Below are positions 1-64,000 of a stretch of 64,000 nt of DNA, one piece after another; position 1 is the first letter of the stretch, and every line of letters starts with the position of its first letter. The DNA is from Bacteroidota bacterium. GTDB lineage: Bacteria; Bacteroidota; Bacteroidia; Chitinophagales; Chitinophagaceae. The notes beneath the pieces are model-generated. The model searched no databases, had not been told where the DNA came from, and worked only from the letters and a program-made list of their open reading frames with translations. Location of the stretch: assembly GCA_026391125.1 (NCBI GenBank), contig JAPLEO010000009.1, forward strand, positions 1 through 64,000, read 5' to 3'. Position numbers and translations under genes: made by a program.

Positions 1-1377
1 TGGTACTGCACCATCAGCTAATAATGTACCGCCTGTTGCACTTGTACCACCATATTTATGACCCCAATCTCCGTTTAATGGAAGGAACAAATAACTCTTA
101 CCAGCTGTCATATTCACAACTGCTGCGAATGAAGCTCCGTCGATTTTAGTGAATTGTTGAGAAGGAACAGGAACAGGATTTGACCAACCACCATCTGTTG
201 CATCACCTACAATATATAAGTTAGCAGGGATAGTATTTGTGAATGGAGTTACCGTATAAGTTCCAGTTTGGAAGTTAACAACGATCTGATAAGTACCTGT
301 TGTAGCAGGAGAAGGTGTATTTGATCCAGGAACTGCGCCATCAGCTAATAACTGACCGCCAGTTGCGCTTGTACCACCATATTTATGACCCCAATCTCCA
401 TTAAGAGGAAGGAATAAATAACTATCACCAGCTTTTAAGTTTACAACGATACCATAAGAAACTGCATTAATTCTAGAGAATTGTTGAGAAGGCAAAGGAA
501 CTGGATTGTTCCATCCACCATCTGTTGCACCACCTACAATATACAATGCTGGAGGCACTGGTGTAAAGGTTGTTACTTTAATATTCACTGCATTAGAAAC
601 AACCATTTTAGTAGTATAGGTTGTGCCCATATAGCTTACAATTCTAAACGACATTGTTTTGGTAGATCCACCCTGAATTCCAGCTGCAATTGCAAAAGAA
701 TTTAGGTCGTTCACAGTAATACTAGATGTTAAAGCAGTACCATACTTGATTACTTGTGGGCTTGCAAATGTACCACCAAGGGTATCCATTTGTAACGCAT
801 AGTTAATAGTATTAGAACCATATGTACTAGCATTCCAGTTAAATCCAATTGCTTTACTGCTTGCATTAGCAACCAATAAAGTAAGGTCTGCTGTTGATGA
901 TGGAACCACTGTAATAGGTACATAGTAAGATGTGATCTTAACAGTAACCACATTTGATTTTAATTGTTGGTTGTTATTACCATAAGAAGAGGTAACACGC
1001 ATGTCGAAAGTGAAAGTCTGTCCTGGTGCGAAACCAAAAGCAGCTAACATATCGTTCAATTGTTTACCAGTAAAAGAGATACTTGGCTTACCAACAACGA
1101 TGCTAGTCATTTCCTTAGCAAAATTACGACCAGTTGAATCAACCTCTAAAATGAATTTTTGAGTAGTTGAATCAGTTGCATAATTAGGGTTAGTCCAAGA
1201 AAATGTTGCTACAACATTATTTGAATCACTCGGCGCAGGAGTGATATTATTGGAAGATGCAGATAATGTTACCGCAGCACCATTACCGAACATTTGCAAA
1301 GGGTTCACTTTGCTACAAGCCGTTAGGATAACGGCAAGAACCATTGTGAGAATGCCCGCTTTTAATAAATATTTCAT
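1..1377 (-). CDS. SusE/SusF-like outer-membrane starch-binding lipoprotein, C-terminus truncated by window start
   Basis: Open minus-strand frame from ATG at 1377 (MKYLLKAGILTMVLAVILTACSKVNP..., lipoprotein signal with Cys); tandem domain similar to the C-terminus of the neighbouring SusE-like protein; next to SusCD. Confidence 0.8.
   Translation of the reverse strand, partial: MKYLLKAGILTMVLAVILTACSKVNPLQMFGNGAAVTLSASSNNITPAPSDSNNVVATFSWTNPNYATDSTTQKFILEVDSTGRNFAKEMTSIVVGKPSISFTGKQLNDMLAAFGFAPGQTFTFDMRVTSSYGNNNQQLKSNVVTVKITSYYVPITVVPSSTADLTLLVANASSKAIGFNWNASTYGSNTINYALQMDTLGGTFASPQVIKYGTALTSSITVNDLNSFAIAAGIQGGSTKTMSFRIVSYMGTTYTTKMVVSNAVNIKVTTFTPVPPALYIVGGATDGGWNNPVPLPSQQFSRINAVSYGIVVNLKAGDSYLFLPLNGDWGHKYGGTSATGGQLLADGAVPGSNTPSPATTGTYQIVVNFQTGTYTVTPFTNTIPANLYIVGDATDGGWSNPVPVPSQQFTKIDGASFAAVVNMTAGKSYLFLPLNGDWGHKYGGTSATGGTLLADGAVP
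2..555 (-). repeat. In-frame tandem duplication, period 327 bp (109 codons), of a SusE/SusF-type domain
   Basis: ggtactgcaccatcagctaata...gtaccaccatatttatgaccccaatctcc at 2 recurs as ggaactgcgccatcagctaata...gtaccaccatatttatgaccccaatctcc at 329. Confidence 0.85.
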
Positions 1378-1434
1378 AAGTTTTTTTTTAGTTGATGAAT
1401 TAACAGTTGCCTATTCAATTCTTCTTTTAAAAAA

Positions 1435-2268
1435 TTATTGTTTGGTTACTGTATAAATTCCTTTTTGGAAATCAACATCTATCTTATAAGTTCCATTAGC
1501 TGCTGGTCCTGGGAAGTTATCGCTAAAATCATACCCAAAAACACCACCAGTTTCTCCTGAAGGAGGATTTGCGGTTTTATTACAAGCAAACTTATGACCC
1601 CAGTCGCCGTTCAAAGGCAAGAACAAGAATTCTTGTCCGCCAGTTAAAGCCACAGTGATTGAATATAATGTTGTGCTTACTTTAGTAAACTGCTGAGTTG
1701 GAACAGGAACTGGATTACCCCAGCCACCACCTGTAGCACTACCTACTAAATATAAAACACCACCTGCAGGTATGGCCACTTTTGGAGGAGGGTTATATGG
1801 AGTAACAGAAAATACCAAAGTGTTAGAAGTAAGTAATGTTGCAGTATTACCATTCAAGCTTGCTTTAATACGAACATCAATACTTGCAGCGGTTCCGACT
1901 GTTAAATTTAAACCTGCGATCAATGAATTGAATTGGTCTTGTGTATATTTCACAAAAACATCCTTTGCAATTGATACGGTTAATTTACTAGCTCCAAAAT
2001 TATTACCGGTTTTATCAATCTCCAATGCATAAGCTACGTCTTGAGAGCTAACACCATTGATGAATTGATATTCTGGATTTAACCAAGAAAATGTTACACC
2101 TACTTGGTCTTTTGTTGCATAAGAAAGAGGTATGGTACCAGTTACAGAAGCGGAAAGAACCGGAGCAGTTCCACCTTTGTAAAATTGTGGTGCCTCATCC
2201 TTTTTACAAGAGCCAAGCAATAAAGCCAAGGCGCTTATAAAAAATAGTTTTGAGATAATTAATTTCAT
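1435..2268 (-). CDS. SusE-domain outer membrane lipoprotein
   Basis: 277 aa, lipobox LLLGSCKKD, SusE-like N-terminus and GGWGNPVPVPTQQF...LNGDWGHKF C-terminal domain; downstream of SusD. Confidence 0.85.
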   Translation of the reverse strand: MKLIISKLFFISALALLLGSCKKDEAPQFYKGGTAPVLSASVTGTIPLSYATKDQVGVTFSWLNPEYQFINGVSSQDVAYALEIDKTGNNFGASKLTVSIAKDVFVKYTQDQFNSLIAGLNLTVGTAASIDVRIKASLNGNTATLLTSNTLVFSVTPYNPPPKVAIPAGGVLYLVGSATGGGWGNPVPVPTQQFTKVSTTLYSITVALTGGQEFLFLPLNGDWGHKFACNKTANPPSGETGGVFGYDFSDNFPGPAANGTYKIDVDFQKGIYTVTKQ

Positions 2269-2326
2269 GACAGTTATTTTAATTTGTTAATGATATAAAG
2301 CAGGAAGCAAGCTTCCCGCTAATATT

Positions 2327-3916
2327 TTAATATCCTGGGTTCTGAGTCAATTTTACATTTGAAGAAATATCAGCAGAAGGAATTGGATATACTTTACGGA
2401 ATGAAGCTACGCCTGTACCGCCAGCTACACCACCTTTCCAAGGCCATAAATAAGTAGATTCTACGAATTTATTGTAGCGAATTAAATCTGTTCTTCTGAA
2501 ACCTTCCCAATACAATTCTCTTGCTCTTTCATCCAAAATAAAATCAGTGGTTAACTGAGATGAAGTAATATTTCCAGTTGCACCGCCATAAGCACGTGTA
2601 CGTAAGTTATTTACATAAGTCAATGCTAATGTTGCATCACCACCGGCAGCACCTCTTAAAGTTGCTTCTGCATAAACAAGGTATTGTTCTGCCAAACGGA
2701 AAATTGGGAAATCAATATCAACCCATGTTAAGCTAGAACCAGGAGCTCCTGCTTTAGTAACATTCTTAAATTTAGTTACTGCATATCCATCAGTAAAGCT
2801 AGTTAAATCTGTAATGTCTAAATTCTGACCAGCAGTATAGAATTGTGAACGCTTATCTGCAGTTCCAGTAGCATCTGGGAACATAGCAGGTAAAGCTTTT
2901 GTTGCTCTAATTCCAGACCATCCACCGTCAATTCCAAATTTAGAAGCGGTCATTGATCCACCAACTGGTGCGTGTGTTAAGAATGTAGTACCACCCCAGT
3001 TTTGAGTTTTGATACCATCATAGTTAATGGTTAAAATGAACTCACTGGTATTGGTATTATTATCTGCCAACATCAATTGTGTATAGTTAGGAATCAAAGT
3101 ATAACCTGCATCAATTACTTTCTTAGAATAAGTAACTGCATCAGCATATCGAGCTGTTCCAGTATATACTTGAGAGTTCAAATATAAACGAGACAATAAT
3201 GACCAAGCAGCAGCTTTGTCAGCACGTCCGTATTCGTTTGCTCTTGCAGCAACCAATGTGCCTTCAATAGTTTTTAATTCAGACTCTACATAAGCGAAAA
3301 GGTCTGCTCTTGAAGCTTGTGGAGGAATGATAGAACCTAAGGCATCTTTTTCAGTTACCATTGGTCCAGATCCAAACAAGTCCATGATCACCCAATACTG
3401 ATAAGCACGTAAAAATCTTGCTTCAGTTGCATACATTTTTATTGCATCAGCATCAGCACCTGTAATTCCTCTTGAAGCCAAATTTCCATCAGAAGCTTGG
3501 TTGATGAAGTCGTTACATAAAGTGATCTGATAATAAGAACGATAATAAACTCCTGTCAACATAGGATTACTAGAAGACCAGTTCATGTTGTGAAAATCCT
3601 GAATACCGGGGTCACCCCAAGATACTACGGCTTCATCTGTACTTAGTTCCTGAGCTTTCCAAAACAAACGTAAGAAATCAGATGTTCCTTCGTCGATTCC
3701 TTGGATGTCTCCGTTACCAGCAGGTCCCTGATTTCCTGTAAGGGCAAAGCTTCCGTAAACTTTAGCGAAAGCTTGTTTATAACCAGCAGGTGTACTATAC
3801 ACTTGTGATGCAGTTACGTCGTTAGTAGGAAGAAGATCTAACTTCTTGGTACAAGACGCAAAGCTTCCAGCGAGAAAACCAGCGGTTATAACGATTTTAA
3901 AAATATTCTTTTTCAT
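2327..3916 (-). CDS. RagB/SusD family nutrient uptake lipoprotein
   Basis: 529 aa, lipobox GSFASCTKKLDLLPT, ARFLRAYQYWVIMDLFG and ERARELYWEGFRRTDLIRY motifs typical of SusD. Confidence 0.95.
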   Translation of the reverse strand: MKKNIFKIVITAGFLAGSFASCTKKLDLLPTNDVTASQVYSTPAGYKQAFAKVYGSFALTGNQGPAGNGDIQGIDEGTSDFLRLFWKAQELSTDEAVVSWGDPGIQDFHNMNWSSSNPMLTGVYYRSYYQITLCNDFINQASDGNLASRGITGADADAIKMYATEARFLRAYQYWVIMDLFGSGPMVTEKDALGSIIPPQASRADLFAYVESELKTIEGTLVAARANEYGRADKAAAWSLLSRLYLNSQVYTGTARYADAVTYSKKVIDAGYTLIPNYTQLMLADNNTNTSEFILTINYDGIKTQNWGGTTFLTHAPVGGSMTASKFGIDGGWSGIRATKALPAMFPDATGTADKRSQFYTAGQNLDITDLTSFTDGYAVTKFKNVTKAGAPGSSLTWVDIDFPIFRLAEQYLVYAEATLRGAAGGDATLALTYVNNLRTRAYGGATGNITSSQLTTDFILDERARELYWEGFRRTDLIRYNKFVESTYLWPWKGGVAGGTGVASFRKVYPIPSADISSNVKLTQNPGY

Positions 3917-3949
3917 AATTATTTTTTTGTGTTATTACTTGTATTTAGA

Positions 3950-6900
3950 TTAGAACTCAAGGTTTAAACCAAGTACAAATGTTCTAGGTCTTGGATAAAA
4001 ATTATTATCAATACCTCCATTCATTTCTGGATCAAGTCCTTTGTATTTAGTAATTACAAATACATTCTGAGCATTTGCGCTAAGACGAAGGTTCGCTTTA
4101 TTATGGAAAACTTTTCCTACGTTATAGCCAATGTTGATATTATCCATTCTCAAGAATGAAGCATTCTGAATATAATAATCAGACAAGTAATAGTTAGTAC
4201 CGTTACCGCTAAAGTTGGTGTATAATACATCTGAAGATCCGTTGTTGATATAACCAATTGGGTTGATCAGGTTACGGATGGTTCCAGAACTAGAAGCGGT
4301 GTTATTATATAAGTAGTTACCAACGTTTGCTCTCATTACAAAACCTGCATTAAATTTCTTGTAGGTTAAGTTCGTACTGAATCCAAAGAACATTTCAGGA
4401 TCAGCACCTTTGTATTGATACAAATCTTTTTCATTGATCACACCATCGCGGTTTAAATCATCGAATAAATTATCGATTGGTTTACCTGTTGCTGGATCAT
4501 ATACTTGTTTGAAAACAAAGAAAGCACCACGGTTATAACCAGTAGAATTAACTAAGATCGTATTACCTGTACCACCAGAAATTCCACCATATCTATTACC
4601 TTGAAAATTAGGATCATCAGAGATCGTTAATTTGGTGATATTGTTTTTGTTATAGGTTGCGTTGAATGCTACATCCCAAGTAAGATTTTTTGATTTCACC
4701 ACTTGGTAGTTGATAGTAAACTCAACACCTTTATTTTCCATACTTCCTACGTTCGCAATAATTTTATTAGAGAAGTTGGTACCAGCACCCTGATTGATTT
4801 CGTTCAAGAGGTTGGTTGTATTCTTAATATAATATTCGATACTACCTGTGATACGGTTATTCATGAAACCATAATCCAATGCTAAGTTAGTAGTTGCAGT
4901 TTGCTCCCACTTTCTTTGTTGGTAATAACCACCTGGTCTATATCCTTGATAAAATGTATTACCCAGTTGATATGATCCAGAAACACTACTTAAATTATAA
5001 AAAGAGACATAAGAATAATATGGAATTCCATCCTGCTGACCAGTAACACCATAACCAACTCTCAATTTCAAGTCAGAAATAGCATTTGAATTTTTCAAGA
5101 AATTCTCGTTTTTAATTCTCCATGCAAAAGCTGCAGAAGGGAACACACTATAACGATAAGCTGGATCGAATCTTGAAGATCCGTCTCTACGAACCGAACC
5201 GGTTAAAATGTATTTGTTCTTGATCGCAAAGTTTACACGACCCATTAAAGACATGATCGTAAGCCTTGGTTCATCATATTGAAAGTTAGGAGAACTAACT
5301 ATCGTTTTATCAAAAGTAAGATCTGAGAAATTGTAGTTCTTAGTTTTATAATCCTGGAACTCATAACCTGCAATTGCTTCCAAACGACTATCAATTGATT
5401 TGAATTCTTTTGTATAGTTCAGGTAGAAGTTCAAATATTGGTTGTTCTTGATTTGGTTGTATTCTGTACTAGTACCACCATGGAATAAACCTGTGGCATC
5501 TTTATATCTTCTATAACCAGATGCTGCGCTATCGTTTACATTAATAGTTCCTGCACCAATAGAATAATCATAACCTACGTTTAAGATAGCACGTAAGTCA
5601 GGAAGGAAATGCATTTTATAATCAACAACAATGTTTCCGATACTTCTTTGAACATTGCTTCTATCATCTCTTTGTAACAACTGACCCAAAGGATTCTTTG
5701 GAGCTAGTGCTTCCAAACCTGTGCTAGCAAAGTTATTTGCATTTAACCATTCCCAGTAACCACCATATCTTTTGCTGGTAGTATAAACTGACTGAGTTGG
5801 ATCAAAATAAACAGCAGATCCGATGGCGCCTTGATTAGCGAAACGGCTCTTACTGACTGATCCTTTTAAGTTGATATCGATTTTCAAATGGTTATCTAAA
5901 AAAGTAGGGTTTAAAGTAATACCTATAGAAGTACGCTCTAGATTACCTGTTTTTAAAATGCCATTTTGATTTAAATAACCAACTGATAAACGGTAAGGCA
6001 TTGTTGCAGTACCGCCCGACATACTGAAATTATTGTCGGTTCCAATAGCATTTTGATAGATCTGATCCTGCCAATCTGTTTTAGCAGAACCTAATTTAGA
6101 AATAATGTTTGCAGGAGCATTTGCTTTAATGATGGTAGCAAGTTGATCTGCATTTAAGATATCAGCTTTCTTAGAAATAGAAGCTGAAGATAATTGAGTG
6201 CTGAAGCTATAAGTTGGAGCACCTTTCTTACCTTTTTTAGTAGTGATCAAAATAACACCGTTAGATGCTCTTGAACCATAGATGGCTGAAGCAGATGCAT
6301 CTTTTAAAACAGTGAAGGTTTCAATGTCGTTAGGATTGATCATACTCAATGGACTAGCAACACCAGAAATTCCATCATTGCTCAAAGGCAATCCATCCAC
6401 AACAATCAAAGGATCGTTACTGGCATTCAAAGAAGCACCACCACGAATGCGGATGGTACTTCCAGAACCAGGTGCACCACCATTAGAGGTAATCGCAACA
6501 CCGGCAATTTTACCAGAGATCAATTGTTCAGGAGTTGTAATAGCTCCTTTTACGAAGTCTTTAGAGCTAACAGTTGATACAGCACCAGTTAAGTCTTTTT
6601 TTCTGGCAGTACCATAACCAATTACAACTACTTCATTCAAAGCGGTGTTGGCTTGCTCTAATTTAATTTGAAGATTCTTACCGCTTCCGATAGGTACTTC
6701 TAATGTAGTGTGGCTAACAGAACTAATTACCAATGTAGTTGCTGAAGCAGGAACTTTCAAACTGAAAGAACCATTTGCATCAGTTGATACACCTGTAGTT
6801 GTTCCTTTAACCAAAACTGAAGCGCCCACGAGAACAGCTCCGTCTTTTGAATCTGTTACCTTACCGGTAACGACTTTGTCCTGTGCTAAAGCCGGCATAG

Positions 6901-6952
6901 CAAATGCGAGCATTACCGTAACAAAGGCTAATAGCAATCGTTTAATGTTCAT
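3950..6952 (-). CDS. SusC/RagA family TonB-linked outer membrane protein
   Basis: Carboxypeptidase-like N-terminal domain (GKVTDSKDGAVLVGASVLVKGTTTG), plug domain (DPLIVVDGLPL, NPNDIETFTVLKDASASAIYGSRASNGVILITTKKG). The ORF track starts at 7006, but the signal peptide MNIKRLLLAF starts at 6952. Confidence 0.95.
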   Translation of the reverse strand: MNIKRLLLAFVTVMLAFAMPALAQDKVVTGKVTDSKDGAVLVGASVLVKGTTTGVSTDANGSFSLKVPASATTLVISSVSHTTLEVPIGSGKNLQIKLEQANTALNEVVVIGYGTARKKDLTGAVSTVSSKDFVKGAITTPEQLISGKIAGVAITSNGGAPGSGSTIRIRGGASLNASNDPLIVVDGLPLSNDGISGVASPLSMINPNDIETFTVLKDASASAIYGSRASNGVILITTKKGKKGAPTYSFSTQLSSASISKKADILNADQLATIIKANAPANIISKLGSAKTDWQDQIYQNAIGTDNNFSMSGGTATMPYRLSVGYLNQNGILKTGNLERTSIGITLNPTFLDNHLKIDINLKGSVSKSRFANQGAIGSAVYFDPTQSVYTTSKRYGGYWEWLNANNFASTGLEALAPKNPLGQLLQRDDRSNVQRSIGNIVVDYKMHFLPDLRAILNVGYDYSIGAGTINVNDSAASGYRRYKDATGLFHGGTSTEYNQIKNNQYLNFYLNYTKEFKSIDSRLEAIAGYEFQDYKTKNYNFSDLTFDKTIVSSPNFQYDEPRLTIMSLMGRVNFAIKNKYILTGSVRRDGSSRFDPAYRYSVFPSAAFAWRIKNENFLKNSNAISDLKLRVGYGVTGQQDGIPYYSYVSFYNLSSVSGSYQLGNTFYQGYRPGGYYQQRKWEQTATTNLALDYGFMNNRITGSIEYYIKNTTNLLNEINQGAGTNFSNKIIANVGSMENKGVEFTINYQVVKSKNLTWDVAFNATYNKNNITKLTISDDPNFQGNRYGGISGGTGNTILVNSTGYNRGAFFVFKQVYDPATGKPIDNLFDDLNRDGVINEKDLYQYKGADPEMFFGFSTNLTYKKFNAGFVMRANVGNYLYNNTASSSGTIRNLINPIGYINNGSSDVLYTNFSGNGTNYYLSDYYIQNASFLRMDNINIGYNVGKVFHNKANLRLSANAQNVFVITKYKGLDPEMNGGIDNNFYPRPRTFVLGLNLEF

Positions 6953-7071
6953 AAATAGTGGTTTTTGTATATAAAAATTTGACTTAAAAAAATATGAATA
7001 TCCCAAACGGGATGATTCATCCAGGGGGATGAAATAGGAAACTGATATTGGACTGGTTGCTCATAGATATT

Positions 7072-9978
7072 TTATTTTTCGATGATTAACTTTTCAATTT
7101 TTTGTTTGCCATTGATTAATAGTTGCACCAAATACATTCCATTAGGTGCAGAACCGATATAGCTATAAGTGTTATTCAAACTCAGGCTATAAATGCCCTT
7201 TGTTTGATATCCTTTATAAATACTTCCCAAACGATTTCCCGCTAATGAAAGCATGTTAATAGAAACCTGACCACTTTCTGGTAAATCATAACTGATCATT
7301 GCGTGCTGCCTAGTAGGGTTTGGAGCAATGTTCAATTGCATATTCAAGCTCACTGGTCCACTAGGCAATATGGCTGTAGGAACTGAATTGTTTACATCCT
7401 TATTGGTATAAACATAATATTCACCAGGTTGCAGATTAATGGTTTCTACACTACCTGTGGCAGTTCTAGTTGATCCAGTTAAATAACTATACCAAGTTCC
7501 AGCAGTAGGAAAACTAATATTGGTGCTTGCAGCAACCACATCAAAGTTTCCAATCACTACAACATTTAAAGAGTCGGTCGTTAGCTTCAACCATTTTACA
7601 TTACTTGCCAAATCATAAGTAGAATTGGAAGTGGTAAATGTGCTGAGGTAATTAGGTTTTAATTTTAATTTGAAAAGTTTCGAATAAACATCAAACAAAG
7701 ACTTTCTAGAAGCATTAGAATAATAATCCCATCTGATTGGCTTTGTACTTAATCTACAATTGTTTGGATCAACTGTTGTTCCATCGCTACAAGTATTAAT
7801 AGAATAATCATAACCTAACTCACCAAATTGCCACATCGATTTTGGACCAGGAATCATTGCCCAGAAAGCAGCACCCATTTCGTTACGCTTCATAGATGTT
7901 GCAAGGTCTTTTGTGCTATAAGCGCCTGATACATTTCCATAAGTGGTATTCTTATATGCTAGTCGCTCTTCATCATGACTTTCCATATAACCTACTAACA
8001 GTGGTTTTGACCAGCCTCTAGTGGGACTATTAAATACAGTACTCTGTAAATCTGAGCCCGAGGTAAAACCCATGGTAGCCTGATTAAATGCATAATTAGA
8101 ATTACCCCATAACATCATTCCATAATTAGATAATTCAATCTCTTCCTGATTGGCAGCAAAGTGTTCAAGGATGCAATAAGAATTAGTAGATAAGGTTTGC
8201 ATTTTATCGTAAATCCTTTTCCAGATCGCTACACGACTTGCATCATAACTACCCCAGGCATTTACATTGTTTAAATTATCAACCTGTGTAAACCCTTTTG
8301 ATAAGTCAAATCTGAAACCATCAACCTTATAATTAGTTAACCAATGATCTAATACTCGATCCACAAATGCTTTTGTATCTACCGACTCATGATTGAAATC
8401 ATAGCCTACATTGAATGGGTGTTTGGCAATTGGATTGAACCAAGGACTATTTGCTGCAGGTCTGCTATTTGCTGCATCCCAATATAATTGCACCATTGGA
8501 GATGAACCAAATGAATGATTCAATACCATGTCCATAATTACAGCAATACCTTGTTTGTGACACTCATCGATAAATGCGCGAACAGCATTTTCTGTTCCGT
8601 ATGCTTTATCTGGTGCGAAATAAAAACTAGGATTATACCCCCAACTATTATTTCCTTCAAATTCATTGAAAGGCATTAGTTCGATGGCATTAACTCCTAA
8701 GCGCTTTAAATAAGTAAGTGTGTCTTTAACCGTTTGAATACTTTGTGTAGCTACAAAATCACGAATCAATAATTCGTAGATCACCAAGTTACTTTTATCT
8801 GGTCTTGAAAAACTGGTTGTTTGCCAAACGTATGCAGGTTTTGCAGTTTGTAAAATACTTACAATACCTGTTGTTTTATTAGTTGGATAAGCTTTTAAAT
8901 TCGGATAGGTTGAAGGAGAAATATATTGATCGTTATTCGGATCTAAAATTTTCTCTGTGTTGTAATCAGCAACTTTCAAAGAACCATCCACTAAATATTG
9001 ATAAGCATATTCAACACCTGAAGTAAGACCAGTTAGACGCAACCAATAAGTTGTTCCATCAGGTGTTTGATTCATTTGATAGGGAGCACTCTCTGTCCAA
9101 TTATTAAAATCACCTAACACAGAAACCCTAGTTTTTAATGGTGCATATAATACTAGTGTACATGCTGTTGGATCTGTTTCGTAATTGATGCCTTGCTTTA
9201 ATCCAGCAGGCAAAGGCGCAACTGTTGTGCCACCTGATACAAAGAAACTAAGTGTGTCTCTTATGGTAACACCAGCATTCAAAGCTTCTGCAATAATTGT
9301 TTGTGTACCGCCAATTAAAATAGTTGTACTCGTTGTTAATGTTGTTGCTGCAGTTTGGCTTCCGATTTGTGTACCATTTAAAAGTATTTTCAAATCAGAA
9401 CTTAAAGTGCTTACTGCAGAAACAGATAATGTATTACCAACTATTTTTGTGATTGGTTCGGGTGTTGGTGTATAAAGGGGCTGACGGAATGGATCAGTGA
9501 TGCGTACATAGTTTGAATTATCGTACACTGGAATATACATATCACTACCATCAGTATTTGCTTGCTTTGTTGCACCTGTTCCATTTCTGAAAAGCACTGC
9601 GATCTTTAATATTTTTTCTGCTGGTGCAGTTACACCAAAGAAAGCACGAATGCCTCCAGTGATTGTGAACTTCCATTTATTTGTTCCGAGATAGGTACAA
9701 AGTCGATCTGCACCTGGAGAAGCCCATGGATATTTTACATACTTCCAATCAGTACTGTTGGTGCTTTGTGAAGTGATCAATCCGATATGCACATACATAT
9801 CAGCAGTAGGAGTGTAATTAAGAATTGCTTTGTTTCCAAAACTCGCATCACAAACTATGTCGAAGCTTGTTGTATTATCTTGTACAAATTCGGGAGTTGT
9901 TTTCAATAACTGCGCATTGCCGCTAACAGCAACAAAGAAAATCATCATTAGCAGACAAGCTTTTTTCATATAGCGCAT
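7072..9978 (-). CDS. GH13 alpha-amylase family protein with CBM48/E-set-like domain and T9SS C-terminal sorting domain
   Basis: 968 aa with GH13 motifs DMVLNHSF, VDGFRFDLSKG, ILEHF, MESHDE; VSVLGDFNNW CBM48-like; C-terminus NGMYLVQLLINGKQKIEKLIIEK. Start could also be 9969. Confidence 0.93.
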   Translation of the reverse strand: MRYMKKACLLMMIFFVAVSGNAQLLKTTPEFVQDNTTSFDIVCDASFGNKAILNYTPTADMYVHIGLITSQSTNSTDWKYVKYPWASPGADRLCTYLGTNKWKFTITGGIRAFFGVTAPAEKILKIAVLFRNGTGATKQANTDGSDMYIPVYDNSNYVRITDPFRQPLYTPTPEPITKIVGNTLSVSAVSTLSSDLKILLNGTQIGSQTAATTLTTSTTILIGGTQTIIAEALNAGVTIRDTLSFFVSGGTTVAPLPAGLKQGINYETDPTACTLVLYAPLKTRVSVLGDFNNWTESAPYQMNQTPDGTTYWLRLTGLTSGVEYAYQYLVDGSLKVADYNTEKILDPNNDQYISPSTYPNLKAYPTNKTTGIVSILQTAKPAYVWQTTSFSRPDKSNLVIYELLIRDFVATQSIQTVKDTLTYLKRLGVNAIELMPFNEFEGNNSWGYNPSFYFAPDKAYGTENAVRAFIDECHKQGIAVIMDMVLNHSFGSSPMVQLYWDAANSRPAANSPWFNPIAKHPFNVGYDFNHESVDTKAFVDRVLDHWLTNYKVDGFRFDLSKGFTQVDNLNNVNAWGSYDASRVAIWKRIYDKMQTLSTNSYCILEHFAANQEEIELSNYGMMLWGNSNYAFNQATMGFTSGSDLQSTVFNSPTRGWSKPLLVGYMESHDEERLAYKNTTYGNVSGAYSTKDLATSMKRNEMGAAFWAMIPGPKSMWQFGELGYDYSINTCSDGTTVDPNNCRLSTKPIRWDYYSNASRKSLFDVYSKLFKLKLKPNYLSTFTTSNSTYDLASNVKWLKLTTDSLNVVVIGNFDVVAASTNISFPTAGTWYSYLTGSTRTATGSVETINLQPGEYYVYTNKDVNNSVPTAILPSGPVSLNMQLNIAPNPTRQHAMISYDLPESGQVSINMLSLAGNRLGSIYKGYQTKGIYSLSLNNTYSYIGSAPNGMYLVQLLINGKQKIEKLIIEK

Positions 9979-9984
9979 CAGTTC

Positions 9985-10000
9985 TTACAAACGTTTGTAA
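9985..10000. promoter_or_regulatory. LacI-type operator-like perfect palindrome TTACAAACGTTTGTAA
   Basis: Perfect 16-bp palindrome with central CG, 7 bp upstream of the amylase start. Confidence 0.65.
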
Positions 10001-10012
10001 TCGACGAAGGTT

Positions 10013-10024
10013 GCAATCGTTTGC
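10013..10024. promoter_or_regulatory. Second LacI-type operator-like site GCAATCGTTTGC
   Basis: One mismatch from a perfect palindrome; matches the GCAAnCGnTTGC form typical of LacI-family operators. Confidence 0.5.
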
Positions 10025-10030
10025 GGTCTT

Positions 10031-10051
10031 AATGTGTTAAACTAACACATT
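10031..10051. promoter_or_regulatory. Perfect inverted repeat AATGTGTTA-aac-TAACACATT
   Basis: 9-bp perfect arms, 3-nt spacer, between the amylase and the Nudix regulator. Confidence 0.55.
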
Positions 10052-10061
10052 AATTACAAAG

Positions 10062-10080
10062 TTGTGTATTTTTTACACAA
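10062..10080. promoter_or_regulatory. Perfect inverted repeat TTGTGTA-ttttt-TACACAA
   Basis: 7-bp perfect arms, 5-nt spacer, adjacent to the preceding palindrome. Confidence 0.45.
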
Positions 10081-10152
10081 AAAAGAAATTTATTTTATGA
10101 TTTTTTATGCAGCGTTTTTGGATGAAAATGGTCCCCTGAGCTTAAAAAGGGG

Positions 10153-10890
10153 TTAAAAATCGATTCCGATCCATTTTCTCTTGCTGGTCTCGTACTTCTC
10201 AAAATTGAATTTGTAGAGTTTTCCTGGCCTATGAGGCACATCCTGCTCCATTTCATTGATGTCGATCAAGAGGTCCATACTGGCAAATTTCTTCCTGAAA
10301 TTCCGCCTATCCAGACTCACGCCTAAAATGGCTTCATAGAGGTTTTGTAACTCCCGAAGTGAGAATTTCTCGGGCAACAGGTTAAATCCAAGGGGGTGTT
10401 CCTGGATTCGCTTTTGTAACCAGCCATAGCACTCATCTACAATGTCTTTATGGTCAAAAGCCATGTCCTTCAAAGTAGACACACTATGCCAGTTCAGATC
10501 ATTATCATGAATTTTTAGCTGATGGTGATTGATATTCAACAAAGAACAATAAGCTACCGTGATAACCCTTCCACCTGGGTGGCGGGCTGGGTGACTAAAC
10601 GCTCTGACCTGATCCAAAAACACATCATCCATCCCGGTACGCTCTTTTAATACCCGATAAGCGGCTTCGTCTAGCTCCTCATTATCCTTCACAATGTCTC
10701 CTAATAAAGAATAGTGTCCTTCATATAATTCAAGGTCACTCTTGATCACTAAAACCTTTAGCTGACTTTCTTCAAAACCAAAGATGGCGCAGTCTACAGT
10801 TAAAGGAACTTTGGGATATGCTTCTACCAGCTTCCTAGCATCTTTAATGAGATGCTCTTGAGGTTTTTCTTGTGGATTATTTTTCTTCAT
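10153..10890 (-). CDS. NrtR/AraR-like transcriptional regulator (Nudix domain + winged HTH)
   Basis: 245 aa: N-terminal Nudix-like domain (VDCAIFGFEESQLKVLVIKSD...YSLLGDIVKDNEELDEAAYRVLKERTG) and C-terminal wHTH (FSLRELQNLYEAILGVSLDRRNFRKK). Confidence 0.88.
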   Translation of the reverse strand: MKKNNPQEKPQEHLIKDARKLVEAYPKVPLTVDCAIFGFEESQLKVLVIKSDLELYEGHYSLLGDIVKDNEELDEAAYRVLKERTGMDDVFLDQVRAFSHPARHPGGRVITVAYCSLLNINHHQLKIHDNDLNWHSVSTLKDMAFDHKDIVDECYGWLQKRIQEHPLGFNLLPEKFSLRELQNLYEAILGVSLDRRNFRKKFASMDLLIDINEMEQDVPHRPGKLYKFNFEKYETSKRKWIGIDF

Positions 10891-11036
10891 GGCGCAATAA
10901 TTAGGATCACCTTTCCGGCATTCTTCATAACAATCGGGGCGTCAAGATACAAAGATTTCCAATAATGTGTAACTTCTACATAGTAGATATCAATGAATAC
11001 CTTCCAGCCCCTAACTTTATCGGCCAATCAATTTTA

Positions 11037-13142
11037 ATGTATACAGCCACTCAAATACAACAGCAGCAAACTATAACCAGCCAATTCCTACAGACGGGAT
11101 TAGCAGATGAAGCTTCGGTAGACGCCCTGCTACAATTGAAAGATTTATTGCGCTTTCATGAGTATCGTTATTATGTTCTAAACGATCCATTGATCGCCGA
11201 TTTTGAATACGACCAACTCTATAAACAATTACAAGATTTCGAAGCCAAGCATCCTGATTTGATCACGCCTGACTCTCCCACCCAAAGGGTTGGAAATAGC
11301 CTCAATCAAAGCTTTCAGACTGTTGCACACTTAGTGCCGATGCTGAGTCTCGACAATAGTTATAATGCGGATGACCTGATCGACTTTGATCGCAAAGCGC
11401 GTGAACTTAGTGGTACCGAAAATATCAGTTATTGCATTGAACCAAAATTTGACGGTGCTAGCATTTCATTGATCTACGAAAACGACGAATTAATTCGTGC
11501 CATTACAAGGGGTGATGGTGTAGAAGGAGAAGAGATTACCAATAATATTAAACAGATCCGTTCCATCCCGCTTACTGCAAAATTCTCGAATTATGGGATC
11601 TCTCAAATTGAAATCAGAGGCGAGATCATTATGACGAAATCTTCCTTTGATAAATACAATCAGTTTTTAACTGCTCAAGGAAATTCACCACTTGCAAATC
11701 CAAGAAACGCAGCTAGTGGCAGCCTGAGAATGAAAGATCCTAAAGAAGTTGCTCAAAGAAACCTCGATGCATTTTTGTATCATGTTAGTTATTTTCAAAC
11801 GACAGATGGAAAACCCGTTGAGGCACTTAGCACACACGCTGGTGCTCTACAACTCTTATGGGACCTAGGTTTTAGGAGTCCGCAAAAAGAAAAAAGAGTG
11901 GTTCAAGGCATTCAACCAGTGATTGATTATTGTTTGGAATTTGAATCAAAGCGCGATGAATTGCCTTACGAGATCGATGGTATGGTAATCAAAGTGAATA
12001 GCCTTGAGATGCAAGAAAAATTAGGCATGACATCTCACCACCCACGTTGGGCCATCGCTTATAAATTCAAAGCACGCCAAGCTACCACCCGACTCAGAGC
12101 AATAGAATTCCAGGTTGGAAGAACAGGCGCTGTAACACCAGTTGCCAAACTCGACCCGGTATATCTTGGTGGTGTAACCGTCTCTAGCATTTCTGTTCAC
12201 AACGAAGAATATATCAAAGAAAAAGATTTGCAAATTGGCGATCATGTACTCATTGAAAGAGCTGGAGACGTGATTCCACAAATTGTAAAATCGTTACCAG
12301 ATCTTAGGAATGGAGAAGAAACAGCTATTCAATTTCCAAAAACCTGCCCCGTTTGCAATAGCGAATTATTCAAAGAAGAAACAGAAGCAGTATGGCGTTG
12401 TATCAATATCGAATGTGAAGCACAGGTGGTAGAAAAAATGATACACTTTGTGAGTAAAGACGCAATGGATATCAAAAGTTTCGGAGAAGCCAATGTTCGA
12501 AAATTTTATGAATTGGGTTATCTAAAAGATATCCCCGGGATCTATCAATTGCCTTACGAAAAAATTGGAACCCTAGAAGGTTTCGGAAAAAAGAGTCTCG
12601 AAAATTTACAATCTGCGATCGAAGCTTCGAAGCTACAACCCTTACACCGACTCATTTACGCGCTTGGCATTCGCTTCGTTGGTGAAACAACCGCCAAGAC
12701 CCTTGCCAATGCTGTTGAAAATATTTACGATTTTATTTCGAAGGATGAAACAGCGCTTCTTGAATTAGAAGATGTAGGCGTGAAAGTTGCGAAAAGTATT
12801 TGTCATTTCTTTCAGAACGAACAGAATATAGAAATGCTGCATCATTTAGAAGCATTCGGACTTCAATTTAAAAACATCAAAAAAGAAGCAACTGGTGTTG
12901 ATAGTTTAGGCGGACAAACATTCCTTTTTACCGGCACACTCAACAAATTAAAAAGATCTGATGCTGAAGAAATGGTTGAGAAAAATGGCGGGAAGATCAT
13001 GAGTGGAGTGAGCAGCAAACTCAACTATTTAATTGTAGGTGAAGATGCGGGTAGTAAATTAGAAAAAGCAAAAAAGATCAATACCATTCACATCATTTCT
13101 GAAGATGAATTTTTACAACTAATTCAACAAAATCAATCCTAA
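11037..13142 (+). CDS. ligA: NAD-dependent DNA ligase LigA
   Basis: Adenylation motif CIEPKFDGASISL, LANPRNAASGSLRMKD, Zn finger CPVCNSELFKEETEAVWRCINIEC, C-terminal BRCT. The ORF track starts at 10965; 11037 (MYTATQ) is a likelier start. Confidence 0.95.
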   Translation: MYTATQIQQQQTITSQFLQTGLADEASVDALLQLKDLLRFHEYRYYVLNDPLIADFEYDQLYKQLQDFEAKHPDLITPDSPTQRVGNSLNQSFQTVAHLVPMLSLDNSYNADDLIDFDRKARELSGTENISYCIEPKFDGASISLIYENDELIRAITRGDGVEGEEITNNIKQIRSIPLTAKFSNYGISQIEIRGEIIMTKSSFDKYNQFLTAQGNSPLANPRNAASGSLRMKDPKEVAQRNLDAFLYHVSYFQTTDGKPVEALSTHAGALQLLWDLGFRSPQKEKRVVQGIQPVIDYCLEFESKRDELPYEIDGMVIKVNSLEMQEKLGMTSHHPRWAIAYKFKARQATTRLRAIEFQVGRTGAVTPVAKLDPVYLGGVTVSSISVHNEEYIKEKDLQIGDHVLIERAGDVIPQIVKSLPDLRNGEETAIQFPKTCPVCNSELFKEETEAVWRCINIECEAQVVEKMIHFVSKDAMDIKSFGEANVRKFYELGYLKDIPGIYQLPYEKIGTLEGFGKKSLENLQSAIEASKLQPLHRLIYALGIRFVGETTAKTLANAVENIYDFISKDETALLELEDVGVKVAKSICHFFQNEQNIEMLHHLEAFGLQFKNIKKEATGVDSLGGQTFLFTGTLNKLKRSDAEEMVEKNGGKIMSGVSSKLNYLIVGEDAGSKLEKAKKINTIHIISEDEFLQLIQQNQS

Positions 13143-13143
13143 C

Positions 13144-13815
13144 ATGTTACAAGCAACTACATTAAAATTCTTACAATCGCTTAAGAAAAATAATAGCAAG
13201 GAATGGTTTGATGTAAATAGAAAACAATACGAAATTGCTAAGGCAGATTTTGCTACCCTAGTTGATTCTGTCATAAAAACATTAGCAAAAAAAGATTCGA
13301 GTATTGCACACCTCAATGCTAAGAATTGTATGTTCAGGATCAATCGCGACGTACGTTTCAGCAAAAACAAAGACCCCTATAAAACCAATATGGGTGCTAG
13401 CATTACTGCAGGAGGAAAAAAAATTGCGATGGCTGGATATTATTTTCACTTAGAACCCGGTGGTAATAGTTTTGTAGGTGGTGGTTTATATATGGCTGAA
13501 CCAGATAAACTAAAGAAAGTGCGACAAGAAATCGATTATAACTGGGATGCATTTTCTAAAATTCTTCACAACAAAAAGTTCAAAGAACAGTACACCGATT
13601 TGGATAGATCAGAAGGCATGTCGCTGGTTAGAGAACCTAAGGGATATGAAAAAGATAATCCTGCGATCGACTACATCAAATTAAAAAGTTGGATCGCTTT
13701 AAAACCAATTGCCGACAAGGAATTGACAGGAAAAGAATTGGTTAAAACAATTACCACAGCTTTTGAAGCGCTATACCCAATGATCGTTTTTTTGAATGAG
13801 GCATTAGCAGATTAA
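13144..13815 (+). CDS. DUF2461 (TIGR02453-like) domain protein
   Basis: 223 aa, FLQSLKKNNSKEWFDVNRKQYE and FRINRDVRFSKNKDPYKTNMG motifs. Confidence 0.85.
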   Translation: MLQATTLKFLQSLKKNNSKEWFDVNRKQYEIAKADFATLVDSVIKTLAKKDSSIAHLNAKNCMFRINRDVRFSKNKDPYKTNMGASITAGGKKIAMAGYYFHLEPGGNSFVGGGLYMAEPDKLKKVRQEIDYNWDAFSKILHNKKFKEQYTDLDRSEGMSLVREPKGYEKDNPAIDYIKLKSWIALKPIADKELTGKELVKTITTAFEALYPMIVFLNEALAD

Positions 13816-13822
13816 AACAACT

Positions 13823-15316
13823 TTAATTTTCGTAGTTCGCTAAATCGTTAAATGCCATACCAATACATTCAATGATATCGGACGCAAGTAGTGATTCGGT
13901 TGATTGAAAGCCAAGTGCTAAATCTGCAGCCAAGCCATGTAAGTATACACCCAGTATAGCAGCTACTGTAGAAGCATATCCCTGTGCCAGTAAAGAAGTG
14001 ATGATACCGCTCAAAGTATCGCCAGAACCGGCTTTCGCGAGTCCAACATTACCTGTACTATTGAACCAAGCTTTTCCTTTCGCAGCAATTAATGTATGAT
14101 GACCTTTTACTAAAATGATCAGTTGGTGTTGCTCAGATAGTTGAACAGCTTTTTGCCATCTTTTAAATTCATTGGCTGATTCACCAAATAAACGATCGAA
14201 CTCTTTTGGGTGTGGCGTAAGAATTGAATCAGAACTGATCCTTGAAAGCCAGTCCGGATGTTTAGAAAGAATCGTGATCGCATCTGCATCAAGTAATATC
14301 GGCTTTTTGAAATGTTCAATTATATTTTCTAAGACGGTTTCTGAATCTAGGTCTGTACCTATACCCGGACCAATTCCAATCGTTGAAAATTTATCAAAAT
14401 CAACGACTGAAGTTTCTCTATTCAAGACCATTGCCTCAGGAATTGCAGTGTGAATTTCAGCATCGGTATTTGTAGGAATTGAAATAGTAAGCATCCCTAT
14501 TCCAGAACGCATCGCAGCTCTTGCAGAAAGAATGGCAGCTCCCATTTTTCCAATACTTCCAGCAATCAACAATGCATGACCAAATTTTCCTTTATGAGAA
14601 AAATCGTTCCTTGGCTTAACAAGTAATCTTACTTTTTCTTTTTCCAATAAATCATAATCAGAAGCTACGGTTTTCAAAAACCCTGGCTGTAATTGGATAT
14701 TTAAGAGTACTACATTTCCAAAATGAGGCGCGTTCTCAGCTGCTAGAAAACAAAGTTTTAATGCCTGAAAACTAAAAGTGGTATTGGCTTTGATGATGGT
14801 GTTGCCATTAGATGATTGGTCAACATACATACCAGAAGGAATATCAATTGAAATAATTTGTGCCCCAGATAAATTCAAAAATTCAACTAGGGCTTTCGGT
14901 AGTTCAATCAACTCTGACTTTAATCCTGTACCATACAATGCATCGATCAATAAGTCGGTTTCTTGTACAATTGGAAACGCCTCTGCTGATTGTATAAAAT
15001 GAATCTCTGTAGTAAAACTATGCAGCCGATGCAAATTGGCTTGAAAGTCGTTGCTTCCAATTTTTCCTTGCTCCAACACATATACTGATACCTCGTATCC
15101 TCTACCAATTAATAGTCTTGCAATGGCTAATCCATCGCCTCCATTATTTCCTTTGGCACAAAAAACTTTAATGACTTGATCGATAGAAAAATATCTGGCA
15201 ATTGTTTCTGTGCAAAGCAATGCTGCGCGTTCCATCAATTCGATAGAACTAATGGGTTCATGGCAAATGGTATAAGCATCCCATTCTTGAAACTGTTTAG
15301 CGGAAAGCAACTTCAT
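13823..15316 (-). CDS. nnrD/nnrE: Bifunctional NAD(P)H-hydrate epimerase / ADP-dependent NAD(P)H-hydrate dehydratase
   Basis: N-terminal YjeF_N (CAKGNNGGDGLAIARLL) and C-terminal carbohydrate-kinase-like domain (LTPHPKEFDRL, AKAGSGDTLSGII). Confidence 0.93.
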   Translation of the reverse strand: MKLLSAKQFQEWDAYTICHEPISSIELMERAALLCTETIARYFSIDQVIKVFCAKGNNGGDGLAIARLLIGRGYEVSVYVLEQGKIGSNDFQANLHRLHSFTTEIHFIQSAEAFPIVQETDLLIDALYGTGLKSELIELPKALVEFLNLSGAQIISIDIPSGMYVDQSSNGNTIIKANTTFSFQALKLCFLAAENAPHFGNVVLLNIQLQPGFLKTVASDYDLLEKEKVRLLVKPRNDFSHKGKFGHALLIAGSIGKMGAAILSARAAMRSGIGMLTISIPTNTDAEIHTAIPEAMVLNRETSVVDFDKFSTIGIGPGIGTDLDSETVLENIIEHFKKPILLDADAITILSKHPDWLSRISSDSILTPHPKEFDRLFGESANEFKRWQKAVQLSEQHQLIILVKGHHTLIAAKGKAWFNSTGNVGLAKAGSGDTLSGIITSLLAQGYASTVAAILGVYLHGLAADLALGFQSTESLLASDIIECIGMAFNDLANYEN

Positions 15317-15372
15317 AGCTTCAGTAATTACCTAAAGTTACTAAGCAATTACCGATTGCAACAAAAACAAAA

Positions 15373-15400
15373 CCCCCTCCCGAGTACTCGGGAATGGGGG
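15373..15400. terminator. Bidirectional hairpin terminator
   Basis: CCCCCtCCCGAGTACTCGGGaatGGGGG flanked by A- and T-rich tracts between two minus-strand genes. Confidence 0.75.
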
Positions 15401-15425
15401 CTTTGAAAAAACTCAAACTAAAAAC

Positions 15426-16415
15426 TTATAACAAACCTTTTGAGATCATATATTCTGCGATTTGAATGGCGTTTGTTGCAGCTCCTTTTCTAAGATTATC
15501 GCTCACGATCCACATGTTCAATGTTTTATCCTGAGTTTCATCTCTACGAAGTCTACCTACAAACACTTCATCCTTCTCGTGTGCCCATAAAGGCATTGGA
15601 TATAATTGGTTCGCATCATCTTGTTGTAAAATAATTCCAGGAGAACCTGCCAATAAAGTTTTAACCTCTTCCAAATCGAATTCGTTTTCAAACTCTACAT
15701 TCACGCTTTCGCTATGTCCGCCAACTACAGGAATACGAACCGTAGTAGCAGTTACGCGAATACTATCATCTTGCATGATCTTATTGGTTTCTTTCACCAT
15801 TTTCATTTCTTCTTTGGTGTAACCATTATCCAAAAACACATCGATCTGTGGGATCACGTTCAAGTCGATCTGGTATTTGTACGCCATTTCTCCTTCAACT
15901 CCTTTTCTTTCATTGAATAATTGATCGACCGCTTTTTTACCAGTACCTGTAACACTTTGATAAGTGCTTACTACTACTCTTTTGATTTTGTACTTGCTGT
16001 GCAATGGTTGCAATGCAACTACCATTTGAATCGTAGAACAGTTCGGATTTGCGATGATAAAATCTTCGGCAGTTAATACACTTGCATTAACTTCTGGAAC
16101 CACTAATTTTTTGGTAGGGTCCATTCTCCATGCAGATGAGTTATCAATCACTCTAATACCAGCAGCTGCAAATTTTGGAGCCCATTCAAGAGAGGTACCA
16201 CCACCAGCAGAGAAGATAGCCACGGCAGGTTTGGCTGCAATTCCGTCTTCCATGCTCACTATCTTATAGCTTTTACCCTTAAAGATCACTTCTTTACCTA
16301 CTGACCTTTCGGAAGCTACCGGAACAATTTCTGAAACCGGAAAATTACGTTCTTCTAAAACCTGCAACATTTTAGTGCCTACTAAGCCGGTGGCACCTAC
16401 TACGGCTACTTTCAT
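15426..16415 (-). CDS. asd: Aspartate-semialdehyde dehydrogenase
   Basis: MKVAVVGATGLVGTKMLQVLEERNFP, NPNCSTIQMVVALQPL active-site Cys, GGHSESVNVEFE. Confidence 0.95.
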   Translation of the reverse strand: MKVAVVGATGLVGTKMLQVLEERNFPVSEIVPVASERSVGKEVIFKGKSYKIVSMEDGIAAKPAVAIFSAGGGTSLEWAPKFAAAGIRVIDNSSAWRMDPTKKLVVPEVNASVLTAEDFIIANPNCSTIQMVVALQPLHSKYKIKRVVVSTYQSVTGTGKKAVDQLFNERKGVEGEMAYKYQIDLNVIPQIDVFLDNGYTKEEMKMVKETNKIMQDDSIRVTATTVRIPVVGGHSESVNVEFENEFDLEEVKTLLAGSPGIILQQDDANQLYPMPLWAHEKDEVFVGRLRRDETQDKTLNMWIVSDNLRKGAATNAIQIAEYMISKGLL

Positions 16416-16445
16416 TTTTTATTTTTTAATTGATTGAAAATTAAA

Positions 16446-16470
16446 AGGCCTCCCCAATTTGGGAAGGCCT
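16446..16470. terminator. Hairpin terminator
   Basis: AGGCCTcCCCAAtTTGGGaAGGCCT, downstream (minus strand) of the PfkB-family gene. Confidence 0.6.
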
Positions 16471-16612
16471 CTAAGTATATTGATCATACACAACGTTGAG
16501 ACACCTTCCCTTTAGAGAGGTTTCTTATTACGTTTTGTATGTTTCATTGTCATCATTGCGTTGCGAAAATATTGTGAATGCTTAAATATGCCAAAATTAT
16601 TTTCAATTAAAC

Positions 16613-17533
16613 TTAAACTAGTTCAATATCAAAGTTTACTAACTGAACAAATTCAGCAATTCTAGCATCGATATCAGCTTTATTAATTTCTCTTAAGCGC
16701 TCAGTTCCAAATTTCTCCACACAGAACGAAGCCATCGCAGAACCCACGATGATCGCGGTTTTCATGTTTTCGAAAGAAATGTCCTTGGTCCTTGCGATAT
16801 GTCCGATAAAGCCACCAGCAAAAGTATCACCAGCACCTGTTGGATCAAATACTTCTTCAAGTGGTAATGCTGGAGCAAAGAAAACTTTTTCACCATGGAA
16901 AAGTAAAGCACCATGCTCTCCTTTTTTAATGATCAAAAATTTTGGTCCCATTTTCATAATGGTCTTTGCAGCTTTCACTAAAGAAAAATCTCCACTTAAC
17001 TGACGGGCTTCACTATCGTTCACCATCAAGACATCCACCAATGCGATTGTTTTCTTCAATTCTTCCATTGCAATCTCCATCCAGAAATTCATGGTATCCA
17101 TGATGATCAACTTAGGCTTAGTTTTCAACTGCTCAATGACTGAGCGCTGAACCTCTGGTGCTAGGTTTCCCAACATCAAAAACTCACAATCCTGATAGCT
17201 ATCCGGAACAACTGGTTGAAAATTTGCTAATACATTCAATTGAGTTTCGAGTGTATCACGGGTATTCATATCCATGTGATAACGACCACTCCAGAAAAAA
17301 GTTTTTTCGTCTTTTTTAATTTGAACACCTTCGAGTTCTACTTTTCTATCTGTTAGTGCAGTTAATTCCGCATCCGGAAAATCACCACCTACTACTGAGA
17401 TTTGCTTAACTGCTGTAAAATTTGAGGCGCACCAAGCGATATAAGTGCCTGCGCCACCAATAATTTTATCACTTTTTCCAAAGGGGGTTTCAATAGCATC
17501 AAAAGCCATTGAACCAACTACTACTAAAGACAT
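16613..17533 (-). CDS. PfkB family carbohydrate kinase
   Basis: 306 aa, GGAGTYIAW near N-terminus, FDPTGAGDTFAGGFIGHIA C-terminal PfkB signature. Confidence 0.9.
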   Translation of the reverse strand: MSLVVVGSMAFDAIETPFGKSDKIIGGAGTYIAWCASNFTAVKQISVVGGDFPDAELTALTDRKVELEGVQIKKDEKTFFWSGRYHMDMNTRDTLETQLNVLANFQPVVPDSYQDCEFLMLGNLAPEVQRSVIEQLKTKPKLIIMDTMNFWMEIAMEELKKTIALVDVLMVNDSEARQLSGDFSLVKAAKTIMKMGPKFLIIKKGEHGALLFHGEKVFFAPALPLEEVFDPTGAGDTFAGGFIGHIARTKDISFENMKTAIIVGSAMASFCVEKFGTERLREINKADIDARIAEFVQLVNFDIELV

Positions 17534-17693
17534 AATGTAAGGTTTGTTATCGGGTTGCGAAACTAGGTGATTTAAGGCTAATACCCTTTACAGATAGCTC
17601 TTTTCTTTTATAAAAGCGTAAAAAAGCTAGGATGATTCCATGTTTTGAAATGTCAAAAACTAACAAAAAAACTTTTTTTCACCCAAAATGGCG

Positions 17694-17707
17694 CTAACAT
17701 TCGTTAG
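17694..17707. promoter_or_regulatory. Candidate PaaR-type operator CTAACattcGTTAG
   Basis: Inverted repeat upstream of the tetR-paaE unit; same CTAAC-N4-GTTAG form as upstream of paaA. Confidence 0.65.
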
Positions 17708-17724
17708 TATATTATCTTTACGGA

Positions 17725-18318
17725 ATGGCAAGAATTAAAACAGAAAACAATCTTACTCGGAAAGAAGTCATTGTCTCTAAGGCAGCAACCCTATTTAGGG
17801 AAAAAGGATTTAAAGCGGCCAGTATGCGCGATTTGGCTGAAGCAGTTGGCGTTGAAGCAGCTAGCTTATACAATCACATTAAATCGAAAACAGAGATCCT
17901 ACACGAGTTATGTTTTAGTGTAGCAAATCGCTTTTTACATAAAATTGATGAAGTGGAGGCAGAACAATCAGGTTCTGTTGCAAAGATTGAAAAGTTGCTT
18001 CGTTTCCACATTAATGAAATGATTCATCACTATGAAGAAGTATATGTGAGCGATCGTGAATGGAAACATTTGTCAGATCCTTATCTATCCAATTTTCAAA
18101 ATCAAAGAAGGATTTATCGTAAACGTTTTGCTGCAATTATCGAAACTGGCATATATAAAAACGAGATCAAAAAAATTGATGCCCCTACTGCAGTCCTAAT
18201 TATGTTACACGCCATCAGTGGTATTGAAAGCTGGCATCGATCAACTCAAAAAATTACCGCTGAAGAATTAGAAGAAAATATGATCAGCATTCTAGTGGGC
18301 GGGTTGGTGAATCGTTAA
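17725..18318 (+). CDS. TetR family transcriptional regulator (PaaR-like by context)
   Basis: N-terminal TetR HTH (AATLFREKGFKAASMRDLAEAVGVEAASLYNHIKSK); next to paaE. Confidence 0.88.
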   Translation: MARIKTENNLTRKEVIVSKAATLFREKGFKAASMRDLAEAVGVEAASLYNHIKSKTEILHELCFSVANRFLHKIDEVEAEQSGSVAKIEKLLRFHINEMIHHYEEVYVSDREWKHLSDPYLSNFQNQRRIYRKRFAAIIETGIYKNEIKKIDAPTAVLIMLHAISGIESWHRSTQKITAEELEENMISILVGGLVNR

Positions 18319-18326
18319 TTAAAACT

Positions 18327-19403
18327 ATGTCCTTGCAATTCAACAAACTCAAGGTTAAAGAAGTACGTAAAGAAACGGCCGACTGTGTTTCTATTGTATT
18401 CGATATACCCAAACATCTGGAAGCTCTTTACAGCTTTAAACAGGGTCAATACATTACAATCAAAAAAGACTTTAATGGCGAAGCTATTCGCCGAAACTAT
18501 TCGATCTGTAGTAGTCCGTTTGATCAGGAATTGAGAATTGCAGTAAAGAAAATTCCAAATGGTATTTTTTCTACCTATGCAAATGACCAGCTTCAAAAGT
18601 TTGATGAGTTAGAAGTGTTTCCCCCAGCAGGTAAATTTTTTTCAGAACTTTCAGAAGAACATGAAAATAATTATGTTGCTTTTGCGGCTGGCAGTGGTAT
18701 CACTCCTATTCTTTCGATTATTAAAACAACACTATTAACTGAAAGAAAAAGTAGTTTCACTTTAGTGTATGGGAATAGAAATAGGTACTCCATTCTTTTT
18801 AAAGAAGCGCTAGAAGCCTTGAAGAATAAGTATCTCGACCGTTTTCGAATCATCTATATTCTTTCAAGAGAAAAAACAGAAAGTGATTTGCATTTCGGAA
18901 GAATTGATGAAGAGAAATGTCAAAGAATTTTGAGTAGCACCATTGATCCACAAAAAATAAATGCGTTTTTTTTATGCGGACCAGAAGAGATGATCTTTTC
19001 TGTAAAAGCATTTCTAAAAACTATTTCTATTAACGATACAAAAATTCATTTCGAATTATTCAACATATCCAATAGTGTTGCCCCTAAAAATACGATCCTA
19101 TCAAATTCGAATGATGCGGGAATCAATAGCAAAATAACTGTAAAACAAGATGGACGTTCCTTCGATTTTTTGCTACCCTATCATGGCAATTCTATCCTAA
19201 ACGCCGCCATGGCTACTGGTGCAGATCTTCCATTTGCTTGTAAGAAAGGAGTTTGCTGTACTTGTAAAGCAAAATTAATAGAAGGCGAAGTTGAGATGGA
19301 CAGGGTATATGGACTAGAGCCTGATGAAATTGATCAAGGATATATTCTTACTTGCCAAGCACACCCAAGATCAGAAAAAATTGTGGTTGATTTTGATATT
19401 TAA
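18327..19403 (+). CDS. paaE: Phenylacetyl-CoA epoxidase subunit PaaE (ferredoxin reductase with C-terminal 2Fe-2S)
   Basis: FAD/NAD-binding reductase (RRNYSICSSP, GSGITPILSIIK) and CKKGVCCTCKAKLIEGEVEM...LTCQAHP 2Fe-2S motif; paaABCD nearby. Confidence 0.92.
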   Translation: MSLQFNKLKVKEVRKETADCVSIVFDIPKHLEALYSFKQGQYITIKKDFNGEAIRRNYSICSSPFDQELRIAVKKIPNGIFSTYANDQLQKFDELEVFPPAGKFFSELSEEHENNYVAFAAGSGITPILSIIKTTLLTERKSSFTLVYGNRNRYSILFKEALEALKNKYLDRFRIIYILSREKTESDLHFGRIDEEKCQRILSSTIDPQKINAFFLCGPEEMIFSVKAFLKTISINDTKIHFELFNISNSVAPKNTILSNSNDAGINSKITVKQDGRSFDFLLPYHGNSILNAAMATGADLPFACKKGVCCTCKAKLIEGEVEMDRVYGLEPDEIDQGYILTCQAHPRSEKIVVDFDI

Positions 19404-20071
19404 TGCATCAGTTGAAGTTGGATGATCTTTTTCCAAATATCGTAGCCTTTCTCATTCATATGCAATTTACCCTCACGAAATAGATCAGGGTTCACTGTTG
19501 AATCGTTGAGCAGCATGGCATGGTGTACATCTAAAAAAATTGACTTTGGTTGAGTTTTAATGTATGCTTCAATTTTTTGATTGGCATCAACGATCACTGA
19601 TTCTAAATGCCATCTACTTGGGCAAGGTTTTATTGAAATAAAAACTACTTCCGCATTGGGCAAGCCTGTTCTAATAGTTTGGTACAATTTTTTATACCTA
19701 TCCAAAACTTCTACTGCTATGGCATTTTCAGGTGTTGAGAGATCATTCTCTCCAGCATAGATAAATATTTGTTTTGGCTGATAAGGGATTACAATATCAT
19801 TTACATATAGGGTCAAATCAGGAATAGTAGAACCTCCAAACCCCCGATTGATGATGGGATATCCAGGAAAATCTGTTTCCAAAGTAGTCCATAAAGTAAA
19901 GCTTGAACTACCTATGAATAAGATGCTATTTTTTGCAGGTGCAACTATTTTATCTTTTTCTAAGAACGCATGTATATCGTTTCTAAAAGGATTCCTATGA
20001 ATACATGAAGTGAAACTCAATAAGAAAAGAATCAACAAAATCGTTAGTCTACTTCTCAATATTTTATTCAT
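19400..20071 (-). CDS. SGNH/GDSL-family hydrolase, putative lipoprotein
   Basis: ILFIGSSSFTLWTTLETDFPGYPIINRGFGGSTIPD, IYAGENDL, C-terminal DxxH-type (HMNEKGYDIW); lipobox SFTSCIH. Confidence 0.88.
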   Translation of the reverse strand: MNKILRSRLTILLILFLLSFTSCIHRNPFRNDIHAFLEKDKIVAPAKNSILFIGSSSFTLWTTLETDFPGYPIINRGFGGSTIPDLTLYVNDIVIPYQPKQIFIYAGENDLSTPENAIAVEVLDRYKKLYQTIRTGLPNAEVVFISIKPCPSRWHLESVIVDANQKIEAYIKTQPKSIFLDVHHAMLLNDSTVNPDLFREGKLHMNEKGYDIWKKIIQLQLMH

Positions 20072-20137
20072 AAGTGTAATTTACATAATACCTTCAAATT
20101 GCTGCCGATATTCTTAACAAATCAACCTATCAAAACC

Positions 20138-20153
20138 GCTAACAAATGTTAGC
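20138..20153. promoter_or_regulatory. Candidate PaaR-type operator GCTAACAaaTGTTAGC
   Basis: Perfect 7-bp inverted repeat with 2-nt spacer upstream of paaA. Confidence 0.7.
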
Positions 20154-20195
20154 TTATCCATTTACTTTCTTTATTTTTACTTACAAGCATTGCAC

Positions 20196-21161
20196 ATGGA
20201 AACAAGCTTAGAAGAACAGTTTCAGCAGAAGATCGATCAAGAACACAAGATCGAACCAAAAGATTGGATGCCCGATAAATATCGGCAGACACTGATCCGT
20301 CAGATCAGTCAACACGCCCATAGCGAAGTGGTTGGTATGCTCCCAGAAGGAAATTGGATTACAAGAGCCCCAAGCCTTCGTAGAAAGGCGATCCTCTTGG
20401 CTAAGATCCAAGACGAAGCTGGCCATGGTTTATACCTTTATTCAGCTGCAGAAACCTTGGGCATTTCAAGAGATGAAATGTATCATCAATTACATTCTGG
20501 CAAAGCCAAATACAGTTCCATCTTTAATTATCCAACCCTTACATGGGCCGATATGGGTGCCATTGGATGGCTAGTAGATGGCGCAGCAATCATGAACCAA
20601 GTCCCTCTTTGTAGAACCAGTTTTGGTCCGTATGCTAGAGCCATGGTTCGAGTTTGTAAAGAAGAAAGTTTTCATCAACGCCAAGGATTTGAAAGCTTAT
20701 GGGTTTTAAGTAAAGGCACTGATGAACAAAAAAGAATGTGCCAAGACGCGATTGATCGTTGGTGGTGGCCTTGTTTAATGATGTTTGGTCCGCCAGATGA
20801 CGAAAGCACCAACACCATTCAAAGTATGCAATGGAAGATCAAACGTTTTTCGAATGATGCACTCAGACAGAAATTCGTTGACATGATCGCAGAGCAGATC
20901 AAAATTCTTGGTATGAAATTGCCTGACCCAGACCTTAAGTGGAACGAAGAGAAAAAACATTACGACTATGGCAAAATAAACTGGGACGAATTCTGGCAAG
21001 TGCTCAAAGGAAACGGGCCATGCAATAAAGAAAGATTGGATGCCAGAAGAAAAGCATGGGATGAAGGTGCATGGGTTAGAGAAGCTGCAAGTGCTTATGC
21101 AGAAAAAAAACATACTAATCAGTTGAACAATTCAAATAAAGTATATGAAAACGTTCATTAG
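20196..21161 (+). CDS. paaA: Phenylacetyl-CoA epoxidase subunit PaaA
   Basis: [64 protein letters not shown] track start 20190; METSLEE at 20196. Confidence 0.96.
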
Positions 21162-21513
21162 AAAAATGTTCTATGGCGATTACGGAGAAGAAAAAAATAA
21201 TGCTGCAGAAAGCAATTCAACAAACGCATCTAAAAACGAATGGCCATTATGGGAAGTTTTTATTAGAAGCAAACAGGGACTAGATCATAAACACGTAGGA
21301 AGTTTACACGCCGCAGATGCGGTGATGGCTTTAGAAAATGCAAGGGACGTTTATACGAGAAGAGGTGAGGGCGTAAGCATTTGGTTGGTTGAGAGTAAAA
21401 ATATACATGCAAGTAATCCGGATGATTCAGCGGCATTGTTTGAACCTGCGAACGATAAGATTTATCGCCACCCTAGTTTTTATGAATTGCCTGATGAGTT
21501 GAAACATATGTAA
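21145..21513 (+). CDS. paaB: Phenylacetyl-CoA epoxidase subunit PaaB
   Basis: [50 protein letters not shown]; overlaps the paaA 3' end. Confidence 0.95.
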
Positions 21514-21537
21514 CGAATTAGATAATTAGAGTCTTCA

Positions 21538-22308
21538 ATGATAACAACAAAAGATATAGACAATCCTTTGATCAAATTCGTATTGCACTTAGGTGATAAT
21601 GCATTGATCATGGGACATAGAAATAGTGAATGGTGTGGGCATGGTCCTATATTAGAGCAAGATATTGCACTCACCAATATTGCACTGGATCAGGTGGGTC
21701 AGGCTAGAAATTTTTATCAATACGCTGCAGAATTAATTTCTGAAACAAACGGTGAGCAATTAACAGAAGATAGCTTGGCTTATTTGCGCGATAGTTGGGA
21801 TTTTAAAAATTGCTTATTGGCTGAATTGCCGAATGGCGACTGGGCGCAAACTATCCTAAAACAATTTATCGTATCAGCTTATCAATATCACTTATACCAA
21901 GCATTAGCAAACAATCAAAACGAACAATTAGCTGCAATCGCATCTAAATCTTTGAAAGAACTGAACTATCACTTACGTTGGAGTTCAGATTGGGTGCTGC
22001 GTTTGGGAGATGGCACCACAGAAAGCAAAAAAAGAATGGAAGATGCTATTGCGATTCTTTGGTCGTATACCAATGAATGGATAGATTTTGCAGACTATGA
22101 AATGATTATTCTAGGCGATAGCCATCATTCTATTCAACAAGATTGGAAAGCAAAAATTAAATCTGTTTTTGATGAAGCAGGGTTAATGATTCCAGTTGAT
22201 GGATGGATGCAAAAAGGAGGAAAAGTAGGTAATCATACAGAACATCTAGGATACATTCTTACTGATATGCAATTCTTACAAAGAGCATACCCCAATGCAG
22301 AATGGTAA
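21538..22308 (+). CDS. paaC: Phenylacetyl-CoA epoxidase subunit PaaC
   Basis: LGDNALIMGHRNSEWCGHGPILEQDIALTNIALDQVGQARNFYQYAAEL. Confidence 0.95.
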   Translation: MITTKDIDNPLIKFVLHLGDNALIMGHRNSEWCGHGPILEQDIALTNIALDQVGQARNFYQYAAELISETNGEQLTEDSLAYLRDSWDFKNCLLAELPNGDWAQTILKQFIVSAYQYHLYQALANNQNEQLAAIASKSLKELNYHLRWSSDWVLRLGDGTTESKKRMEDAIAILWSYTNEWIDFADYEMIILGDSHHSIQQDWKAKIKSVFDEAGLMIPVDGWMQKGGKVGNHTEHLGYILTDMQFLQRAYPNAEW

Positions 22309-22322
22309 TTAAAAAGTAAAAG

Positions 22323-22826
22323 ATGCTCACACAGGAAACAGCAATTTTGCAACTATTGGAATCGGTGAAAGATCCTGAGATCCCTGTATTATCAATTATT
22401 GATCTAGGGATTGTTCGTTCAGTTGTTATTACTAATGTTAACGATGACCAGTTTGAATCAGAAGTGAGTGTACTTGTTACGCCAACTTATTCAGCTTGTC
22501 CGGCTGTTGATATGATCAATGCTGAAATAAAATTTGTACTAACAACGGCGGGCTATCGGCATATTAAAATTGAGCAGGTGTTGTTTCCAGCATGGACCAC
22601 CGATTGGATGTCTGAATCGGGAAAAGAGAAATTAAAAACTTATGGAATTGCTGCACCAATTGGTAAGAGCTGTGATCAAACACATATTGAAGATTTGAAA
22701 GTTGTTTGTCCGCAATGTGGATCTGACCAAACCATATTAATCTCTGCATTTGGAAGTACTGCGTGTAAAGCATTATTTAAATGCAGTAATTGTTTAGAAC
22801 CTTTTGACTATTTTAAATGTCATTAA
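22323..22826 (+). CDS. paaD: Phenylacetate degradation protein PaaD (DUF59/MIP18 family)
   Basis: VKDPEIPVLSIIDLGIVRSV, TPTYSACPAVDMI, C-terminal CPQCGSD...CKALFKCSNCLEPFDYFKCH. Confidence 0.95.
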   Translation: MLTQETAILQLLESVKDPEIPVLSIIDLGIVRSVVITNVNDDQFESEVSVLVTPTYSACPAVDMINAEIKFVLTTAGYRHIKIEQVLFPAWTTDWMSESGKEKLKTYGIAAPIGKSCDQTHIEDLKVVCPQCGSDQTILISAFGSTACKALFKCSNCLEPFDYFKCH

Positions 22827-22866
22827 TAAAATAATGTTTATCAGTTTCACATTTCAATTCATATAT

Positions 22867-23643
22867 ATGTCTTCCATTTTATTGCATATCGAAAACAATA
22901 TTGCTTTTATTACACTTAACAGACCAGATAAGCTCAACGCCTTTAATAGAGAAATGGCTTTACTGTTCCAAAATTATTTAGACGAAGCGGCATCTATTAA
23001 AGAAGTGAGATGTGTTTACATCACAGGATCTGGAAAAGGTTTTTCTGCAGGTCAGGATCTTGCAGAAGTGGTTGATCCAAACGGACCAGGCATGGAAAAG
23101 ATCTTAAGCGAGCATTATAATCCGATCGTAAAGAAAATTAGAAATCTCCCTAAACCAGTAATTGCAGCGGTGAATGGAGTTGCGGCTGGTGCTGGCGCAA
23201 ATATTGCACTCGCATGTGATATTGTGGTTGCCAATAGCAGTGCAAGTTTTATTCAAGCATTTTCAAAAATTGGTTTGATTCCAGATAGTGGTGGCACTTT
23301 TACATTACCAAGATTGATCGGGTTTCAAAGAGCATCAGCACTGATGATGTTGGGAGATAAAGTAAGTGCACAAGAGGCATTTCAGATGGGCATGATCTAT
23401 AAGGTTTTCGACAATGAAAATTTTGTGGGGGAGTCAACTAGCCTTGCAAACACTTTAGCAACGATGCCAACAAAGGCACTAGCCTATATTAAACATGCAT
23501 TGAATCATAGTTATTCGAATTCTTTAGAAGAACAATTAGATCTGGAAGATAATTTCCAACAGAAAGCCTCAGCTACATACGATTTCAAAGAAGGAGCTGC
23601 TGCATTTTTAGAAAAGAGATTCCCAATTTTTAAAGGAGAATAA
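22867..23643 (+). CDS. paaG: Enoyl-CoA hydratase/isomerase, PaaG-like
   Basis: MSSILLHIENNIAFITLNRPDKLNAFN, GKGFSAGQDLAEV, NGVAAGAGANIALACDIVVA. ORF track starts at 22804, overlapping paaD. Confidence 0.85.
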   Translation: MSSILLHIENNIAFITLNRPDKLNAFNREMALLFQNYLDEAASIKEVRCVYITGSGKGFSAGQDLAEVVDPNGPGMEKILSEHYNPIVKKIRNLPKPVIAAVNGVAAGAGANIALACDIVVANSSASFIQAFSKIGLIPDSGGTFTLPRLIGFQRASALMMLGDKVSAQEAFQMGMIYKVFDNENFVGESTSLANTLATMPTKALAYIKHALNHSYSNSLEEQLDLEDNFQQKASATYDFKEGAAAFLEKRFPIFKGE

Positions 23644-23799
23644 TGGAAGATCAACCGGTTTGTATCAAATCAACATTACTAATCAAATGAACCTAACTGT
23701 AGCGGTATTGAAGGGCACTTGCTTTAGAACAGGCAAGAAAATTATTTAGCGTAACTTTGCCCGTTGCAATTTGCAATTACACATTAATGAATTTAGAGC

Positions 23800-24804
23800 G
23801 TGTCTGAAAGAAGTAATTTTATCGACCTCATCCGTATATTTTGCCATTCTGGTCATGGTGGAGCTGGTTCTCGCCATTTTATGCGCAATAAACTAACCGC
23901 GATGGGTGGACCCGATGGTGGTGATGGTGGTAGAGGTGCACATATTATCTTAAGAGGTAATAGTAATTTATGGACCCTCCTGCATTTACGTTATTTTAAA
24001 AATGTATTAGCAGAAGATGGTGAGATGGGAAGTAAGAATAATTGTACGGGTAAAGATGGAAATGATATTATCATTGAAGTGCCACTTGGTACCATTGCAA
24101 GAGATGAGGAAACTGGCAAGATTGATGCAGAGATCTTAGAAGACGGACAAGAAATAATATTAATGAAAGGTGGTAGAGGCGGATTGGGTAATAGCAATTT
24201 TGCAACACCAACAAATCAAGCCCCAGAGCACGCGCAACCAGGAGAACCTGGCTTTGAAGGCTGGAAAGTGTTAGAGCTGAAAGTATTGGCAGACGTAGGT
24301 TTGGTAGGATTTCCGAATGCTGGAAAATCTACTTTGCTATCTGTGATCACAGCGGCAAAACCTAAAATTGCGAACTATGCATTTACAACACTTACACCGC
24401 AATTAGGCATGGTGTCGTATCGTGACAATAAATCATTTTGCATAGCAGATCTTCCAGGAATTATTGAAGGTGCTGCTGAAGGAAAGGGTTTGGGTCATCG
24501 TTTTTTAAGACATATTGAAAGAAATTCTGCGTTGCTATTTTTAATTCCTGCAGATAGTGATGATCATAAAAAAGAGTTTGACATTTTAAGAAATGAATTA
24601 GAAGAATACAATCCAGAATTATTACAAAAAGATTTTGTGATCGCAATTAGTAAGTCAGATATGCTGGATGAAGAACTAAAAGAGGCGATCAAAAAAGAAT
24701 TGCCAACGAACATTCCGTTGATTTTTATTTCTTCTTTAACTAACAAAGGCTTAACAGAACTAAAAGATCTTTTGTGGGAAACACTAAATAAACCACAAGC
24801 TTAA
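23800..24804 (+). CDS. obgE: GTPase ObgE/CgtA
   Basis: Gly-rich Obg fold and G1 [37 protein letters not shown]. Uses a GTG start. Confidence 0.95.
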
Positions 24805-25075
24805 CACGTCTCTAATGAACTGATTTTCAGTTTGTTATAGGATAAATAACTAAAATAGTAGGGTAATCTCAAAATACTGGGGTTACCTTTTTTTATTAAT
24901 TGTATTAACCCTTGTATCGACCATCCAAGATAATTATCTAAAATTCCGGATGATCGTCGTTCGTTTTATCCTCGCATTGCTACACCATCTGAGAAAAAAA
25001 ATGTCTGTTTAACAGATTGCTTGTGCCATCAAGAAGTTCGTTACTAATTTATTTAATCTTAAAAATTAAAAAATC

Positions 25076-25498
25076 ATGAAAAAGCAATCAATCAACACAA
25101 TCGCAAAAAGATTTTTCTTAGGCAACTTACTTGCTGGAATGTTCTTTCTTTCTGCTAACGCAAGCACTGGTATCATTAAGTTTTCAGCTATCGACCCTAC
25201 AAAGAAAATCGAAGTGAAATACATAGGAACTGAAAAAGAAAATATGTTCTTCAATGTAAAATTCAACAACGAATCAGGAAAGTCGTTTAGAGTTTATGTA
25301 CTTGATGAATTAGGTGAAGTAATTTTCTCTGATAAGTATTCTGAGAAACTATTTAACAAAAAGTTTGTTTTCCCAGCAAATATGGATGTTAACAAAATCA
25401 CCTTTTTAATTCAGTCTGAGAAAAGTTCATTCAAAGAAATCTTTAATGTAGCTTTTAGTACAAATACTGTTTCTGAAGTTAGTGTAACAAAAAAATAA
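25076..25498 (+). CDS. Small secreted/periplasmic protein of unknown function
   Basis: 140 aa with N-terminal signal sequence and beta-rich domain; terminator immediately downstream. Confidence 0.7.
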   Translation: MKKQSINTIAKRFFLGNLLAGMFFLSANASTGIIKFSAIDPTKKIEVKYIGTEKENMFFNVKFNNESGKSFRVYVLDELGEVIFSDKYSEKLFNKKFVFPANMDVNKITFLIQSEKSSFKEIFNVAFSTNTVSEVSVTKK

Positions 25499-25511
25499 TT
25501 GAACCAATTTT

Positions 25512-25556
25512 AAAAGTAACACCGACGAATCTTTCATCATTCTCAGTGTTACTTTT
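25512..25556. terminator. Bidirectional terminator between convergent genes
   Basis: AAAAGTAACAC...GTGTTACTTTT perfect 11-bp arms with flanking A/T tracts. Confidence 0.75.
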
Positions 25557-25563
25557 TTATTTT

Positions 25564-26256
25564 TTATTTGTCTGAGATAGGTCCTAAGTAGATGGCATCA
25601 TTACCCGTTCCTTTACTGAATCCCTTAAGTACAATTGTATAAGATTTACCCGCAGCAGCATCAAAGTTCGGTAATTGAGTTATTAATACACTTGTGCCAG
25701 CAACAACTGCAGAAATGCTGAACGGTCCAGGATCGAAAGCAGTGTATGCAGTAAAGTTATTGGCAGTAATACTATGGTCTAAATAGGTTCTTCCTGCAAA
25801 AAGTTTATTGGCAGTTGATCCTGCTTTAATAATGTCAACAGGAGAGATTCCACTCACGTAATGAAAGAAGCGAATATAGGTTTTGCCAGCCGGTGGTGCA
25901 GTACGATCATCCTGAATAAAATCAACTTTTAGTTTCGACACCGAATCATAAGCAATTGCTGAATAATAACTATTGGCATTAAAACCAACACTACCAGTTA
26001 TGATCACACTGGTTGATCCTCCTTGTGTAATTGTGATTGATGAAGTAGATGAATTGATCGACTGATAACCTGAAGCAGCATTATAACTTACCCCTCCTAC
26101 CATTAGTGTACTATTGGCATATACATCAAGTATTCCTGCATTGGGCGACAAATTAATAAATCGTAGGTTGGTTGTTAACTCTGGGCTTGTTTTTGAACAA
26201 GATCCCAATACAAGCAATAATGCAACAACAGATATAAAACTGAGAATCTTTTTCAT
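25564..26256 (-). CDS. DUF4397 domain lipoprotein
   Basis: Lipobox LVLGSCSK, LRFINLSPNAGILDVYANSTLMVGGVSYNAASGYQSI. Confidence 0.8.
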   Translation of the reverse strand: MKKILSFISVVALLLVLGSCSKTSPELTTNLRFINLSPNAGILDVYANSTLMVGGVSYNAASGYQSINSSTSSITITQGGSTSVIITGSVGFNANSYYSAIAYDSVSKLKVDFIQDDRTAPPAGKTYIRFFHYVSGISPVDIIKAGSTANKLFAGRTYLDHSITANNFTAYTAFDPGPFSISAVVAGTSVLITQLPNFDAAAGKSYTIVLKGFSKGTGNDAIYLGPISDK

Positions 26257-26382
26257 GCTATTAGAATAAATATTGAGGATGTTAATATAAGATGTTTTAA
26301 TAAACAGACTGTTTCAATTTGAGTATTTAACAAAAAAAATCCCCGGTAAATACCAGGGATCTATATATGTTCAATTTTGAAA

Positions 26383-28197
26383 TTATCCTACTGCTTCACT
26401 CTGCATACTCTTAGAGCTCTTCTTTCTATCTTCTTCGTTCAACACCACTTTACGCATACGAATATTCTTAGGTGTAACTTCAATACACTCATCTTGTTGA
26501 ATATATTCCATACACTCTTCTAAAGTGAACTGCAATTTTGGAACGATACGAACGCTATCATCACTTCCGCTTGCACGGTGGTTAGTTAGCTTTTTCATTT
26601 CCACAGCATTTACATTCAAATCACCTGGCTTAATGTGCTCAGCAATAACTTGACCTGCATAAACTTCATCACTTGGCTCAATAAAGAATGAACCACGATC
26701 CTGTAATTTATCAATTGAATAGGCCGTTGTAGTACCACCAAATTTTGCAACCAATACACCATTACTTCTTCCTGGGATTGGACCTTTCCAAGGTTTGTAT
26801 TCAATAAAGCGGTGGGCCATTACAGCTTCACCAGCAGTGTTTGTAAGCATTTGAGAACGTAAACCAATCAATCCACGTGAAGGAATTTCAAACTCCAAGT
26901 GTTGCATTTCACCTTTGCTTTCCATGATCTGCATTTCACCTTTACGTTGTGTAACCAAGTCGATTACTTTACCGCTATATTCACCTGGTACATCTACTAC
27001 CAAGTTCTCATAAGGTTCGTGTTTCTTACCATCGATTTGTTTTACCAATACCTGAGGATTACCAACAGTTAATTCGTAACCTTCACGACGCATGGTTTCA
27101 ACCAAGATCCCAAGGTGTAAGATACCGCGACCAAATACCAAGAAGCTATCTGCACTGTCTGTATCTTCAACACGTAATGCCAAATTCTTTTCAGTCTCTT
27201 TCATCAAACGATCACGCAAGTGACGAGATGTAACAAACTTACCATCCTTACCAAAGAAAGGTGAGTTGTTAATGCTGAAAGTCATACTCATTGTAGGCTC
27301 ATCCACACTAATTACTGGAAGTGCTTCTGGGTTTTCAAGATCTGCAATGGTATCACCAATATTGAAATCGTCTAATCCAACAACAGCACACAAATCGCCA
27401 GATAACACTTCTGATACCTTACGTTTGCCCATTCCTTCAAAAACGTATAATTCTTTTACTTTACATCTTTTGAAAGTACCATCACCTTGTACAAGTGCAA
27501 TAGTTTGTCCTTCTTTGATCAAACCACGTGTTACTTTTCCGATTGCGATCCTACCTAAGAAAGAAGAATAATCTAAAGAAGTGATCTGCATTTGCAAAGT
27601 TCCTTCAGATATTTTTGGTTCTGGTACATATTTAATGATACCATCCATCAAAGGAAGAATGTCTTCTGTTTGTGTAAGGCTATCATTGAACCAACCGTTT
27701 TTACCACTACCATAGAAAGTAGGGAAATTCAACTGCTCTTCTGTTGCATCAAGGTTGAAGAATAATTCAAAAACCGCATCGTGCACTTCATCAGGGCGGC
27801 AGTTTGCTTTATCTACTTTATTGATTACAACAATCGGTTTAAGATTAAGATGTAAGGCTTTTTGTAATACGAAACGAGTTTGAGGCATTGGTCCTTCAAA
27901 AGCATCCACTAAAAGGATAACTCCATCAGCCATTTTCAAAACACGCTCAACTTCACCGCCAAAGTCAGAGTGACCCGGGGTATCAATTACATTTATTTTT
28001 ACTCCGTTATAGGTAACAGCAGCATTTTTACTGAAGATGGTAATACCCCTTTCTCTTTCAAGATCGTTGCTATCCATGATCAAATCACCAGTATCTTGGT
28101 TGTCTCTAAATACCTTAGTAGTCTGTAAAATCCGGTCTACTAATGTTGTTTTGCCATGATCTACGTGGGCGATGATAGCAATATTTCTTATTTCCAT
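26383..28197 (-). CDS. typA: Translational GTPase TypA/BipA
   Basis: IRNIAIIAHVDHGKTTLVDRILQTT, RERGITI, DTPGHSDFGGEVERVLKMADG, TypA C-terminal domain. Confidence 0.96.
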   Translation of the reverse strand: MEIRNIAIIAHVDHGKTTLVDRILQTTKVFRDNQDTGDLIMDSNDLERERGITIFSKNAAVTYNGVKINVIDTPGHSDFGGEVERVLKMADGVILLVDAFEGPMPQTRFVLQKALHLNLKPIVVINKVDKANCRPDEVHDAVFELFFNLDATEEQLNFPTFYGSGKNGWFNDSLTQTEDILPLMDGIIKYVPEPKISEGTLQMQITSLDYSSFLGRIAIGKVTRGLIKEGQTIALVQGDGTFKRCKVKELYVFEGMGKRKVSEVLSGDLCAVVGLDDFNIGDTIADLENPEALPVISVDEPTMSMTFSINNSPFFGKDGKFVTSRHLRDRLMKETEKNLALRVEDTDSADSFLVFGRGILHLGILVETMRREGYELTVGNPQVLVKQIDGKKHEPYENLVVDVPGEYSGKVIDLVTQRKGEMQIMESKGEMQHLEFEIPSRGLIGLRSQMLTNTAGEAVMAHRFIEYKPWKGPIPGRSNGVLVAKFGGTTTAYSIDKLQDRGSFFIEPSDEVYAGQVIAEHIKPGDLNVNAVEMKKLTNHRASGSDDSVRIVPKLQFTLEECMEYIQQDECIEVTPKNIRMRKVVLNEEDRKKSSKSMQSEAVG

Positions 28198-28271
28198 GTA
28201 AAATTTTAAGGCTGCAAAGGTACGGCTTTACGGCCGGAGGGCAATGGGCAACTTAAAACTTAACAGGATCG

Positions 28272-29414
28272 TTATACTCGAATATAGATTTTCCGCTTGT
28301 CGAGCAGGTATCCTACGCTCCAACAAACCAACATATAACTGACAGAAAAGAGCAGAGATCCAAAATAATTACCAGCATAACTAAATATATTCATATATAT
28401 CCAGCTGAATAAGTTAGAGTTATCTCCCATTGGAATCATATACAAGCAAATCACCAAGATTTCTGAAAGCAGGTACACAAATAAGGGATTCTTACCCAGC
28501 ACTTCAAAGAAATAAGTGAAACTGGTCTTGTTTTTAAAGTCGATCAGGTAGATAATCGCCGAAATAATGATGCAATCTAGTCCAACTGTGATTAAAACGA
28601 AGGAAGAAGTCCATAGTTTTTTGTTGATTGGGAACACCATATTCCAACAATAGGCTAAGAATAAAAGCAAGGCCCCAGTCAATAATAATTTAGCCAGACC
28701 CTCGTATTCTTTCCCTTTTTTCTGAACATAAGCCCCAACGGTAAATCCGGCTACCACATTCGCGATGGCTGGCATGGTGCTTAATAGTCCTTCGGGATCA
28801 AAAGCAATTCCTTCTCCATGATACAAATGCGACTCGCCAAATAACCAAAGGTCAAGTTTCTGTCCTGCATTACCAGTCATACTCAACGGATCTGATGCAT
28901 CACCAAACCAAATACAAATTCCCCAATAAAGAAAAAGGAATACGATACTTATTATTAATGCCAATCGAGGCTTTAAGAAATAGATCATCAAAGATCCAAT
29001 ACCATAACAAAGCGCAATTCTTTGCAACACACCTAATATTCTTGTATCGCTCAATGGCGCAAATATGATTTGGTGATTATCATCCAATCTTACAAATGGG
29101 AACCAATACATGAGAAAGCCAAGTAAGAATATGAGTGCGGTTCTTTTGAAGATTTTAGTGAGGATCACAGACTGCTTCATTCCCTCCCACTTAGGCATAA
29201 CAAAACTCATAGCATTACCCACGGCAAAAAGAAAAGAAGGAAATACAAGATCGGTTGGTGTGAAACCATGCCACTTTGCATGAAGTAGCGGTGCAAAAGT
29301 CATGTCGTTACCCGGCGTATTTACAATGATCATCAAGCAAATGGTCATACCCCTGAATACGTCCAGGGCAAGAAATCGTTTTGGAGCAGTCATACAGCAA
29401 TTTTGGTAAGCCAA
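28272..29414 (-). CDS. DUF5009/heparan-alpha-glucosaminide N-acetyltransferase-like multi-TM protein
   Basis: 380 aa, RFLALDVFRGMTICLMIIVNTPG and LGVLQRIALCYGIGSL motifs, multiple TM segments. Confidence 0.85.
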   Translation of the reverse strand: MAYQNCCMTAPKRFLALDVFRGMTICLMIIVNTPGNDMTFAPLLHAKWHGFTPTDLVFPSFLFAVGNAMSFVMPKWEGMKQSVILTKIFKRTALIFLLGFLMYWFPFVRLDDNHQIIFAPLSDTRILGVLQRIALCYGIGSLMIYFLKPRLALIISIVFLFLYWGICIWFGDASDPLSMTGNAGQKLDLWLFGESHLYHGEGIAFDPEGLLSTMPAIANVVAGFTVGAYVQKKGKEYEGLAKLLLTGALLLFLAYCWNMVFPINKKLWTSSFVLITVGLDCIIISAIIYLIDFKNKTSFTYFFEVLGKNPLFVYLLSEILVICLYMIPMGDNSNLFSWIYMNIFSYAGNYFGSLLFSVSYMLVCWSVGYLLDKRKIYIRV

Positions 29415-29504
29415 TATAGTAAATAATTATACCAAACACCCTCATTCCTATCGCCTATTCAATTATTTCATCTAATTTAATTACTCAAATAAAAATCTTT
29501 CTTC

Positions 29505-30497
29505 ATGCGATTGCTTAAAATAGTATTGGCCCTAGTCTTAATTGTTTTTATCGTTTATTTATTAGGACCGCATCCCGCAAAACCAGTCTACGCTACTGTT
29601 TTGCCAACTGTACCTGCTGAACCAACTGCTTTAACAGCTTATGTGCAACAAGAAGAATCGAAGCACCAGGTTAAAAAAGATAATGAAGCAGAAATAGTTT
29701 GGGCAGATACCAGTAAAAAGAAAACACCCTATGCAATTGTTTACTTACACGGATTTAGTGCGAGTAAAATGGAAGGTGCTCCTACACATTTGAACGTTGC
29801 AAAAAAATTCGGTTGCAATTTATATTTAGCAAGATTATCACAACACGGGATTGATACTACTGAGGAATTAATGAATCTGACTGCAGATAATTTATGGGAA
29901 ACAGCGAAGCAGGCATATGCTATTGGAAAGCAATTAGGCGATAAAGTAATTTTGATGGGCACATCTACGGGTGGCACACTAGCATTGCAATTGGCGGCTA
30001 CCTTTCCAGATGTTGCGGGTTTGATTTTGTATTCGCCCAATATCGCTGTGAACGATCCTAATGCGTGGTTACTAAATAATCCCTGGGGTTTACAAATTGC
30101 CCGAATGGTTAAAGGAACAAATTATAATATCATTCCATCCGATTCGGTTTATGCGAAATACTGGAATACGAAATACAGATTGGAGGCACTAGTTTCATTA
30201 GAGGAATTATTAGAAAATAAAATGACGGAAGCTACTTTTCAATCCATCAAACAGCCTGCCTTAACACTTTATTATTATAAAGATGAACAACATCAAGACC
30301 CCGTTGTAAAGGTTAGCGCTACTAAAGCCATGTTTGATCAATTGGGTACACCCAAGGAATTAAAAAGAGCTGTGGCAATGCCCAATACAGGTAATCATGT
30401 TCTCGGATCACCCATTTTATCAAAGGATGTGGCAGGTGTGGAACAACAAACCATTGGATTTTTGAAAGAGATCATGCACCTGAATCCCATCAAATAA
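29505..30497 (+). CDS. Alpha/beta hydrolase (esterase-like)
   Basis: AIVYLHGFSASKMEG, ILMGTSTGGTLALQLA nucleophile elbow, C-terminal NTGNHV. Confidence 0.85.
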   Translation: MRLLKIVLALVLIVFIVYLLGPHPAKPVYATVLPTVPAEPTALTAYVQQEESKHQVKKDNEAEIVWADTSKKKTPYAIVYLHGFSASKMEGAPTHLNVAKKFGCNLYLARLSQHGIDTTEELMNLTADNLWETAKQAYAIGKQLGDKVILMGTSTGGTLALQLAATFPDVAGLILYSPNIAVNDPNAWLLNNPWGLQIARMVKGTNYNIIPSDSVYAKYWNTKYRLEALVSLEELLENKMTEATFQSIKQPALTLYYYKDEQHQDPVVKVSATKAMFDQLGTPKELKRAVAMPNTGNHVLGSPILSKDVAGVEQQTIGFLKEIMHLNPIK

Positions 30498-30556
30498 AAG
30501 AATTATGCCGATTTCAAATTCTCTTATCTTCGTCATTACTAACTAAAACGACTGTT

Positions 30557-31606
30557 ATGCCCCTCAGTAAAATTGCAGGTATAGGAATGTATGTTCCTGA
30601 ACAAGTGGTTACCAATAACGATCTGAAGAAATGGATGGATACTGATGATAGCTGGATTCAAGAAAGAACAGGTATCAAAGAAAGAAGGTTAGCCCATCGT
30701 ACAGAAGAGACCACCACTACCATGGCAGTTGAAGCGGCTAAAATTGCTATTGAAAGAGCGGGAATCACAGCACAGGATATCGACTTCATTGTTTTTGCTA
30801 CACTCTCTCCCGATTATTATTTTCCAGGTTGCGGAGTATTGGTACAACGCGCACTGCAAATGAAAGAAGTGGGTGCACTAGATGTACGTAATCAGTGTAG
30901 TGGATTCTTATATGCTCTTAGTGTTGCCGATCAATTTATCAAATCTGGGATGTATAAAAATATCTTGGTGATCGGTGCTGAAAAACACAGCATGGGAATG
31001 GATTATAGCACCAGGGGTAGAAATGTTTCTGTGATCTTTGGGGATGGAGCTGGCGCTGTAGTATTACAACCTACTGAAAAAGAAAATCAGGGAATACTTA
31101 GCACACACTTACATAGCGATGGAGGAAGTGCAGAAATTTTGGCGCAATACAATCCTGGCTCACACGCCAATCATTGGATGGAAACACCTGTAGCAGATTT
31201 CGAAGAAGCAGAAGTTGGTGAAATGTTTATGAGTCACGCTATGATTGATAAAGCACAGCTTTTCCCATTCATGGACGGTCCAGCAGTCTTTAAAAAAGCA
31301 ATTGTAAAATTTCCTGAAGTGATTGTGGAATCACTTACAAAAAATGGATATACCACAGAAGACCTCAATATGCTGATCCCTCACCAAGCCAATCTTAGAA
31401 TTAGTCAGTTTGTACAACAGAAACTAAAACTTCGTGATGATCAAGTATTCAATAATATCATGAGTTATGGTAACACCACTGCAGCATCGGTTCCAATTGC
31501 ATTGTGTGAAGCTTGGCAGAATGGTAAAATCAAAGAAGGCGATCTTGTTTGCTTAGCTGCATTTGGAAGCGGTTTTACTTGGGCTTCTGCTTTACTGAAA
31601 TGGTAA
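30557..31606 (+). CDS. 3-oxoacyl-ACP synthase III family protein
   Basis: DVRNQCSGFLYALSVAD active-site Cys, IPHQANLRI, NIMSYGNTTAASVPIALCEA. Confidence 0.92.
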   Translation: MPLSKIAGIGMYVPEQVVTNNDLKKWMDTDDSWIQERTGIKERRLAHRTEETTTTMAVEAAKIAIERAGITAQDIDFIVFATLSPDYYFPGCGVLVQRALQMKEVGALDVRNQCSGFLYALSVADQFIKSGMYKNILVIGAEKHSMGMDYSTRGRNVSVIFGDGAGAVVLQPTEKENQGILSTHLHSDGGSAEILAQYNPGSHANHWMETPVADFEEAEVGEMFMSHAMIDKAQLFPFMDGPAVFKKAIVKFPEVIVESLTKNGYTTEDLNMLIPHQANLRISQFVQQKLKLRDDQVFNNIMSYGNTTAASVPIALCEAWQNGKIKEGDLVCLAAFGSGFTWASALLKW

Positions 31607-31642
31607 CAGCAGTTTAGCATTGAATTTTAGTTATTGATTTGT

Positions 31643-32542
31643 ATGAAGAGAAAGATCAACTTTTTAGTCAACCCGATATCAGGCAATACCAAAAAAGATG
31701 AAATTCTCCGTTTGGTGCATACTGAAATGCAGGAAAAGGAAATTCCATTCGAATTCACTTTCACAAACCCTGCCGGGAATTACGCTTTTTTAAAGGATAA
31801 GATTGAAAGCGAAGACATCACTGATATTGTAATGATTGGTGGAGATGGAACCGTGAATCAGGTGGTTGATGCATTGCGAGAAACGAAAATTAGGTTTGGA
31901 ATTATTCCTGTAGGTTCTGGAAATGGATTAGCATTGGCAGCTGGGATTCCCAAAAAACCAATAGATGCGATACAACTGATTCTCAAAGCAGAGTCGAAAT
32001 TTGTTGATGCATTCTTGGTAAATCAACAGTTCTCCTGCATGCTTAGTGGCGTTGGTTTTGACGCACAAGTGGCGCATGATTTTGCGAGCAAGGCTTCGAG
32101 GGGTTTAATGACTTACACACAACAAAGCCTCATCAACTATTTCAAAGCACATCCCTATCAATTTGAAATCATTTTAGAAAACTTCTCATTTTTTACAGAT
32201 GCATTTTTTATCAGCATCGCTAATAGTAATCAATTCGGTAATAATTTTACTATCGCGCCGAAAGCAAGTCTCAATGATGGACTTCTCGATATTGTAGTAG
32301 TACAAAAGATGAATAAGGCAAAAATGCCTTTCGCTGTTTTAAAACAAATAAGGGGGAATAATAAATTAACAGAGCTAGTAGAAAATATCAGCACTAATAA
32401 CATTCTATATTTTCAAACCAGTGCACTTACTATCAAAAATAATAAATACGCGCCTTTTCATATAGATGGTGAACCAAGAGAAACAGCCGCGGAATTAAAG
32501 ATCGAAATCATTCCAAACTGTTTTGAATTAATTCGGCCCTAG
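31643..32542 (+). CDS. Diacylglycerol kinase family lipid kinase (YegS-like)
   Basis: FLVNPISGNTKK, MIGGDGTVNQVVDAL, IPVGSGNGLALAAGIP. ORF track start 31634; MKRKINF at 31643. Confidence 0.9.
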   Translation: MKRKINFLVNPISGNTKKDEILRLVHTEMQEKEIPFEFTFTNPAGNYAFLKDKIESEDITDIVMIGGDGTVNQVVDALRETKIRFGIIPVGSGNGLALAAGIPKKPIDAIQLILKAESKFVDAFLVNQQFSCMLSGVGFDAQVAHDFASKASRGLMTYTQQSLINYFKAHPYQFEIILENFSFFTDAFFISIANSNQFGNNFTIAPKASLNDGLLDIVVVQKMNKAKMPFAVLKQIRGNNKLTELVENISTNNILYFQTSALTIKNNKYAPFHIDGEPRETAAELKIEIIPNCFELIRP

Positions 32543-34773
32543 CGGCTATCTCCTTTTCGAATAAAAGTTAATTTATTAAATTCTGCTAAGTTGGTTGGGT
32601 TTTTTACTGCAATAGCAATATCTCTTTTTTCTGAAGCTGTTAAGTGAAAACTTAGACTCGCAGCAGCTTCCTGTACTTGAGGTACATATTGAAAACAAAT
32701 TCGATGAAAGTGCTCTCCGTAATTTTTTTCTAAATAGGATAACTGATCATATTGATAGTAGTCTTGTAATTTATACCAGTTATTTTGTAGCAATAAAAAA
32801 GGCTTTGTGACTAAACTAATTAATGACTTGCTTTCATAGGGTTTCTCCCAATCACCCAACGGCCTATCTCGAATCTGGATCACCACTACATCACTTGTAT
32901 TTGCTTGAAGCCAATCTTTAAATTTATCAATAAAACGAAGTGCTGTTTCTTGCCCAAAATTATCCCTCAAACCAGCATCCATCACATCAATAATAGGATT
33001 AGTGGGTAACCAAACATTCGGTAATACATAAGGAAAAGTAGCATTCATTCTGAGTGCAGAAAGGAATCTAATTCCATCTCCATCCATATTTTTAAAAAAC
33101 GAATGAAAGTCAACCAGATCAGGATCAGAATGAGTAATCCGATTTGTATCAATATCGGCACGCATCATGAACCGTACAGGCATTGTACTGATCAGCATTT
33201 TTCTGCCATCTCTACTAATCACAGAATTTAGAAACATGGTGGGAATGAATGCATTTTTTTCGGCAAAGGCATAATCACCTATGCTTTTATCCATGGCATT
33301 CTCCGTGTTTTCATTGAGTTTTTGTTCAAATGCATATCCACGATCTTTTGCATAAAAATGACCGTTCACCTTAAACTTCTGAACAGGGCCCATGATATCT
33401 CTTGCAACAAAGGAAGAGAACAATGGGTTAAGTAAATCTTTTGAAATATTATCTACCCATCTACGATCTTGTAAGTTGATTTGTTTTCCTTGTAATTTTT
33501 CGTAATACAATTCTCTAAAATATGCTGCACCTAATAACCCACCTGAAGCTCCATTAATTAAAAACGTTTCTTTCATTAACTTACCTCCAAACAAACTATC
33601 TAATTTCTGCAAGGTATTCATCGTAAAAGTAGAACTCCTTGTTCCACCTCCACTAGTATTAATGATGTATAAAATTGGTTTTTCTTTTCCTTGCCTAGCT
33701 TTCCATTTTTCTAACACTTCAATCATTTTTGCTTTATCAATTTTCGCATTGCTGTCTTCAGCTAGGGCAAGAATGGCAGCTTTATTATATACGGGTCTTT
33801 CGTTTTTTTTCTGATACTCTAATCCATAAGCTTTGTTACGAGGATCTATAATATCGTTTTGGTACAGCCAATTAAGTATTAAATAAATAGCAACCAATAC
33901 AGGGATACTCCAGGTTTTAAGAAATAAGGAAAAGGCTCCAGATACAGCAATCAGTAGTGTAAAAAGAATGATAATACTGGCAGCCGCTGGCAATTGAAAA
34001 AGATGGCTATCAGAAATATATCCAACCAACACTAAAAAAATGAAAGCAAGTACGATTGCTATTACCGCAGCAAAATGGTGTCTTTTAAAGACCGATTCTA
34101 AAAAGTCCTGACTGTAATGACGAACATCTCTTGGTTTTCGTAATTGAAGTTTTGCACTCAAAAACCAGTCAACCCGCCATTCATTTTTTTCTGCAGGTAA
34201 ATGATGGGTCCGTTCCTGTTCATCATAATTTGAATTGGCAGTTTTGATGGTGTTCGACATACTTCTGTAGATGGTTTTGTCGGCACCAAAAAAATATATA
34301 AAAGAGATCAGGATTGTACAAGAAACACCTGCAATAAATCCGCCGATCATTGACAGGATCTGTGCTATTGAAAAGAGTTCCTGATTATGTGCGTAGCTCA
34401 CTGCATTAAAAAAATATACTATCAAAAAAGTTAGGGGGAGGATTGAATTATTGATACAATATTTCAGAAAGGGTTGAGCCGTAGATGCAAGAAATCGTAT
34501 ATTCTTACTATGCAGGATAAAGGTGGTAATATTCCAACCCATAAAAAAAACACCAATGGCTACTCCTACAATACCTGTACTAATTGCTGTAACCTCTCCT
34601 AAATATTCAGGTGCAAGAAACAGTGAATAGGCCCCAAAGGTTTGCATGAAATCACCAGTAAGGGTTGCAAAAAGCATATACCAGAATATCAGGAACACCT
34701 GATATCTGCGAAAGTGAAGCAGAAATAATTGAATTGGCAAGGAGAACCAAATACCAAGCAGGTATTTTTTCAT
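32539..34773 (-). CDS. Patatin-like phospholipase domain protein with N-terminal TM region
   Basis: Multiple N-terminal TM segments, STFTMNTLQKLDSLFGGKLMKETFLINGASGGLLGAAYFREL (GxSxG-like), DAGLRDNFG. Confidence 0.75.
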   Translation of the reverse strand: MKKYLLGIWFSLPIQLFLLHFRRYQVFLIFWYMLFATLTGDFMQTFGAYSLFLAPEYLGEVTAISTGIVGVAIGVFFMGWNITTFILHSKNIRFLASTAQPFLKYCINNSILPLTFLIVYFFNAVSYAHNQELFSIAQILSMIGGFIAGVSCTILISFIYFFGADKTIYRSMSNTIKTANSNYDEQERTHHLPAEKNEWRVDWFLSAKLQLRKPRDVRHYSQDFLESVFKRHHFAAVIAIVLAFIFLVLVGYISDSHLFQLPAAASIIILFTLLIAVSGAFSLFLKTWSIPVLVAIYLILNWLYQNDIIDPRNKAYGLEYQKKNERPVYNKAAILALAEDSNAKIDKAKMIEVLEKWKARQGKEKPILYIINTSGGGTRSSTFTMNTLQKLDSLFGGKLMKETFLINGASGGLLGAAYFRELYYEKLQGKQINLQDRRWVDNISKDLLNPLFSSFVARDIMGPVQKFKVNGHFYAKDRGYAFEQKLNENTENAMDKSIGDYAFAEKNAFIPTMFLNSVISRDGRKMLISTMPVRFMMRADIDTNRITHSDPDLVDFHSFFKNMDGDGIRFLSALRMNATFPYVLPNVWLPTNPIIDVMDAGLRDNFGQETALRFIDKFKDWLQANTSDVVVIQIRDRPLGDWEKPYESKSLISLVTKPFLLLQNNWYKLQDYYQYDQLSYLEKNYGEHFHRICFQYVPQVQEAAASLSFHLTASEKRDIAIAVKNPTNLAEFNKLTFIRKGDSR

Positions 34774-34822
34774 ATCCTAAAGAGTGATTTTTGCATATCA
34801 ATGCTGCATCAATGACCAATTC

Positions 34823-35908
34823 TTACTTAAGAATTTTCCCGATACGCGCTACATAAAGTAAAGAAACCAATACCAGTAATAAAAGCATTCCCACTAATTG
34901 GTGCAATTCGGCCATCCACTCAAACATACCCCAATTGCCCGCCACAATATTGGCACTTGTAAGTACCGTTAACACGCCTAAAATTACTTGTACTAAAACA
35001 ATCGCAATGGGCATTGTTCGAAGATAGTTGAATAGCTTCCCACCCTTTGTTTGATATAATTGATAAGACCAAAACACTATCATTACCAACATGAGATATG
35101 CAAGGCCACGATGTACAAAATGAATCCAGATTTTATTGTCGATCGCATTTAGAAAAAAGCTATCTCCATTCAATAAATGTTCTGGTACCCAAACCCCATT
35201 GATCGTGGGCCATGTGGCAGCAATATTCGCTGCTTTGTGTCCCGCCATTAATGCGCCGTATAATAATTGAAGTACTAGTATCGCTATCAGAATCAAATTC
35301 CATTTTCGAACGCCTGCTTTTACAGGAACAATCTCTTGTGGCTTCACTAATAAACTAAGTGCAAACCAATAAGTATAGGCCAACAATCCCAGTGCAAAAA
35401 TAAAGTGAAGTGCCAAACGCATAGGTTTCACATAGATCGCATCGCCTGTTAAACCACTAGCCACCATGATCCATCCAATGGCACCTTGCAATGCTCCAAG
35501 TGCAAATAAGAAAAGCAAGGGTTGTACCATTTCCTTTTTAAAATGTTTTTTAGCAAGGAAATAAATAAAGCCACCAGCGAAAACCAATCCAATTGTTCTA
35601 GCCCATAAACGGTGAAACCATTCCCAAAAAAATATAAACTTGAAATCGTGTAGTGTGAATTCAAAATTCAAATACTGGAACTGGGGTGTTTGGCGATATT
35701 TATTAAATTCAATCAACCATTGTTGTTCGTTCAAAGGAGGTAATGAGCCAGTAACCACATCCCATTCGGTGATCGACAATCCGCTACCTGTTAGTCGGGT
35801 AATCCCACCCAAGGCAATTTGAACAATCGTCATCCCCACTCCAATCAAGAGCCAGGTTGCAACCAATTTTGAAGATCTGTCGACTTTCTGCATAAAAGAC
35901 CATTTCAA
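34823..35908 (-). CDS. ctaA: Heme A synthase (COX15/CtaA)
   Basis: GGITRLTGSGLSITEWDVVTGSLPPLN, WEWFHRLWARTIG, HFVHRGLAY, LHQLVGMLLL. Confidence 0.93.
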   Translation of the reverse strand: MKWSFMQKVDRSSKLVATWLLIGVGMTIVQIALGGITRLTGSGLSITEWDVVTGSLPPLNEQQWLIEFNKYRQTPQFQYLNFEFTLHDFKFIFFWEWFHRLWARTIGLVFAGGFIYFLAKKHFKKEMVQPLLFLFALGALQGAIGWIMVASGLTGDAIYVKPMRLALHFIFALGLLAYTYWFALSLLVKPQEIVPVKAGVRKWNLILIAILVLQLLYGALMAGHKAANIAATWPTINGVWVPEHLLNGDSFFLNAIDNKIWIHFVHRGLAYLMLVMIVFWSYQLYQTKGGKLFNYLRTMPIAIVLVQVILGVLTVLTSANIVAGNWGMFEWMAELHQLVGMLLLLVLVSLLYVARIGKILK

Positions 35909-35999
35909 GGGTGCAAAGTTAGTAGTATATTTTTTTCAAGAAGGCATTTGTAAAATGAATTTGATACTGTACCAAACTTTCTGGAATTTTAAGTACATG

Positions 36000-36602
36000 T
36001 TATCGGCATATTATCAAGAAAAACTATTGGAAGCAGGATGCGATGAAGCTGGAAGGGGTTGTTATGCCGGACCGGTTTTTGCAGCTGCGGTAATACTCCC
36101 TAGAGATTTTTATCACCCGCTCTTGAACGATAGTAAGAAAGTAACAGAAAAGAACAGGCTAATTCTTAAAGAACTGATAGAAGCCAATGCTATTGCTTGG
36201 GCAGTAGCTAAAATAGATCATGACGAAATAGATAAGATCAATATTCTAAAAGCTTCCATTAAAGCCATGCATTTGGCCATTAAACAATTGGATACAATCC
36301 CTGAATATTTATTGATCGATGGAAATCGGTTTCAGAAATATCCACAGATTCCTCATCAGTGCGTTATTAAAGGAGATGGTAAATATGCTAGCATTGCTGC
36401 AGCTAGTATTTTGGCAAAAACGCATCGAGATGCTTTTATGAAGAAACTACATAAAAAATTTCCTGCTTATAATTGGTCTAGTAATAAAGGATATGGTACG
36501 CTCGACCATAGAAATGCGATTGCTGAAATCGGACTTTGTAAATACCACCGGAAAAGTTTTTCGATCTTACCCAAAGAAACCGGTTTGTTTCCAAACGAAT
36601 AA
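36000..36602 (+). CDS. rnhB: Ribonuclease HII
   Basis: EAGCDEAGRGCYAGPVFAAAVILP, IDGNRF, KGDGKYASIAAASILAKTHRD, YGTLDHRNAI. ORF track starts at 35955. Confidence 0.92.
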   Translation, partial: LSAYYQEKLLEAGCDEAGRGCYAGPVFAAAVILPRDFYHPLLNDSKKVTEKNRLILKELIEANAIAWAVAKIDHDEIDKINILKASIKAMHLAIKQLDTIPEYLLIDGNRFQKYPQIPHQCVIKGDGKYASIAAASILAKTHRDAFMKKLHKKFPAYNWSSNKGYGTLDHRNAIAEIGLCKYHRKSFSILPKETGLFPNE

Positions 36603-36604
36603 GT

Positions 36605-37357
36605 TTAGTTCAATTTTTTTTGCTTCATATAAATGGCTAACTCCTGCTTTCGTTCGCGAGATATATTAATAACTGCATCATTGATCATCGTAGCTTCTGA
36701 GCCATCGCTACTGATTTGTTTGATATAATCGGTATTCACTAGAAAACTTCTGTGCGTTCTAAAGAAGCCTTCTTCCATGGTTAACTGATCTTCATAATCC
36801 TTCAAATTCTTACTCACAATTACTTTGTTCCCGTCTTTAAAAAGGATATTGGCATAACTTCCTTCTGCCTTTAAGTAAAGAATGTCTTTTAGTTCCACAA
36901 ACAAACTTCCTTCACTAAGTGGAATCACAATTTTTTTGATCTTATATTCTTCTAAATTTTTTTCGAGTGTAGCTAACCGTTCTTTAATGAGAGAATGACC
37001 ATGCATTTTCTCAAGCTTCTGAACTGCTTGTGTAAGCTGATCGATCTGGATCGGTTTTAATAAATAATCTATCGCACTAACCTGAAAAGCCCTCAATGCA
37101 AATTCACTATAGGCTGTTGTGAAAATGATTTCAAAATCTATCGTATCAAAAAATTCTAATAATTGAAACCCATTATAACCTGGCATTTCAATATCTAAAA
37201 AAACAACATCTGGATTTGTTTTTTGTATTGCTTTTACTGCCTGTGGAACGTCTTCGGCCATTGCCACAATTTCTATTTGTGGACAATACTCCACGATAAA
37301 GCGCTCAAGAATTCTTCTTGCTTTTCCTTCATCATCAACAATGATCGCTTTTAACAT
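36605..37357 (-). CDS. LytTR family response regulator
   Basis: REC domain (AIIVDDEGKARRILERF, DVVFLDIEMPG) plus LytTR DNA-binding domain (ILYLKAEGSYANILFKDG...FFRTHRSFLVN). Confidence 0.95.
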   Translation of the reverse strand: MLKAIIVDDEGKARRILERFIVEYCPQIEIVAMAEDVPQAVKAIQKTNPDVVFLDIEMPGYNGFQLLEFFDTIDFEIIFTTAYSEFALRAFQVSAIDYLLKPIQIDQLTQAVQKLEKMHGHSLIKERLATLEKNLEEYKIKKIVIPLSEGSLFVELKDILYLKAEGSYANILFKDGNKVIVSKNLKDYEDQLTMEEGFFRTHRSFLVNTDYIKQISSDGSEATMINDAVINISRERKQELAIYMKQKKLN

Positions 37358-37400
37358 GGCATTAAAAGTACCTAATTATTAAATTATTTAAAAAAGCTTG

Positions 37401-37567
37401 TTTGTGAATCGTGGAGACTAGTTTGTGAGGGGTTTAAAAAATAAAGCCTCGCAATTGCAAGGCTTTAGGATTTCAATTCCCCCCCGGTTATTGAAACTAT
37501 GGTAAAACTATAGAGAATGTTTGTAGAAAAACTAATCACTTTGTGAACAGGGCTTATTATTTTGTGA
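37401..37567. promoter_or_regulatory. TTTGTGA direct-repeat array (37401, 37422, 37540, 37561), candidate LytTR regulator sites
   Basis: Four exact TTTGTGA copies as two pairs, each with 21-bp start-to-start spacing; a TTTGTAG variant lies at 37520. Confidence 0.5.
37442..37467. terminator. Hairpin terminator between histidine kinase and response regulator genes
   Basis: TAAAGCCTcGCAATTGCaAGGCTTTA. Confidence 0.55.
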
Positions 37568-37576
37568 AAAGCTTGT

Positions 37577-40500
37577 TTAACTTATTAAAGGGATATAAAG
37601 TAAAACTTTTGTGCCACAATCTTTACCAAGTTCGTCAACCTGGTCTACAAAGCTTACAGTAATAGTTTGTTCCCTTCCTTGATTCAATAATTCCAATCTA
37701 CGCTGTGTTGCACCAGTAGCAAAGCTTGTATGCTTTTTTTCTCGCATACGATTCAATTCAGAAGACCTTCGTCTACCAATACCATTATCATCTATAATAC
37801 ATAATAGAGTATGATCATTAAATAGCGAAAAAGATAATGTTAGTTTTTTCTCACCTTGCAAATGCATTAATCCATGTTTAATGGCATTTTCAACATATGG
37901 TTGAATGAGCATGGCTGGAATCAGTATATTATAAGTATATAACATATCAGCTACTTTAATGTCATATGTAAAATTTTCTTCAAATCGGAGTGCTTCTAAT
38001 TCGAGGTATAATGTCAACGAACGTATTTCATCGTCTAACGAGATGGCAATTTTACTACTTTGATCAAGTGTTAAGCGCATTAGATCAGCAAATTTCCCTA
38101 GATAACTATTCGCTTGTCGTTTATCATTTACCAAAATAATTTCCTGGATCGAATTCAACACATTAAAAATAAAGTGCGGATTCATTTGTGCTTTTAAGGC
38201 GCTTAATTGTGAGTTTCTAATTTCTTCTCTAGTCCGAACCTGTTCAATTTCCGCTAAGTTTTTCTTTTTAAAATAATTGATCCTATTTATAAAATAATAA
38301 TACACAGCACTCGATATAACCAATGAAGCAATGAGCAATACCCACCATTGTTCTTCAATTGTAAAATTGATTCTTGCAGTATTTTTACTGATATAACCAT
38401 CCTCATTGAGCGCTCTTGCTTCAAAAGTATATTTGCCGGATGGTAACGATACATATCGAACAATATTTTGAGAAGCACTAGCAGTGACCCAATTGGTATC
38501 TGAACCCAACAAACGGTATTGGTAAGTTAAAGCTCCTGAACTTTTAACCGAGATCCCTTGTAAACTAATTGAAATGGTATTCACTGAATGGGCAAGCAAA
38601 TGAGCTATATCAGTTTGATATTTTTTGCCATCTACATTAAATGAATTGATTAAAATATTCGGCGCCTCAGTATTAATTGTTGCAATTGTTTCGGGAAAAA
38701 ACTGTATCCCTTTTGAGGTTGCTATGTAGACAGTGTCTCGCAAAATAGCCACATCATACAACTCTTCTTTAGCTGTATTATTTGCGATCACCAACTTTGT
38801 AAATTTCTGAGTTGAAAGGCGATAGCCTTGAACTGCTCCAGGCATCACCATCCATACTGCATCTTCATCGGTACTTACTCTTTTAATCCTATTACTTAAC
38901 AAACCATTTTGCGTTGTAAAATGCTTTAAAATCTTTTTCCCTTTCACCAAATACAAACCTTGGTTGATTGTTGCAATACACAAAGTTCCATCTAAGAATT
39001 CCGCGAAATGGAATGCAATAATTGGTTGATCAGTGATCGGGTCATTCATTTTTTTCCACTCATGATTTTCAAAATATCTTAACCCATCTACAAATCCCAC
39101 CCATAAAATTTTCTCATTTTCTTGGTACCATATACCCTTATTCCTTTGTTTTACGATCAATGCATTTTGGTATGGACTTTGTGGAATATTTAAGATCGAA
39201 TCCTTCTTCACATGAAATTCTTCTGTTATTACTTTTTCAAAAAGTTTCGGATTGTTTTTAACAGATGCAACAAGCGCATTACCAGAACTAAAAATGACAC
39301 CGTCTTTTCTAAAAAAATAATCCTTTGCTGATGAACCAAAGTTTTGTTCTGTATACTTTTTAGTATCAACGTTATAGACGTCGGTCAGTAGTTTAGATAG
39401 GAAGATATTATTTCCCACAGAATCAAATTCCATGGCCTGTATATCTCGCTGATAGCTTTGCTTAAATTGTAATGCTTGGGTTGTATTGAATTTTTGATAA
39501 CTAAATATTTCCCCGGCTATTGATGCTGCATAAAGGGCTCCATTTTTACCAATCACTAAGTGACTTACCCCTTCAGTCTTAAGTCCCATTTCAATGCCAC
39601 CCGACATCCAAATATTGAGATTAGGAATCTGATAAATGCCATTTTTTAAAGTACTTACCCAGATACTCCCCCCTCTATCTCTCATGATACTTGAAACTGC
39701 TTCATTTTTTAAAAAATATTTCTGTAGATAGTATCCCTCATTATTTTTCTTTATCCATAAAAGCCCCTGCTCTGTACCCACAAAAATGTTTCCGTTATCG
39801 TCGTCATAGGCCGACAGCGGATACATTTGTAGTTTTTTTAGAATAACAGTTGCTGGATGAACATAAATCGCTGCGTCTTTATAATAATACAAATACGGTT
39901 GTTTATCGTTGGGGTTTCTTCTTTGCAAACCCAAGGTCTGTTTATTTAAATAAGAATGATAAAACTGAAATTGGTTGACCAATTTAGATCTGTTATTCTG
40001 CGTTCCATCCAAATCATAAATGGGTAATAGTTTGATGGAATTGTTTGGCTCAATAGAATAGAGTTGTGCTTTATTCAAAAAGGTAACAACTATTTTTCCA
40101 TCATTCATTTTAGTTATAGCCTGTTTAGTATTGATAGAGTCTACCAATTTTTCTACCCGATCTTGTTGGTTCTTAAATTTGTAAACGAAGTTTTCGTTGT
40201 TATTAATCAGAATATCATTATTATCATCGATAGTAAAGTCTGCTAACTGATTCTTATAATATTTTTCCCATGGTTGAAACTTATAAATGGAATCTCCTTT
40301 TACATAAAAAATTTGACCGCTAAAATTATTGAACCACATTTTCCCTTCTCTATCTTCAATCAAACCACTAACAGAAACGCCTCTTGAATAAGGGTTATTT
40401 AGTAAAAAAAAACTATTCCCATCATACCTTACCAAACCAGCATCAGTTCCAATCCACAAAAATCCATTCACATCTTGTTTGATACTATATATTTCATTGG

Positions 40501-40615
40501 AAGGCAGTCCACTTGACACATCAAAATGTATATAAGACGGTACCTGGGCAAACAGATTGCCGACAGATAAAAGAAGAAATAAGAATAAAGAAAGGATTGA
40601 GCTGCGAAAAAGCAT
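37577..40615 (-). CDS. Sensor histidine kinase with two-component-regulator propeller and LytS-like HisKA_7TM/His_kinase domain
   Basis: IKQDVNGFLWIGTDAGLVRYDG propeller repeats, Y_Y_Y domain, TM, LSALKAQMNPHFIFNVLNSIQEIILVND, HATPase LIDDNGIGRRRS-like. Confidence 0.93.
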   Translation of the reverse strand: MLFRSSILSLFLFLLLSVGNLFAQVPSYIHFDVSSGLPSNEIYSIKQDVNGFLWIGTDAGLVRYDGNSFFLLNNPYSRGVSVSGLIEDREGKMWFNNFSGQIFYVKGDSIYKFQPWEKYYKNQLADFTIDDNNDILINNNENFVYKFKNQQDRVEKLVDSINTKQAITKMNDGKIVVTFLNKAQLYSIEPNNSIKLLPIYDLDGTQNNRSKLVNQFQFYHSYLNKQTLGLQRRNPNDKQPYLYYYKDAAIYVHPATVILKKLQMYPLSAYDDDNGNIFVGTEQGLLWIKKNNEGYYLQKYFLKNEAVSSIMRDRGGSIWVSTLKNGIYQIPNLNIWMSGGIEMGLKTEGVSHLVIGKNGALYAASIAGEIFSYQKFNTTQALQFKQSYQRDIQAMEFDSVGNNIFLSKLLTDVYNVDTKKYTEQNFGSSAKDYFFRKDGVIFSSGNALVASVKNNPKLFEKVITEEFHVKKDSILNIPQSPYQNALIVKQRNKGIWYQENEKILWVGFVDGLRYFENHEWKKMNDPITDQPIIAFHFAEFLDGTLCIATINQGLYLVKGKKILKHFTTQNGLLSNRIKRVSTDEDAVWMVMPGAVQGYRLSTQKFTKLVIANNTAKEELYDVAILRDTVYIATSKGIQFFPETIATINTEAPNILINSFNVDGKKYQTDIAHLLAHSVNTISISLQGISVKSSGALTYQYRLLGSDTNWVTASASQNIVRYVSLPSGKYTFEARALNEDGYISKNTARINFTIEEQWWVLLIASLVISSAVYYYFINRINYFKKKNLAEIEQVRTREEIRNSQLSALKAQMNPHFIFNVLNSIQEIILVNDKRQANSYLGKFADLMRLTLDQSSKIAISLDDEIRSLTLYLELEALRFEENFTYDIKVADMLYTYNILIPAMLIQPYVENAIKHGLMHLQGEKKLTLSFSLFNDHTLLCIIDDNGIGRRRSSELNRMREKKHTSFATGATQRRLELLNQGREQTITVSFVDQVDELGKDCGTKVLLYIPLIS

Positions 40616-40669
40616 GAATAAATCTAAGGATTAAGGGCGGATGAAGTATTAATTCGATTGAATAATTTA

Positions 40670-41278
40670 CTATTCTTCCCAAGCCCCAGCACCTTCCCGC
40701 ACCAATTCATAAGAATCTTTTGTGCAATCGATAATGGTAGATGGAACCATTCCTCCAATACCACCATCCACAACGATATCAACGAGGTTCTTGAAATTTT
40801 CATAGATCAATTCTGGATCGGTATATTCTTCTACCATGTCACCAGGTAAAGAAGCCGACAAAATGGGATGTCCCAATTCTTCCACAATAGTTCTTGCAAT
40901 AGTATTATCAGGAATACGTAGCCCAATGGTGCTTTTTTTGCTTTGCAAGATCCTAGGAACTTCTTTGCTCGCGGGCAGAATAAAAGTATACGGACCTGGC
41001 AGATAATTCTTTAATAGCCTGTATAATGGGGTATCAATGCTCTTTGTGTATTTGCTCAGATCGCTCAGATCATGACAAACAAAGCTTAATTGGGCTTTTG
41101 AAGGTTCTACATGTTTGATTAAGGCGATTCTTGCAATTGCTTTTTGCTGAAAAATATCGCATCCCAAACCATAGATTGTATCTGTTGGATAGATGATCAC
41201 ACCCCCAGACATTAAACAATCAACGATCATCTTCAGGTATCTGGGATTGGGGTTAATAGGGTGAACTTGCAATAACAT
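40670..41278 (-). CDS. L-threonylcarbamoyladenylate synthase (Sua5/YciO/YrdC)
   Basis: GGVIIYPTDTIYGLGCDIF, PGPYTFILPAS, TIGLRIPDN. Confidence 0.92.
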   Translation of the reverse strand: MLLQVHPINPNPRYLKMIVDCLMSGGVIIYPTDTIYGLGCDIFQQKAIARIALIKHVEPSKAQLSFVCHDLSDLSKYTKSIDTPLYRLLKNYLPGPYTFILPASKEVPRILQSKKSTIGLRIPDNTIARTIVEELGHPILSASLPGDMVEEYTDPELIYENFKNLVDIVVDGGIGGMVPSTIIDCTKDSYELVREGAGAWEE

Positions 41279-41358
41279 ACGTGTATAAAATGGGCTCCAA
41301 CAAAGTTAATCTTTATCCAAGCTCAATTTCACATTTGAGATACACAATCTTCTGATAC

Positions 41359-43269
41359 TTATTTTTTTATCGTGAAATAAAAAGTACTTCCCTTCCCGAA
41401 ATCAGATTCTACCCAAATTTTACCATCATGAGCTTCGATAATTCTTTTACAAAGTGCTAATCCAATACCTGTACCTTGAAATTCAGTTTGAGTATGTAAT
41501 CGTCTAAACATAACAAATACTTTGTCAAAGTTCTCAGTTGCTATTCCAATACCATTATCCTTCACAAAGAATTGATGAGATTCTGTAGTTTCCTGATAAC
41601 CCACTTCAATTGAAATTTCTTGATCTGATTTGTGGTACTTCAATGCATTGCCTATCAAATTCATAAACAATTCATTTAACAATGTTTTGTTGGCAGAAAT
41701 AATTGGTAACGCCTGAATAGTAATGGTTGCTTTGTTTTGTTGAATGGTCTCAGATAATACATCTTGAATGTTTAACAGCAAAAGATTTACATCCACCATT
41801 ACAAATGAATCTTTATTACCTCCAATTCTTGAAAATTGCAAAAGATCGTTGATCAATGATTTCATTTGATTTACGGCACCCTGAATATATCTTAAATATT
41901 CATCCCGAGTTTCGTTCGACAAAGATTCCTTCTTATTATTAATCAATCCTAAGAAACCATTCACCACATTCAATGGGGCTTTTAGATCATGACTAGCCAC
42001 ATAGGCAAAGCTGTCTAAATCTCCGTTCACTCGTTGAAGCTTTTCAGTATACACTTTAACCAGTTTTTCATTTTTCACCCGATCTGATATGTCATGAATT
42101 ACTGAAAACAGCATTCTTATTCCGTTAAACATGATAGGAGTTGAATGTACTTCTACATCCTTTATTTCTCCATTAGCAATTTTATGTTTAAACATAAAAA
42201 AGTTCCTTTTTTCAGAAACAGCTAAATCCATTTCATGTTGTATTGCTTCTTTATTTAAGCAGTTAATATCTGCAATATTCAAATTCTTTAACTGCTCTTT
42301 ACTATACCCATAAAAATGAACTGCCGAGATATTTACATCTAAAATATTTCCAGATTCGGCATCAATCAACAACATCACTGAGCTATGTGAATCGAACAGC
42401 TTCCTATACCTATTCGACAATTCTGATAATTGGCTTTCTGCTTTTTTGGTCATGGTAATATCAGTAATAAATCCATGCCAAAGAATACTTCCATCTGGTT
42501 CTTTTTGAGGAATAGAATTACCGTAAAGCAAACGAATGGTTCCATCTTCATCTTCCACACGATACTCATACTGCCATGGAGATAAATTTTTAGCAGACGC
42601 ATTGATAGATTGAATTACTCCTTCAAGGTCATCCTTATAAATTTTATTAAATACAACTGACGCATCATTAATAATATCTTCAGGGCTAACATGATAAATT
42701 TCTCTAACCCCTTCACTAGCATAAGGAAAAAAAGAACTGCCATCTGGTCTTAAAGCATATTGAAATACAACACCTGGGATACGAGATGCTATTTTATTCA
42801 AGTGATCCAAAGCTTCAGCTTGTATTTTATTAACTTTTATTCGAGATGTAATATCTCTTGAAGATGCATATATATAATTGACCCCATCAAACCTTACACA
42901 AGAAGCATTTATTTCTACATCAATTAATGAACCATCTTTTCTCCGATGTTTTGTTTGAAAAATTTCACTTTTGTCAACCAAATTTACAATTATCTTAGGC
43001 AATTTCTCCTTGGCGAAATAGGCATCAATATCAAAAAGACTCAGTTTCAAAATCTCGTTCTCAGTATAACCCAACATTTTACAGAAAGCATTATTCACCT
43101 CTATGATATTTCCCTCTTTATCAATTACATGAATTCCATCATTTGAAATCTGTAAAAGCGTTTGGTATCTTTTTAACAGTAATTCTTCTTCCTTTGAAAA
43201 CTTCTTTGACGCATCAAAAATATCTGGACTTGCATCTAAGTAATTATCATCGCGTTTCATACTTGACAC
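41359..43269 (-). CDS. Multi-PAS sensor histidine kinase
   Basis: Three PAS-like domains (GIHVIDKEGNIIEVNNAFCKMLGY etc.), HisKA FAYVASHDLKAPLNVVNGF, HATPase MNLIGNALKYH, GTGIGLALCKRIIEAHDG. Confidence 0.94.
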   Translation of the reverse strand: MSSMKRDDNYLDASPDIFDASKKFSKEEELLLKRYQTLLQISNDGIHVIDKEGNIIEVNNAFCKMLGYTENEILKLSLFDIDAYFAKEKLPKIIVNLVDKSEIFQTKHRRKDGSLIDVEINASCVRFDGVNYIYASSRDITSRIKVNKIQAEALDHLNKIASRIPGVVFQYALRPDGSSFFPYASEGVREIYHVSPEDIINDASVVFNKIYKDDLEGVIQSINASAKNLSPWQYEYRVEDEDGTIRLLYGNSIPQKEPDGSILWHGFITDITMTKKAESQLSELSNRYRKLFDSHSSVMLLIDAESGNILDVNISAVHFYGYSKEQLKNLNIADINCLNKEAIQHEMDLAVSEKRNFFMFKHKIANGEIKDVEVHSTPIMFNGIRMLFSVIHDISDRVKNEKLVKVYTEKLQRVNGDLDSFAYVASHDLKAPLNVVNGFLGLINNKKESLSNETRDEYLRYIQGAVNQMKSLINDLLQFSRIGGNKDSFVMVDVNLLLLNIQDVLSETIQQNKATITIQALPIISANKTLLNELFMNLIGNALKYHKSDQEISIEVGYQETTESHQFFVKDNGIGIATENFDKVFVMFRRLHTQTEFQGTGIGLALCKRIIEAHDGKIWVESDFGKGSTFYFTIKK

Positions 43270-43526
43270 TTAATAGGGGTTACCCTAAAGTTACTTTATA
43301 ATAAATGATTTTTTTAAGGAAATTTTAATGTGCCATTTGCATGTATAAACAGATAAAATATATTGCAATGTGTTGTTATTCAACATGTTTATTCATTAGA
43401 AGGATAAAAGTATTTTTCAAACATTGCTTTCTTTAACGCATTTTCTTTCTTAAAGAGACAATTAATGGTATGCATCAACTTTCATGAGACATGAATCATC
43501 GGATTGTGATAGGATACCAGTAAAAT

Positions 43527-43556
43527 AAAAAGAGGTAGCACGAGCCACCTCTTTTT
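43527..43556. terminator. Bidirectional terminator-like hairpin
   Basis: AAAAAGAGGT-agcacgagcc-ACCTCTTTTT, perfect 10-bp arms. Confidence 0.65.
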
Positions 43557-43664
43557 GGTTTGTAACCCCCAATGAAACTGTTTACCTAGAAAGGTGTATT
43601 GGTAATAGCCAACTGCAGTTTATCCGGTGTAAAAGTAATTGGGCCATGCATACAAAACAAAGTA

Positions 43665-43692
43665 GAAAACACCGAATTTTTACGGTGTTTTC
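43665..43692. terminator. Terminator-like hairpin
   Basis: GAAAACACCG-aattttta-CGGTGTTTTC, perfect 10-bp arms. Confidence 0.5.
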
Positions 43693-43830
43693 ACCCTATT
43701 AATTCAGTTAAAAAATCATAGCTAATTTAAATTACTTGTAAGATTTTTGTAATGCGATTTTGGCAGCTCATCTATCAGTTTCCCCTCGACGGGTATTTAT
43801 GTTGCTCCTTATTTTAGAAAAATATTAGCC

Positions 43831-44484
43831 ATGACTAAAATTGCCATTGTTGATGATCATATTCTTTTTAGAAGGGGTGTGTCTATAATCATCAATTCAT
43901 TTTCAGAATACAAAATTATATCAGAAGCTAGTAATGGTAGGGAGTTCATAGACAACATTCAATCAAATAATTTACCAGAAATTGTATTACTCGATATTAC
44001 CATGCCAGAAATGAATGGCTATGAAACCGCTAGATGGATCTATACGCATTACCCCAATATTAAAGTACTTGCATTGAGTATGTTGAATGACGAAAGAGCC
44101 ATTATTAAAATGCTAAAGAATGGCGCAAAAGGTTATATACTCAAGGATAGCGAGCCTCAGGAATTGAAAGCAGCATTGGATAGTCTCGTAACAAAAGGCA
44201 TTTATCTCAACGAACTCATGTGCTCGAATATTATTCACTGTATGAATAATCAGTTCGAAGAGGATCAAGAACTCTTTAAGAAAAAAGCTGAATTAACTGA
44301 AAGAGAAATGGAATTTTTAAAACGCATTTGCAGCGATCTTTCCTATAAACAAATTGCTGATACCATGTTTCTGAGTCCCAGAACAATTGACGGCTACAGA
44401 GATGCCCTTTTTCAAAAACTAAATGTGTCTACGCGTATTGGTTTAGTGCTATACGCTATTAGAAATGATATCGTAAGTATTTGA
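43831..44484 (+). CDS. NarL/FixJ (LuxR-HTH) family response regulator
   Basis: REC MTKIAIVDDHILFRRGVSIIINSF, LLDITMPEMNGYE; C-terminal LTEREMEFLKRICSDLSYKQIADTMFLSPRTIDGYRDALFQKLNVSTR. Confidence 0.95.
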   Translation: MTKIAIVDDHILFRRGVSIIINSFSEYKIISEASNGREFIDNIQSNNLPEIVLLDITMPEMNGYETARWIYTHYPNIKVLALSMLNDERAIIKMLKNGAKGYILKDSEPQELKAALDSLVTKGIYLNELMCSNIIHCMNNQFEEDQELFKKKAELTEREMEFLKRICSDLSYKQIADTMFLSPRTIDGYRDALFQKLNVSTRIGLVLYAIRNDIVSI

Positions 44485-44501
44485 TTATTACAGTTTGCAA
44501 A

Positions 44502-44535
44502 AAAACGCCTCCCCGAGTTCTCGGGGAGGCGTTTT
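44502..44535. terminator. Bidirectional terminator
   Basis: AAAACGCCTCCCCGAG-tt-CTCGGGGAGGCGTTTT, perfect 16-bp arms between convergent genes. Confidence 0.9.
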
Positions 44536-44554
44536 AAATTTCTGGTTAAAGCAA

Positions 44555-45592
44555 TTAAGCAATTTCCCAAACTTCTTTTCCGCGAATTAATTTATCTAAA
44601 TCTCCTTTGCCTTTGCTTGCAATGGTTTCATCAATTTGTAATGCCATATCGTCTTCGTAACATGCTCTGTCTGTTTGATAGAACACACCGAATGGACGAG
44701 GGAAATGTTTACCCGATTTATTTGGATCATCGAACATTCTAACTAAAGCTTGTGCTTTATAAAAATCATGTTCATCATGAATCCATAGGTCTTCTAAACT
44801 TACAGTTCCGTCTAAGTCAACCACTACTGGTTTCATTCCTTCGATCTTGATTCCAAATTGACTATTTGAACCAAACACCAATGGTTTGCCATGCTCAAGA
44901 TATAAACCTTGATCAGCTTTGGTAGCTTTCTCTGTATAGATCTCATAGGCACCATCATTAAAGATGTTACAGTTCTGATAGATCTCTAAGAATGAAGTTC
45001 CATTATGAGCAGCTGCTCTATTCAACATATACTGTAAGTGCTTAGGATCACGATCCATACTTCTTCCAATAAAAGTTGCATCTGCACCTAATGCTAATGC
45101 TAGTGGATTAAAAGGATGATCGATGCTTCCAAATGGACTTGACTTAGTAATCTTGTGTTGCTCAGAAGTTGGTGAATACTGTCCCTTGGTTAAACCATAA
45201 ATTTGGTTATTGAAAACAAGCATGTTCACGTTGATATTTCTACGCAGTAAATGGATGGTATGGTTACCACCAATACTCATGCTATCTCCGTCACCAGAAA
45301 CGATCCAAACACTTAATTCAGGGCGACTAGCTTTCAAACCACTCGCAATCGCAGTTGCACGTCCATGTATAGAGTGCATACCGAAAGTGTTCATGTAATA
45401 AGGGAATCGACTGCTACATCCAATACCACTAATAATAGCAATATTTTCTTTTGGAACACCAAGTGTAGGCATTACTTTTTGAACCTGTGCAAGAATGGAA
45501 TAATCACCACATCCAGGGCACCAACGTACTTCCTGGTCAGTTGCAAAATCTTTAGCGGTTAAAATAGGAGCCGCTGTTGCAGTTTCACTCAT
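44555..45592 (-). CDS. 2-oxoacid:ferredoxin oxidoreductase subunit beta
   Basis: RWCPGCGDYSILAQVQK, GIGCSSRFPYYMNTFGMHSIHGRATAIASGLK, SGDGDSMSIGGNHTIHLLRRN (TPP binding). ORF track starts at 45628. Confidence 0.93.
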   Translation of the reverse strand: MSETATAAPILTAKDFATDQEVRWCPGCGDYSILAQVQKVMPTLGVPKENIAIISGIGCSSRFPYYMNTFGMHSIHGRATAIASGLKASRPELSVWIVSGDGDSMSIGGNHTIHLLRRNINVNMLVFNNQIYGLTKGQYSPTSEQHKITKSSPFGSIDHPFNPLALALGADATFIGRSMDRDPKHLQYMLNRAAAHNGTSFLEIYQNCNIFNDGAYEIYTEKATKADQGLYLEHGKPLVFGSNSQFGIKIEGMKPVVVDLDGTVSLEDLWIHDEHDFYKAQALVRMFDDPNKSGKHFPRPFGVFYQTDRACYEDDMALQIDETIASKGKGDLDKLIRGKEVWEIA

Positions 45593-45701
45593 TTGATAAT
45601 TTTTATATAAGGACGAACAATGAATCAAAATATTGCCGCTAAAGTTACGATATAATCAAGTAGCAACCCGCTAAAACTCTATGTAAACTTTAATTTTTAG
45701 C

Positions 45702-46046
45702 TTATCCTTTGATGAGCTCTTCCCAAAATTCAGCCGCCCTCCTAGTATGTGGGATCACAATGGTACCACCAACAATATTGGCAACTGCAAAAATTTCATA
45801 CAGCTCCTCTGTATTAACGCCCAATTCAAAGCACTTACCCAAGTGGTATTTAATGCAGTCGTCGCAACGCAATACCATGCTGGATACTAATCCCAACATC
45901 TCTTTTGTCTTTTTATCTAAAGCACCCGCTTCATAAGTATTGGTATCTAAATTCCAGAGTCTCTTCATGACCAGGTTATTCTTATCAAGGATTACTTCAT
46001 TCATCCTTTCTCTATAATCATTAAACTCATTAACTAATTCGCTCAT
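45702..46046 (-). CDS. Carboxymuconolactone decarboxylase/AhpD-like family protein
   Basis: 114 aa, LDKKTKEMLGLVSSMVLRCDDCIKYHLGKCFELGVNTEELYE. Confidence 0.88.
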   Translation of the reverse strand: MSELVNEFNDYRERMNEVILDKNNLVMKRLWNLDTNTYEAGALDKKTKEMLGLVSSMVLRCDDCIKYHLGKCFELGVNTEELYEIFAVANIVGGTIVIPHTRRAAEFWEELIKG

Positions 46047-46128
46047 TGTATAAATTTTGATTGCAAAAATACAAACAGCACTTGGTCTTGCCCATTTATT
46101 ATGTATTTTAAACGTTCAAATAATTCAC

Positions 46129-48282
46129 ATGAAAAAATTCTATTTAGTATTAATACTCATCAGCGTTCAACAGGTTTTTGCGCAAAATGGTAAAGACCCC
46201 ATTAAAGTGTCTGACATGCTGAAAGTCAAGCAATTAAGTTCGGTAACGATCAGCCCTGATGGAAATCAAGCTGCCTTTGTTGTAAATAGCATTGAACCTG
46301 AAGCTGATAGCAAATGGGAATATAAATACCTGAATCAGCTTTATCTAATAAATACAGATGGCAGTTCAGAACCCAAAGCCTATACTTTTAAAGACAATGC
46401 TGCGTCTCCAGCATGGAGTCCGGATGGTAAACAAATAGCTTTTGTGCGCGTGGTTGATACAAAACCACAGATCTTTTTAATGTCGCTTTCTGGCGGTGAA
46501 CCCATTCAGTTCACTAAATTCAAATATGGTGCAGCGAATCCAAAATGGAGTCCAGATGGTAAGCAGATCTTATTCTCAGCGTCTATCACTTTAAGAGAAC
46601 TTCTAAAAGATACCACACTCAACCCAGGCAAGGAGATCCCAAAATGGCCTTATGAAAAACCAGGATTTGATCAGAACCAGCAATTAGTAGCTAATCCTTC
46701 TAAGCCCGATCCAGACGGTAGCCTCGAAGAAATTAGGGCCTACCTCGACAACAATGCGATCGATAAAAAAGCCAAAGTGATCAACAAACTGAATTTTCAG
46801 GAAGAGATGACCACTTCCTCTGAAATCTCATTCAATCATTTTTTTATCGCGCCCGTTTCGAATGGTATGATGATAGCTGCGGTGACTCATGGATTTTACA
46901 GGTATCAATCTGCCGATTTTACACCTGATGGAAAACAATTGATCATTACAGGAAATAGAGACTCCCTCCAACATCCTGATCGCGCTTTAGAAAGTGAGAT
47001 CTATCTCTGTAATTTAAATGGTAGCAACCTGCAAAAATTGCTTGGCGAAAAGGGTAAGCAATACAATAGTCCAAAAATTTCTCCTTCAGGAAAATGGTTG
47101 GCATTTCAATTTGGTAACACCTCATTTGTAGACGTTCCTCAATTAGCAGTAATGCCAATCAATGGAACAAGCAAAGACATACAGGTTCTGCCTTTTGATA
47201 GAAATAAAGGTGGCTTGGTTTGGTCGGCCGATGAACAATGGATCTATTTTACGGCACAATCGAATGGCGGACAACCACTCTATCGCATCAATATCAGTAG
47301 CAAAAAAGCCGAAGCCCTATCAGATTTTAATACGGGGATCCTTGCTTTTGATTTGAATAAAAATCAATTGCTCTATGTAAAAACAGAAGTGAGCAATCCT
47401 TCTGAATTATATGTTTCCGATGCAGGTTTAAAAAAATCAAATCGCATCAGCAATTTTAATACGGGTTGGTTAGCTAATAAACAATTGAGCTCCCCTGAGA
47501 AAAAAAGCTTTGTCAATGAAAAGGGACTCACTGTTGAATACTGGGTGATGAAACCAACCAATTATGAAGCAGGAAAAAAATATCCGGCTATCCTGGATAT
47601 TCATGGCGGACCATCAGCCATGTGGGGACCTGGTGAATTATCGATGTGGCACGAGTTTCAATATTATGCAGCTAAGGGCTATGCTGTAGTTTATGGCAAC
47701 CCAAGGGGTTCGGGCGGATATGGCGCTACTTTTTTGAGGGCGAATGTGAACGATTGGGGAACTGGACCTACTTCTGATGTACTCACTTATCTTGATAAGT
47801 CTGTAGAATTGGGATTCATTGATACGTCTCGACTTGCCGTAACAGGTGGATCTTATGCTGGTTACCTAGTAGCATGGATCGTTGGGCACGATCAGCGATT
47901 CAAAGCTGCCTGCTCTCAACGTGGGGTTTACGACCTATCTACCTTTTTTGGTGAGGGTAATGCATGGCGCTTAGTGCCTAATTATTTTGGCGGTTATCCT
48001 TGGGAGACTGCTACAAAAGCCATTTTAGAAAGAGAATCGCCCATTACTTATGTAGAAAACATACATACCCCTTATATCATCTTCCATGGCGAGAACGACC
48101 TTCGGACCGGTGTGATTCAGGGTGAAATGTTGTACAGAAGTCTGAAAATTTTAGGTAGGACGGTCGAATATGTGCGTCATCCGGGGGCAACACACGAGAT
48201 TACCCGTACTGGAAACAACCGTCAGCGGATCGATCAAATGCTAAGAACCATGGAATTTTTCGAACGATATATCAAGCACTAA
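46129..48282 (+). CDS. S9 family (prolyl oligopeptidase-type) peptidase
   Basis: Signal peptide MKKFYLVLILISVQQVFA, repeated SPDGKQI(A/L)F propeller motifs, catalytic TGGSYAGYLVAW, HGENDLRTG, GATHEI. ORF track starts at 46057. Confidence 0.93.
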   Translation: MKKFYLVLILISVQQVFAQNGKDPIKVSDMLKVKQLSSVTISPDGNQAAFVVNSIEPEADSKWEYKYLNQLYLINTDGSSEPKAYTFKDNAASPAWSPDGKQIAFVRVVDTKPQIFLMSLSGGEPIQFTKFKYGAANPKWSPDGKQILFSASITLRELLKDTTLNPGKEIPKWPYEKPGFDQNQQLVANPSKPDPDGSLEEIRAYLDNNAIDKKAKVINKLNFQEEMTTSSEISFNHFFIAPVSNGMMIAAVTHGFYRYQSADFTPDGKQLIITGNRDSLQHPDRALESEIYLCNLNGSNLQKLLGEKGKQYNSPKISPSGKWLAFQFGNTSFVDVPQLAVMPINGTSKDIQVLPFDRNKGGLVWSADEQWIYFTAQSNGGQPLYRINISSKKAEALSDFNTGILAFDLNKNQLLYVKTEVSNPSELYVSDAGLKKSNRISNFNTGWLANKQLSSPEKKSFVNEKGLTVEYWVMKPTNYEAGKKYPAILDIHGGPSAMWGPGELSMWHEFQYYAAKGYAVVYGNPRGSGGYGATFLRANVNDWGTGPTSDVLTYLDKSVELGFIDTSRLAVTGGSYAGYLVAWIVGHDQRFKAACSQRGVYDLSTFFGEGNAWRLVPNYFGGYPWETATKAILERESPITYVENIHTPYIIFHGENDLRTGVIQGEMLYRSLKILGRTVEYVRHPGATHEITRTGNNRQRIDQMLRTMEFFERYIKH

Positions 48283-49451
48283 TTGTGCATTTGCTTTAAC
48301 CAATCTTGAATTGCCAAGATCACTTTTAGAGAAACGTCTTGTTTGAATTTTGTATCGATGACCTTCTTTTCATCTTCTACATTACTCAGAAATGCGATCT
48401 CTAAAAGTGCATTTGGAAAATCGGTGGGTTGATTTAAAGTGAAATTAAAATTACCAACGTTTCCAAATTCGTTGAGCTTCAATTCAAGCATCCGTTTTAA
48501 TAATGCCTGTGTTAAAGGACGAAATCCAATATGTTTATAATAGGTACTTACGCCAGAAACTGTTTCGTTGGCAGATGAATTAAAATGCAGACTAATTAAA
48601 AAATCAGGGTTCTGTTCTTGCAGAAATAAAATGCGGTCTTTGATATCAAAACTGGTATCGGTGTTGCGTGTCATGATCACTTTTTTCACGCCGATTTTTT
48701 TCAAGTTTTTTTCTAAAGCTTTCGCATATAATAAAGTGTATTCTCTTTCGCTCGTCTTTCTTTTTACGCCTTCTGCACCGGCATTCGTGCCGCCATGACC
48801 CGCATCAATGGCAATGACCATCTTCTTAATATCTAAAACAGCTGGTTGTCGTTTTACTTTTAATACCAAGTTTTTACCAACGTACGATAAGCTGTAACCC
48901 CAGTGCTGCGGGTGTTTCAGCTCTACAGTTACGCGTACCACATCATCTTCTACTTGGTTATAATAAACGTTTTTGATTTCTTTTACCGTTTGTAATTGTG
49001 TGATCCAATTGGTGTTTGATTGAACACCATATAGGTCGATCATGATCTTCGATGGTTCAATTTCCATCCAAGATTTATAAGGCAAGTGTTCGTCCATATG
49101 AATACTCACATAATCATACAATGAATCGCCCTTCACCATATACGAGCTGGTTAAATAAAAAGGTTTAGTTGCAAAAACACTATCGTGTCTGATATAAGCT
49201 TTTTCGATATACGCACTATGAAATTTTGATAGTTGAACGGTATAGAGTTCTTTAGTAGAATCAACTATGCGTAATAGAATGTTGCTATCGATATAACCCA
49301 TTTTAGTGCCACCCAAACGATCCTCACCAAGACCATATAATAATGCTGGTAACTTTCCAGTTGATTTGCCCATCCAATAATTCGTGGAACTGTTTTGCGC
49401 AAAAACAACCGTATTGATAAACACAAATAAACACAGTAGGATTACTCTCAT
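48279..49451 (-). CDS. N-acetylmuramoyl-L-alanine amidase (Amidase_3)
   Basis: IAIDAGHGGTNAGAEGVKRKTSEREYTLLYAKAL, FLISLHFNSS, ALLEIAFLSN; about 200-aa N-terminal extension. Confidence 0.9.
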   Translation of the reverse strand: MRVILLCLFVFINTVVFAQNSSTNYWMGKSTGKLPALLYGLGEDRLGGTKMGYIDSNILLRIVDSTKELYTVQLSKFHSAYIEKAYIRHDSVFATKPFYLTSSYMVKGDSLYDYVSIHMDEHLPYKSWMEIEPSKIMIDLYGVQSNTNWITQLQTVKEIKNVYYNQVEDDVVRVTVELKHPQHWGYSLSYVGKNLVLKVKRQPAVLDIKKMVIAIDAGHGGTNAGAEGVKRKTSEREYTLLYAKALEKNLKKIGVKKVIMTRNTDTSFDIKDRILFLQEQNPDFLISLHFNSSANETVSGVSTYYKHIGFRPLTQALLKRMLELKLNEFGNVGNFNFTLNQPTDFPNALLEIAFLSNVEDEKKVIDTKFKQDVSLKVILAIQDWLKQMHN

Positions 49452-49644
49452 CTCTTGAAGATAAAAAACTGTTGCGAATAGAAAAGCAAATCGAGGATGA
49501 AATAGTTATTTAAATAGGTAGAGATTCCTGAAAATGAAAAGACCTTAGCATTTTTAATACTAAGGCCTTCTCTGAGCAAGCAATCGTAAGATTATCGATT
49601 TGTTAAATTTAGATAAAATATTCTAAATCTACCAAAATTTTCTT

Positions 49645-51435
49645 TTAGAAACGATAACCCTTGTCTGCGATCATCTTGTCGGCAATTCTTCTACGAGCAT
49701 CTTTACTATTGAAAGGCTCCACTTTGGTGAACCTTTTCAATCCAATATGCATCATTCTAAGCTCATCACCCTCTGAAAAGCCGTTTAAAGCGTCTTTTCC
49801 GGCTTTGTTGATCCTGTCTGCAGCATCATATATATAAGTTCTCATAATATCTGCGTGTACATTGGTAGCTGTTTCGCCCTTGGTTTCAGCCAGCTTCATT
49901 ACCCTTAAGAGTACGCTTTCGGCATTGAAAACCTCAATGCTCATGTCAGCGATATTCATCAGGATCTCCTGTTCTTTATCCAACGACATCATCAATTTCT
50001 GAACAGCGGCACCTGCCACCATTAAGATCGATTTCTTGAAGTTGGCGATGTATTTACGTTCTTTTACAAAAGCACCTTCATCGTCGCTATTAAAATCAGG
50101 GATACTCATGAGTTCTTTTTGAACAGCCATGGCTGGTCCCATTAAATCGAGCTTTCCTTTCATAGCGCGTTTCAATACCATATCAACAGTCAATAAACGG
50201 TTGATCTCGTTGGTACCTTCATAGATTCGGTTGATCCTGCTATCGCGATAAGCCCTTGATATTTGGTATTCATCGCTAAAGCCATTGCCACCGTGAATTT
50301 GTAAACCCTCATCCACCACAAAATCTAAAGTTTCACTTCCGTACACTTTCAGCATGGCACACTCAATAGCAAATTCTTCAGCTGCACCTAATAATGCTTC
50401 TGCAAAAGTTTTGCCTTCAGCTTCCAGTGTATGCTCTGCATCATCGATCCATTTAGCGGTACGATACAAAGCTGATTCGCACACAAACATGCGGATAGCC
50501 ATTTCGGCTAGTTTGTGTTTGATAGCACCAAAGCGAGAGATGGAAATTTTGAACTGCTCACGGTCGATCGCATATTGCGTAGAAACATCGGCTGCTTTTT
50601 TAGCACCACCCAATGTAGCTGCACATAATTTTAATCGTCCAATGTTTAGAATATTAAACGCGATGATATGGCCCTTTCCAATTTCACCTAAAACATTTTC
50701 AACTGGTACTTTACAATCCTGGAAATACAATTGTACGGTTGAAGATCCTTTGATCCCCATTTTGTGTTCTTCTGGTCCTTGCGTAAATCCTTCCATTCCA
50801 CGCTCTACTATAAATCCAGTGAACTTATCTCCATCGATCTTAGCAAAAACGGTATACACGTCTGCAAACCCACCATTGGTGATCCAGCATTTTTGTCCGT
50901 TTAGAATATAATATTTTCCATCATCACTCAACTTCGCAGTACTCTTTGCACCAAGCGCATCACTACCACTATTTGGTTCTGTTAAACCATAAGCGCCCTT
51001 CCACTCTCCGCTTGCAAGCTTTGGAATGTATTTATCTTTCTGTGCTTCAGTACCAAAATATAAAATGGGTAAAGATCCAATTCCGGTATGAGCTGCAATT
51101 GCAACAGAGAAAGAATATCCGCCTCCTAGTCCTTCATTGACGATGGTTGACGTAATAAAGTCTTTACCCAACCCGCCATATTTTTCAGGGAAAGAAGTTG
51201 ATAAAAGACCTTGCTCACCTGCTTTCTGAACGAGTGAAGGCATTAAGCCAGGTTCTAATTTTTCGATACGCTCAATCACAGGCAAAATTTCTGCCGTAAC
51301 AAATTGGTCGCACATTTCCATGACCATTTTCTGTTCCTCATCAAAGTCTTCCGGAATAAAAGTATCAAATGGATTACTTTCTTTGATGATCCATTCACCG
51401 CCTTTTAAAGCCGTTGTTTTTTTAGTCGTTTCCAT
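49645..51435 (-). CDS. Acyl-CoA dehydrogenase family protein
   Basis: AYGLTEPNSGSDALGAKSTA, DREQFKISISRFGAIKHKLAEMA, IHGGNGFSDEYQISRAYRDSRINRIYEGTNEINR. Confidence 0.94.
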   Translation of the reverse strand: METTKKTTALKGGEWIIKESNPFDTFIPEDFDEEQKMVMEMCDQFVTAEILPVIERIEKLEPGLMPSLVQKAGEQGLLSTSFPEKYGGLGKDFITSTIVNEGLGGGYSFSVAIAAHTGIGSLPILYFGTEAQKDKYIPKLASGEWKGAYGLTEPNSGSDALGAKSTAKLSDDGKYYILNGQKCWITNGGFADVYTVFAKIDGDKFTGFIVERGMEGFTQGPEEHKMGIKGSSTVQLYFQDCKVPVENVLGEIGKGHIIAFNILNIGRLKLCAATLGGAKKAADVSTQYAIDREQFKISISRFGAIKHKLAEMAIRMFVCESALYRTAKWIDDAEHTLEAEGKTFAEALLGAAEEFAIECAMLKVYGSETLDFVVDEGLQIHGGNGFSDEYQISRAYRDSRINRIYEGTNEINRLLTVDMVLKRAMKGKLDLMGPAMAVQKELMSIPDFNSDDEGAFVKERKYIANFKKSILMVAGAAVQKLMMSLDKEQEILMNIADMSIEVFNAESVLLRVMKLAETKGETATNVHADIMRTYIYDAADRINKAGKDALNGFSEGDELRMMHIGLKRFTKVEPFNSKDARRRIADKMIADKGYRF

Positions 51436-51458
51436 GGAAGAAAATTTATTGGTTTTTT

Positions 51459-51911
51459 TTATGATATTGATATAGTAAGGTTATCGTATACTTTTTGAAA
51501 AACGATCTTTACGATCTCGATGTCTTCTTTCTTTACCCCAACTAATGCTTCGCTCATCGTTTGATTGGCTAAATCAATGGTCAGGTTCTGAATCTCTTTA
51601 GCAGCATCTGTTAAGCAAACAAGATTAATTCGGCGATCGGTTTTCGAAGGCATTCTTTTAACCATTTGTTGCTTTTCTAAATTATCGATCAATCGGGTAA
51701 TACTTGGTTTGTCTCGAAAGGTTCGGTTACAAAGTTCTTGCTGACTCAAACAGTCTTCCCTCCATAAGTGATATAAAATGCTCCACTGTTCGATGGTAAT
51801 TTCCAATCCAGCATTTCTAAAATTCTTCTGTAGCCTGCGCGCAACAGCAGTTGAAGCCATCCCATTGATGACGCTATATAATTCTCCTCTTTTAAAATGG
51901 TTGTTTGGCAT
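51459..51911 (-). CDS. MarR family transcriptional regulator
   Basis: 150 aa, EQWSILYHLWREDCLSQQELCNRTFRDKPSITRLIDNLEKQQMVKRMPSKTDRRINLVCLTDAAKEI. Confidence 0.93.
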   Translation of the reverse strand: MPNNHFKRGELYSVINGMASTAVARRLQKNFRNAGLEITIEQWSILYHLWREDCLSQQELCNRTFRDKPSITRLIDNLEKQQMVKRMPSKTDRRINLVCLTDAAKEIQNLTIDLANQTMSEALVGVKKEDIEIVKIVFQKVYDNLTISIS

Positions 51912-52027
51912 ATAGTTAGTTATGCAACTAATTCAAAGTACGTCCGTTTCCATGATATCTCCAAGTATTTTATCGTTAATTTTTAGCCATCCTTTAAAAA
52001 TCGGTTACCAATGGTTTTCTTTGTGGT

Positions 52028-53176
52028 ATGTATCAGGTATGCTATATCGTTGCTATTCTACTAACTATACTCTATAGCTTGCTGATTCTATTATATAGAA
52101 GGTGGTTTTTAGAATTGCCCACATTTCAAGTAAAAGCAGATCTGGCACCCATCACCCGATTTTCTGTCATTATTCCAGCACGAAACGAGGCCGAGAATAT
52201 TGTTCGGTTTTTGCCATCCATTTTGGAGCAGCATTACCCCATGGAGCTTTTTGATGTTACGGTGATCAACGATCATTCAACCGACGACACAGCTCAACAG
52301 ATCAAACAACTACAAACAAAATATTCAAACCTTCAATTGTTAGAATTGTCTGAGCACCTTGATGATTCGGCCATCAATGCCTATAAGAAAAAAGCCATTG
52401 AAATTGCGATTGTCAAAAGCAAGGGAGATTGGATTGTAACCACAGATGCAGATTGCTTGGCAAACCCAGAATGGTTGATGCAATACGATGCTTATATCCA
52501 ACAGGAGCAACCCGTATTCATTGCGGCGCCAGTCATGTTTTTTAATACGGGTAGTTTTATTTCCCTGTTTCAAGTCTTAGATTTTTTGAGTTTGCAGGGA
52601 ATTACAGCTGCTGCTGTGAGTGCTGGTAGTCACGCGATGTGCAACGGCGCCAACCTGGCTTATCAGAAAAAAGCTTTTTATGATGTGGGTCAGTTCAAGG
52701 GGATCGATCATATTGCCAGTGGTGATGATATGCTGTTGATGCAAAAGATCAAGCAACAATTTCCTGGTAAGCTTGGCTACTTATTTAACTCGGACGCTAC
52801 TATCCAAACTACAGCTATGACTGATTGGAAAAGTTTTTTGAACCAACGCATACGGTGGGCTAGTAAGGCTACGAACTATCAGGACAAAAGTATTTTTGCC
52901 GTTTTATTATTGGTGTATCTTTTTAATGCAATGCTTTTGATATTGGCTGGATTAGCATTTTTTGTAGCGGATGGTTGGACTCAACTTTTGTGGCTCATAG
53001 CAATTAAAACAATGGTAGAACTAAGTTTTATGTTGCCAGTAGCACGGTTCTTTGGATTAACCAACACTTTGAAATGGTTTCCAATCATGCAACCATTTCA
53101 CATAGTTTATACAGTTATTGCAGGTTGGTTAGGCAAATTTGGTTCCTACCAATGGAAGGGAAGAACTCTGCAATAG
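52028..53176 (+). CDS. Glycosyltransferase family 2 membrane protein
   Basis: FSVIIPARNEAENIVRFLPSIL, DVTVINDHSTDDT, TTDADC, QRIRWASKATNY, C-terminal TMs. Confidence 0.92.
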   Translation: MYQVCYIVAILLTILYSLLILLYRRWFLELPTFQVKADLAPITRFSVIIPARNEAENIVRFLPSILEQHYPMELFDVTVINDHSTDDTAQQIKQLQTKYSNLQLLELSEHLDDSAINAYKKKAIEIAIVKSKGDWIVTTDADCLANPEWLMQYDAYIQQEQPVFIAAPVMFFNTGSFISLFQVLDFLSLQGITAAAVSAGSHAMCNGANLAYQKKAFYDVGQFKGIDHIASGDDMLLMQKIKQQFPGKLGYLFNSDATIQTTAMTDWKSFLNQRIRWASKATNYQDKSIFAVLLLVYLFNAMLLILAGLAFFVADGWTQLLWLIAIKTMVELSFMLPVARFFGLTNTLKWFPIMQPFHIVYTVIAGWLGKFGSYQWKGRTLQ

Positions 53177-53192
53177 TTTCATTGGGGGAAAC

Positions 53193-53285
53193 TTAGGCTT
53201 CTTTTGATTCTTCAGGCCACCAAGCATATACCATCATGCATACCATGGCGATCAGGGCGATTGGAAAGAGTAAAAAATTTTTCAT
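53193..53285 (-). CDS. Candidate 30-aa single-TM small protein MKNFLLFPIALIAMVCMMVYAWWPEESKEA
   Basis: Complete ATG...TAA frame read from sequence, not in ORF track; one hydrophobic helix then acidic tail. Confidence 0.45.
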   Translation of the reverse strand: MKNFLLFPIALIAMVCMMVYAWWPEESKEA

Positions 53286-53443
53286 GTTATTGGTTTTTCT
53301 TTATTTATGACTACCACTAATTAAATTGGTTTAATAGGGCTTTAAAAAACTAAGCAGCAATACAAATAAGATACGCTAAGAATACTCTTTCGTTGCCTGC
53401 TGGCTTGTAAAAAAATTTCAGGGGTTACTTGAGGGGGGCGCTG

Positions 53444-54889
53444 TTACGCTATTGAACGGTATTCTTCTGCTAATTTACGATTTATTATAAATACAAAACC
53501 AAGGCATAGCCAAAATAAACTGCCAATTTTATCGGTCTCAATCATATCGCTCATAAAATTGATCGAAGCAATCATGGCTAAAACAACTGCAACGCAAAGT
53601 GTTACAGTACGATAAAATTCATTTTGTAAATGTTTGTATAAATACTGTAGTCGAAACAACATGCCAATCCAGAGCATTGCAAATAATAGTAAACCAGGAA
53701 TGCCCTGCTCTGCCAACGTGAGTAAAAAATAGTTGTGAATGGTGCTGTGTTCAGGATTATCACTTACCCATGTTTGAAAAGCATTGATGGTATAGGGGCG
53801 ATAAGTTGAATAAAAATTATTCGGACCGAATCCTGTAACCGGTCGCTCTACAAACATCCGATACCCCGCTACCCATCTGTAAAATCGTTCGGCATTCGAC
53901 ACATCTTTGAGTGTAACTGTTGCAGCTATATGTTCGGAGAAATCGGTATGAAAAATGGTATGGTCGTGGTCTGGGGCAAATCGCATAAAATGATGATCTA
54001 CCACTAACCAAGTACTTGCTCCAATAACTACCATTAAAGAAATTGCGATCGTTTTTTTAACCCAACCCCATTTCATCAATAACGCAAATACGAGGCCTAC
54101 TAATAAAGCTACCCACGCACCTCTGGAATAAGAAAAGAATAAAGCAACAAAGCCGATTAGAATGGCTACTGTTAACCAACGTTGATATTTGTTTTGACTA
54201 TTCGTTAAAAAACGCATGGCAATTGCCGGGGCTAACAAACAAACTAACATGGAAGAATAGTTCACATGATTGCGAAAGAATGGGTTCATCGCTTTTTTAA
54301 TATCTACGAAACTGAATCCATAAAATGCTTGTCGAACAAGTATTTGCATAACAATCAAACCCATCGGAATTAAAAGTAACAGTGCGAATTTTTTAATGCT
54401 CGACTGCGACTGCAATAAAATTTTTGGCACCACTACAAAAGGAATGATGAACCAAATTCTAGCCAAAAAGAATTTCAATGAGAGTGTAGTATTGTCAGCG
54501 AAACAAGCACTAATAAAAGTCCATCCCATCATGCAGCACAACAATAAAAATAAAGGTTCCTTTATAAGTTCGTTCGGAAAAAAAGTTGGCTGATGTAATA
54601 TTTTAACTAGCACCAATCCCGTTAATAAGATCATGATGAATTCATCAGGAAAATCAATTCCTAATGATGATGTGATATTTAATTCAGTGGAAAGTGGAAG
54701 TGCTACGATCAGTAACCAGAATAGTTCATGGGTTCTTTTCACACAAAAATCAAATGCGAAAGGGAAAAGGATCCAAACAAATGGTATGATAAATATATAG
54801 GCACTTTGAAAAAAAGCATAACTAACAATGCAAACAAAAAAAAGGATTGCAGTAGTAAAGTATTGATATGTTGCTTTTCGAAAAAACAT
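53444..54889 (-). CDS. O-antigen ligase/polymerase family multi-TM protein
   Basis: 481 aa, many TMs, FSYSRGAWVALLVGLVFALL and TGFGPNNFYSTY...PEHSTIHNYFLLTLAEQGIPGLLLF. Confidence 0.88.
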   Translation of the reverse strand: MFFRKATYQYFTTAILFFVCIVSYAFFQSAYIFIIPFVWILFPFAFDFCVKRTHELFWLLIVALPLSTELNITSSLGIDFPDEFIMILLTGLVLVKILHQPTFFPNELIKEPLFLLLCCMMGWTFISACFADNTTLSLKFFLARIWFIIPFVVVPKILLQSQSSIKKFALLLLIPMGLIVMQILVRQAFYGFSFVDIKKAMNPFFRNHVNYSSMLVCLLAPAIAMRFLTNSQNKYQRWLTVAILIGFVALFFSYSRGAWVALLVGLVFALLMKWGWVKKTIAISLMVVIGASTWLVVDHHFMRFAPDHDHTIFHTDFSEHIAATVTLKDVSNAERFYRWVAGYRMFVERPVTGFGPNNFYSTYRPYTINAFQTWVSDNPEHSTIHNYFLLTLAEQGIPGLLLFAMLWIGMLFRLQYLYKHLQNEFYRTVTLCVAVVLAMIASINFMSDMIETDKIGSLFWLCLGFVFIINRKLAEEYRSIA

Positions 54890-55752
54890 TACAATGAATC
54901 TTCCCTATTATAAATTAACAGGGCAGCTGCACCAAATACGAAACTTAGGATCGCAGTAATGATGAGCACTTCTAGGATATTTGGTTTTTCTGCTTTGGCC
55001 GCTGGTACCGCAGTTTCCAGTATATATAATGCTGGAGCGTTATTATCAATTGCCAATTTAATTTCAGCAGCAGTTTTTTGTTGACTATTTAATTGTTCAA
55101 ACAGGCTATTTGCTTTGGCAAGATCTAATTGAGATAAATTATCTTTTTCAACCTTCATTTTATTGCTAATCTGCTCATAGTTCTTCTCCAGAGAATCGAT
55201 CGACCTGTTAAAATTGACTAGCATTTTTTCATGCCCAGCCTTCCAAATATTTTCTTCCTTTGTTTGCGCGATCTCTACGATGCGATTGACAATTTTTGCA
55301 GATAGTTCTGCGTCTTTGGTCCATATAGAAATTTTCAACTGCGCGAGTTCCGTTTTTTGAATACCGATGTCTTCTTTCAATTCAAGCACAGCCTTACGTC
55401 GTAACTTATTTTGGTCTGATCCTTTTAATTCATAGTAGTCAATCAACTTAAATTCATCCACCAATTGTTTGTATACGGTATCCATTGTAGCAATGCCAAA
55501 GATCCTTTCAAGATCATCCCCGGATCCAAATACAGAATATAAACCTTGAATGTTTTGATTAAGCATATGTGCTTTGTCTGCAAGCGCAGGATTTGCAGAA
55601 ACTAATATCGATGAAGAGCGATATTGTTTGGGAACTAAGAACAAACTAATGGATGCTACTATTAAAGAGGCGAATACAAATAATAATATTTGTTTCCACT
55701 TTGCTTGAAGTAGGCTAACGGTCTGCTGAAGATTAAAAGAATTGGCTTGCAT
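54889..55752 (-). CDS. Wzz/chain-length-determinant family protein
   Basis: Two flanking TMs, coiled middle, SLFLVPKQYRSSSILV, C-terminal VPAAKAEKPN near TM2; overlaps the ligase start (TAATG). Confidence 0.85.
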   Translation of the reverse strand: MQANSFNLQQTVSLLQAKWKQILLFVFASLIVASISLFLVPKQYRSSSILVSANPALADKAHMLNQNIQGLYSVFGSGDDLERIFGIATMDTVYKQLVDEFKLIDYYELKGSDQNKLRRKAVLELKEDIGIQKTELAQLKISIWTKDAELSAKIVNRIVEIAQTKEENIWKAGHEKMLVNFNRSIDSLEKNYEQISNKMKVEKDNLSQLDLAKANSLFEQLNSQQKTAAEIKLAIDNNAPALYILETAVPAAKAEKPNILEVLIITAILSFVFGAAALLIYNREDSL

Positions 55753-55784
55753 GGTATCAAAAATTCTATGAAAGAAACAATTAA

Positions 55785-56252
55785 TTAAGGAGCAACAACA
55801 ACGTTGCGCGTTAAGCTTTCGTCGAGCGAAATGAAGGTTTCTGTACGTTCAATTCCCTTGATCTTTTGCAACTCATCGTGCAATACGTAACGCAATTGTT
55901 TGATATCCTTACAAACAATCTCCGCAAACATACTATAGTTACCGGTGGTATAGTTTAGTCGAACAATTTGAGGGATTTTCTTCAATTCTTTAGCCACACT
56001 GTCGTATAATGAGCTTTTTTCTAGAAAAATTCCAATGAAAGCGATGACATCGTAGCCTAAAATTTTGAGGTCTATCGATAATTTTTTACCTTTAACTATA
56101 CCAGATTCTTCGAGCTTCTTGATACGTACGTGTATGGTACCGCCTGATACGAAAAGCTTCTTACCCAGGTCGGCGTAAGAAATCTCAGCATCTTCCATCA
56201 TTTCCTGAATTATTTGCAGGTCCAATTTGTCTAAATTTAATTTGGGTGTCAT
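55785..56252 (-). CDS. Lrp/AsnC family transcriptional regulator
   Basis: 155 aa, LDLQIIQEMMEDAEISYADLGKKLFVSGGTIHVRIKKLEESGIVKGKK and RAM-like C-terminal domain. Confidence 0.93.
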   Translation of the reverse strand: MTPKLNLDKLDLQIIQEMMEDAEISYADLGKKLFVSGGTIHVRIKKLEESGIVKGKKLSIDLKILGYDVIAFIGIFLEKSSLYDSVAKELKKIPQIVRLNYTTGNYSMFAEIVCKDIKQLRYVLHDELQKIKGIERTETFISLDESLTRNVVVAP

Positions 56253-56336
56253 ATCAGTGGGTTATTTTAAACAATATCTAATATTATTAGCAATATATTG
56301 AACAATTTCTATACTTTCCAAATTTTTATTGAAATA

Positions 56337-56369
56337 TTTGTAAAATTGGGATGAATGGTTATATATTTG
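56337..56369 (+). promoter_or_regulatory. Bacteroidota-type promoter, TTTG-N21-TATATTTG
   Basis: -33-like TTTG at 56337-56340, -7 element TATATTTG (TAnnTTTG) at 56362-56369. Confidence 0.65.
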
Positions 56370-56399
56370 TCCTCCAAACAAAGAAATAGTTCTTTATAC

Positions 56400-56515
56400 T
56401 GTGGGGTGATGAAATTTTTGGCAGACATGCCCTCTTGTCTCGGGGGTGAGGGTCGACCACTGAACTTTGTACTATGGCTAACTTCTTCGTGGAGGTTCGA
56501 TCCCTCCCCCTACAG
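56400..56515 (+). tRNA. tRNA-like RNA (class II/Leu-like) with about 44-nt variable region; possible atypical or decayed tRNA
   Basis: TGTGGGG (56400-56406) pairs with CCCTACA (56508-56514); U8; D-arm ATG...TTGGCAGA...CAT; anticodon-arm CCCTC-TTGTCTC-GGGGG; T-arm GGAGG-TTCGATC-CCTCC; discriminator G515. Confidence 0.55.
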
Positions 56516-56519
56516 CACT

Positions 56520-56564
56520 AAAAACCCTCTATTAAATTGATAATCAATTTAATAGAGGGTTTTT
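56520..56564 (+). terminator. Strong intrinsic terminator downstream of the tRNA-like gene
   Basis: AAAACCCTCTATTAAATTGAT-a-ATCAATTTAATAGAGGGTTTT, perfect 21-bp arms plus T tract. Confidence 0.92.
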
Positions 56565-56622
56565 TATTTGTATTAGGTGACACTAAGGGTGACACTAAAA
56601 ATATTTTTTAACACCCCACAGA

Positions 56623-57063
56623 TTACGCAAATATTTTTCCAGATAAACTTTTATACTTGCTAAGCGTCAAGGTGCTTTTCAATATTTCAGACTGGCGGTA
56701 ATAAACCCGCCCACCAATTCTATGATCTTGGAGTAAGCCTTTGTCGGTCCATGATGCTAAGGTTGCTTTTGTAATTGCTGGTTTGAACAACTTACATGCT
56801 TCGGCTGGAGAAATAAGTCTTTCTTCTTGCTCTGACATTACAAAGCGCACCTCCTCCCTAATCATAGGTCTAAAAAGTTCAACCAATTGTTCCGCAGTAA
56901 TACCATTCAATAATATTTGGTTGGCAAAACTACTAGAGTCATTTACCTTTTTGGGATTATCTAATGACCCACGATAAATGCTTGACGGTGCGTTTTCTTT
57001 TTTAATAGCACCCTTAAAAATTGTTTGCATATGCGGTTCACAAATGCAAAAACTGTTGGTCAC
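56623..57063 (-). CDS. HTH_17/excisionase-like DNA-binding protein
   Basis: SPAEACKLFKPAITKATLASWTDKGLLQDHRIGGRVYYRQSEI. True start may be 57030 (MQTIFKG). Confidence 0.75.
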   Translation of the reverse strand: MTNSFCICEPHMQTIFKGAIKKENAPSSIYRGSLDNPKKVNDSSSFANQILLNGITAEQLVELFRPMIREEVRFVMSEQEERLISPAEACKLFKPAITKATLASWTDKGLLQDHRIGGRVYYRQSEILKSTLTLSKYKSLSGKIFA

Positions 57064-57111
57064 CTACCACACAGTCTTCTATTTTAATAATTGGTCTGAT
57101 TCGATCAGCAC

Positions 57112-58092
57112 CTAATTTTTAATATTCATCTTAACCATTTCAGTCTGTGTATATTTGACTATCACACCATCTTTTGTAGTCAATTCTATATTTGTATACT
57201 GTCCCTTTTTAAGTAATCTTGATAGCTTCCTTATCATTTCTTGATTTTCTTTATCATTATTAGTTGTCTTAATATGTGTTACAGAACCGTCACTAATATT
57301 TACCGTTATTTGTTTGTACTTACCAGTTCGTATTTCTTCAATCACACTTCTTTCCCCCCCATTCATTATACTGAAATAGTAGTCATTATCGATAATAAGC
57401 CTTTCATTTTCAAAAAACGAACTACATAATTCATTTAGGTTAATTAATATGAACGAACGATCATTTAATTCTTTTAATACGCTAGCAACATTTATTTCAT
57501 GGGCTTCATTTAAAGGCTTGCCAATATTGACAATCCCCAATAAACCATCTTCATCGATTAGAATTGCATATTTCATTTGTGACAAACAAGTGGCTATTAC
57601 ACAAGACCCAAAGAGAGAAAAGTTATTTTCTTTCAACTTTTTCTCTAATTCTTCATCGGTAACATTTTCCAACTTTGTAATTAATTCTTTAAGAAAATTC
57701 ATCACAGGTTCCGGTACACTTGGATAGTGCTTATAGTTTGCCATTTCAGTTCTAAAATCTTTTGCCTTTGCAGCAAACAACTTTTCTTTCAATTCAATTA
57801 TTACCTGCTTTTCAATTCCGAACCTTTTCAATTTTGCAACCATCCTTAACCAGATACATTCAATCAAACTATATTGTCCCCAAGTCATTTCATTCATTTC
57901 ATTCTGCAATAACAATCCCTCCCTTTTCCAGACACTTATATCTCTTCGACTAACCCCGGTTTCTTTGGATCGAAATCGTTGTTGGTGAAAAACTTTAGAA
58001 AGTTCTTGGGTTATAGACTTACCATTATTCTTAAGTGTATCGATAGATTCCTCAAATGGCAACTGGAAAATTTGATTAAATATTTGGGTCAT
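57112..58092 (-). CDS. MerR-like HTH domain protein of unknown function
   Basis: 326 aa, GVSRRDISVWKREGLLLQNEMNEMTWGQYSLIECIWLRMVAKLKRFGIEKQVI resembles a MerR HTH; C-terminal part unassigned. Confidence 0.65.
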   Translation of the reverse strand: MTQIFNQIFQLPFEESIDTLKNNGKSITQELSKVFHQQRFRSKETGVSRRDISVWKREGLLLQNEMNEMTWGQYSLIECIWLRMVAKLKRFGIEKQVIIELKEKLFAAKAKDFRTEMANYKHYPSVPEPVMNFLKELITKLENVTDEELEKKLKENNFSLFGSCVIATCLSQMKYAILIDEDGLLGIVNIGKPLNEAHEINVASVLKELNDRSFILINLNELCSSFFENERLIIDNDYYFSIMNGGERSVIEEIRTGKYKQITVNISDGSVTHIKTTNNDKENQEMIRKLSRLLKKGQYTNIELTTKDGVIVKYTQTEMVKMNIKN

Positions 58093-58179
58093 CGCAATAA
58101 TTTATTATTTTTGTATCACTAAGTTACGTTTTTTGAAATAAATAAATACATTTATTAACAAATTTTTTAACCGTGCACC

Positions 58180-58653
58180 ATGAAAAAGGTAAAAAGTACC
58201 CCCAAGAAGAAAATTACAAAAAAGGCCTCTACCCCTAAAAAAAGGGTTTCCAATAGAAAATACCCACCAAAAAAATGTGAAAAAGCAGACTGCGAAATAA
58301 TATTTATCCCAACTAGCAAAAAACAAAAATATTGCACCCGACAGCATCAGATAGACCAGAACAATGATAATCGTACTGAAAGAGAAGCACCTGGACGTAA
58401 CCTAGAAAAAATTTATCGCCATAATGAGCAGATTCTAAAAAAACTAAAAGAAGCTTGTGAACGACTAAAGAAGTCTGTAATATCTCTAGATTATTTAAAC
58501 ATTGAAAACTACTACCATGGATACAATACCGACAGCACCATTAATTCACAAACTGGCAACACGGTGGGATGGAGTTATCATTATGGACTTGAAGGCTTTA
58601 ACAAAGAAAAACAGCAATTCATTATTCATTATAGAGAAAATTATCTAATATGA
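58180..58653 (+). CDS. Lys-rich protein with zinc-ribbon-like motif, unknown function
   Basis: 157 aa, CEKADCEIIF...KQKYCTRQH; very basic N-terminus KKVKSTPKKKITKKASTPKKRV. Confidence 0.6.
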   Translation: MKKVKSTPKKKITKKASTPKKRVSNRKYPPKKCEKADCEIIFIPTSKKQKYCTRQHQIDQNNDNRTEREAPGRNLEKIYRHNEQILKKLKEACERLKKSVISLDYLNIENYYHGYNTDSTINSQTGNTVGWSYHYGLEGFNKEKQQFIIHYRENYLI

Positions 58654-58976
58654 TCATACCAAGTTTTAGACCAAAATCAATTAATGAAATATATTTCCAG
58701 GAGCCTACAATCCTTGAAATCATAAAACCTTCAGTTCCAAGCAATGACCTTTTAGCCAATGGTGGTATTCTAATATCAACCCCTGTAGTCCCTGCATCCC
58801 CGACAGATATTTCTAGCCCCGTACTTTCCAATCCCAGCTTTATTCATTCGGCTGGCAGGTTCCTATACCAGTATCGAGTTCCTATTATTATAATTTTAAT
58901 AGCAGGCACCTACTATTACACAGCCATCTACACTAAAAGAAAAACTGAAAAGGAGCAGAAGAAGCCAGCGAATTAA
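58650..58976 (+). CDS. Small single-TM protein of unknown function
   Basis: 108 aa; TM VPIIIILIAGTYYYTAIY and charged tail; start overlaps the stop of the preceding ORF. Confidence 0.5.
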   Translation: MIIPSFRPKSINEIYFQEPTILEIIKPSVPSNDLLANGGILISTPVVPASPTDISSPVLSNPSFIHSAGRFLYQYRVPIIIILIAGTYYYTAIYTKRKTEKEQKKPAN

Positions 58977-59434
58977 TATTATTTTCAAAAATAATATTAC
59001 TCATTAAGACTTCCCAAAAAAAATATCATTCCTTTTCCTTTGCTATCGATTATCGAAAGCAAACTTTGATTTAATTTATTGTCGATGTTTATATAAATCA
59101 GATCAAATCTATCTAAATCTATATGACTACTTCTAACTCTATTTATTTCTCTCTAACGAAATTCGGATCTATATATTGAAACCCGATAGGTATAATTGGA
59201 TTGTCTCGTCCTAAATAAACAGGTTTCTCCAACATGACAATATTACCAAGCAGATATTCATACGGACTTAGGAATAACACTAGAATTTCAACATTCAATT
59301 ATTTAAGCTGACGAAAGAAAATCACGAAAGAATTTCGATTAGAATCTAGTTTGGTTAGTGGATGTTTCTCGTAACATAAGAGACCATCCCCGATTTCTAA
59401 AGTGGAAACCCAGTTTTAGTGTCCTTAAGCCTAC

Positions 59435-59857
59435 ATGACCACCTCATCCCATGATTTTAAGAGTAGATTTTCATTTAATAGTCAAACACAAACAGAACTA
59501 AAATATTGCACCTATTGCGACACCACAATCCGGGGCAGAAGCGACAAGAGATTTTGTAATGATGCTTGTCGTTATGCATATCATAACGAAATAAATAAAG
59601 AGCCATTCACATTAGTGAATTCAATTAATCGAAAACTAAAGCGCAATAGAAAAATTTTGCAAACCCTTCTTTTGAAGAGTAAAAGTAAGTTGGAAATTAG
59701 TAGGGATGATTTGTTGAATAACGGATTCAACTTTAGATACTTTACTCACATAAATAAAGACAAACCCGACAGGGTATTTCAGTGTTGTTATGATTTCGGT
59801 TACCAAATTTTAAAGGGTACTAAGATTGTAGTTGTGCAAGAAATATGTGAGATATAA
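59435..59857 (+). CDS. Zinc-ribbon protein of a Bacteroidota hypothetical family
   Basis: 140 aa, YCTYCDTTIRGRSDKRFCNDACRYAYHNEIN...NRKLKRNRKILQTLL...GFNFRYFTH. Confidence 0.65.
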   Translation: MTTSSHDFKSRFSFNSQTQTELKYCTYCDTTIRGRSDKRFCNDACRYAYHNEINKEPFTLVNSINRKLKRNRKILQTLLLKSKSKLEISRDDLLNNGFNFRYFTHINKDKPDRVFQCCYDFGYQILKGTKIVVVQEICEI

Positions 59858-59872
59858 TTAAATGAATGTTCT

Positions 59873-60358
59873 TTATTCCTCACTAATAACACCTGTTACA
59901 GTTGTAGTGGTTGTACTATTTTTAACGGTAATATTATTAAATGTAACTGTCGTTTTACCAGCAGCTGAAACACTAACAGTTACCTTGTCACCACTTAACC
60001 CAGTTGATCCATAATTATTAATAGAATACTGATTCCCAACATCTATAGTGCATGCAGAATTGGATATAGTCGCAATTATAGAGGCAAATGGAACAATAGT
60101 ATACACTCCACTTAATGGACGAGTGGTATATGAATAATAGGGATAACTGAAATTAATATGGATATAATCGCCATTACCCTCTAATGCTACTAATGTATTT
60201 GAACCAAACACCACCGCAGGAAAATCATATGTTATACCATTTAAAGTCCATTTTGAAGTTGATACAGGAGTGTCTGCATTTTTTTTGGTACAACTCTGCA
60301 TACCGAAGCAAATCAAAAGGAGAAGGGCTATGTAATAAATAATTCTATTTGTTTTCAT
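59873..60358 (-). CDS. Small lipoprotein of unknown function
   Basis: 161 aa, lipobox ICFGMQSCTKK, beta-rich. Confidence 0.7.
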   Translation of the reverse strand: MKTNRIIYYIALLLLICFGMQSCTKKNADTPVSTSKWTLNGITYDFPAVVFGSNTLVALEGNGDYIHINFSYPYYSYTTRPLSGVYTIVPFASIIATISNSACTIDVGNQYSINNYGSTGLSGDKVTVSVSAAGKTTVTFNNITVKNSTTTTTVTGVISEE

Positions 60359-60479
60359 ATAAATTGGTTTTTAATTATTAAATTCCGAAATCATATACTT
60401 TAGGACTAGTATAAGCTGTGACTGAAGAAGCATACATAAAGCAATTGTGGGGTGCTTACGCCCTTACATCTATTTCATT

Positions 60480-60926
60480 CTATTTCTTTACTATTTTAAA
60501 AGTTTTAGTAGCACTATTAGTTGCAGTACTTGCAGATATAATTGTTATGGTACCAGAACAAACTATTCCGCTTGTCAAATTGGAATAGGATACTGTAAAT
60601 CCCGCAATTGTTGAAGTGATAGATTGACTAAAAACCGAACTTCCGTCTAAATCCTTTATGAGTTTTAAATCAATCTTAACCCCTCCAGTTGGTAATTTAG
60701 AAGTGACATTAATAGTAAAATCCTGAGAGGCCCCTAAAGCGGCAAAGATTCCACTTGTTGGATCAGGATTCATTGTAAAGGTAATTTGAGCTTCTGGAGT
60801 TGGTGGTGGAGTAGAATTACCTCCTCCACCTTTACTGCATGAACTTAACAGTAATATAATTGCACAAATTATAGTCCATTTTAAATACTGACTTTTCCTA
60901 CTTACAAAAATTTGATTATAATACAT
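60480..60926 (-). CDS. Small lipoprotein with Ig-like beta-sandwich character
   Basis: 148 aa, lipobox LLLSSCSKGGGG, beta-rich; 31 bp downstream of the C10 protease gene. Confidence 0.7.
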   Translation of the reverse strand: MYYNQIFVSRKSQYLKWTIICAIILLLSSCSKGGGGNSTPPPTPEAQITFTMNPDPTSGIFAALGASQDFTINVTSKLPTGGVKIDLKLIKDLDGSSVFSQSITSTIAGFTVSYSNLTSGIVCSGTITIISASTATNSATKTFKIVKK

Positions 60927-60957
60927 TTTATCTCTTTGAAAGATGTATGAAATGATT

Positions 60958-63900
60958 TTACCTAACCTTAATAATATGACAAGTATAAATAATTTTACCT
61001 GTTTTAGAATTAACTAACCTCAGCGTGTATTCACCAGTAGCATAACTTGCCATATTGATACTACTTCCTGAGCTTATATTTGTATTTTCGACCAGCTTAA
61101 TTCCATTTACGTTGTACAACTGTGCAACAACTGAATTAATATTAAGCAATTTATAATTGATAATTAATACATCTTTAACTGGGTTTGGATAGATTGAAAC
61201 CGTTTCGTTGGTACTAATATTTATCACCGCAGTTACCACATAATAATAAGCATCTGAGTTAGGGCTTACACAACCGTTTTGAGTAACTTGAACCATATAG
61301 TATCCATCGATAAGCGGCTTATAGTTTTGAGCAGTAATACCAACTAGCGGGCTTGTCCCGTTAAACCATTGATTACCTGTTGCAGATGAACTTACCAAAT
61401 TATTATTTACATCTTTAGTAATGGATGGTTTAGCAGGAGGTTGGTTTACTGTTATTGAAGTAGTTGTACTAGTTGCAGTAGTTGATGTAATACAAGAACT
61501 ATTTGAAGTCATTATACAATAAACTGATGCATTAGAATTTAACGTAGTTGATGTAAATGATGAAGTATTGCTCGTTTGCAAAATACTATTCAGATACCAA
61601 TTATATGTTGGAGAAGTGCCTCCATTCGTTGGTGATGCGCTAAAAGATACTGTACCTCCTGAACAAATTGAATTAGCCGATGAAGTAATAGACACTTTAG
61701 GTGTAACTGTTGTATTGACAGTTACTGTTATATCTAATCTTGGAGAGCTTTCGCAGGCATTAGCCGTTTGTGAAGCATAATAATGGGTACCATTTATCAA
61801 TGTGGTTATAGGTGTTAATGCTATACCACCTGAAGCAGTGGCATACCACTGTCCAGTAGCTAATAAATTACCTACCGTTGATCCGGAACAATAGCTTTGT
61901 GAAGCTACTCCAGTAGGTGCAGCAGTTGTGTTGACTGTAGGTGTAATATCCAACCTTGCGGGACTTTCACAACCATTAACTGTTTGAGAAGCATAGTAAT
62001 GTGTACCATTAACTAACGAAGTTGTGTTTGCTAAAACGGTACCACCTGTTGCAGCTGTATACCATTTTATAGTACTACCTGTAGCTAATAAACTGGACAC
62101 AGTTGTTCCTGAGCAGAAAATTTGTGAAGCTGTTCCGGTAGGGGTAGCAGTTAAATTAACTGTTGCGGTAACATCAAGCCTAGTCTGACTTTCGTATCCA
62201 TTAACTGTTTGCGATGCATAATAATGTGAATTGTTTACCAACGAAGTCGTTGGTAGTAAAGCCGTACCACCTGAAACAACGTTATACCATTTAATTGCTG
62301 TACCAGTTGCAATTAAATCGGCTACTGTTGCTCCCGAACAGTAAGTCTGAGAAGCAGATCCGGTAGGTGCATTGGGTATTAAATTAACTGTTCTGCTTAT
62401 AGACATTTGTAGTAAATATGTTCCTGTTGATCCTTGCCAATATGGAAACAAATGAAAATATACTGTTCCACCTCCGATTATTGAAATATTACCATTAGGC
62501 ACAGCATCAATTAAGTCTGACCAATTTATACCATCGGTTGAAAATCTGAATGCCGCATCTACTGAATATGTATTTCCATCATTACTATTATAAGAATCTT
62601 GCAGTCTAGGACTAATTGTATAATTATACCCACTTGGTAATACAACTTTATAAAAATCAACATCTGTGCTATTATGAAAATTAGAACCTGTTGTATAAAC
62701 ATTTGCACTGTTGTTTGTATAATTAACAGGAAGGTTATATGCCTGAACTAATGTATTATTAACTTCGTAAGGGTCAGCACTATAATTGTATACAGGAGGT
62801 AAAACTGTAATCAAAATTGGGTTTTGATAATTACCTGGACCGGCAAAATACCAGTTATTATCAGAGCCTTTGTATACCACAGTTAATAAGTATGTGCCAG
62901 GATTTACAGTAATTATTTCTGAAAAAGTAAATGGATTATTATAGCGATAATTTGATTTTAATCCTGAAGTTTCACTATAATTACCAAGATTTTGTACCCG
63001 ATTTCCAAAAAAATCAGAAAGCCATAACTCATATTGTCCATAAAAAGTTGAAGTTCCAGTATTAATAACATTGAATGACACAGGTGAAAGTTGCCCTTGT
63101 CTAAAGTTTTCAGGAGTAAAGTTGGTTTGTGCGTAAAGTTGTATTTCCGGACTATATGTAATAGTGAAGGAGCTATAATTAGTGAATGAGCCACCTGAAA
63201 AACTTTGCCAATTGCCATTTGCTGGACGATAGTACAATCTTAAATAATAAACCCCAGGAGTTAATTCAAATTTTTTATCCGGATAGATAAAAGTAAAAGT
63301 ATAATTATTATTTCCTTGTAAGGTTTGAGCTGTTTTTATTTCAATATCATCAATATAAGTTCCACCACTAGTTCCATCACTTTTAAAAACTTTTGCAGAG
63401 ATATCTCCTGAAAAAGCAGCAGATCCATAATTTTTTATTGAAACTGTTGCATTAAAGGTGCTTCCGAAATCTATAGTGTTTCCAGGAAGAAGAGTTATAT
63501 TGCTATACAATCTTAAATCATAAGTAGAACCATTGGTTGGCTTTTGAATTCCAACAATAGCTTGTTGTCCTATAGTCCAGTTTTGTGTACTATTGTTAAT
63601 ATAAGTATTTATTGAATTTATATTCAACCAACAAGAATTAGGATTATTTTCGTAATTGCCCCAACCAAAATTAAAATGAAAATTACCATCGGCATCGTAC
63701 CCATCACAAACAAATGCATGTCCTCCATCATAATAGTCTGATCCTCTATATAAAATAGGCCTTCCAGCTTGAAGTTCAGTTTGCAGTAGACCAACCCATG
63801 CGGCATCGGTTGAATAGTTACTTCTCGATTTTGTTGTTACTGAACTACTGTATCCAAAATAAGTTTTCAAAGCGTTTTCGGCAGAAGCACCACCCCCAGA

Positions 63901-64000
63901 GGTATAAGCGCTACTTCCATTAGGTCCATAATTCATTTCAACACTTACTCCACAATGATACATTAAAGTCGCAACAGCACTATTTGCTGAAGTAAGGCTC
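60958..64000 (-). CDS. C10 family (streptopain-like) cysteine peptidase with repeat region and T9SS C-terminal sorting domain; N-terminus beyond window
   Basis: AVATLMYHCGVSVEMNYGPNGSSA, GRPILYRGSDYYDGGHAFVCDGYDADGNFHFNFGWG; C-terminus NISTNETVSIYPNPVKDVLIINY...YTLRLVNSKTGKIIYTCHIIKVR. Frame stays open to 64000. Confidence 0.92.
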   Translation of the reverse strand, partial: SLTSANSAVATLMYHCGVSVEMNYGPNGSSAYTSGGGASAENALKTYFGYSSSVTTKSRSNYSTDAAWVGLLQTELQAGRPILYRGSDYYDGGHAFVCDGYDADGNFHFNFGWGNYENNPNSCWLNINSINTYINNSTQNWTIGQQAIVGIQKPTNGSTYDLRLYSNITLLPGNTIDFGSTFNATVSIKNYGSAAFSGDISAKVFKSDGTSGGTYIDDIEIKTAQTLQGNNNYTFTFIYPDKKFELTPGVYYLRLYYRPANGNWQSFSGGSFTNYSSFTITYSPEIQLYAQTNFTPENFRQGQLSPVSFNVINTGTSTFYGQYELWLSDFFGNRVQNLGNYSETSGLKSNYRYNNPFTFSEIITVNPGTYLLTVVYKGSDNNWYFAGPGNYQNPILITVLPPVYNYSADPYEVNNTLVQAYNLPVNYTNNSANVYTTGSNFHNSTDVDFYKVVLPSGYNYTISPRLQDSYNSNDGNTYSVDAAFRFSTDGINWSDLIDAVPNGNISIIGGGTVYFHLFPYWQGSTGTYLLQMSISRTVNLIPNAPTGSASQTYCSGATVADLIATGTAIKWYNVVSGGTALLPTTSLVNNSHYYASQTVNGYESQTRLDVTATVNLTATPTGTASQIFCSGTTVSSLLATGSTIKWYTAATGGTVLANTTSLVNGTHYYASQTVNGCESPARLDITPTVNTTAAPTGVASQSYCSGSTVGNLLATGQWYATASGGIALTPITTLINGTHYYASQTANACESSPRLDITVTVNTTVTPKVSITSSANSICSGGTVSFSASPTNGGTSPTYNWYLNSILQTSNTSSFTSTTLNSNASVYCIMTSNSSCITSTTATSTTTSITVNQPPAKPSITKDVNNNLVSSSATGNQWFNGTSPLVGITAQNYKPLIDGYYMVQVTQNGCVSPNSDAYYYVVTAVINISTNETVSIYPNPVKDVLIINYKLLNINSVVAQLYNVNGIKLVENTNISSGSSINMASYATGEYTLRLVNSKTGKIIYTCHIIKVR
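61720..62375 (-). repeat. Three tandem about 75-aa repeats within the C10 peptidase
   Basis: PTG.ASQ.(Y/F)CSG(A/T/S)TV..L(I/L)ATG....WY....GG.AL......L(V/I)N..HYYASQT.N..ES..RLD(V/I)T repeated three times. Confidence 0.85.

Follow-up and report, generated by a model that had tools for sequence, protein, structure and literature searches.

Among the closest described counterparts of the RNA family reported here is the tRNA-dependent route to asparagine of Deinococcus, Thermus, Bdellovibrio and Staphylococcus, in which a non-discriminating aspartyl-tRNA synthetase (AspRS) loads aspartate and the amidotransferase GatCAB, guided by a U1-A72 pair, amidates it. The carrier in that route is the decoding tRNA-Asn(GUU), whose product proceeds to the ribosome, and the route is used where the asparagine synthetases AsnA and AsnB are missing. 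Bacterial GatCAB reads the U1-A72 pair (PMC4206432), and the co-existence of GatCAB, AsnRS and GlnRS without an asparagine synthetase was noted earlier in some Bacteroidetes and left open (PMC4206432). A 2023 review gives the strong aspartate determinants as exactly G73, G34, U35, C36 and C38; bacterial tRNA-Asp normally carries G1-C72, an aid to AspRS (PMC9976931).

The present family has the U1-A72 amidotransferase signal in common with the tRNA-Asn route, as well as, in our proposal, loading by AspRS and amidation by GatCAB. It differs in being a separate RNA, one that has the aspartate anticodon GUC in a loop ill suited to decoding and that carries a large variable arm. With bacterial tRNA-Asp(GUC) it shares G34, U35, C36, C38, G73 and G2-C71, but it has U1-A72 instead of G1-C72, a class II body, a pyrimidine at position 37, a U33 that is not kept and a long variable arm. 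The GG-A-GA-type D-loop, the 3-bp D stem and the long variable arm recall tRNA-Leu and other class II tRNAs, from which the family departs in having G73 rather than A73, the anticodon GUC and a multi-helix variable arm that can reach about 90 nt or more. Like tmRNA (RF00023), it would combine tRNA-like ends with a larger non-decoding RNA, but it possesses an anticodon arm; identity with tmRNA was rejected, relatives having an ordinary tmRNA elsewhere and Rfam giving no tmRNA match. Long variable arms and unusual cloverleaf geometry also occur in allo-tRNAs and tRNA-Sec; in a comparison by description rather than computation, the acceptor and T arm of 7+5 bp and the anticodon GUC set the family apart. 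In the literature searched (open-access papers, without bioRxiv, an earlier description elsewhere being possible), we found no description of this tRNA-like RNA family, which is large, unannotated and apparently undescribed.

A tRNA-like transcription unit in the window

The window, that is, the whole stretch of 64,000 nt that was analysed, holds the following features:

55785-56252, minus strand: AsnC-type (Lrp/AsnC) transcription regulator, divergent from the RNA; Pfam AsnC_trans_reg and HTH_AsnC-type
56337-56369, plus strand: Bacteroidota-type promoter TTTG-N21-TATATTTG, with TTTG at 56337-56340 and TATATTTG at 56362-56369
56388-56394, plus strand: AGTTCTT leader motif, which we take to be boxA-like; enriched upstream of the RNA across loci
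56400-56517, plus strand: tRNA-like RNA body of 118 nt; covariance-model match of 96.4 bits
56400-56406, plus strand: acceptor 5' strand TGTGGGG, carrying U1 of the U1-A72 pair
56409-56428, plus strand: D arm with a 3-bp stem ATG/CAT, which becomes ACG/CGT in relatives
56430-56446, plus strand: anticodon arm CCCTC-TTGTCTC-GGGGG with a covarying stem; loop at 56435-56441, G34, U35 and C36 at 56437-56439, C38 at 56441
56447-56490, plus strand: variable arm, about 48 nt shorter than in aligned relatives, with the junction near 56449/56450
56491-56507, plus strand: T arm GGAGG-TTCGATC-CCTCC, paired in every row of the alignment
56508-56516, plus strand: acceptor 3' strand CCCTACA (56508-56514), then G73 and an encoded C74; no CCA encoded
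56520-56564, plus strand: intrinsic terminator; terminator-like structures are enriched downstream across loci

The observation made in the window, of a promoter, a tRNA-like body and a terminator in succession, is confirmed. An earlier note on this DNA had listed the TTTG-N21-TATATTTG promoter, an acceptor TGTGGGG/CCCTACA with one G-T pair, U8, a TTGGCAGA D-loop, the GGAGG-TTCGATC-CCTCC T arm, the discriminator (G73) and the terminator, all of which are in the sequence. Its reading of these elements as a class II tRNA fold with its own promoter and terminator, bearing GUC on a Leu-like body and an odd position 37, proved correct, and these traits are conserved. The variable region of about 44 nt that it described is present but untypical of the family, being a shortened form to which relatives add about 48 nt; the alternative CCCTC/GAGGG pairing that it pointed out is possible in the window copy but was created by this deletion.

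The note had also proposed a search of Rfam and a comparison of the locus in relatives. At gathering thresholds Rfam gave no match at the locus to any known family, and a permissive scan returned only low-scoring matches, far below gathering scores and most of them on the terminator hairpin; ARAGORN called 0 tRNA genes. Single-sequence folding of the window RNA is no better than that of shuffles (z -0.13), and the minimum free energy structure differs from the cloverleaf. The case for the RNA therefore rests on comparison, and the cloverleaf stands far beyond chance because covariation in relatives supports it.

The window genome, an assembly of 152 contigs, holds a single copy of the RNA by covariance-model search. 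Just past its terminator, at 56577-56599, lies a direct repeat, GTGACACTA, which recurs downstream of the RNA in relatives (L008, L019, L022 and L025) and could be a binding or integration site. Farther 3', the region 56623-58092 encodes two small proteins of DNA-binding type (a weak HTH_17 and a MerR_1) that have no NCBIfam name and may be part of a mobile element.

Covariation in the fold and the variable arm

The covariance model comprises 26 sequences and 43 pairs, with 99.2% of cells paired, and 15 of its pairs changed on both sides, against 7.6 in shuffles. In a broader second sample (106 distinct sequences), whose alignment had been fitted to the structure, this was true of 32 of the 43 pairs, against 20.8 in shuffles. 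All the tRNA arms (acceptor, D, anticodon and T) display either covariation or invariant pairing. The variable arm is based on a 4-bp stem, GAGG/CCTC, which becomes GAAG/CTTC and GTGG/CCAT in relatives, and continues into an internal loop in which GATAA and CTAAC are conserved. In long forms a 10-bp helix follows, along with a side hairpin and a stretch of conserved GGGTNGACCAC; short forms (110-120 nt) are without this outer part. In these alignments, both the tRNA fold and the variable arm are backed by covariation.

By comparison with aligned relatives, the window copy is without about 48 nt of the large structured arm. The deletion takes one strand of the 10-bp helix, but the base stem can still form with one G-U pair. 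Constrained to the cloverleaf, the window sequence reaches -28.9 kcal/mol versus -35.5 unconstrained, the corresponding values for a relative (L002) being -49.9 and -51.8. The window copy may nevertheless work, because natural family members with short arms have a similar total length (110-119 nt). It may be a functional short form, an impaired deletion derivative or the product of an assembly error.

Distribution and expression signals of the family

A first survey, of 60 related genomes and the window's own, showed that most members of the genus have the RNA, matched as two blocks about 50 nt apart. The body measures 165-175 nt in most relatives, within a family range of 110-198 nt. The covariance model finds the RNA in 188 of 299 sampled genomes of the window's order, a few of the weakest matches possibly being ordinary tRNAs. 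It also finds the RNA in other families and orders of the phylum, where matches below about 60 bits resemble ordinary tRNAs of 73-88 nt and are not to be counted. Hosts recovered by a scan whose pattern required GTCTCG include Chitinophaga, Ferruginibacter, Dyadobacter, Pedobacter, Sphingobacterium, Cyclobacterium, Algoriphagus, Fulvivirga and Saprospiraceae. A blastn search for a plasmid or named-phage origin of the RNA gave no match.

Expression signals recur as well: TTTG-N19-24-TANNTTTG precedes the RNA in 43 of 166 loci (0.45 in shuffles), TANNTTTG alone in 92 (10.5 in shuffles) and AGTTCTT, within 45 nt upstream, in 38 (0.65 in shuffles), while a terminator-like structure follows in 122 (18 in shuffles).

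Long and short copies stand side by side in many genomes, one of each in tandem, which suggests that the outer portion of the arm can be dispensed with or has a specialised role. Tandem copies, often pairing the two forms, are seen at L054, L057, L065, L045, L167, L146 and other loci. A short-form copy at L096 sits on a contig labelled outside Bacteroidia (titled Ignavibacteriales bacterium UTCHB1), indicating either a mislabelled bin or a wider spread.

The pattern that required GTCTCG also matched 87 IMG/VR contigs; of the 80 examined, most are confirmed by the model. Several phage copies sit in arrays of up to 21 ordinary tRNAs, among them a separate tRNA-Asp or tRNA-Asn; the fetched stretch around others (L278, for example) contains no tRNA. 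Neighbouring phage genes include ones for RNA ligase, PhoH, exonuclease and endolysin-like proteins. Other tRNA-like sequences with long inserts but different acceptors (AGTCAGG/CCTGACT; CAAGGAG/CTCYTTG) occur on phage contigs (L343:5063-5185, L343:5268-5412, L342:3170-3300, L293:4332-4447, L285:8135-8251, L291:4341-4504, L304:7212-7350 and L340:4515-4660), and these could be intron-bearing tRNA-Leu or another carrier-type RNA.

Identity elements

Across 168 distinct sequences, G34, U35, C36, C38 and G73 are invariant, and U1-A72 and C74 are each found in 167. The pattern scans of genomes and IMG/VR required GTCTCG, so that only the covariance-model set gives an unconditioned measure of how invariant GUC and C38 are; the loci in that set, free of this requirement, agree on GUC and C38, and neither scan pattern made any demand on G73 or U1-A72. 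The G1-C72 pair of bacterial tRNA-Asp is absent from the family, its place being taken by U1-A72, and this counts against charging by AspRS. Among the ordinary tRNAs of the window genome only tRNA-Asn and tRNA-Gln begin with U, and the ordinary tRNA genes mostly encode C74 without CCA, like the RNA gene. From this identity signature, GatCAB is predicted in the genomes that carry the RNA.

Position 33 is T in 134 of the 168 sequences, C in 25 and G in 9, so that U33 is lost in 34; position 37 is T in 161, C in 6 and G in 1, a pyrimidine in 167. The combination of U33 and a purine at position 37 that marks a canonical decoding tRNA, found in 28 of 28 ordinary tRNAs recovered from the window genome, is thus not that of the family. 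With U33 not conserved and a pyrimidine nearly always at position 37, the RNA is unlikely to decode codons.

The neighbouring AsnC-type regulator

An AsnC-type regulator is divergent from the RNA in 95 of the 127 loci with enough flanking sequence (two of them included after allowing for over-long ORFs), at a median gap of 152 nt; about one quarter of loci are without an adjacent AsnC-type gene. The best NCBIfam match of the window regulator is to AsnC (NF008384), and we name it AsnC-type because its score, 156.6 bits, is below the strict cut-off of 227; its best PDB match is E. coli AsnC (2cg4). The orthologue is absent from 15 of the 19 genomes of the order in which the RNA was not detected. 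In one of the other four (G177, locus L238) the RNA proved to be present but cut by a contig end, which brings the figure to 15 of 18, and a search of the remaining RNA-negative genomes with the orthologue for a missed RNA found none. Two RNA-negative genomes of family f23 (L242 and L243) have a promoter-like stretch, a short AT-rich stretch and a terminator opposite an asnC-like gene, at the expected site of the RNA, possibly a remnant of it.

Co-occurrence with gatB and asparagine synthetases

Co-occurrence was assessed in 78 complete genomes, 46 with the RNA and 32 without, the RNA status of each being taken from a model search that scored a limited number of candidates; gatB served as the marker of GatCAB. 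All 46 RNA-positive genomes have gatB, against 3 of the 32 RNA-negative ones. GlnRS is absent from exactly these three, where GatCAB is therefore expected for glutamine, and from seven RNA-positive genomes; AsnRS is present in all 78. Among the 68 genomes with both GlnRS and AsnRS, gatB occurs in 39 of 39 with the RNA and 0 of 29 without (Fisher p about 7e-20, uncorrected for kinship), and in the two genera that hold both RNA states (g1 and g28) gatB tracks the RNA. The RNA occurs almost exactly where GatCAB would otherwise be jobless.

AsnB of the E. coli type is found in 0 of 46 RNA-positive and 13 of 32 RNA-negative genomes, and AsnA in four genomes of each group, so that 42 of the 46 RNA-positive genomes have neither AsnA (TIGR00669) nor AsnB (NF006949). 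Every genome of the sample has AsnB-like proteins that match the generic model TIGR01536, and these paralogues could possibly include unrecognised asparagine synthetases. The window genome lacks both AsnA and AsnB, and it gives no match to TIGR01536 above the cut-off. Its best AsnB-like protein (G000:C23:257-1879, L266) has a lasso-peptide cyclase model as its top match, below the cut-off of that model.

Proposed function and alternatives

From these sequence comparisons, the RNA is probably a non-decoding, tRNA-shaped carrier for the synthesis of asparagine under AsnC control. AspRS would charge it with aspartate by way of G34-U35-C36, C38 and G73; GatCAB would recognise U1-A72 and amidate the bound aspartate to asparagine; and the product would be released as free asparagine for AsnRS, with the divergent AsnC-type regulator tuning production of the RNA to asparagine supply. 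The features that appear to block decoding would also keep asparagine out of aspartate codons. Of the options raised in the earlier note, an atypical functional tRNA came close, although the evidence favours a non-decoding substrate of AspRS and GatCAB, and a tRNA-derived regulatory RNA is not needed to explain the findings. Against the carrier reading, a non-discriminating AspRS would make asparagine on tRNA-Asn without the RNA; the four RNA-positive genomes with AsnA and the loci without an adjacent AsnC-type gene also weigh against it.

If AspRS were indeed non-discriminating, asparagine would be made by GatCAB on ordinary tRNA-Asn, and the RNA could be a scaffold, competitor or regulator of AspRS and GatCAB. 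Some Bacteroidetes are known to have GatCAB, AsnRS, GlnRS, one AspRS and no asparagine synthetase, and synthesis on tRNA-Asn has been proposed for them (PMC4206432); the large structured variable arm could act as a platform. A pure scaffold, however, need not keep the complete AspRS set plus U1-A72, and AsnRS, which the tRNA-Asn route would make dispensable, was never lost (46 of 46 RNA-positive genomes), so we regard this explanation as unlikely. Asparagine, or aspartate, on the RNA might instead be donated to another acceptor, in cell-wall, lipid or peptide modification. Uses of aminoacyl-tRNAs outside translation are known in principle and no deacylase was identified here, but the AsnC-type linkage, the mutual exclusion with AsnB and the absence of AsnA and AsnB from most RNA-positive genomes point to asparagine supply, and the gene families recurring beside the RNA include no recognised transferase family; a donor role is quite unlikely.

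The complete tRNA fold with GUC could suit an unusual tRNA reading GAC or another codon on the ribosome, yet the variable position 33, the near-constant pyrimidine 37 and the presence of an ordinary tRNA-Asp(GUC) in the same genome and the same phages make this very improbable. The earlier note had allowed for a decayed tRNA, and the deletion and poorer cloverleaf folding of the window copy, which might separately be broken or misassembled, would fit such a relic. For the family, this reading is contradicted by compensatory changes and by conservation in more than 90 sampled genera, and the natural short arms mean that even the window copy may work; that the family is a decayed tRNA or an incidental small RNA without a conserved role is extremely improbable.

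Conclusions

If the carrier reading is true, a large unannotated RNA family works in amino-acid synthesis and not in decoding, which would explain why many Bacteroidota with GlnRS and AsnRS but without asparagine synthetases have kept GatCAB, and the phage copies would be viruses carrying the RNA to boost amino-acid supply. We lean towards the view that in a whole branch of bacteria and their phages a dedicated RNA cofactor, controlled by an asparagine sensor, has taken the place of asparagine synthetase as the means of making free asparagine, and that here the tRNA shape has left translation to serve as a metabolic carrier.
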